From the NCBI GenBank assembly GCA_937923345.1, contig CAKZVJ010000294.1:1-32512 (forward strand): a stretch of DNA of 32,512 bases, given 5' to 3'. Below the pieces are notes generated by a model. The model ran no database searches and had not been told where the DNA came from. It worked only from the letters and a program-made list of their open reading frames with translations. The stretch comes from an uncultured Saprospiraceae bacterium. Its GTDB lineage: Bacteria > Bacteroidota > Bacteroidia > Chitinophagales > Saprospiraceae. The position numbers and the translations under genes are program-made. Positions 1 through 32,512 of this stretch are shown here, in pieces; positions within the stretch are counted from its first letter, which is position 1, and every line of letters starts with the position of its first letter.

Positions 1-46
1 TTAAAAAATGTAATGCTCCTTCCTTTTTAGTTGATGCTTCTGCCAT
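1..46 (-). CDS. Possible 5' end of a gene running off the left edge
   Basis: On the minus strand an ATG at 44-46 opens a frame that stays open to the window edge and reads MAEASTKKEGALHFL. The lysine-rich, polar start looks like a cytoplasmic N-terminus, but 15 codons are too few to name a family. It lies downstream, in the same orientation, of the DinB/YfiT gene, with 330 bp of repeat-bearing DNA between them, so it probably has its own promoter. It may be a chance frame. Confidence 0.35.
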   Translation of the reverse strand, partial: MAEASTKKEGALHFL

Positions 47-377
47 TTTACTCTCGATTTTTTATATGTCGAAAGTTAATAACTTATATCCATTTGAATA
101 TCAATTATTTTGATGCGTTTTCCCTGGGTGGCAACCCTGGGAATTAACGAGGCAAGAACCAATTTGGCGTGATTTTCTTTTAAAAATCATGACAAATTGA
201 GTCATAGAATCACCCCGTTTTTAAAGCAATAGTATTAAAAATGGTGTGATCATTTAGAGATCTTAAGATGTAGAATGTTTTATCTCAACGAAATATGATA
301 TTTCTGAACATCCCTACAATAGGAGGATAGGCATTTAAGATTAAATACAAAATGAATCACAAAGGCAGATTTAGTTT
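47..377. other. Intergenic stretch with hairpins and direct repeat copy A
   Basis: There is no gene here. It holds two inverted repeats and the left copy of a 111-bp direct repeat. At 121-142, TCCCTGGG and CCCTGGGA pair except for one T-T mismatch. At 161-198, two 16-base arms pair at 14 of 16 positions around a 6-base loop. The DNA between these elements is AT-rich and shows nothing else. Confidence 0.6.
206..316. repeat. 111-bp direct repeat, copy A
   Basis: Positions 206-316 match 7914-8024 base for base with no gaps and four mismatches (about 96% identity). Similarity stops abruptly on both sides. Inside, 209-224 and 235-250 form an imperfect inverted repeat (14 of 16 paired, 10-base loop). 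A second small palindrome, GAAATATGATATTTC, lies near the right end. It could be the flank of a mobile cassette or one of a family of small non-coding mobile elements. No integrase or transposase is visible between the copies. Confidence 0.85.
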
Positions 378-923
378 TTACTTTAGACCAAATTCGCCTT
401 TGAACCTTATGGCTTGATGTAAGTGTGCTAGATGGTGTTCAGAATGCCAGGCATAAAGACTTAGAACAGACATCAAGTCCCAATCGTTTTTGTATCCTAG
501 ATGATGATATTTTCTAGCATAATCTGTGGAGCCCATTTCATTGAAAGTAAGAGTCCATCGCGCATGGACTCCTCTTATAATTTCCAATGATGGCTTGATA
601 TCGGTTGATTTTGCATCAGACATTAAAGCCCAGATAGATTCTTCATATCCATTTATTTTAGGATGTTCTTCTGTCAATGCAAACTTACATCGTAGGTAGG
701 CATTCATATGGCTATCAGCCAAATGATGTATGACTTGAGCAACGGTCCATCCATCAGGTCTGTATGTATACTGTACTTCATCACTGGATAGCTTTAAAGC
801 AAATTTGTCTAGCTTTGATGGAAGCGCTTGGATTTTTTTGATCCAAGTCGTTTTCATTATAGTAGCAGACTTCTCATCATATGTTCTCTTTCCGATGGGA
901 TATTTCAATTTTTCCAAGTCCAT
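378..923 (-). CDS. DinB/YfiT-family metal-dependent protein (putative thiol transferase or hydrolase)
   Basis: This 181-residue protein has the compact four-helix DinB fold length. The YPIGK start (residues 8-12) is typical of the YfiT subgroup. A histidine triad is visible: H67 in HHLADSH, and H160 and H164 in WHSEHH. These match the metal-binding histidines of the family. YfiT-like proteins have been proposed as bacillithiol-dependent S-transferases or metal hydrolases in the cytoplasm. The substrate cannot be read from the sequence. It is transcribed away from the exporter gene at 1148, with 224 bp between them, and lies inside the interval bracketed by the 111-bp repeats. A role in protecting against or modifying the cassette's product is possible but only inferred. 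Family assignment is firm, function is not. Confidence 0.85.
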   Translation of the reverse strand: MDLEKLKYPIGKRTYDEKSATIMKTTWIKKIQALPSKLDKFALKLSSDEVQYTYRPDGWTVAQVIHHLADSHMNAYLRCKFALTEEHPKINGYEESIWALMSDAKSTDIKPSLEIIRGVHARWTLTFNEMGSTDYARKYHHLGYKNDWDLMSVLSLYAWHSEHHLAHLHQAIRFKGEFGLK

Positions 924-1088
924 TTTTATATTTTGCTAGCTTTAATTCTAATACTGCAAAGTAGTAAATTCTAACAGCCATATACTATAAGTAGAGTGAA
1001 AACGACCTAAATTAGGGAAATACACGCTTCTGTAAACACGTTGTTATATTTAGTTTTGTAAAAATGAGCTTATACAAGCGAGATTGAC

Positions 1089-1096
1089 TATTTTTG
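1089..1096 (+). promoter_or_regulatory. Candidate -7 box upstream of the C39 exporter operon
   Basis: TATTTTTG at 1089-1096 fits the Bacteroidota -7 consensus TAnnTTTG and would give a leader of about 45 bases before the ATG at 1148. A second match, TAGTTTTG, lies at 1051-1058. Neither has a clear TTTG -33 element at the usual distance. The 13-base core CTATTTTTGTTTC recurs at 7816-7828 in the same orientation. Confidence 0.35.
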
Positions 1097-1147
1097 TTTC
1101 GGTCGGTTAATGGAAGGCTGACTTACTGAACAAACTAATCTGAGAAA

Positions 1148-3400
1148 ATGGGTAAATACCCGATCATACGCCAATTAGATGCCATGGATTGCGGGGCCGC
1201 ATGTCTTGCGATGGTGAGCAGGTATCATGGTTTAGACCAGACTTTGGATGATTTGCGAAAAATTACTTCAGTAGATCTAGATGGTGTTTCCCTGTTGGAC
1301 ATTAAATCAGCAGCGGAACAACTCGGTTTTAAAAGTCTTCCGGTTAAAGTTAGTTTCTACAAGTTGCAAACAGAATTGCCTTTACCGGCTATTGCACATT
1401 GGGATCAAAATCACTTTGTAGTAGTATACGAAATAAGCGATAATCATGTGTTGATAGGTGACCCTGCTTACGGTGAAAGAAAAGTACCAAAACAGAATTT
1501 TCTAAATAAATGGCTTGCTCATGGAGACAGCGATGGAGTCGTATTATTGTTGGAGTATGAGGAGTCTGCAGCATCTAATGATGATACTAAAAGAGCTACT
1601 GAAGAATACATCAGTGATGATGAATCAAATATTACTGAAGATAGCAATGGCAGTAGGTCAAATTTGCCAGCTGCGCTGGTATCCACCTCAGCAGCAAATA
1701 GTGTATTTACACACTTGAAAGGCAATACTAAGTTTTGGTTGCATTTTATCTTTGGGAGTATCTTACTTGCTATTATTTATCTACTCTTACCTTTTGTAAT
1801 TAAGGAACTTATTGATGGCCTGCAAAAAGAAAATTTTGAATTTATACAAAACGGTTTGTTTGCATTTGCAATGCTCGGTCTTGGTAGGATTGTTTTAGAG
1901 TTGTCAAGAAATTGGATGTTTCAAGCAGAGGCAGCAGTCACCAACGCAAAGCTTGTTTCTTCTTATTTAGAAAAGCTTAGTCAACAGCCAATTCGTTTTT
2001 TTGAAAAGCGCCTAAAGTGGGACATCTTACAAAGAGTATATGACAATTATAGAGTAGGTGCATTTTTTCAGTCTTCTTCAGTACAGGCTGTATTTTTTAT
2101 TATTATGCTAGCTGCATCGAGCGTAGTGTTTTTACTTTTACATCCACATTTATTTGTAGTTTTTGTTATTGGTATTCTATTGCAAATTGCCCTCATTTTA
2201 TTTTTCAAGAGGAGAAGAATTTTTGCCAAGCAATCCATGCTAGAGAGTAGCGCTAAGGGCCAAGACACGCTATTTGAGATGATAAACGGAATTGCCGCTA
2301 TCAAATTAAATAATGCCGAAAGCTACTACCAAGGTATTTGGGAAAAGAATCAGATAGACCTGCTTACAGACAGTTTGCGTTTTCATAAAATCGATCAGTA
2401 TCAAAAGACAGGTGTTAAAGTCATAGGCTGGATTGCGGAGTTGACTATTTTTTATTTGGTTTTAAAACTTTTTGTGCAAGATGACTTCACCATGGGTGGA
2501 ATTATGGCTGTGATTTATATCTTGGCTTATACCAAGGATGCGATTATTGCCTTTTTTGAGATGATTGCGGAATATCAAGAAGTGCAACTCAGTTTTAGAA
2601 GGCTTTCTGAAGTATCTGATATCCCTACCATAGAATACAAGTTGTCAGAAAACAAACCTCTTTCTACTTTTAAAGACTTTGAGGTAAAGAATATGAGCTT
2701 CAAGTATGGAGATGTGAATAGCCCACTAGTCCTTGATGGAATCAACTTAAGCATTCCTAAGGGCAAGAAAACAGCTATTGTCGGGGTTAGCGGTAGCGGC
2801 AAAACTACCTTACTCAAACTATTGGTTGGAATGTACAAACCTAGAGAAGGAAGCGTATCGTTAGGGGGTATTCATTTGAGCGATATTGCCCCTTCGCTTT
2901 TGAATAAGAAAATGGGGATCATTTTTGAAGATGGATATATTTTTTCAGATTCGATAGCATCTAACATCACTTTAATGGAGTCTAATCCAGATACAAGACT
3001 GTTGGATAAGGCAATTAGGCTAGCTTGTTTAGATACCTTTACAGATGCTTTACCTTTAGGATTACAGACGCGTATTGGTGAGGATGGAATACGATTAAGC
3101 AAAGGTCAACAGCAACAAGTATTGCTCGCAAGGGCTTTCTATAAACAACCGGAAATTCTTTTCTTTGACGAAGCAACCAATGCATTAGACGGTATTACAG
3201 AACGTAGGCTACTCAAAAATATCAAAACTGAATTTGAAGATAAAACCACAGTCTTTGTAGCGCACCGATTGAATTCCATTCAAGATGCAGATCAAATCAT
3301 AGTTTTGCATAAAGGTGCAATCCTAGAAAAAGGTACACATGAAGAACTGTTAGCTAAAAGAGGAGCGTATTATTTGATTTTAAGAAACGATTTAGAATAA
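1148..3400 (+). CDS. Peptidase-containing ABC exporter (C39 bacteriocin/RiPP leader processing)
   Basis: This 750-residue protein has the full PCAT layout. The N-terminal C39 cysteine peptidase (1-140) has C15 in the DCGAACLAM motif, preceded by Q9, with H89 and D105 completing the triad. An acidic linker (about 138-175) follows, then a six-helix membrane domain (about 195-480) and an ATPase domain (about 510-750). In the ATPase, Walker A is GVSGSGKTT (546-554), the signature LSKGQ (650-654), Walker B ILFFDEAT (670-677) and the H-loop H706. Such proteins cut leader peptides after a double-glycine-type site and export the core peptide across the inner membrane. The Q-loop glutamine position carries E594 (IIFEDGYIF), which is unusual. 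It is the first gene of a three-gene unit; the next ATG follows its stop by 2 bp. Substrate unknown; family call is secure. Confidence 0.95.
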   Translation: MGKYPIIRQLDAMDCGAACLAMVSRYHGLDQTLDDLRKITSVDLDGVSLLDIKSAAEQLGFKSLPVKVSFYKLQTELPLPAIAHWDQNHFVVVYEISDNHVLIGDPAYGERKVPKQNFLNKWLAHGDSDGVVLLLEYEESAASNDDTKRATEEYISDDESNITEDSNGSRSNLPAALVSTSAANSVFTHLKGNTKFWLHFIFGSILLAIIYLLLPFVIKELIDGLQKENFEFIQNGLFAFAMLGLGRIVLELSRNWMFQAEAAVTNAKLVSSYLEKLSQQPIRFFEKRLKWDILQRVYDNYRVGAFFQSSSVQAVFFIIMLAASSVVFLLLHPHLFVVFVIGILLQIALILFFKRRRIFAKQSMLESSAKGQDTLFEMINGIAAIKLNNAESYYQGIWEKNQIDLLTDSLRFHKIDQYQKTGVKVIGWIAELTIFYLVLKLFVQDDFTMGGIMAVIYILAYTKDAIIAFFEMIAEYQEVQLSFRRLSEVSDIPTIEYKLSENKPLSTFKDFEVKNMSFKYGDVNSPLVLDGINLSIPKGKKTAIVGVSGSGKTTLLKLLVGMYKPREGSVSLGGIHLSDIAPSLLNKKMGIIFEDGYIFSDSIASNITLMESNPDTRLLDKAIRLACLDTFTDALPLGLQTRIGEDGIRLSKGQQQQVLLARAFYKQPEILFFDEATNALDGITERRLLKNIKTEFEDKTTVFVAHRLNSIQDADQIIVLHKGAILEKGTHEELLAKRGAYYLILRNDLE

Positions 3401-3402
3401 TT

Positions 3403-4608
3403 ATGCAGCGTTTTTTAACAGATATATTAAATGATCCTCCATATCATCTTGCTCGTATTGCCAACCTGCTTTTGCTGGTTTGTGTCGTGCTCTTAGGCAC
3501 CATATTTTTGTTCCGTACTGATAAGCATGATATTACTTTGAATTTGAGTCTTGGCTCAGAGGAAGAAGTATTTGAGAAAGGAGAGGCCCAATTAGCAGCG
3601 CGCTCTACGGTAAAGCTTTATCCACTAGTCGAGATTGGCCAAGCATTAGAAAAAGGAGACACTATATTTGCCGAGATTCCTTTTTTGCAATACCAAGAAA
3701 TGTCTAATTGGGTGAAACAACTTAAGCAAGGAAAGCTAATGCCGACGAAGGAAATGCTCAATAAATATCCGTTGCCTGCTGATATAAAAGAGAAGATGGT
3801 CGACCTAGCAAAACAAGACGCTACATCAAAAAGGGTATCGAATAATAAATTCAACCTAGAGGATGCGGATAGAATGATTAGAGTAAAAGACCAAATTACT
3901 CTGCTAGAGCAAGAAGTAAGGGACCTAGAAAAATCCATCCCTCTATTTGAAGCATTGGTCAAAACCAAGATTGCTAAATTCTTTAATGAAAGAGAGCGGT
4001 ATGAAAGAGAGGAAATAAGCCTAGAGCAACTTAATAAAGAAAAAGAAAAGGAACTAGATGCAAAAAGAGACCTTAGGCTACGAAAAGAACAATTGAAGAC
4101 CGCTAAAGGAAGGTTGTATGAATTCAATAGTGAACTAAAAAAATTACTCAAAAATGTAAAAATTCCTAAGCAGAAGGTGACGCAAGATTTAATTCCATTT
4201 GAACAGGACTTATCCAGGTCTATAATCGAATTTTTAGATGAGCAGGTAGTGCTTTCTAAACTGCGTGGAAAGGTGGCTACATTAGGTGAACTAGATAATG
4301 TCCAAGAACAAGATACCTTGTTCGTTTTAGATGGCAGTATGGTAAAAAAGAGTCGTAGTAAATCCATCATTGTAGATGCTAATACAGCTGATGTAAAGCG
4401 TATTTCTTTAAATTCAATCTCCAACATTATCCTCAAGGATGGCTCCACGGTAAAAGGAATCGTTAAAGAGTTTATAGATGATACCCAAGAAACGGGTTCA
4501 CTGCTTAGAATTGATGCAGAAGAGGAGGTCAGTTATGTAGATATAGAAGAGATAGTCCTTCCCGCAAAAAACATCAATTTTATAGAAAAGGTATTGCAGA
4601 ACTTTTAG
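3403..4608 (+). CDS. HlyD-like membrane fusion (adaptor) protein, exporter partner
   Basis: This 401-residue protein has a short cytoplasmic N-terminus and one membrane segment (about 18-37). A probable lipoyl-like half domain follows, with LVEIGQALEKGD at 75-86. A charged, leucine-rich coiled coil spans about 153-285, and a second half-domain, GKVATLGELDNVQEQDTL, lies at 289-306. This order (TM, half barrel, hairpin coiled coil, half barrel) is that of periplasmic adaptors that connect type I exporters to an outer-membrane channel. Sequence similarity to classic HlyD is weak, so the call rests on architecture and on its position 2 bp after the C39 exporter gene. No TolC-like channel gene is in the window. 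The unusually long coiled coil produces a long spurious antisense frame. Confidence 0.7.
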   Translation: MQRFLTDILNDPPYHLARIANLLLLVCVVLLGTIFLFRTDKHDITLNLSLGSEEEVFEKGEAQLAARSTVKLYPLVEIGQALEKGDTIFAEIPFLQYQEMSNWVKQLKQGKLMPTKEMLNKYPLPADIKEKMVDLAKQDATSKRVSNNKFNLEDADRMIRVKDQITLLEQEVRDLEKSIPLFEALVKTKIAKFFNERERYEREEISLEQLNKEKEKELDAKRDLRLRKEQLKTAKGRLYEFNSELKKLLKNVKIPKQKVTQDLIPFEQDLSRSIIEFLDEQVVLSKLRGKVATLGELDNVQEQDTLFVLDGSMVKKSRSKSIIVDANTADVKRISLNSISNIILKDGSTVKGIVKEFIDDTQETGSLLRIDAEEEVSYVDIEEIVLPAKNINFIEKVLQNF

Positions 4609-4616
4609 TTTTGTGT

Positions 4617-6584
4617 ATGCAATTTTCTCCTTATCTCTTATTGAGGCACCCTACCTATAACCTTACACATTTAGATGTGTTTTCCATTCTCCCTGATGAA
4701 TTCCATACGCTTGAAAAAGCAGTAGAAGAAAGAAGAAAGCACTTTCTCAAATTTATCACATCAAGAGATCTATTGCTATCTCTACCATTTTCAAGTAGAA
4801 TGGTTTATCAGGCTATACCTCATTACGAGTTTCATGCAGCGGTGAAGATTAGAAAGAAGGAAAGGCAAACCGAGCGTGCATTAATGAAGTATCTCGCTCG
4901 GATGTCCTTGAATCCAAGCCCTTTAGCTGCATTTGCTAAAAGTCAATTTGTAGACTGGCAATGGAATAGGCTCAATCCACATACTACCTACGCCCTGAGT
5001 TTATCTCTGACCCAAAGGAAGGAGTTCTTTGATTTGTGCTATTGTGATTCTGGCTTGCAAAAATATATGAAGTATAGACTTAACCCTAGCCTTCGAAGAA
5101 CAACAAATGACTTCATATACTTGCATAAAAATGAAGCAGAAGAGAGCAAAGTAGAGATTGAATCTGATCCTGAGTTCGAAGCCATGTTCTTAGCCTTGAA
5201 GGGTAAAGAGTTTACTTTTGCTCAATTTGCCCAGCTAACCAATTACGCCGTGAACGATTTTTTGGAAGCTCAACTAATAGTGCCCTCTTATCCAATTTAC
5301 GCAGCGCAAGAATTTATAACTGTGCTTATTGAAGAGATTAATTCTAGGCACAACTTATCTTTTAAACTAGAAGATATCGTCGGTATTTGCAGCGATAAGA
5401 TGTCAGATAAAGATGCAATAATTCAGCAAAAACATTGGGATACTCAGATTAAGGCATATGCAAATTCTTTGGAAGTTGCCTTGGATCATAAGCTTTATGC
5501 AGAAAGAATGTATTATCTGAATACCTATTCTCAAGAGCAGTTTTCTCAGCCATCCTTCGATAGAAAGCTTTTATCTCGTGAAGTCTTGGAGGTGCTACAG
5601 CTAGCCGATAGTGCAATTAGTAGAGAAGAAACTTCGTCGTTGCAATGGGATACAATGTATGAAGCCTCTGCTCCCTTGCGACACAATTTTGATCTTAGTA
5701 AAATAGTAATTGAGCAAAAATCAGAAGGTGAAATTCAACTTAGCATACCATCCATAAAAGAGTTAAAGAAGTATCAATCATTTGGCATCATGCTTAGCTT
5801 TTCCAATCAGGAACGACCACGTTTGATTAATGTGTCTACTCCATACGGTAAATTCTTCTCTCCAGCATTAGAACTTGCCAGTGATGAAGTAATGAATAAA
5901 CTAAAACAATGGATACAAAATACTGCCAAAAATGTAGTAAGCCTAAAAGATGACTCTTTGCATAATAAGAATAAAGCAAACGAATTCGTTGCAGAGTTGA
6001 ATAGTTTTGGCTTAGATTATCAAACTCCTATTGAAGATAGAGTTTTTTTAGATATTCATGAAAACGGGGATATAGTCAATCAGGATACTAAGGAGCCTGC
6101 ATCTTTGGTCAATTTAGGAATTGAAGATTTTAGTAACAGGTCATCATTGTACCAAAATTTGTTTAAGCATTCAGACCAATTGCCTAATATTCCAGAGCTG
6201 GTATCTGCTATTCAAAACAAGTATAGAATTATAATCAATGAAGCCGTAAGCTTTGTTCCACGACTAAGCACGAAGCATTTAATACTTGGATCTCAAAAAT
6301 GGAAGGCTACAAAAGAAGCTTTTGAATTATTTCAAAATCCAAAAGATATTCCCTTAGAACAACTCAATAGATGGAGAGAACAAATTGGTATTCCTAGAAT
6401 TGTAGAATGTTCAGTTGATGAAGGTAGATCATTTTTTATTGACTTTTATAACCCTTGGTTGGTAGATAGTTTTTTGAAATTAATTAGAAAGATGGATTCT
6501 ACATGCACATTTAGTGAATTGGGAATAGGGGATGAGCATAATAAACACCGGATATTTGAAGCTTATTTTGAGGTAAGCATATAG
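4617..6584 (+). CDS. LanB-type lanthipeptide dehydratase, glutamylation domain only
   Basis: I start this at ATG 4617 (655 residues); a TTG at 4611 is in frame two codons earlier. Several LanB N-domain landmarks are visible. LMKYLARMSLNPSPLAAFA (about 89-107) aligns with the family motif R-M-x-x-R-P-T-P-F-G-L-F. YRLNPSLRR follows at about 155. Near the C-terminus come a VPRLS / LILGSQKW / WREQIGIPR series and FFIDFYNPWLVD, the usual end of the domain. LanB enzymes use Glu-tRNA to glutamylate Ser/Thr of a precursor before glutamate elimination to dehydro-residues. The separate elimination domain (SpaB_C type) is absent, and the motif's second Arg and Thr are Asn and Ser. It may therefore be a split-LanB glutamylation subunit or a repurposed enzyme. 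Last gene of the exporter operon. Confidence 0.75.
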   Translation: MQFSPYLLLRHPTYNLTHLDVFSILPDEFHTLEKAVEERRKHFLKFITSRDLLLSLPFSSRMVYQAIPHYEFHAAVKIRKKERQTERALMKYLARMSLNPSPLAAFAKSQFVDWQWNRLNPHTTYALSLSLTQRKEFFDLCYCDSGLQKYMKYRLNPSLRRTTNDFIYLHKNEAEESKVEIESDPEFEAMFLALKGKEFTFAQFAQLTNYAVNDFLEAQLIVPSYPIYAAQEFITVLIEEINSRHNLSFKLEDIVGICSDKMSDKDAIIQQKHWDTQIKAYANSLEVALDHKLYAERMYYLNTYSQEQFSQPSFDRKLLSREVLEVLQLADSAISREETSSLQWDTMYEASAPLRHNFDLSKIVIEQKSEGEIQLSIPSIKELKKYQSFGIMLSFSNQERPRLINVSTPYGKFFSPALELASDEVMNKLKQWIQNTAKNVVSLKDDSLHNKNKANEFVAELNSFGLDYQTPIEDRVFLDIHENGDIVNQDTKEPASLVNLGIEDFSNRSSLYQNLFKHSDQLPNIPELVSAIQNKYRIIINEAVSFVPRLSTKHLILGSQKWKATKEAFELFQNPKDIPLEQLNRWREQIGIPRIVECSVDEGRSFFIDFYNPWLVDSFLKLIRKMDSTCTFSELGIGDEHNKHRIFEAYFEVSI

Positions 6585-6609
6585 GCTAGGAATTCTAGAG
6601 GCAAGTGAA

Positions 6610-7293
6610 TTATCGTTTTTCTTTCAACTGCCATAGTTCTTGCTCCTCATCTGTATAGCCAAGGATTCCCATGCTATCATTGTAGTATAAGGTGACGATT
6701 GGAGAAACAAATTCGGTCAATTCTACATTTTGAAACTCTTTATTAATAAAGAATTTTTCTCCAATATTGCGAGTTGTTTCATATAAAGGAGCTGGATAAT
6801 CTTTGATATCTATTACTTTACGAAATACTAATCGTCTATCAATTTTTGTATTTCTGGTATCCTCGTAAAATATCTTCAAGACATCGGCATTATACATTTG
6901 ATCTACCTCGGGAAAATATGGTTTTGATTCCTTTATTATCGTGAATTCATATCCGACTTCTGATCTAATTTTGGTAGTAAAACTTTCTACTTGATAGCAG
7001 AATATTGTTGAGTCTCCCCGTGTAAAGGTAGCTTCATCATTCAAGTATTCGGATTCTCCGATGGAGAATACTAGTTCGATACCTAAAGCATTCATGAAAA
7101 CTATTTCTGAATATTCTTCTAGAGTGTTGACACTTCTACTATTTGGCGCTATTGTAAAACCTTCTAGAATCACATCACAATTTTCTTTACTACCACCAAC
7201 AGCATCATCACTAAAATCGTCATTTTTACATGCAGACATAGCGATTAAGAGCAGTAAAATATAAATAATATGTAATGTGTTCTGTAGCGTCAC
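6610..7293 (-). CDS. Hypothetical lipoprotein
   Basis: This 227-residue protein begins with a hydrophobic signal segment (about 8-20) and a lipobox, IAMSAC, with the lipidated cysteine at 22, followed by a DD-rich linker. The mature part has two further cysteines and alternating beta-like segments, with no domain I recognise. It converges on the LanB gene with 25 bp between the stops, and it lies inside the repeat-bracketed cassette. Bacteroidota often place small immunity-like or surface lipoproteins next to secretion loci, but nothing in the sequence shows that role here. A real gene is likely from its length, signal and ordinary composition. Confidence 0.7.
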   Translation of the reverse strand: MTLQNTLHIIYILLLLIAMSACKNDDFSDDAVGGSKENCDVILEGFTIAPNSRSVNTLEEYSEIVFMNALGIELVFSIGESEYLNDEATFTRGDSTIFCYQVESFTTKIRSEVGYEFTIIKESKPYFPEVDQMYNADVLKIFYEDTRNTKIDRRLVFRKVIDIKDYPAPLYETTRNIGEKFFINKEFQNVELTEFVSPIVTLYYNDSMGILGYTDEEQELWQLKEKR

Positions 7294-7837
7294 TCTCTTT
7301 GTAAATTCTTAAAAAAAATAATATACAGGTTTTGAGGGAAAAGCTAAAGAGCTAATAACAATGAAATAGACAAAAAAGTGCCATGGATAATACTCAAAGC
7401 TTGAATTAAATAATGCTACCTTATCTTTCAACATAAATCTGTGACGAATATATAGGTTTATTTTATTAAATAATAGCCCTGTTTTTACTCGGTTCAAATG
7501 ATCAAATTCTTTTTTATTACCAAGCCATGCATCCTCATTTAAGCTAGTATTGTATAAAATTTTATTTTATTGATAGGATTTGTGACAAAAGTAAATTTGA
7601 TTATTACCATAAATTTTTGTGACAAGGTGTCAGATATTTATTTTTAAATGATATGAATATCAGATATTTAGCACCTATATTTCACCAAGATTAACTGCTA
7701 TTTAAAAATTAACATATTTGTCTAAATGCGAATGTATTGGGGGGAGCTAAGGATCAAGTCTGTAAGAAATTACTGCATAAATTAATATTGAATTTTTCTG
7801 ATAAGGTTGATTCGGCTATTTTTGTTTCCCGGTCATA

Positions 7838-7885
7838 TGCACAATTGTTGCGAAAGACTTTCAATCCAGAAATTCTATGAATAGG
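7838..7885 (+). other. Very short frame with a Cys-Cys pair (doubtful)
   Basis: An ATG at 7838 opens a 15-codon frame, MHNCCERLSIQKFYE, 14 bases after a TAnnTTTG box that shares a 13-base core with the exporter promoter region. It is too short to hold a RiPP leader with a cleavage site. It is recorded only because it is the nearest Cys-containing small frame to the cassette. Confidence 0.1.
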
Positions 7886-7913
7886 TGTATCACGGCTAGT
7901 CAACTTCTCTCAA

Positions 7914-8024
7914 AGAATCACCCCGTTTTTAAAGCAATAGTATTAAAAATGGTGTGTTCATTTAGAGATCTTAAGATGTAGAATGTTTTATCTAAAAGAA
8001 ATATGATATTTATGAACATCCCTA
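7914..8024. repeat. 111-bp direct repeat, copy B
   Basis: This is the right-hand partner of 206-316, in the same orientation, gap-free, with four substitutions. The internal hairpin arms are preserved except for the outermost base pair. The copies are 7,708 bp apart and enclose the YfiT gene, the three-gene RiPP-like operon and the lipoprotein. Confidence 0.85.
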
Positions 8025-8040
8025 AAAAGACACTATAAAA

Positions 8041-8078
8041 TATGAGCTCTATAACTCTTCTGAGATAAAGAGCTCATA
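8041..8078 (-). terminator. Hairpin terminator downstream of lpdA
   Basis: TATGAGCTCT (8041-8050) and AGAGCTCATA (8069-8078) form a perfect 10-bp stem with an 18-base loop. On the minus strand it is followed by TTTTAT, and on the plus strand by CTTTTTG, so it could work in both directions. It lies about 90 bp after the lpdA stop. Confidence 0.55.
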
Positions 8079-8111
8079 CTTTTTGTAAAGAGATATTTGA
8101 GCTTACTCCTA

Positions 8112-8167
8112 AAAATATCGCCCAAAAAGTCATTTTTTGGTTTCGAGACTTTTCGAAGCGGAGGCTC
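8112..8167. repeat. REP-like palindromic repeat, copy 1
   Basis: This segment matches 30096-30150 over about 55 bp at roughly 85% with one indel. The shared core is an inverted repeat of AAAGTC and GACTTT around a TTTGGTTTCG-type loop, followed by TTCG and AGCGGA. Both copies lie just past the 3' end of a minus-strand gene (lpdA here, the phosphotransferase at the other site). Confidence 0.7.
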
Positions 8168-8170
8168 AAT

Positions 8171-9568
8171 TTATAGATGAATAACCTCTCCGTACGCCGC
8201 CGCGGCAGCTTCCATAACCGCCTCACTCATAGTGGGGTGAGGATGTACAGTTTTTACGATTTCTAGACCAGTAGTCTCTAACTTTCTAGCTGCTACTACT
8301 TCGGCAATCATTTCAGTCACATTGTAACCGACCATGTGAGCCCCTAAAAGCTCTCCATACTTTTCATCAAAGATTACTTTTACAAAGCCTTCTTTGGCTC
8401 CAGCTGCACTTGCTTTGCCAGAAGCACTAAATGGAAACTTTCCAACTTTGATTTTATACCCTTGTTCTTTTGCTTGCGCCTCAGTATATCCTACTGATGC
8501 TACCTCAGGTACACAATAGGTACAGGATGGGATATTGTTATAGTCTAATGGCTCAGGGTGATGACCTGCTATTTTTTCTGCACAAATTATCCCTTCTGCA
8601 GTGGCTACGTGAGCAAGTGCAGCACCAGCTACAATATCTCCAATAGCATATATTCCTGGAATATTGGTTTGGTAATACTTATCTACACTTACTAGTCCTC
8701 TATCTGTTTTAATACCTAATGTCTCAAGACCAATATTTTCTGTATTTGGGCTAACACCTACTGCTGACAAAACTACATCACACTTGATTTCTTCTACAGC
8801 ACCCGTTTTGTTGTTCTTCGTAGTTACCACACAGCCTTTGCCGCTGGTGTTTACAGATTCTACGGCTGTGTTAGCAAGAATATTTATTCCTTTCTTCTTG
8901 AATACTTTTGTCAATTCTTTACTGACATCCTTATCTTCTCTTGGTACTAATCCCTGCTCGAGGTACTCTACCAAAGTTACCTCTGTACCTATGGCATTGT
9001 AAAAATAAGCAAACTCAACACCAATAGCTCCTCCACCAACTACGACCATCTTCTTAGGCTTCTTTTCAAGAGTCATCGCTTTACGATAGCCAATTATCTT
9101 TTCTCCATCAATTGGGAGATTGGGAAGCTGTTTAGCACGCCCACCAGTGGCTAGTATAATATGATCTGCATCATAAGTAGTGGTTTTGTTCGCCTCATCT
9201 TTTACCTCTACTTTTTTACCACGTTGTAATTTACCTACCCCCATGATTACATCGATCTTGTTCTTTTTCATTAAGAACTGGATCCCTTTGCTCATACCGT
9301 TGGCCACATCTCTGCTACGCTTCACCATGCCATTAAAATCGGCTTTTACTCCACTTACATTGATGCCATAGTCCTCACTATGATTGATGTACTCAAATAC
9401 TTGTGCACTCTTTAGTAATGCCTTTGTTGGGATACATCCCCAATTTAAGCATATACCACCCAATGACTCCCTCTCGACAATAGCTACCTTCTTGCCTAAT
9501 TGAGCGGAACGAATAGCAGCTGGATATCCGCCAGGACCGCTTCCGATTACTATAACATCGTATTTCAT
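8171..9568 (-). CDS. lpdA: Dihydrolipoyl dehydrogenase (E3)
   Basis: This FAD flavoprotein reoxidises dihydrolipoamide with NAD+ in pyruvate, 2-oxoglutarate or branched-chain dehydrogenase complexes and glycine cleavage. The chosen ATG at 9568 gives 465 residues, the family norm. The frame could open 15 codons earlier, but that extension is not conserved-looking and covers the promoter. Landmarks are FAD fold GSGPGG (9-14), redox disulfide C40 and C45 in CLNWGC, NAD fold GGGAIG, the second FAD motif AIGDIVAGAALAH, and the base H444 with E449 in HPHPTMSE. No other complex subunits lie nearby, so this is a stand-alone E3 shared by several complexes. The identification is secure. Confidence 0.97.
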   Translation of the reverse strand: MKYDVIVIGSGPGGYPAAIRSAQLGKKVAIVERESLGGICLNWGCIPTKALLKSAQVFEYINHSEDYGINVSGVKADFNGMVKRSRDVANGMSKGIQFLMKKNKIDVIMGVGKLQRGKKVEVKDEANKTTTYDADHIILATGGRAKQLPNLPIDGEKIIGYRKAMTLEKKPKKMVVVGGGAIGVEFAYFYNAIGTEVTLVEYLEQGLVPREDKDVSKELTKVFKKKGINILANTAVESVNTSGKGCVVTTKNNKTGAVEEIKCDVVLSAVGVSPNTENIGLETLGIKTDRGLVSVDKYYQTNIPGIYAIGDIVAGAALAHVATAEGIICAEKIAGHHPEPLDYNNIPSCTYCVPEVASVGYTEAQAKEQGYKIKVGKFPFSASGKASAAGAKEGFVKVIFDEKYGELLGAHMVGYNVTEMIAEVVAARKLETTGLEIVKTVHPHPTMSEAVMEAAAAAYGEVIHL

Positions 9569-9592
9569 ATGATTATTTTTATGATTTGCCCG

Positions 9593-9627
9593 CAAATATA
9601 GCATATTAACCACGACTTTACGTCAAA
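9593..9627 (-). promoter_or_regulatory. Promoter of lpdA
   Basis: On the minus strand, TTTG (9624-9627) and TATATTTG (9593-9600) are separated by 23 bases. This matches the Bacteroidota -33 TTTG / -7 TAnnTTTG promoter form at the long end of its spacing range. It predicts a start about 20 bases before the ATG at 9568 and argues against the upstream in-frame starts. Confidence 0.5.
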
Positions 9628-9826
9628 GTTCAATCACTAAAACTGTCCTATATGTTTACTTTTTAGGATCCCAGATGGAGATAAGAAATAATGCCTAGAA
9701 TCGAGCTATGGCTCAAACTATAGCGTTTCAATGCCATACATAGAAGCTGTTATTTGGCAGTTGCCAAATGCACACTTTACCTTGAGGAGAGGCTGCAAAA
9801 TCGAGCAATTTGCGCTACGAGGAGCA

Positions 9827-10267
9827 TTAAGAATCAGAATCTATTCGAAGTTCAACCCTGCGGTTCTTAGCCAATTCTTTAGCACTATCATCTTCGGCGA
9901 TAAAGCCAGTCTTGCCAAAGTATTCAATCTCAATCCTACTTTTGCTTATGCCATAACCAATCAGGATATCTCGCATAGCTCTTACTCTATATTTAGACAC
10001 TCGGGTATTCCATTCTTCATTTTTCCCATCTTGCGCATAGCCATCCAGTTTGATCTGCACATCTTCATTTTTATCCACGTAAGCTTTTAGTTCTTTTAGA
10101 TAGGATTCAATCCCTTCAGAAACGATGGGACGATAAGCATTCTTAGGAAAGTAAAAATTGACTCCAGAAATAGCCTCAGATGAATCTTGACCAAATACAT
10201 CACTAGAGATGGTGCAGATGAAGCTTAAACTTAAACAAAAGGAAAATAATAATACTCTGTTTGTCAT
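9827..10267 (-). CDS. OmpA-family C-terminal (peptidoglycan-binding) domain protein
   Basis: This 146-residue protein has a signal peptide (1-26, likely cut before Q27) and almost nothing else except one OmpA-C domain (about 35-143). Visible family features are the LDGYAQD strand (74-80), the helix with R96-A97, YFGKTGF at 116-122 and the closing NRRVEL (135-140). Such domains bind the diaminopimelate stem of peptidoglycan in the periplasm. With no beta-barrel and no lipobox it would be a small soluble periplasmic protein. It is followed by a 258-bp spacer before lpdA. It and the next two upstream genes all run on the minus strand, but the 100-bp gap suggests its own promoter. Confidence 0.88.
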   Translation of the reverse strand: MTNRVLLFSFCLSLSFICTISSDVFGQDSSEAISGVNFYFPKNAYRPIVSEGIESYLKELKAYVDKNEDVQIKLDGYAQDGKNEEWNTRVSKYRVRAMRDILIGYGISKSRIEIEYFGKTGFIAEDDSAKELAKNRRVELRIDSDS

Positions 10268-10369
10268 AATTCGTTCTTGATGTCTTTATTCACTTTTTAG
10301 ACTGAATGCAAAAACAAAAGTATCAGAATTAGCATAGAAAAATTTGAATATACGGCGCCATTAGGCAAA

Positions 10370-10879
10370 TTACTTTTGAAAAAGCTTGATTATCATCGTT
10401 GTTTGGTTCTTGCTATCTATTTTGTCTAATCCAACGAAGAAACCTTTTTCAACTTCTACCTCATTTTGCCTTGCAAACTCGTTTCGCAAACTATCGATCG
10501 CCTGTGCCCAGTTTCCAAAAGACATAAATTTGTCCTCTAAATTTGCCAAAAATAGTAAGCTTTCAATCCCTAAACTAGACATATCTTTATTAGGCTGAGG
10601 AGGCATTTGAAATCGAAATTCTTGAGATATTTTATCACATCCAGATTGATATATTGTCAAAGTATTATTGTTAGAAAAAAGAATTTTCTCTGTAGCATTA
10701 TGGCCGTCCAGTGAAAAGGAATGCGATGCTATTTGACTATCCTTCTCAGTAAATATTGCTTGTGGGAGAGGGGCATGGCACGTATTTTTGCCAGAGGTAC
10801 TTTCCTTACCTCCGCATTGAAATAAAAAAAGCGAAAGTATTGTGAAGCTTATATTTTTTATATAATTCATTATCCTCAT
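10370..10879 (-). CDS. Hypothetical lipoprotein downstream of WG-repeat gene
   Basis: This protein is 169 residues from ATG 10879; an in-frame ATG at 10870 is an equally good start. It has a hydrophobic signal segment and a lipobox LFQC (Cys at 22 from the first start) followed by GGKES. The rest has cysteines at two further places and ends in a beta-rich segment. I recognise no domain. It starts 2 bp after the WG-repeat gene ends, so the two are almost certainly co-transcribed and likely act together in the envelope. Confidence 0.72.
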   Translation of the reverse strand: MRIMNYIKNISFTILSLFLFQCGGKESTSGKNTCHAPLPQAIFTEKDSQIASHSFSLDGHNATEKILFSNNNTLTIYQSGCDKISQEFRFQMPPQPNKDMSSLGIESLLFLANLEDKFMSFGNWAQAIDSLRNEFARQNEVEVEKGFFVGLDKIDSKNQTTMIIKLFQK

Positions 10880-10881
10880 AA

Positions 10882-12093
10882 TTAGCGTTTTTGGAGTGGC
10901 ATTCTTGCTAGCCCTTCACTAAAGTCACGGGCATCATAGTCTTCAGCAATAAAAGCAATTTTACCTTGCTCATTAAGATAGCCTACCCCTTGGCGCCCAA
11001 TCACCCGCGCGAGCCCTTCTTTAAACTCCCAAGTTAGCCCAAAGACAGGCGGCGTCAAAATTTCCCCGTTTTTATCCAGGTAGCCCCACAATTGATCTGA
11101 TTGATAGCTCGCAAATCCATTCTTAAAGGGAGTTATGATAGAATAAGTTGGGTCTAAAATGACATCTCCTTTGTTGTCAAGTATACCTACTTTTTCGCCT
11201 ATTTCATAAGACCATCTCCCTTCACTCAGATAGCTAATATTGTCATTCTCAGGCACCATTATTCTTGTATTTGGTAAGGATATCAAACTGTATTTGCCAT
11301 CTTTCTTTACAGCTACCACTTGATCATTGGACTTTGAGATACTTTGATATTGGGTATCCAATATGATTTTTCCTTTAGAATTGATTACACCGTATTTTTT
11401 ACTAAGACGTACCTTGTACAATCCATTTTCAAGTAGAGACATTTTATCAAAACGTTCTGATATTTTTTTACCACTGTTATTTATCAAAAAATATTCTCCT
11501 TCTTTTTTTACAATTGCCATACTGTTTACAAAGTCATTGGCATTATCATATTCGGCTTCGATGATGACCTTATTTTTATTGTTCAGGTATCCCCATTTAC
11601 CATCCTTTTTAAAAGCACATTTGTCTTCTGAAAAATGGCGCAATCCCTCATATTGGATAGGAATTATCGGTTTGCCTTGAGCATCAATAATGCCATACTT
11701 TCGCTCAAAATTACTCACCTTCGCCTTCCCATCCTTAAACACAAATGCATTATAAAACTGTGGAGCTATCAGCTCTTCACCAGACTTGTCGAGATATCCC
11801 CATTTAGCTTTTTTGCGGAAGGCAGCCATGCCTTCAGAAAAATTACCTAGCTCATCATAGGGGCCATTTATTACCACCTTACCTTCCTTATCTATAAACC
11901 CCCATTTTTGTTCCGATTCATCAAATTCTTCTACCAGCGGGACCAAAGGAGTGCCCCTGTCTTCTTCTTGTTCCGTATTTGGATCCGTTATACAAGAGCT
12001 CATAATTCCCATAAATCCTAAAATGAATAGAATAATTATGGAATTATATGTATTCTTAGCCGTTATACAACCAATAGTACGCTTCGTTATCAC
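10882..12093 (-). CDS. WG-repeat (KWG Leptospira-type) lipoprotein
   Basis: This 403-residue protein has a hydrophobic segment (about 17-31) and a lipobox IMSSC (Cys34), a short acidic linker, and about ten tandem repeats of roughly 30-40 residues. Each repeat has the form [KWYL]-[WYV]-G-[YFIV]-[IL]-[DN]-x-x-G-[KE], such as KWGFIDKEG and KWGYLDKSG. This is the WG/KWG beta repeat, which folds into a beta-propeller-like surface. Repeats in the middle are degenerate (KYSLI, EYFLI). The family has no assigned reaction and is usually treated as a binding scaffold on the cell surface or periplasmic face. The upstream gene at 12116 is divergent with only 22 bp between starts, so promoters must overlap coding DNA or one start is too far out. 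Confidence 0.9.
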   Translation of the reverse strand: MITKRTIGCITAKNTYNSIIILFILGFMGIMSSCITDPNTEQEEDRGTPLVPLVEEFDESEQKWGFIDKEGKVVINGPYDELGNFSEGMAAFRKKAKWGYLDKSGEELIAPQFYNAFVFKDGKAKVSNFERKYGIIDAQGKPIIPIQYEGLRHFSEDKCAFKKDGKWGYLNNKNKVIIEAEYDNANDFVNSMAIVKKEGEYFLINNSGKKISERFDKMSLLENGLYKVRLSKKYGVINSKGKIILDTQYQSISKSNDQVVAVKKDGKYSLISLPNTRIMVPENDNISYLSEGRWSYEIGEKVGILDNKGDVILDPTYSIITPFKNGFASYQSDQLWGYLDKNGEILTPPVFGLTWEFKEGLARVIGRQGVGYLNEQGKIAFIAEDYDARDFSEGLARMPLQKR

Positions 12094-12115
12094 TTTGTTA
12101 GAGTTAATTCATATT

Positions 12116-12640
12116 ATGAAAAGTATCGTTTTTGCAACTACAATATTAAGCATTATCTCTTTGAATTGGACTGTTTTCACCTCGGAGAATGGCGGTTTTT
12201 CTATTGTGACTCCCGCCTCATTAGATTTGACCGTTCAGAGCATTCCCACCCAAGTAGGGGAGATTCAACTATATACTTATACCCATAGAGTGCCAGATTC
12301 TACGGCACAAGTTTTTCAGTATTCTGTGACTTACTATGAATACCCTGAGATATTGATTCCAGCAGATTCGACGGAGATGCTTACTCAGTTTTTTGCAGAG
12401 ACTATAAACGCAATTGCAGAGCGAATCGATGGACACATTGTGTATAGTGAACCCGTGCCTTTTCTAGATTATCCGGCTATGCTTACGAGGATCATTTATC
12501 AGGATGACAAGTACGCATTGAAAAATAAAATGATCCTCGCTAACAACAGATTTTATCTGATAGAAGTATTCTCCTCGAGTGATAAAGTGATTGATGAGGA
12601 TATCAACAAGTTTATAGATTCTTTCAAGTTGCTTCAGTAA
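12116..12640 (+). CDS. Small secreted protein, PsbP/Mog1-like in outline
   Basis: I take ATG 12116 (174 residues) because the residues after it (KSIVFATTILSIIS) form a signal peptide. The 55 codons upstream in the same frame are antisense to the WG-repeat gene. The mature part starts with GGFSIVTPASLDL. It runs through alternating beta strands with an amphipathic helix (about residues 80-100) and ends in IDEDINKFIDSFKLLQ. Bacterial proteins of the PsbP/DUF1795 fold share this outline: a G-F-x-I-x-x-P start, a tolerant middle and a closing F-x-x-S-F-x-L. That comparison is suggestive only. It is divergent from the WG-repeat lipoprotein gene. Confidence 0.7.
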   Translation: MKSIVFATTILSIISLNWTVFTSENGGFSIVTPASLDLTVQSIPTQVGEIQLYTYTHRVPDSTAQVFQYSVTYYEYPEILIPADSTEMLTQFFAETINAIAERIDGHIVYSEPVPFLDYPAMLTRIIYQDDKYALKNKMILANNRFYLIEVFSSSDKVIDEDINKFIDSFKLLQ

Positions 12641-12660
12641 TAAAGCCGTCTTTTTCTTTA

Positions 12661-12845
12661 GGGCACCTCTATTAACCTCTGAATTGAGATAAAATCAAAT
12701 TTAATACTGATAGACGAGGCAAGACTGAGGGAATTTAGCCTTAGCTAAATGACTGAGGAATAACGAAGTAAATCAGTAATTAAATTTGAAAAAATTCCAG
12801 AAGAATTTTGCTTTTAGCCAATGAATGAGGTTGATAGAGGTGCCC
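12661..12845. mobile_element. MITE-like foldback element with 19-bp terminal inverted repeats
   Basis: The left end GGGCACCTCTATTAACCTC (12661-12679) and the right end at 12827-12845 are inverted repeats with 18 of 19 matches. TTTA flanks both ends and may be a target duplication. Inside, the arms keep pairing: TCAAATTTAATACTGAT on the left matches the right arm around 12770-12789 with one inserted base. The 185-bp element can therefore fold into one long imperfect hairpin. No coding capacity. A related copy lies at 13175-13330. Confidence 0.75.
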
Positions 12846-12851
12846 TTTATT

Positions 12852-13072
12852 TATTTGGGGCCATGCATACTGAAAGAAGTATGCACCAGGCTGTCCGTTA
12901 CTCCACATTCGTTTCGGTCCTGCATCCCACATTTTAGAGATACAGCATTTCTATTGACATTATTTCTCTATGTGGGATTTGGACGCTTCCACGCATCATG
13001 CGGCGCACAGCCATAGTCAGCTAACTACCATCCTTTGTCCGTTGTTATTTCATAGTTTTATATTCTTACTTC
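12852..13072. repeat. Dispersed GGGGCCATGCATAC repeat, copy 1
   Basis: TTTGGGGCCATGCATAC, then a short A-rich loop, GTATGCACC, and a distal CTACCATCC/TTTGTCCGT block are shared with 31396-31560. GCATAC and GTATGC form a 6-bp hairpin in both. This copy is longer by about 55 bp and contains its own stem, TCCCACAT (12925-12932) with ATGTGGGA (12970-12977). It has a higher GC content than its surroundings. Confidence 0.65.
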
Positions 13073-13174
13073 CTTGGAGGAGCTAGATCAATCCTTCAAC
13101 CTTGCATTTTCTACTGTACCAAAACAAAATGTCGCGATTAAGATGATTATTGATGGAAGGATTCTTTTTTTGTC

Positions 13175-13330
13175 GGCCAGGCAAAACTGAGGCCCTTCTG
13201 GATGACATAATCGGACAGAGAGTTTAGCCTTAGCTAGATGACAGAGTAATAACAAATTAAGTCAGTAATTAAATTTGAAAAGAATCCATAAGTTTTTTTT
13301 ATCCAATGAACAAGGATGATTGAGGTGCCC
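13175..13330. mobile_element. Diverged second copy of the MITE-like element
   Basis: It shares with 12661-12845 the blocks AGGCAA-ACTGAGG, TTTAGCCTTAGCTA, ATGAC, CAGTAATTAAATTTGAAAA, CCAATGAA and the terminal GAGGTGCCC (ending 13330). An inner stem is GGATTCTTTT with AAAAGAATCC. The left terminal repeat is not clearly preserved; it may lie near 13078 (GGAGCTAGATCAATCC), so the left boundary is uncertain. Confidence 0.6.
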
Positions 13331-13410
13331 AATTTCTATTTTTTAACATGTAGAGATACATTCCCTTTTTTAAAATTTTATCAATTAAGTGATTCTTTAC
13401 AATCCTTTTT

Positions 13411-13439
13411 TTTGAATATTCGTATTATTAGTATAATTG
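13411..13439 (+). promoter_or_regulatory. Candidate promoter of cysE-cysM
   Basis: TTTG (13411-13414) and TATAATTG (13432-13439) are spaced 17 bases apart. The second differs from TAnnTTTG at one position. It would start transcription only a few bases before the cysE ATG at 13448, giving a nearly leaderless message. Confidence 0.35.
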
Positions 13440-13447
13440 TACCAATT

Positions 13448-14239
13448 ATGACGGATTCATTTTTAGAAAGATTATTTAGAAAACACGACGCTTGTAATAC
13501 TTGTCCACCTTCTGATAAAGTGATCAACTTTTTTGATGACTTGATTGGATTATTGTTCCCTGATTTGTCTGTTCGTGATTTTGAATCTATCGAAGAATTT
13601 AAATACTTCGCTAAAAAGAGTGAGCAAGATTTATCGACTATACTGAAATACAATTCTGAACTTAGTACAAATACTGTGAATAATCTTTGCAAAGCATTTT
13701 TTGATAAGATACCTGAATTAGAACAGATGCTGGAGGAGGATGCAGTAGCTATGTTTAATGGAGACCCAGCAGCAAAATCTAGTCAAGAGGTAATTCGATC
13801 CTATCCTGGATTTAAAGCAATTGCAGCATATCGAATAGCGCACGCTTTGGATACTTTGGAGATACAGCTTATTCCCAGGATGATAAGCGAAATAGTCCAT
13901 AGTCGGACAGGCATAGATATACATCCAGGTGCCAGGATTGGTAGGTCTTTTTGTGTAGATCATGGAACTGGTGTCGTCATCGGGCAGACTTGTATCATTG
14001 GTAATCATGTTAAAATATACCAAGGTGTCACCCTCGGTGCTTTAAGTGTAAAAAAAGCAGATGCAAAAATAAAACGACATCCTACCATTGAAGATGGAGT
14101 GGTTATTTATGCTGGAGCTACGATACTCGGCGGAGATACAGTCATAGGAAAGAATACTATTATTGGAGGAAACGTTTGGATTACCGAAAGTGTACCAGCC
14201 TACTCTAAAATATACTACAATCAGAAAAATCATTCATGA
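13448..14239 (+). CDS. cysE: Serine O-acetyltransferase
   Basis: This enzyme transfers acetyl from acetyl-CoA to L-serine, the first committed step of cysteine synthesis in the cytoplasm. From ATG 13448 it has 263 residues; the 44 codons upstream in frame lie in repeat and promoter DNA. The N-terminal helical domain (1-145) is followed by a left-handed beta-helix of hexapeptide repeats. Catalytic features are D157 in GIDIHP, H172 in DHGTG and H211 in KRHP. The tail ends NQKNHS and lacks the C-terminal isoleucine that docks into CysK, so a CysE-CysK complex is unlikely. Its stop overlaps the next start (ATGA), so it is translationally coupled to cysM. Confidence 0.93.
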   Translation: MTDSFLERLFRKHDACNTCPPSDKVINFFDDLIGLLFPDLSVRDFESIEEFKYFAKKSEQDLSTILKYNSELSTNTVNNLCKAFFDKIPELEQMLEEDAVAMFNGDPAAKSSQEVIRSYPGFKAIAAYRIAHALDTLEIQLIPRMISEIVHSRTGIDIHPGARIGRSFCVDHGTGVVIGQTCIIGNHVKIYQGVTLGALSVKKADAKIKRHPTIEDGVVIYAGATILGGDTVIGKNTIIGGNVWITESVPAYSKIYYNQKNHS

Positions 14240-15117
14240 AGTTTGAATCACTAATAGGAAATACTCCAATAGTTAGATTAGAAAATTTAGGTGTAAAAGC
14301 GTCAGTCAAATTATACGCCAAGTTGGAGGGCAATAATCCAGGTGGAAGTGTAAAAGATCGTGCAGCCTATTGGATGATTAAAAGCGCTATGGACCGTGGA
14401 GAGATTACCAAAGAAAGTAAGCTGGTAGAAGCGACTAGTGGCAATACAGGAATAGCATTAGCTATGATGGCTTGTAGATTTGGAGTAAATATAACTTTAG
14501 TGATGCCAGAATCTGCAACTAGAGAAAGAGTACTTTCTATGAAAGCGTATGGGGCAAAAGTAATTCTCACCCCTGCTGATAAAACGATTGTATATAGCAG
14601 ACAATTGGCTTTAAAAATGTCAGCGGAAGAAGGATACCATATCTTCAATCAATTTGATAATCCTGATAATTTCAAAATGCATGAGCGTACCACTGGACCA
14701 GAAATATGGAGAGATACTTCAGGTGAAGTTACTCATTTTGTTTCGTCTATGGGGACCACGGGTACCATTATGGGTGTATCTAGGTATTTAAAATCACAAA
14801 ACTCGAATGTAAATATTATCGGAGTGCAACCAAAAGAAGGCTCTAGAATTCCAGGTATCCGTAGATGGCCAAAGGAAATGCTCCCAAAAATATTTGATCC
14901 AAATAGAGTAGATCGGATTATGGATGTCAGTACTGAGGATGCCATCAAGAATGCTAGACGGCTTGCGGTGAATGAAGGTATTATGGGAGGAATGAGTACA
15001 GGTGGTGCCTTAACCGCTGCCTTAAAGTTAGCCTCTGAATTAGAATCAGGGACAATTGTTTTTATAAATTGTGATAGGGGAGATAGATATCTAAGTACAG
15101 ATTTATTTTCTGCATAA
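14236..15117 (+). CDS. cysM: Cysteine synthase, CysM type
   Basis: This is a PLP enzyme that replaces the acetyl group of O-acetylserine with sulfide (or thiosulfate in the CysM branch) to make cysteine. It has 293 residues, the CysM length. K40 in NNPGGSVKDRAA holds PLP, TSGNTG (67-72) binds the substrate carboxylate, and GTTGT (173-177) binds the phosphate. The segment EGSRIPGIRRWP (201-212) is a CysM rather than CysK hallmark. The start overlaps the cysE stop by 4 bp, making a two-gene unit that covers serine to cysteine. The gene ends 28 bp before the convergent miaE stop. Confidence 0.93.
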   Translation: MKFESLIGNTPIVRLENLGVKASVKLYAKLEGNNPGGSVKDRAAYWMIKSAMDRGEITKESKLVEATSGNTGIALAMMACRFGVNITLVMPESATRERVLSMKAYGAKVILTPADKTIVYSRQLALKMSAEEGYHIFNQFDNPDNFKMHERTTGPEIWRDTSGEVTHFVSSMGTTGTIMGVSRYLKSQNSNVNIIGVQPKEGSRIPGIRRWPKEMLPKIFDPNRVDRIMDVSTEDAIKNARRLAVNEGIMGGMSTGGALTAALKLASELESGTIVFINCDRGDRYLSTDLFSA

Positions 15118-15145
15118 GACTAAATCCAAGCGTTCAGAATCGAGA

Positions 15146-15730
15146 TTAGTGTAGTGCGGATCTGAAAGGAAGATTGTCAACAATTTCACCTTCTTTATCC
15201 ATCCACCAATGAAGTCTTTCATATACTTCCTCTTCGGGAAAGTAGTTTAAGGCCATTTTTACAAATATGTGTCCATGTTTTGCTTCAGATATCCAAAGCA
15301 TTTTGTAGAATTTCTGTAACTCAAGGTTTTCCATATGCTCAGCCACGATTTTAAATCTTTCTGCACCACGAGTCTCTACCACAGAGGCGATCAAAAGCCT
15401 ATCGAGAAAACGCTCCTCAACATTAGACTTCATATTTTTCATCAGCTGTTTGATGTAGGGATCTTCTGGCATTTTATGCGCCAACTGAACCCCTCTTTGT
15501 TCCATCAACTTATATACTTCTTGAAAATGCTCTAGCTCTTCCACTGCTGTTTCTATAAGTTCCGGAATCATTTCTGTACGATTAGGATACTTAGCAATAA
15601 AACTCATCGCAGAAGAGGAGGCTTTACGTTCACAATCTGCGTGATCCATAAGAAAAGCATCAAAGTCTGCTAAAACTGCTTTTATCCATCCTGGCTTTGT
15701 CGCTACCTTTAAGTCTATACTTAATTTCAT
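15146..15730 (-). CDS. miaE: tRNA-(ms2io6A37) hydroxylase
   Basis: This non-heme di-iron monooxygenase hydroxylates the isoprenoid side chain of ms2i6A at tRNA position 37. The 194-residue ferritin-like four-helix protein shows the full ligand set: E34 in DCERK, E65 and H68 in EELEH, E119 in ETRGAERF, and E149 and H152 in SEAKHGH. The C-terminal FRSALH is also typical of the family. It begins 15 bp downstream of yajC on the same strand and is probably the last gene of a DUF1573-yajC-miaE operon. The partner enzymes miaA and miaB are not in the window. Confidence 0.93.
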   Translation of the reverse strand: MKLSIDLKVATKPGWIKAVLADFDAFLMDHADCERKASSSAMSFIAKYPNRTEMIPELIETAVEELEHFQEVYKLMEQRGVQLAHKMPEDPYIKQLMKNMKSNVEERFLDRLLIASVVETRGAERFKIVAEHMENLELQKFYKMLWISEAKHGHIFVKMALNYFPEEEVYERLHWWMDKEGEIVDNLPFRSALH

Positions 15731-15745
15731 GAAGATATTTTACCT

Positions 15746-16081
15746 TTAGCTAGCTGCTTCTACAGTTTCTATAGTTCCTTTTGCATATCCTTCAGACATG
15801 TCTTTAGAAATAGCCGATTTAAAGATTTTTAGGTAAGTCTTTTGGTCTACTTGCAAGTGGATTACTTCTCCATCTATTCTATTGACCTTACCAATGATGC
15901 CGCTATTTGTAACTACTTGGTCTCCCTTCTTTATGTCCTGCACGAAGGTATCTTGCGCCTTCGCTTTTTTTGCTTGGGGACGAATCATAAAAAAATACAT
16001 TACTCCAAAAATCATCGCCATCATGATGAGCATGCTCATGCCTCCTCCTTGTGCAGCTTGTAAAATTATCATATCTATCAT
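15746..16081 (-). CDS. yajC: Preprotein translocase subunit YajC
   Basis: This 111-residue protein has the YajC plan. A single membrane helix (about 16-33) carries the closing motif FFMIRPQAKKAK. A compact cytoplasmic domain follows, with KKGDQVVTNSGIIGKV (51-66) and a beta-rich end. YajC associates with SecDF at the inner membrane and supports Sec export. An in-frame ATG at codon 4 or 15 could also serve as start; the first keeps the usual Q-rich N-terminus. It lies 9 bp downstream of the DUF1573 lipoprotein gene. Confidence 0.93.
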   Translation of the reverse strand: MIDMIILQAAQGGGMSMLIMMAMIFGVMYFFMIRPQAKKAKAQDTFVQDIKKGDQVVTNSGIIGKVNRIDGEVIHLQVDQKTYLKIFKSAISKDMSEGYAKGTIETVEAAS

Positions 16082-16090
16082 TATTCTTTT

Positions 16091-16579
16091 TTATTTGTTG
16101 GGATTTGGTTGAACAAATCCTTTCATCCAAATTACAGTTTTAGCAGGAAATGTATTAGCTATTATGGATACAGGTTTGTTTTGATCAAGCTTTTTTCCAG
16201 CAGTATTAAACTTTACAGATATCTCTCCAGATTGACCTGGGGGTATAGCATCGGATGGATATGAAGGTACAGTACATCCGCAGGTCGCTTTAGCATCTGA
16301 AATAAGTAAAGGCACTTTTCCTGTGTTCTTAAATTTAAAAATGTGGTCGACGGGTCTTCCTTCAAGCACCGTTCCAAAGTCAAATGTGGTTTCTTCAAAT
16401 ACTATTTTTGCAACCAGTGATGTATCTATAGGTTCATTGGCGCTGACTGGCATACGGATTATGTCGGATTTTGAGAAACCTTCTTTTTTGTCAGCGGCTA
16501 TTTTGTCTTCTACACCTGCATTTGGATTACAGGCTATAATCAAGAAGCCGAGGAAGCAAAAAACTATATTGATTTTCAT
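16091..16579 (-). CDS. DUF1573 lipoprotein
   Basis: From ATG 16579 it has 162 residues; a start seven codons earlier only adds polar residues before the signal peptide. The lipobox is LIIAC with Cys17. The DUF1573 Ig-like domain shows TFDFGTVLEG, FKFKNTGKVPLLI, the ATCGC motif and the GQSGEISVKFNT strand. The family is very common in Bacteroidota and has no known biochemical role; the fold resembles ASH/HYDIN-type beta-sandwiches. A place directly upstream of yajC is a recurring arrangement in this phylum and suggests a link with Sec-dependent envelope biogenesis. Confidence 0.88.
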   Translation of the reverse strand: MKINIVFCFLGFLIIACNPNAGVEDKIAADKKEGFSKSDIIRMPVSANEPIDTSLVAKIVFEETTFDFGTVLEGRPVDHIFKFKNTGKVPLLISDAKATCGCTVPSYPSDAIPPGQSGEISVKFNTAGKKLDQNKPVSIIANTFPAKTVIWMKGFVQPNPNK

Positions 16580-16597
16580 AATTCGATTTTTGTTGAC

Positions 16598-16605
16598 CAA
16601 AATTA
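16598..16605 (-). promoter_or_regulatory. Candidate -7 box for the DUF1573-yajC-miaE unit
   Basis: On the minus strand TAATTTTG fits TAnnTTTG and lies 18 bases before the ATG at 16579. No clear TTTG -33 element is seen at the expected spacing, so the call rests on the -7 box and the position. Confidence 0.3.
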
Positions 16606-16787
16606 CTTAAAAGGTGCTGCAATTGGTAGAAATTCGTTTGAAATATATTCCTAATTTAGGCAGTTATTATTATAACTACTTTAAATCAGAATGTAAGGTG
16701 CATATGATAATAGTATGCGTACGAACAAAAATGTACTAATCCTTTATAAGTTAAGGGTTTAGTTCTGCTAACATAAGCGAAAATGTA

Positions 16788-16795
16788 TAATTTTG
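16788..16795 (+). promoter_or_regulatory. Candidate -7 box for aroK
   Basis: TAATTTTG fits TAnnTTTG and would give a leader of about 60 bases before the ATG at 16864. A TTTA at 16758-16761 is the nearest -33-like element but is too far for a standard promoter. Confidence 0.3.
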
Positions 16796-16863
16796 CATGT
16801 CTATAGCAGTCTTATTCTCAAAGAGGTAAGATTCATTTAAAACGCAGCTTAGTAAATATCTAT

Positions 16864-17379
16864 ATGAATATATTTTTGATTGGTAGTATGGGGGTAGGGA
16901 AGTCGTCCTTAGGTAAAAGAATAGCGAATCGCCTTGCAATACCTTTTGTTGATACCGATGAAGAAATAGTGGATAATGAGTGCAAATCCATCAATAGTAT
17001 ATTTAAGGAGGAAGGAGAGCCGTATTTTAGAGCACAAGAGGCAGAAATAATAAGATCGTTTGATGCAACAAAAACACAAATTATCGCCACTGGTGGTGGT
17101 CTACCTATGTATCATGAAAATATGAAATATATGTTGGACAATGGTATAGTGATATATTTGCACTTAGATCTGGATACATTAGCTGAGCGTTTGTTCAAAG
17201 GTAGGGCTAAACGTCCGGCTATTAGGTCCTTAAATATGGCTGAAATCAAAGATAAGCTAAGCGCTATGCTTCAAGATAGAAGCCTTATCTACGAACAAGC
17301 GCATATTAAATACTACCGATTTGATAATATCAAAAAGGAAACTTTAGAGCTCAGTAAATATTTGAAGTTGTTCTTATAA
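16864..17379 (+). CDS. aroK: Shikimate kinase
   Basis: This enzyme phosphorylates shikimate at the 3-hydroxyl with ATP, step five of the chorismate pathway. The 171 residues match the family length. Walker A is GSMGVGKSS (7-15). The shikimate site has D32 in DTDEEI, R56 in YFRAQE and the GGG at 77-79. The lid carries R117 and P118, and R139 in DRSLIYE closes the active site. ATG 16864 is directly before the first beta strand. No other aro genes are near. The truncated glycosyltransferase frame follows 82 bp downstream. Confidence 0.95.
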   Translation: MNIFLIGSMGVGKSSLGKRIANRLAIPFVDTDEEIVDNECKSINSIFKEEGEPYFRAQEAEIIRSFDATKTQIIATGGGLPMYHENMKYMLDNGIVIYLHLDLDTLAERLFKGRAKRPAIRSLNMAEIKDKLSAMLQDRSLIYEQAHIKYYRFDNIKKETLELSKYLKLFL

Positions 17380-17461
17380 ATAAACTTCCCGCGTCACACT
17401 TGATTGTTTTTTTGGCTTTTATTAGTAGACCATCTAAATATATTACATTTTTAACCAGATT

Positions 17462-18034
17462 TTGACAGCCCCCAAAAACTTTGAATGTTTTATGAAGCTG
17501 TTTAACTTAGTTACTCTAGGGAGGTTTCTTGAAGGAAACTCATTAGAGGTAGCGGTAAAAGCCTATGCAGATTTTTATCATAGTGTTTCTAAAAAGTATC
17601 AAAAGAAGACGCACCTCACACTTATAGATAAAAGATACCATCAAGTCTTGAATAAAGAATTGACAGATGCGTTAAAGCTGAAAGAATGCATCACCTTTTT
17701 GAATTTGCAAGAGCAAGAAAAAATTGTAGAGGCCTATAAATTTGGCTCGTTATTAATATTGCCAAGGAATACAAATTCTTCAAGCATAATAAAGGAATCG
17801 TTTTTATATGGATTACCCATCTTGTGCTATGAACATCCAAGTCATAATAATCTTATTAATAGTTCAAATAGTATGACTGTTGTTTATCGAAATGATACGC
17901 AGGCAGCAAATGAAATTACCAAAAATTTGAATTTACTGAACTACGACCCAGACGCTGTTAGTTTTTTAAAAAAAGGCGCTGCGCTAAAGTATGAGAGAGA
18001 TTTATCCTGGGGTAAAAGAGCTGAAACTAGATAA
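17462..18034 (+). pseudogene. Glycosyltransferase C-terminal domain, N-terminal half missing
   Basis: The frame opens with TTG at 17462 (190 residues) or ATG at 17492 (180 residues). It reads like the C-terminal Rossmann half of a GT-B glycosyltransferase. VTLGRFLEGNSLEVAVKAY resembles the family's G-R-x-x-x-x-K-G-x-x-x-x-I-x-A-x start. LTLID, then YKFGSLLILPR and IIKESFLYGLPILCYE correspond to the nucleotide-sugar-binding section. The acceptor-binding N-terminal half (about 180 residues) is absent: an in-frame stop lies at 17435-17437 and only 82 bp separate it from aroK. It is most likely a remnant, but a stand-alone domain cannot be excluded since the remaining frame is intact. It converges on tamL with 2 bp between stops. 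Confidence 0.55.
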
Positions 18035-18036
18035 AG

Positions 18037-20325
18037 TTAAAATGGATAGCCAAATCCTAGCTGCAATCTTAGGTTGTCAAATACCCAGTCTCTTGTAAAG
18101 GCATCAGGCCTACTGGTGGTCCACTCAAACCCTTCATTAAGAAATGGACGACGCATCAATGCAGCTAGGTCTAATCGAATAACAATAAAACTTTCGATGT
18201 CTAAACGTAAACCTATGCCAGTATTAATGGCGATTTGCTCAATAAAGGTATCTCTCCCAAATCGACCACCTGGTTTAATAGGATCTTCTGCTAAAAGCCA
18301 GATATTACCCGCATCTATGAAAGTAGCCCCTTTCAAATAGCCGAATATAGGGAAGCGGTATTCTAGATTCATTTCCAATAAGATATCACCTGTCTGGTCA
18401 AAAAATTGATTTCTTACGGGATTGTCTGGATCAACATCCAAGACAAAATCTCCCGGACCTAGCCCTCTAAGTTGGAACCCTCTTATACTTTGAGCTCCTC
18501 CTACCAGAAACTGTTCGTTATAAGGTATTTGCTCTGAATTTCCGTAGGCGTATGCTAGGCCTGTCTTGAGTCTGCCAACCAACTGTGATTTTTTGATGTT
18601 TACATAGTGTCTAAGATCCAATTGTATTTTTGCATACTGTGAGAATGGGATGCCAAAAATAGTTTTGTTAACGTTGCTACTCGCTGAATTTATAACTGCA
18701 TTTAAGGTATTACCAGATGTTCTTGCTGTAGCCGTGAAAAAAGAATAATCCCGCTTCGATTTGGAGTCTTGATTTGTAAAGGTGTAGGTATATTCCATTC
18801 CTATATCAAATAGATCCTGTAAGGATAAAGCTAATCTTCGATCATTACTTTCCAAATCAATAAATTCTGGTGACCGCCTAAAAATATTTAGATAGCTCAA
18901 AGATAATAAGGTGATTTCGTGGTTTGATTTCTTGGTTTCTCTCCAATTATATCCCAAAGACAAAGTACTCTTTACCGCGCTGTAAGTATCAATTCTATTT
19001 TGAATACTATTTTTTAATCCAATAAATGAATTTGGTATAAAAAAACTTGATGGTTTGTATTTAAAAAATTTAGGTATGAGTAGTCTCGGGATACTCAGTG
19101 TAGTGTTCAATTCAGCAATCAATGAATTCAATAGACTTTGATTTTCATTCACTTGAAGTTCAGCACCAAGTGTTAAGCTGGCACTAAATGTTTCAGCACC
19201 TTTAAAGGTGTTTTTGTTGGTGTAGCTACCAGTAATTGCTGTTCCAAAAAAACTTCCTGATCGATTATTCAATTCGAAGTCTGTACCTAATCTACCATCA
19301 GAAGCATAAGCGAGATCAATATATCTGTCTATTGTATCCAATGAGTCTCCATATGCAGGGCTATATTTTTGGTTGACATGTCTAAATAAATTATATGATA
19401 AAAAATGACTTAGCGTCAGTTCTTGTTTCCCCTCAGATATATAGTCGCCTTTGTCTTGATCGACTGTAAGGTCTATTATTCTCGCTTTCATTAAATCTTC
19501 TGATCCATAGCTATAAAGGCCTGGTTTAATTTCTATTGAATCCTGGGATATAATTCGTCTATTGTTTTCCCACTTTAAATATGTGTTACCAATCTTGTAT
19601 CGAGTAAGTGTTTCTTTTTCTTCAGGAACCTTAAAATGAATACCCATATCTACTATATTTTCATGATACTGTGTATCTACAGTGAAGTAAAAATAATCTT
19701 CGGTTATATTTAGGTATCCACTGTTCTTCAATGTCTTTGCATATCTCGCTCTTTCTTCGTCAATTTTTTCCTTGCTATATCGGTCGCCTTCTTGGATTAC
19801 GCTGTATTTATCAAAACTTTGGAGAAGTTTGCCCACTTTAGTGCTATCTGAGATTCTCGATAAAGTTTGAATAGTGTGTATTGGCTTTAGACTAACAAAA
19901 TAATTTACTTTTGTTTTTTTGTTTTCAGTAATTTTCGAAACATAGACTGTGGATCCAATAAATCCATTATCCAACAGATATTTTTCCATTCTTAAGCGAC
20001 TAAGTTCTACATCTTCAGGTGTGTAAAGTGCTGGCTTATCCGCTCTATTGGAGAAAATTTCTTTTTTTCCAGCGGCCTTCCTTTCAATATTTTTATAGTA
20101 AATTATAGTAGGAATTTTATTCCAGGTAGAATTGACTACTGGCGTAATTAGACCGTTAAGAGCTGTTCTGGTTTTATTTACTTTAGATAGCGTATTTGGA
20201 TCATTAAATTCAATATTATTTTGGACTATTAGAGATTCTTTCTCTGCTAGGTACTTAGTAGTATTGCATGACCAGAATGTCAAAAAACAACATAGGAAAA
20301 AGAAATATGTAGTACTACTTTGCAT
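18037..20325 (-). CDS. tamL: TamL, Omp85-family outer-membrane lipoprotein
   Basis: This 762-residue lipoprotein has a signal peptide and lipobox TFWSC (Cys20). POTRA-like segments follow (about 100-300, with RMEKYLLDNGFIGS and ARYAKTLKNSGYLNI marking repeat helices), then a 16-stranded-type beta barrel ending in a terminal aromatic, GFGYPF. The Omp85 lid-loop motif appears as QSIRGFQLRGLG, and the barrel segment LEMNLEYRFPIFGYLKGATFIDAGNIW is a strong bacterial surface antigen (D15) signature. Bacteroidota replace TamA with this lipidated form and pair it with TamB for outer-membrane protein or lipid homeostasis. It starts 2 bp after the tamB stop, so the two are one operon. The assignment is firm. 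Confidence 0.92.
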   Translation of the reverse strand: MQSSTTYFFFLCCFLTFWSCNTTKYLAEKESLIVQNNIEFNDPNTLSKVNKTRTALNGLITPVVNSTWNKIPTIIYYKNIERKAAGKKEIFSNRADKPALYTPEDVELSRLRMEKYLLDNGFIGSTVYVSKITENKKTKVNYFVSLKPIHTIQTLSRISDSTKVGKLLQSFDKYSVIQEGDRYSKEKIDEERARYAKTLKNSGYLNITEDYFYFTVDTQYHENIVDMGIHFKVPEEKETLTRYKIGNTYLKWENNRRIISQDSIEIKPGLYSYGSEDLMKARIIDLTVDQDKGDYISEGKQELTLSHFLSYNLFRHVNQKYSPAYGDSLDTIDRYIDLAYASDGRLGTDFELNNRSGSFFGTAITGSYTNKNTFKGAETFSASLTLGAELQVNENQSLLNSLIAELNTTLSIPRLLIPKFFKYKPSSFFIPNSFIGLKNSIQNRIDTYSAVKSTLSLGYNWRETKKSNHEITLLSLSYLNIFRRSPEFIDLESNDRRLALSLQDLFDIGMEYTYTFTNQDSKSKRDYSFFTATARTSGNTLNAVINSASSNVNKTIFGIPFSQYAKIQLDLRHYVNIKKSQLVGRLKTGLAYAYGNSEQIPYNEQFLVGGAQSIRGFQLRGLGPGDFVLDVDPDNPVRNQFFDQTGDILLEMNLEYRFPIFGYLKGATFIDAGNIWLLAEDPIKPGGRFGRDTFIEQIAINTGIGLRLDIESFIVIRLDLAALMRRPFLNEGFEWTTSRPDAFTRDWVFDNLRLQLGFGYPF

Positions 20326-20327
20326 TT

Positions 20328-23300
20328 TTAGTTGTTAGATTTGTTTCTTAGATACAAAGCTTTTTGTAATGAAATCCCAATGCCATTTTTATTTGTATTT
20401 TCCTCTAACAAAACGTCAAAATCGGATTTTCTGAATGCCTCTAAGGTGATATTTCCTTTTTTGTTTAGCTTATATTGTAGAATAAAATCACCCGCAATAC
20501 TTGAAAATGCAGCATGACTAGATCGATTGTCTACATCGACATTACCTAGAGCTTTCAAGGTTAGCCTATTATTGAAAAAACTTTTAGAGGCGCCTACTCC
20601 AAATTCGGTAACTGAGGTACTTCGACTATCGTTGATATAGTCAGTATTGTAGGAGTCTACATTAACAATCAAATCAAATCCTTTTATAAATTTGTCAGTC
20701 AGTTTATTTAGCCTATCCTCCACTAAACTACTTACACTACTCAAGGCTATATTTCCTGTGTTTTGTACTATAGAGCCAGACACGGAAGCATCGACAAAGG
20801 AATCAAAAATGATAAGCCCGAAAACTTGATTATAGAGCTGTTCTTGATCACTTCTAATTTCATTTAGTCGTCTATCTATATTTGGATTCTGTTGGATATC
20901 GCTATTAACAAAGCTCAAATCAAAGTCCAAATCTGGATTTCTAATTGTGCCATTTATATCTAAAGCAACTTGCACTTCTGTCCTTTTTTGTAATCGAGAG
21001 ACTTCGGTTTCAGACAGACTAGATTTGTCTTCAATGATAGCTAAAGGAGTTGCCTTAGTATTGTAGGCTGTTTCTACATCTAGACGTGCTAGTAGTGGAT
21101 CCCCCTGAAATATTACGCTACCTCCTTTGACAAGATCAAATTCTTTGTATATCAATTTTCCATAGGAAAAATTGTATTTGCCACTATCAACTGTATATTG
21201 CCCAAAGACATTTATTTGCCCATCTGGTGAAATGTTAACTTGCAAATTCGCGTCCCCAAAACAAGTTAATTTGTCTCCTGACTTTGGATCTAATATGAAT
21301 TGAAACTTGGTATCCTTGCCTACGTCAAGAGTTAATTCTAAATCTAAAGGTAGATTATTTGTCAATTGGTACAATTCACCCTCTAGAGAGTCAGGGTTGA
21401 TTGCAGAATTGTTTGTAAAGATGATATAATCATCTTGGATGACAGTTTCAGATTCAGTAAATGGACTTAAATGAAATTCCGTTCCCTTAAGAGAAGATGC
21501 ATTTACCTTTATGTTCGGTAAATTTAGGGGGCCTTTTATACTTGCATCAGCGTTTAATATTAGATTTCCATAGAATAAAGGATTTTCTTCTACACTCGTA
21601 TTTAGTATCTGAAAGGCCTCTGTGTTTACGCTCAAATCATAATAGAAGTCTTTAAAATTTGTATGGTTAATAGACCCATTTAGGAAAGCTTTTCTATTTT
21701 CTAAATCTTTAAGAAGCATGTTGTCAAAAATAAATTTGGAGTCTTCTATGAGTACTGTTTGTCCGTCTATTTGGTAGTTTGTGTTGGAAAAATTTATGAT
21801 TGTACTTAGCTCATTTGTAGTGACACTTCCATTGATTATCAGTGTTTCTTCTGTGCCATTTATACTTATATTGCCATTTACACTTCCTTTGCTATCGGAA
21901 ACTATTTTTTCTATAAATGGTTCGAAAATGGTGATGTCAAGATCTTTAAATGTGGATTCAAATCTCAATGCATTAGTGGCTAAGTCTAGTGTACCTTTTC
22001 CTTCTGCATAGTTGCCTTTACCATCAACGGATATGTCTAGATCTAGAATACTAGATTTTTTTCTTTTGTCAGCACTCAAATTGATATCTCCTAGTTCATT
22101 CTTGTTTAGTATTATTTCTTTTGCAAATAGGTCACCGCTGTATCTTGGGTCGCTAAAAATATCTTGAATCAAAATGTTTGCATCTGCAATTCCATATAAA
22201 TAATCATTCTCAAAGGCCATTAAATTGGTCAATTCGTGAATATCAAAATTAGCCAGCAGAACATTTAATGGAGTATTTCCTAATGGTTTAGCATTGTCGC
22301 TTTGCACCAGTAGCGATTGTAAATCCTTCGAAATCCTTAAAGAGTTGACATACAAGTAGTCATTTTTGAATTGAATACTATTTTCTTTAGAAATAGTCCA
22401 ATTGGCACTATCTAATTTTAGTACTTCATCAAATTTGAAATTGTACAAACCATCTTCGTTGGTCAAATTTCCACCTAATGACAATATGTTAGCTAGGGAG
22501 TCATTTTCAACATTTAGGTTTACTGTTAGTTTATCTTTTTGCAAAATAGCCTTGAGGTTATTTATAGGTAGTGTTATGTTGGAGATGCCAGTAAGACTGT
22601 CAAACAAGATTTCATTTTCAATGCTGTTATCTTTATTTTGAGAAAATAAGTCAATATTTTTTGTTTTGTATTTATCAAATTGGAGTGCTAGAATACTTCC
22701 ATTTAATAATAAGGATTCTTTATCACTATTTAAGTAGGCGTATAAACTTAAGTCTTCTAGCTTATATAATTTGGGAGCGAATAATCGGAGAAAAGATTCA
22801 TCCTTTACCTCCAATCCAATGGAAAATATCTCCTTCGTATCTAAGCTGGGGGTTATTGCGTTACTTTCTTCTACTAACCATTGGACAGGTATGTAGTAGT
22901 CTACTATATCTTTGAAGTAAATTGGGATTTGTGTCAAACGATAATCCCCTTTGATGCTAGCCTCAATCCCATCTGTATTAAAGATTAAGTTTTTATTGTT
23001 TTTGTCATCTATCGAAGAAATAAATATAAGACTATCACTTTGGTAAGTCATTGTATCTACCCTCAGTTTGAATTCATTGACATCAAGGTTGCCTAAAAAA
23101 TCATCAAGTGAATTTCCTATACCATTTATTTGCACAACTCCTGACATAGAGATGTTGCGAGAGGATAGGTTCATTGGTAATAAGGCTAGGGTGTCTACAT
23201 CTAATTTGAAATCCATCTCAGGTTCTTCTCCTGATAAATCTAATAAACCCGTAAATTCAGCTATTGCATGTGTATTGTCTATTTTGAAGTCGCCATTAAA

Positions 23301-25229
23301 TTTCTTCTGATTTACCATACCACTAAAAGTGAAGTTTTCGTAAATCACATTTTTATAACTTAATGAAGTAACTTTTACATTCATTTCACTATTCAGATCC
23401 CTCAAATCCAATCCAGCGCCGTCGGCGTCTATGCTCAAACTTGCATTGCCAAAATCATCGTTGTTCAGTACTGAACCTAGGTCAAAGTTTTCAAGTTGAA
23501 TAGCTCCAGAATATGAAGCGCTTTTGTATTTATTGTCAAATTTGAGTTGGACATCTGTTACTGCATTTCCAATATCCGTATAAAGCTCTCCATCTAGTTC
23601 AAATTCTTTTAGTGATCCAGTATAGTTTCCTTCATAGCTGATAGCACCAGCTCCAGCTATAGAAGGGGGTAGGTCGCCCTTGATAAATCCTTTTAGATCG
23701 TCTAGGTGCGTATTAAGTTTTTCTATTTGAAGCTTAAGTCTAAGTTGGTCAGGGTCTAGAACATTTGTGATTTGTCCGGAAAACTTTGCGTTGGTATTAG
23801 CAGAACTATTGAAGTCAAAATTGTCTACTGAGATTGATTGTAGAGTTCCATCAAACTTACCGCTTAGATCTACCAATCCAAAAGTATTTAGGGAGGAAGG
23901 TAAGGTGCCCTCTGGTAATATGCTTGAAAGTTTTTCAGAACTTGTTTTAAGTTCTTTTACTAGCAAGTTAAAGGCTAGTTCATCCTTGTTGAGAATCTTA
24001 TAGAGTTTACCATTCAGCTTAGTTGTGATGATGCCTGGAACTTTAACTTTTACATTTTGAAAGCTTAATTCATCAATATCCCCGATTAATTGACCATCAA
24101 GGATTACATTTTCTGAAGATGAAATATTGGCAAAGCCTTTATTTGAAAACAAATCGGAGAAGAATCTGAGGTCTTTCATTTGAATATTAGTGTTATCAAA
24201 ATCAGAATTGATTCTTATTTTTTTAATGTTATTGAGATTTGAAAACTCTTCAAATGTAAGAAAGGTACTGCCGTTGATTTTGCTTTGCGGTGTTTCAACA
24301 TTAATATTAGGTAAGTTGATGCCATGGTCTGTAAGGTTGAATTCAAGATCCATTTTATCTAGTTGGAATCCACTCTTTTCTTTCAGCGATAATTGTGTTA
24401 TCAGGCCACTCATCTGTATACTGTCTAATTTGATGTCCTTAGCTTTCATATTGACATCCGATAGATTGAGATCATTAAATGCGATTATGGATTCTTGCCT
24501 TTTACTATGTTTCTCTTTGACAATGATGTCTAGCTGTTCTGTGTCGAAGTTGGCAACTTCTATTTGCCAAGGAAGTCCAGTAAACTGGAGGTCATTATTT
24601 TTTTGATTTACACCGGCTTCATAGCTGTACTTTACTTGTATATCTTCTAACAGAATATCTTCAGCGATTATCTTTTTGTTGTTGATGTCCAGGAAATCCA
24701 AGTTTAATGTTCCCTCTTTTAGCACAATATCAAGCTGGCTATTTGCTTGTTCTAAATAGAATCTATTATCCTCAAGGTAAAGTTTGTTTAGGTCAAACTT
24801 CAATGCAGTAGTATCATTAAGGTTTTCCTGAGGCGTAAAAGCGTCTACTAAGAATTGAAAGTTATATTCTTTGGTGGAGGGATCTAGTTTGGCTTGAATG
24901 TCTGCCCCTTTTAGCTTGGCCTCTGTTATTATTAATTCATTTTGAATTAGGCCTAATAATGAAGCCTTAACTTCTATTGATTGGATATATACTAGGGTGT
25001 CCCCTTGGAGATCTTCTAGATAAATATCACTTAGATTGACTCGATTGAAGAAGTCAATATCTACTTTTTGTACTGATATCTGATTTCCAAGTTTTTCGGA
25101 TAGGCTTTGATTGACTTTTTTGATGATGCTGGTCTGAATGCCAGGCAATTGCACTAAAAGAATTGCCACTAAGAAGAGCAGCAAAAGCCCTACTACGATA
25201 TACTTTATGTATCTAAACCCTTTTTTCAC
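20328..25229 (-). CDS. tamB: TamB (AsmA-like/DUF490) translocation and assembly protein
   Basis: This 1633-residue protein has an N-terminal membrane anchor (about 8-28) and a long run of beta-taco/AsmA-like repeats of alternating hydrophobic strands. The C-terminal TamB domain (about 1200-1620) contains KLTCFGDANLQVNISPDGQ, DSGKYNFSYG, NGTIRNPDLDFDL and a closing TLEAFRKSDF stretch. It spans the periplasm from the inner membrane to TamL in the outer membrane. Related AsmA-like proteins move phospholipids or assist barrel insertion. The start is a GTG at 25229; no better start precedes the anchor. Length is in the usual range for Bacteroidota TamB, and there is no frameshift. Confidence 0.93.
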   Translation of the reverse strand: MKKGFRYIKYIVVGLLLLFLVAILLVQLPGIQTSIIKKVNQSLSEKLGNQISVQKVDIDFFNRVNLSDIYLEDLQGDTLVYIQSIEVKASLLGLIQNELIITEAKLKGADIQAKLDPSTKEYNFQFLVDAFTPQENLNDTTALKFDLNKLYLEDNRFYLEQANSQLDIVLKEGTLNLDFLDINNKKIIAEDILLEDIQVKYSYEAGVNQKNNDLQFTGLPWQIEVANFDTEQLDIIVKEKHSKRQESIIAFNDLNLSDVNMKAKDIKLDSIQMSGLITQLSLKEKSGFQLDKMDLEFNLTDHGINLPNINVETPQSKINGSTFLTFEEFSNLNNIKKIRINSDFDNTNIQMKDLRFFSDLFSNKGFANISSSENVILDGQLIGDIDELSFQNVKVKVPGIITTKLNGKLYKILNKDELAFNLLVKELKTSSEKLSSILPEGTLPSSLNTFGLVDLSGKFDGTLQSISVDNFDFNSSANTNAKFSGQITNVLDPDQLRLKLQIEKLNTHLDDLKGFIKGDLPPSIAGAGAISYEGNYTGSLKEFELDGELYTDIGNAVTDVQLKFDNKYKSASYSGAIQLENFDLGSVLNNDDFGNASLSIDADGAGLDLRDLNSEMNVKVTSLSYKNVIYENFTFSGMVNQKKFNGDFKIDNTHAIAEFTGLLDLSGEEPEMDFKLDVDTLALLPMNLSSRNISMSGVVQINGIGNSLDDFLGNLDVNEFKLRVDTMTYQSDSLIFISSIDDKNNKNLIFNTDGIEASIKGDYRLTQIPIYFKDIVDYYIPVQWLVEESNAITPSLDTKEIFSIGLEVKDESFLRLFAPKLYKLEDLSLYAYLNSDKESLLLNGSILALQFDKYKTKNIDLFSQNKDNSIENEILFDSLTGISNITLPINNLKAILQKDKLTVNLNVENDSLANILSLGGNLTNEDGLYNFKFDEVLKLDSANWTISKENSIQFKNDYLYVNSLRISKDLQSLLVQSDNAKPLGNTPLNVLLANFDIHELTNLMAFENDYLYGIADANILIQDIFSDPRYSGDLFAKEIILNKNELGDINLSADKRKKSSILDLDISVDGKGNYAEGKGTLDLATNALRFESTFKDLDITIFEPFIEKIVSDSKGSVNGNISINGTEETLIINGSVTTNELSTIINFSNTNYQIDGQTVLIEDSKFIFDNMLLKDLENRKAFLNGSINHTNFKDFYYDLSVNTEAFQILNTSVEENPLFYGNLILNADASIKGPLNLPNIKVNASSLKGTEFHLSPFTESETVIQDDYIIFTNNSAINPDSLEGELYQLTNNLPLDLELTLDVGKDTKFQFILDPKSGDKLTCFGDANLQVNISPDGQINVFGQYTVDSGKYNFSYGKLIYKEFDLVKGGSVIFQGDPLLARLDVETAYNTKATPLAIIEDKSSLSETEVSRLQKRTEVQVALDINGTIRNPDLDFDLSFVNSDIQQNPNIDRRLNEIRSDQEQLYNQVFGLIIFDSFVDASVSGSIVQNTGNIALSSVSSLVEDRLNKLTDKFIKGFDLIVNVDSYNTDYINDSRSTSVTEFGVGASKSFFNNRLTLKALGNVDVDNRSSHAAFSSIAGDFILQYKLNKKGNITLEAFRKSDFDVLLEENTNKNGIGISLQKALYLRNKSNN

Positions 25230-25525
25230 AATAAACCCTTATCCCTTTAAAGTGTTTGGTATCTTTCGTAAATAAAACCTAAAAGTAATTCTTTTAATTA
25301 TAAGGGTATACACCTAATTTTTTATCTAAAGAATATGTTATTAAATACTTGATTTACATAAATTTGTACGTATTGGGTATAATGATGTACGAGATTTTGG
25401 CTACAGATTTTGTTGTTTATATTTTCGCGACTCGCCGCTGGCGACTAAGCTCGACAAAGCTTGTCCCGACTGGAGTGTAACGGAACGTCGGGGCAGAGCG
25501 CGTAAGAAGCTAGGGGGTGAAGTGG

Positions 25526-25571
25526 TTCCGAGCTGTATAGGCGCATGGTAATGCGTCTATACAGCTCGGAA
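25526..25571. repeat. Near-perfect 21-bp hairpin
   Basis: The arms 25526-25546 and 25551-25571 (TTCCGAGCTGTATAG... and its complement) pair over all 21 positions as RNA on the plus strand, with one G-U wobble, around the 4-base loop GGTA. There is no U-run after it, so it is not a classic terminator. It lies upstream of the purC promoter. It could be a repeat-element core, a small structured RNA or a protein-binding palindrome. Confidence 0.8.
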
Positions 25572-25711
25572 GGAACAGAAGACCCGACCCTATGGCTGTT
25601 AGTGAGGGACGAAACTAGCAGACATCAGGGGAGCTCCCACATGAAGATAATAGAGACAAATATGTTGCACAGTGGGATGATATTTCACTTTTTAGTACGC
25701 GCAAAAATAGA

Positions 25712-25719
25712 TACTTTTG
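25712..25719 (+). promoter_or_regulatory. Candidate -7 box of purC
   Basis: TACTTTTG fits TAnnTTTG and lies 13 bases before the ATG at 25733, predicting a very short leader. The -33 area holds ACTTTTTAG rather than a clear TTTG. Confidence 0.4.
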
Positions 25720-25732
25720 CAAAAAATGTATT

Positions 25733-26674
25733 ATGCCAACAATAGCGGAAACAAATTTTTCCTTTCCTGGTCAGACAGGTGTTTATCACGGTAAGGTGCG
25801 TGATGTATACGATATTGATAGCAAGTTGGTGATGGTGGCCTCAGATCGTATTTCTGCATTCGATCATATCTTGCATAACGCTATCCCGTATAAGGGGCAG
25901 GTGTTGAATCAGACGGCCAATTACTTTTTGAACGCAACCCGCGATATAGTGCCCAATTGGTTGATTGCGAGCCCGGATCCAAATGTTTCTGTAGGCTTGC
26001 GATGTGAACCTATCAAAATAGAAATGGTCATCCGAGGATACTTGGCAGGGCATGCCTGGCGAGAGTACACGGCGGGAAGGCGAGTAATATGTGGAGAGCC
26101 AATGCCAGAGGGGATGAAGGAGTCACAGCGTTTTCCAAAACCGATAATTACACCGGCTACTAAGGCGGAGGAAGGGCATGATGAAGATATTAGTAAGGAT
26201 GAAATCTTACAACAGGGAATTCTCAGTAGAGAAATATATGAGCAATTGGAGCAATATACGCATCAGTTATTTGAGCGGGGAACTAAGATGGCAGCAGAGC
26301 AAGGATTGATACTAGTAGATACAAAATATGAATTTGGGATGTATGATGGCAAGGTACACTTGATAGATGAAATACATACGCCTGATAGTTCTCGATATTA
26401 TTACGCAGAGGGTTATGAGCAGAGATTGGCCGATGGTGAAAAGCAGAAGCAACTCAGTAAGGAATTTGTAAGAGAATGGCTAATGGCTCATCATTTTCAA
26501 GGGAAGGAAGGTCAGATCATGCCTGAGATGCCTGAGGCATTTGTGCAGGAGGTGAGTGAGCGGTATATCATGCTATATGAAACCATCACAGGTGAAAAAT
26601 TTGAGAAAGGAAATAGTGAGAATCCTCATGCAAGAATCCTCAAAAATGTGATAAAATGGTTGTCAGAAAATTAA
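25733..26674 (+). CDS. purC: SAICAR synthetase (phosphoribosylaminoimidazole-succinocarboxamide synthase)
   Basis: This enzyme joins CAIR and aspartate with ATP to give SAICAR in purine synthesis. At 313 residues it is the longer, yeast ADE1-like form. Visible motifs are GKVRDVYDI (20-28) of the ATP lid, [10 protein letters not shown] (35-44), [37 protein letters not shown] and [14 protein letters not shown]. The ATG follows the promoter almost directly. No other pur genes adjoin. It converges with the LYS1-like gene with 14 bp between stops. The identification is secure. Confidence 0.96.
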
Positions 26675-26688
26675 GTCACGGCCCTATA

Positions 26689-27903
26689 CTACACATTTTT
26701 CTCTTTTACATAGTCTTCTCCTAGATATTTGAAGTGCGGACCTAATTGGCCTTCGCTAGCCAACATAGCTCGTTCTAGAAGTTTAGGGCTAGGCTCATGA
26801 AGGGTATCTAAAACATGATCTGTAAACATTTCGCCGAAAGCTTGGCTCGCATCTCGCGGCAGTTCATTCGGTAGATTATCTACTGTCATCATGTCGACAA
26901 TGCCATCTTTATGCGGGGCAGATTCTTTACCCGTTTGCGGATCATATCCAAATATAGGATCAGCAATAGTAGAGGCAAAAAGAGTCGATGGAATCGAAGA
27001 AACGGGAGCAATATCACAAGTTATATCCGCAATAACTTTTATTCTCCATAGATCTGATTTCATCTCTTCAGTGGTAAAAAATGCAGGAGCGTCATTATCC
27101 CAATAAATACCGTTGATCATGATGTCTGCCACTTTGGTATAGCGTACAAATGTACTTTTATGATCTTTCGGATTGTCAAAGAAATATTGATCCTCAAATG
27201 TGCTGTCATCTATCCTGGCGGCATAATCCTTGGGAGCCAATTGGGTGAAGATGGCCTCGCTTGATTCTTCCGTTAAAAATACTTCTGGGCTTACTTTTTT
27301 GATGCCCATGTCTTGTAGTACCTTAGCTGCACCGCTGCCCACGCGACCTGTACCGGTGAGCACTATTTTGAGTGCTGGCAATTTTGTCAATCTGTATAGT
27401 TTGGTGGCCTCTGCATAATCAAAGCAATCCTTGAGTCTCTTGATTTCAAACAATTTGGTTCTTTGAGCAAAGGTATACATCGCATTGTGTGCGCCGACCA
27501 TGCCCGCAAAAAAGCCAAAGGCAATCACTCTTTGTCCACGATTATCGGTGAGCAATTCGTAGTCGTATAAGGTGATGTTGTCGTCTATAATTTTTTGCAA
27601 TAACGCTTGATTATAGACTTGCTTCTTATAGGTGTGTGAAAAGAAGAAGTACTTTTTGTTTGGAATGAGTTGGTTCTTTGGCACTTCCTTAATGCCGAGT
27701 AGAAAATCACATCCAGGCATATCATCAGATAGGCTTAGGCCAGCAGAAAGATATTCTTCATCTGTGTAGCAACGAGTGGCGGAGGGTTGTACATAAATTT
27801 TATATTTTCCAGTATCCTCTATACTTTTTGCTTGAGTAGGGGTGAGCGCTACTCTAGAATCAGGGGGCGTTTTACCCTCGCTTATTAAGCCTATTTTTAT
27901 CAT
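26689..27903 (-). CDS. LYS1-like saccharopine dehydrogenase / alanine dehydrogenase-fold oxidoreductase
   Basis: From ATG 27903 it has 404 residues. The frame extends 21 codons further, but IKIGLISEGK is the natural first strand of this fold. An AlaDH/PNT-type N-terminal domain (KTPPDSRVALTP, 11-22) is followed by GIKEVP with K72 and FFSH with H90. These match the Lys/His acid-base pair of yeast saccharopine dehydrogenase. LYDYELLTDNRGQRVIAFGFFAGMVGAH is very close to fungal LYS1, and GTGRVG (184-189) binds NAD. The fungal enzyme interconverts saccharopine with lysine and 2-oxoglutarate. In this bacterium it might serve lysine breakdown or another amino acid; no lysine genes adjoin. The family is firm, the substrate less so. 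Confidence 0.82.
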   Translation of the reverse strand: MIKIGLISEGKTPPDSRVALTPTQAKSIEDTGKYKIYVQPSATRCYTDEEYLSAGLSLSDDMPGCDFLLGIKEVPKNQLIPNKKYFFFSHTYKKQVYNQALLQKIIDDNITLYDYELLTDNRGQRVIAFGFFAGMVGAHNAMYTFAQRTKLFEIKRLKDCFDYAEATKLYRLTKLPALKIVLTGTGRVGSGAAKVLQDMGIKKVSPEVFLTEESSEAIFTQLAPKDYAARIDDSTFEDQYFFDNPKDHKSTFVRYTKVADIMINGIYWDNDAPAFFTTEEMKSDLWRIKVIADITCDIAPVSSIPSTLFASTIADPIFGYDPQTGKESAPHKDGIVDMMTVDNLPNELPRDASQAFGEMFTDHVLDTLHEPSPKLLERAMLASEGQLGPHFKYLGEDYVKEKNV

Positions 27904-28081
27904 ATCTTGGTTTGTAAGCACAAAATACGCATCAGATAGACTATTGCAAGAGTGAGAGGACTTCATTTATTAATTAGATATGTATAGGGAAACTTTTAAT
28001 CCAAAAGGAATGTTTGTAATATTGCATTCGGCAATAGGCAAATGGCAATAATCTTACAGCTAATTGTCCTAGACCAAAAGA

Positions 28082-28452
28082 GGGGCTGACTGGAATCGAC
28101 AGGAAAGATTTCGATTTGATAAGCATGCCGGAGCAAGATTGCTCACTCCGTAACAATGGTAATCGAACCTTTTTAAATGGCAACAGACAGTTTGCTATGG
28201 CTGCCTAATACTAAGTATTAGAAAGCTTTTGGGCCGTGCGCTTGATGCCTGATACACAGCGTGCCGCCCACCAACTCTTTCAGGCTTAGATCACTAGAGC
28301 GCTTCGGCTAGTGATTGACAACTTAGGAGATAAGGAATGTTTTGGGGCCGTTTTTCATCCTTCCTCATTCTCGAAAATCTAATGAAGAACTAAGCATGTA
28401 GAAAGTCTCTTGGTGCTTTGTCTGGACGGGAGTTCGACTCTCCCCAGCTCCA
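28082..28452 (+). ncRNA. ssrA: Transfer-messenger RNA (tmRNA)
   Basis: tmRNA rescues stalled ribosomes and tags the product for proteolysis with SmpB. The 5' end GGGGCTGACTGG and the 3' end CAGCTCCA form the tRNA-Ala-like acceptor stem. A T arm, GACGGGAGTTCGACTCTCCC, precedes the 3' end. CCA is not encoded (the next bases are CAG). The tag frame starts at GGC 28179 and reads GNRQFAMAA then TAA (28206-28208), so the full tag is A-GNRQFAMAA. Pseudoknot stems such as ATCACTAG with CTAGTGAT around 28300-28317 are visible. It is the one-piece form, about 371 nt, and is followed by a terminator. Confidence 0.96.
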
Positions 28453-28462
28453 CAGAAAATAA

Positions 28463-28498
28463 AAACTTCAATACTCTAGGGTGTTGGAGTTTTTTTTT
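28463..28498 (+). terminator. Rho-independent terminator of ssrA
   Basis: AAACTTCAATAC (28463-28474) pairs fully with GTGTTGGAGTTT (28481-28492), with two G-U pairs, around the 6-base loop TCTAGG, and runs into a T tract to 28498. It starts 10 bases after the tmRNA 3' end. Confidence 0.85.
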
Positions 28499-28647
28499 GT
28501 TGCTTTAGTGAGTCGCGAGTATCGAGCAAGAGTTGTGATGAAAAAGAATCTTATTGTGCCAACTTCAGATCTATTTTCTCTAGCTCTATTTTGCTACATA
28601 CTATACAAAACGCTTGAAATGAATAGCAATGTAAAACTAAGTCATTT

Positions 28648-29643
28648 ATGAATACCAATCTATCCATACTCATATTCTTACTTTCCATCTTCACATCTAC
28701 CAATTTGCTCGGCCAAGTTGAATACGATACTACTATTGTAACGAGCGCTAGCTATGAAAAGCTATCTTTCAGAATAGGAAACGGTACCACTCAGCTATTC
28801 GAACTCAATAAAAAAGATGTTGATGTCACAGCAGGTAAAATAGAAAAAGTCAAAATAGACACAGATACATTTGGAGTCAAGCATGATGCCTACACTGGTG
28901 AGTTTGATATTTTTTTTAGTAGAAAAAATTGGAAGAAGATACTATTTGATAGACAGTGTGTTCACTTGGCCGATGAGATAAAGGAATTCCCTATGCTTCA
29001 TTTTGTAACAGATACTGAGACTAATGAATTGCTTTTCAAAAATCCAAAGCACATTGGTGAATTTCTTAAAGCCACTTACCAAAAGCGAATAGACTGCATC
29101 GAAGCCTCAGAAGATCAGTTCATGAAAAAATATCTTGAAAAATGGATAGTGCTAATTGATGAAGGAAGTGTCAATGAGTTCACTACAAATTTTTCTTCCC
29201 ATTTCGCACACCTTCATGCTTTACTGGATTTGTTTGTGCCTGTACACACTGGCGATACAACTACTTGCACAATCACGGCTAAAGATTCAGACATGGCATT
29301 CGAATTTAACTACCAAACAACTAAAGTCATTAATGAGGATTCTACCATAACTTACTTATATACGGACAAGGTTGATGATTCAGATAGCGTAGTAAAGCAG
29401 GCCATGAGCTCTATTATGGGTATTGCAGAAGATGCTTCCAATACAAAAGAAACTAATAATATTAAACTTAAGATAGATTCCATGCAAGACGAAGACAAGT
29501 CAGAAATTACCATCGATAGTAATGGTCGCTTATCGAGCTACTTTCGCATCAGAACCACTTCTAGGTTGGATGTACAACTTAAAGAAGAAAACTCTTTCTT
29601 CAATTTTGAAATCAGAGCGATTGATAATACTAATAAGGAATAA
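28648..29643 (+). CDS. Hypothetical secreted protein
   Basis: This 331-residue protein has a clear signal peptide (1-23, NLLGQ before VEYDTT) with no lipobox cysteine, so it is periplasmic or secreted. The mature part begins with beta-like repeats, has a helical middle (about 130-195) with HIGEFLKATYQKR and FSSHFAHLHALLDLF, and ends in a beta-rich, Asp/Thr/Ser-rich section. I recognise no domain. It stands alone between ssrA and a repeat-rich spacer. Its length, signal peptide and normal codon use make it a real gene. Confidence 0.75.
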   Translation: MNTNLSILIFLLSIFTSTNLLGQVEYDTTIVTSASYEKLSFRIGNGTTQLFELNKKDVDVTAGKIEKVKIDTDTFGVKHDAYTGEFDIFFSRKNWKKILFDRQCVHLADEIKEFPMLHFVTDTETNELLFKNPKHIGEFLKATYQKRIDCIEASEDQFMKKYLEKWIVLIDEGSVNEFTTNFSSHFAHLHALLDLFVPVHTGDTTTCTITAKDSDMAFEFNYQTTKVINEDSTITYLYTDKVDDSDSVVKQAMSSIMGIAEDASNTKETNNIKLKIDSMQDEDKSEITIDSNGRLSSYFRIRTTSRLDVQLKEENSFFNFEIRAIDNTNKE

Positions 29644-29686
29644 CAGGACTTCCATAATGCTTCAATCCCCCGTGTGAGCGATAGTA

Positions 29687-29733
29687 AGGGCAGCTGCCCT
29701 AGCAGCTGGTCCCGATTTTTTTCCAATCGGGAC
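29687..29733. repeat. GC-rich palindrome plus hairpin
   Basis: AGGGCAGCTGCCCT (29687-29700) is a perfect 14-bp palindrome. Nine bases later GTCCCGATT (29709-29717) pairs with AATCGGGAC (29725-29733) around a T-rich loop. The following GGGAGCGACAGCGCACCCC is GC-rich against its AT-rich setting. It resembles an interspersed palindromic repeat unit. Confidence 0.6.
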
Positions 29734-29940
29734 GGGAGCGACAGCGCACCCCTGCATAGCGCGACAGTGATCGCAGCCTTTTATGCGCAGATCAGTGGCA
29801 CACCCAAAACCTCTAAAAAAACAATGCACTCCAACCCACCTTGTGTTGTAACTCGATAGTTCTCTAGGTATCCTTCCACCCCAGCATGGCGTTTATAATT
29901 CACCATTGAGCCCACTCCGGAAAGTACCAGATTGAAAAAA

Positions 29941-30015
29941 TAAATTATTTTGAATGAGGTGCATGCGGTCATTTTGAAGAAATACAAATTCCATAAAGTA
30001 AATTATTTTGAATGA
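29941..30015. repeat. Pair of 17-base direct repeats
   Basis: TAAATTATTTTGAATGA occurs exactly at 29941-29957 and again at 29999-30015, 58 bases apart. A partial match, AATAAATTATG, is at about 30181-30191. The function is unknown; it may be duplication scars from element insertion. Confidence 0.6.
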
Positions 30016-30095
30016 AATTTTTGCTTTCTGAAATTCAGTGATGCACAAGCACGCCAACTAGTTGTCGCACAGGCATCAGTGGATTGAGAAAGTGG

Positions 30096-30150
30096 AAAAT
30101 ATCGCCAAAAGAGTCATTTTGTGGTTTCGTGACTTTTCGCAGCGGACGCC
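30096..30150. repeat. REP-like palindromic repeat, copy 2
   Basis: This is the counterpart of 8112-8167. AAAATATCGCC, GTCATTTTGTGGTTTCG, TGACTTTTCG and CAGCGGA are shared in order, and the AGTCA/TGACT arms can pair. It lies 83 bp past the stop of the minus-strand phosphotransferase gene. Confidence 0.7.
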
Positions 30151-30232
30151 AATACGAGCGATAAACCAAAATAGGTAAAGAATAAATTATGTTTCAGACC
30201 ATCACCAAATCTAGACGCTAAATCAAAAATGC

Positions 30233-31273
30233 CTAGCCATCCTCCAAAATTTTCTTGGCAAACTGGCCAAAAATATCCGCCACCGCGCCAAATTTTTCCA
30301 TGCGTTTATCCGTACTTTTTCCATTGACAAAACGCTGATACAGTTGAGCGGTGATGACCGCGCCCTTTACGTAGGCAAATGCATGGTACCAGTCGATGCG
30401 CTCCATAGAGAAGCCCGTATATTCTGCATATTTTTCTATCAAAAACTGCTTAGGAGGAAAACTTTTATCGAGTGATACAGGCATTTGATACCCATCAAAA
30501 TAGGGCTCGTGCCAATAGCCCAAGGTAGAACCAATATCCACCAAAGGATCACCCAATGTCGTCATATCCCAATCAAAAATGGCAGTGACTTTGTCCGGAT
30601 TGTCCGGTTGAAATTGACAATTGTCTAGCTTGATATCATTGTGGATGATGGAAGTGGCTTGTGGGGTAGGGATGGATGTGGATAGCATTCGTAGCACCGT
30701 ATCCATGTCTTTATTTTCAGTCGTTTTACTGAGCTCCCATCGCTTTGACCAGCCAGCCAATTGTCGCTCCAAAAAATTTTCTGGCCGGCCGAGTTGACTC
30801 AATCCTGCCGCCTCGTAGTCTATGGTATGCAGTGTAGCCTGCGCCTTTATCATGGCAGTTGTCAGACGTTCCTCCGCCTTGTCAAACGGTTTGAAACAGT
30901 CGATCAATTCGTAGCGCACGACTTCTCCTTGCTTGCGTTCCATCACGACAAAAGGGGCGCCGATGATGCTTTCATCCTCGCAATACAGGTAAGCTTTGGG
31001 TGCCTCAGGAAACAATTTGTAGAGCTTGGATAGCACCCGATATTCGCGTTTCATATCATGTGCCCCAGGAGCGATTTTGCCGAATGGGGGACGACGCAAT
31101 ACCAGTTCTTGTCCACCGAATGTCAACAGATAAGTCAAGTTAGCATGCCCTCCATGAAATTGGGCGACCTTCATTTCTCCAGCGGTCTCTTCGGGCAATT
31201 CGGCGCGCAAGTAGACTTCCAGTGCTGACCAGTTGAGCCCTTCTCCTTTGCGTACCTCGCTTGCCTTGTCCAT
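30233..31273 (-). CDS. APH-fold phosphotransferase family protein (ACAD10/11 N-domain-like)
   Basis: This 346-residue kinase-like protein is of the aminoglycoside phosphotransferase family. The ATP-binding N-lobe shows HGGHANLTYLL (40-50) and ELVLRRPP (56-63). The catalytic loop is H211-N212-D213 with N218 in HNDIKLDNCQF, and the metal-binding Asp is D234 in IFDWDMTTLGDP. The GHANLTY and PPFG-x-APGAHDM segments are characteristic of the subgroup related to the N-terminal domain of ACAD10/ACAD11. There, such domains phosphorylate 4-hydroxyacyl-CoA-type intermediates during fatty acid breakdown. No acyl-CoA dehydrogenase adjoins, so the substrate is open; antibiotic resistance is unlikely. It is GC-richer than its neighbours. 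Confidence 0.85.
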   Translation of the reverse strand: MDKASEVRKGEGLNWSALEVYLRAELPEETAGEMKVAQFHGGHANLTYLLTFGGQELVLRRPPFGKIAPGAHDMKREYRVLSKLYKLFPEAPKAYLYCEDESIIGAPFVVMERKQGEVVRYELIDCFKPFDKAEERLTTAMIKAQATLHTIDYEAAGLSQLGRPENFLERQLAGWSKRWELSKTTENKDMDTVLRMLSTSIPTPQATSIIHNDIKLDNCQFQPDNPDKVTAIFDWDMTTLGDPLVDIGSTLGYWHEPYFDGYQMPVSLDKSFPPKQFLIEKYAEYTGFSMERIDWYHAFAYVKGAVITAQLYQRFVNGKSTDKRMEKFGAVADIFGQFAKKILEDG

Positions 31274-31691
31274 TGCTGCGTTTATATCCGATTATCGAAA
31301 AAATGAAAGTACGAAAAATATTGTTTTCTACCCATTTTTACCCCTTGCTGAGCTTCAAGTTTATGTCTCGATAGCCTGCTGGTATGAGGTGTTTGATTTG
31401 GGGCCATGCATACAGAAAAAGTATGCACCGGGTCATTCGCAGCCTGGTCCTGCGCCTTGCCCACGCCCTTAGCACTGCTTTAGGCTCGGACTGCTCCCGC
31501 TGGTCGCACTGCTACTACCCCTTGTCCGTAAACATTTTTTATAGTTTATTGTCTTATTTTTCAATGTTTTATACTTTTATAGCGAGGCGTTATATAGAAT
31601 TCCATAACTAAGGGTGTTAATACTAAATGTTATAATCTATTTACTTACCTTGCGAATCACAAATAACTAACTCAAAAAGACATAGGGAGAT
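31274..31691. other. Divergent spacer with a dispersed repeat
   Basis: No gene is seen. The first 110 bp should hold the phosphotransferase promoter, and the last 100 bp, AT-rich, that of the ketoacyl synthase. Between them lies a 165-bp repeat (31396-31560). Frames of 60-79 codons here run through the repeat and are rejected. Confidence 0.6.
31396..31560. repeat. Dispersed GGGGCCATGCATAC repeat, copy 2
   Basis: It matches 12852-13072 in its first 40 bases (ATTTGGGGCCATGCATAC, A-rich loop, GTATGCACC) and its last 45 (CTAC, CC, TTGTCCGT, then T-rich DNA with ATAGTTT). The middle is shorter and diverged. The same GCATAC/GTATGC hairpin is kept. Confidence 0.65.
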
Positions 31692-32512
31692 ATGAGAATA
31701 GGGATTACTGGAACTGGTAGTTACTTACCTAAGATAGTTACCAAAAACAGTGACTTTCTACAGCACCGGTTTTTGAGTGAAGATGGAGCAGACATAGCCC
31801 ATTCGAGTGCTATCATCATCGAAAAGTTTGAAGCCATAACGGGTATCAAAGAAAGACGCTACGCTAACACAGATTTGAATACCTCAGACCTAGGATTCTT
31901 CGCTGCCGAAAAGGCCATCGAAGATGCAGGCATCAATAAGGAGGAATTAGATTACATCATCTTTGCGCACAATTTTGGTGACGTGACCCACGGTAAGATT
32001 CAGGGAGACACTGTGCCTTCGTTAGCGACTCGAGTAAAACATTTACTTAAGATCAAGAACCCTTCTTGTGTGGCCTACGACATGCTTTTTGGATGTCCAG
32101 GTTGGATAGAAGGCGTCATACAGGCCAAGGCATTTATTCAATGCGGTATGGCTAAGAAATGCCTTGTCATTGGTGGGGAGACTTTGTCACGAGTCATCGA
32201 TCCACACGATCGGGATAGTATGATATATTCTGATGGAGCTGGAGCTTGTATCATTGAGGCAGACCAGAAATCAGGAGAGATTATAAACCACGCTTCGCTT
32301 ACTTACGCGCATGACGAAGCCTATTACCTGACTTTCGATGTTACCTATGATCAAGAAGGTTGTCAAGATACACGGTACATAAAGATGGGTGGTCGCAAGA
32401 TTTATGAGTTCGCTTGTAAGCACGTACCCCAGGCGATGGCGGATTGCTTGGACGCAAGTGGCCATAAGATTGAAGACGTCAAAAAGATCCTTATCCACCA
32501 AGCCAATGAGAA
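31692..32512 (+). CDS. 3-oxoacyl-ACP synthase III family protein (FabH-like), 3' end outside window
   Basis: ATG 31692 opens a frame that is still open at the window end (273 codons seen). It begins MRIGITGTGSYLP, the usual first strand of KAS III. The catalytic Cys135 sits in DMLFGCPGW and His269 in LIHQANE; the third member (Asn) would lie just past the edge. GGETLSRV and YSDGAGACII are also family motifs. KAS III enzymes condense acyl-CoA with malonyl-ACP to start fatty acid chains; relatives make other ketides. A GGGAG purine run lies five bases before the ATG. An insert-like acidic stretch at 28-43 separates it from textbook FabH, so I do not assign the symbol. Confidence 0.9.
   Translation, partial: MRIGITGTGSYLPKIVTKNSDFLQHRFLSEDGADIAHSSAIIIEKFEAITGIKERRYANTDLNTSDLGFFAAEKAIEDAGINKEELDYIIFAHNFGDVTHGKIQGDTVPSLATRVKHLLKIKNPSCVAYDMLFGCPGWIEGVIQAKAFIQCGMAKKCLVIGGETLSRVIDPHDRDSMIYSDGAGACIIEADQKSGEIINHASLTYAHDEAYYLTFDVTYDQEGCQDTRYIKMGGRKIYEFACKHVPQAMADCLDASGHKIEDVKKILIHQANE

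Follow-up and report, generated by a model that had tools for sequence, protein, structure and literature searches.

A C39 exporter operon with a divergent stand-alone LanB glutamylation domain belongs to a dispersed split LanB system in Saprospiraceae

Class I RiPP precursors with double-glycine (GG) leaders, accompanied in their clusters by a C39 protease, have been described in Bacteroidetes, as have split LanB enzymes (PMC7268733). The closest described counterparts of the locus considered here are these Bacteroidetes clusters, a complete example of which is locus L152 (G213:C50); the split class I dehydratases of the LanB-B type, namely TbtB/TbtC, GodF/GodG, and the pinensin split LanB; the PEARLs TglB, BhaB, and AmmB, for which ATP-grasp residue positions are available (PMC11962472); and the ComC/ComD/ComE signalling system with its ComAB exporter. 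The mining of genomes for RiPPs expects precursor, enzymes, and exporter to be clustered.

The analyzed window, a 32,512-nt stretch of DNA from an uncultured Saprospiraceae bacterium, contains a three-gene operon on the forward strand in the order C39 exporter, adaptor, stand-alone LanB glutamylation-domain protein (LanB-N). The tight arrangement reported by the first-pass annotation is confirmed by the open reading frames, which are separated by 2 bp and then by 2 or 8 bp, depending on whether LanB-N starts at TTG 4611 or at ATG 4617; the latter start (655 aa) was adopted. The first gene (1148..3400, 750 aa) encodes a peptidase-containing ABC exporter (PCAT) with matches to PF03412 (C39, E=1e-37), PF00664, and PF00005. 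Its C39 domain carries Q9 and the previously noted intact catalytic triad (C15, H89, and D105) and is fused to transmembrane and nucleotide-binding domains with intact Walker A (aa 546) and signature LSKGQ (aa 650) motifs. The exporter presumably cuts double-glycine leaders, and a candidate substrate is available (see below).

The second gene (3403..4608, 401 aa) encodes a membrane-fusion adaptor of the HlyD/EmrA/MacA type. No HlyD match was obtained in the Pfam search; nevertheless, its AlphaFold2 model (pLDDT 75) retrieves EmrA (1e-12), MacA, and HlyD in Foldseek, and hhalign profile comparison relates it to HlyD adaptors of the family (97.8%). A single N-terminal hydrophobic transmembrane segment is followed by the expected long coiled coil, and the model and fold matches agree with the coiled-coil hairpin and lipoyl/beta-barrel fold of such adaptors.

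The third gene (4617..6584) encodes a divergent LanB-N protein that scores 47.4 bits against PF04738 (Lant_dehydr_N; cut-off, 28 bits). All of the top 11 PDB matches of its predicted structure are class I dehydratases (NisB, MadB, TbtB, MibB, and GodF), so that the comparison with NisB and TbtB proposed earlier returned both proteins, and the LanB glutamylation fold resides here on a separate polypeptide. The TM-scores are low because the AlphaFold2 model, built from four sequences, is poor overall (pLDDT 48). Its best-predicted part, aa 150-225 (5064..5291, forward strand; pLDDT about 60-89), shows the order strand-strand-strand-helix-helix-helix and may correspond to an RRE-like leader-binding winged helix.

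The operon was found intact and in the same gene order in three other congeneric Saprospiraceae genomes, all genomes of the genus being incomplete metagenome-assembled genomes (MAGs). The exporter orthologs are 58-69% identical, and LanB-N is 44-52% identical over its full length. In searches of named genome contigs, A1 as the query retrieved three Saprospiraceae MAGs and the single LanB-N protein no relative. Since the gene order is kept in three other congeners, the arrangement is not due to chance. In all four congeners the operon is adjoined by a convergent lipoprotein gene (6610..7293, reverse strand) of unassigned family, which is 40-45% identical to its counterparts at loci L012-L014 and has no match in Pfam or NCBIfam. 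Further downstream lies the dihydrolipoamide dehydrogenase gene lpdA (8171..9613, reverse strand; assigned by Pfam), a syntenic landmark outside the system. Four further genomes from the family likewise have lpdA close to LanB-N; this synteny across several genera points to vertical inheritance. Neither a PF14028 nor a PF05147 domain was seen beside the operon, consistent with the earlier remark that LanC, the elimination domain, and a precursor are missing from the locus. Small GG-leader frames, which had been proposed as a feature to seek near homologs, were not found in the operon flanks of the four congeners.

A different contig of this genome carries the missing elimination half (PF14028, LanB-C; G000:C47:1848-2573), adjoining trmD, and the genome thus encodes a split LanB. 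Among 248 genomes of the family, stand-alone LanB-N and LanB-C co-occur (LanB-C in 27/34 LanB-N carriers versus 9/214 other genomes; Fisher 4e-22), the two halves being on different contigs in 22 of these 27 genomes. LanC (PF05147) had no match in six congeners, all of them drafts; the reported absence of this enzyme is therefore supported as far as the 91% completeness of the source genome allows. The operon is thus part of a dispersed split system, as one of the earlier suggestions had it, with the elimination half on a second contig and a GG peptide at a third locus. The findings do not establish a new RiPP class. C39 proteases in class I loci of Bacteroidetes and split LanB enzymes both have published precedents; the system is therefore of a known kind, and what is new is how its parts are scattered. 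Because of these precedents, the contrast drawn with classical class I loci stands in a weaker form than claimed.

The genus LanB-N differs from its relatives at conserved positions. Of 49 such positions, 15 carry replacements in all four congeners, and residues that 19 relatives share without exception have been lost. The two positions that align with the Arg and Phe contacting adenine are among them and are occupied by S/Y/H/M559 and E/Q/T/K597. The equivalent of NisB R87 is also altered (N99), as is R416 (P416), the window copy carrying N99, P416, S559, and E597 at the lost sites. On the other hand, R10, Y92, R95, and S101, aligned with NisB R14, Y80, R83, and T89, are kept and may support some residual tRNA chemistry. 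The full set of conserved glutamyl-tRNA binding and transfer residues is thus lacking, and because the lost invariant residues include those aligned with the adenine-binding pair, the genus LanB-N is probably not a normal glutamyl-tRNA dehydratase half. The same loss disfavors, for the window copy, the Glu-tRNA tagging device suggested by the first-pass annotation.

Such losses, together with a locus devoid of LanC, precursor, and elimination domain, would also be expected if a class I lanthipeptide cluster once present here were decaying. We rejected this explanation, which we consider very improbable, on the conservation of the operon: it is full-length, stop-free, and co-linear in four species, with the exporter and LanB-N 44-69% identical, while new residues have been fixed at several of the lost positions (N99, L301, N302, and P416) and many members of the family share the dispersed layout. 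Equally slight is the chance that LanB-N is a PEARL-like enzyme, which would use aminoacyl-tRNA to append an amino acid at the C-terminus of a peptide. A glutamylation-like domain without an elimination domain is indeed typical of PEARLs (PMC11962472), but the family profile retrieves the glutamylation enzymes TbtB (4e-53) and GodF without any structure of a PEARL, an elimination half co-occurs with LanB-N, and LanB-N lacks the nucleotide-contacting Arg and Phe.

As candidate substrate we identified a double-glycine peptide of 45 aa, MGKLVKLQDLKKDLFVLDLVDMQKIKGG / SKRSFFWFGGWGGTVPH, whose gene at the third locus is flanked by those for a LytTR response regulator and a TPR histidine kinase. This gene order is kept in the congeners and across the family. 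The peptide was recovered from all six congeners and from almost every regulator locus sampled in the family, with dN/dS of about 0.1 in the genus (about 0.05-0.2). The five kinases analyzed at the peptide locus have no hydrophobic segment (maximum KD average, 0.6-1.1). Literature searches returned no matching description, for Bacteroidota, of a GG peptide gene placed between those of a LytTR regulator and a TPR kinase. Precursor models NF038153 and TIGR04149, which are not exhaustive, gave no clear match in the source genome among 11 genomes scanned; weak TIGR04149 matches in G005 (E=0.003) and G004 (E=0.18) led to the regulator-linked peptide.

The candidate link between this peptide and the operon is drawn from the phyletic pattern and the enrichment of core Ser/Thr. 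LanB-N carriers possess the regulator locus more often than other genomes (30/34 versus 90/214, p=4e-7), and their cores are richer in Ser/Thr (3.24 versus 1.19), an association that is strong when uncorrected and becomes marginal (p=0.065-0.087) under phylogenetic correction. Ser+1 is invariant in the four congeners with LanB-N and absent in G001 and G003. The latter genome has LanB-C and a window-type exporter, yet its core is devoid of Ser/Thr; it was dropped as a clean LanB-N-negative control, as its contig breaks off immediately behind the adaptor gene.

The Ser+1 pattern, the four retained residues, and the LanB-C gene kept in the genome would be compatible with LanB-N still acting as a glutamyl-tRNA transferase that, together with LanB-C, dehydrates core Ser (e.g., Ser+1), the product being a signal that bears a dehydrated N-terminus or a pyruvyl cap but no lanthionine rings. 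This seems improbable given the replacement, in all four congeners, of the residues aligned with the adenine-contacting Arg/Phe and with NisB R87, and of R416; moreover, R, Y, and H are missing from the N-terminal motif of the genus LanB-C.

The GG peptide is also found in many genomes without LanB-N and hence does not need this protein. The split LanB and exporter might then mature another, unlinked precursor, with the regulator-linked peptide leaving via a different C39 exporter; the source genome encodes two further orphan C39-adaptor pairs that could export it, and the precursor models gave no clear match there. We regard this explanation as rather unlikely, since the window-type exporter is the only C39 type seen in 5/6 congeners (other types being patchy), the C39 loci read in the genus yielded no further GG peptide in their vicinity, and the core Ser/Thr pattern favors the regulator-linked peptide. 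No upstream or promoter motif is shared between the operon and the peptide locus.

Our preferred, still tentative reading (probability of roughly 45%) is that the operon provides the export function for a class I RiPP-type maturation system that is split and scattered and has the GG peptide as its substrate. LanB-N would bind the leader via the RRE-like winged helix and pass the peptide, modified or unmodified, to the C39 domain for cleavage after GG, and the exporter and adaptor would release a 17-residue peptide. The latter would act as a signal sensed by the cytosolic TPR kinase, either once taken up again or while still awaiting export. Dehydration of core Ser/Thr would take place in most Saprospiraceae whose dispersed LanB halves are intact; in the genus, because both halves have lost conserved motif residues, LanB-N would most likely serve as a leader-binding escort or perform altered chemistry rather than normal glutamyl-tRNA transfer. 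A broader extension, that a new family of GG pheromones, a soluble TPR kinase, and a C39 exporter/half-LanB operon form a widespread three-locus signalling system in Saprospiraceae, with the half-LanB turned escort in the genus, is offered as a more speculative conjecture.

In roughly one in ten of the family genomes sampled, a class I dehydratase is split and its halves are dispersed across the chromosome, here with the probable substrate at a third place apart from both halves, and cluster-based tools would label each piece an orphan. The candidate peptide family would provide the environmentally common Saprospiraceae with testable peptide signalling, and a tRNA-dependent enzyme may have been reused as a leader-binding protein.

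With the Bacteroidetes class I clusters (PMC7268733), this system shares GG leaders and the joint presence of C39 exporter, HlyD adaptor, and LanB-N, whereas the precursor, LanC, and elimination domain are absent from the locus. The LanB-N family profile retrieves just two solved relatives, TbtB and GodF, both from split LanB-B systems; in contrast to those systems, the halves here are far apart and unclustered with the precursor, the window LanB-N has lost conserved residues, and no LanC was found. A GG peptide gene flanked by LytTR regulator and histidine kinase genes, in a genome with a C39 exporter, resembles ComC/ComD/ComE with ComAB, although the kinase is a soluble TPR-repeat protein and not a membrane-bound receptor, the exporter is at another locus beside a LanB half, and the signalling function is putative. 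Finally, LanB-N resembles the PEARLs TglB, BhaB, and AmmB in being a glutamylation-like domain without a fused elimination domain, but differs from them in that an elimination half is encoded in the genome and the best profile matches are TbtB and GodF.

Three adjacent genes had been placed on the plus strand by the first-pass annotation, and all three were recovered. The first (1148-3400) encodes a C39 peptidase-ABC exporter with a C39 peptidase domain (1e-37) and ABC membrane and ATPase domains, in which Q9, C15, H89, and D105 are present and the Walker and signature motifs are intact. The product of the second gene (3403-4608) has zero matches in Pfam and was assigned as an HlyD-type adaptor, its structure model (pLDDT 75) resembling EmrA, MacA, and HlyD, and its profile matching HlyD adaptors from related operons. 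The third gene (4611/4617-6584) encodes the LanB glutamylation-domain protein LanB-N, recognized by Lant_dehydr_N at 47 bits. The structure model of LanB-N is poor (pLDDT 48), since just four sequences were usable as input; despite this, its best eleven matches in the PDB are all class I dehydratases. Its best-predicted part (aa 130-290) contains a strand-strand-strand-helix-helix-helix segment that may correspond to a leader-binding RRE. The solved relatives found by family-profile search are TbtB (E=4e-53) and GodF, and thus, judged by sequence, LanB-N is LanB-B-like.

Comparison of the three-gene order across relatives revealed the same genes in the same order in three congeners, all Saprospiraceae MAGs, with identities of 58-69% for the exporter, 34-42% for the adaptor, and 44-52% for LanB-N. 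A convergent lipoprotein gene without known family (6610-7293, minus strand) adjoins the operon in all four congeners, and lpdA (8171-9613) is also syntenic. The locus looks vertically inherited rather than a mobile cluster, since lpdA lies near LanB-N in G020, G150, G134, and G094 as well. The window is contig C294 of a draft genome (4.47 Mb, 335 contigs, 91% complete), and absences in the genus are soft because all its genomes are drafts. Two more pairs of C39 exporter and HlyD adaptor, with no precursor visible, occur in this genome (L097:6039-9545 and L098:6771-10145).

The PF14028 elimination domain (LanB-C) is encoded on another contig, C47, where its gene has trmD on one side and a deoxynucleoside kinase gene on the other, as in the congeners. 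LanC was not found in the six congener drafts. Of 248 family genomes, 34 carry stand-alone LanB-N and 36 stand-alone LanB-C; 27 carry both (Fisher 4e-22). Different contigs hold the two halves in 22 of the 27, several of these contigs being hundreds of kb long; in drafts, such separation is evidence of dispersal and not of true distance. Nine genomes (G003, G063, G074, G089, G100, G119, G173, G188, and G243) have a stand-alone PF14028 protein with LanB-N undetected, presence being called by profile, which divergent copies may escape. G003 was rejected as a LanB-N-negative control, since its contig stops after the adaptor gene. The C39-HlyD-LanB-N cassette without LanC, LanB-C, or precursor was observed in G020, G026, G077, G094, G102, G107, G164, G213, and G223; in G020 a 161-aa lipoprotein-like gene (L017:7185-7670) separates HlyD and LanB-N. 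Both layouts occur in the family, because G213 also has a complete cluster of GG precursor, LanB-N, C39 exporter, HlyD, LanB-C, and LanC (contig C50, L152:6860-18000). A precursor in G047 (contig C412, L048:2403-2636) scores 43.4 bits against the NCBIfam model of pinensin-family lanthipeptides, which is above the cut-off.

Positions were taken as conserved if shared by at least 17 of 19 further LanB-N proteins, all from Saprospiraceae except one from elsewhere in the order. The four congeners all retain 25 of these 49 positions, all have replacements at 15, and are mixed at 9. R10, Y92, R95, and S101 are kept and align with NisB R14, Y80, R83, and T89, which matter for dehydration (PMC4341554). 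Replacements include K99 by N (at NisB R87), E301/D302 by L/N, R416 by P, R559 by S/Y/H/M, and, in the column of position 597, Phe by E/Q/T/K. Positions 559 and 597 align with TbtB Arg746/Phe786 (PDB sequence numbering), which are 40 residues apart, as are BhaB Arg715/Phe755; by alignment and spacing, they probably represent the Arg-Phe pair that contacts adenine in TbtB (PMC11962472). LanB-C of this genus retained the RYG-like and H..NR motifs, but R, Y, and H are gone from its FfIRYxxxxxHxRxR motif. A changed role of the LanB halves fits better than random decay, given that both show parallel loss and that all four species carry the same replacement residue at several positions.

Weak TIGR04149 matches in G005 and G004 pointed to a candidate substrate, a 45-aa double-glycine (GG) peptide whose gene is flanked by those of a LytTR response regulator and a TPR histidine kinase. 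It was found in all six congeners, including the studied genome (contig C197, L105:5628-5765). The cores are SKRSFFWFGGWGGTVPH in this genome, SKRAFFWFGGWGGTVPH, SKRSFFWFGGWGGMVPH, and SKRSFCWFGGWGGMVPH in the other LanB-N-bearing congeners, and QKKSFFWFGGCRGFVPQ and RKKVFFWFGGCRGIVPQ in the two without detected LanB-N. The dN/dS of about 0.05-0.2 among the four LanB-N-bearing congeners shows that this is a real gene. The regulator is present in 120/248 genomes, and nearly all of 112 sampled regulator loci contain a peptide of this family (consensus near MGKSKKNLDDLKKDLKTLKKDDMKKIVGG/KKWNNGCGGIVPQ), whose family-wide consensus core ends WNxxCGGI[VL]PQ with or without LanB-N in the genome. No earlier description of this family was found in the literature searched, coverage of which was incomplete. 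The kinase combines TPR repeats with a LytS-type kinase domain and has no membrane segment. G020 and G026 contain a second type of GG peptide (L111:5456-7936 and L049:1-1566) beside another TPR-type kinase gene, which suggests several peptide-kinase pairs per genome; the product of this kinase gene in G020 has a hydrophobic segment.

Four observations favour a link between operon and GG peptide, but none is decisive. In five of six congeners the only C39 exporters seen are of the window type, and inspection of the C39 loci of the genus turned up no precursor nearby. The regulator locus is commoner in LanB-N carriers (30/34 vs 90/214 genomes). Peptide cores average 3.24 Ser/Thr in genomes with dispersed LanB-N vs 1.19 (genus-level p=6e-6), and have zero in G024 and G178, where LanB-N clusters with LanB-C; shared ancestry accounts for much of this effect, since on the kinase tree p=0.065-0.087. 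Against the link, many genomes carry the peptide without LanB-N, and other orphan C39 exporters exist. The favoured reading, to which we give a probability of roughly 45%, is a chain in which LanB-N would bind the leader, the C39 domain would cleave after GG, the core would be released through exporter and adaptor, and its readout would fall to the soluble TPR kinase together with the LytTR regulator.

Bacteroidetes are already known from the literature to have split LanBs and to combine class I GG leaders with C39 proteases (PMC7268733). The system considered here differs in that LanC is apparently absent, the LanB halves are scattered genome-wide yet co-occur and in this genus have lost conserved residues, and the GG peptide family is linked to a regulator.
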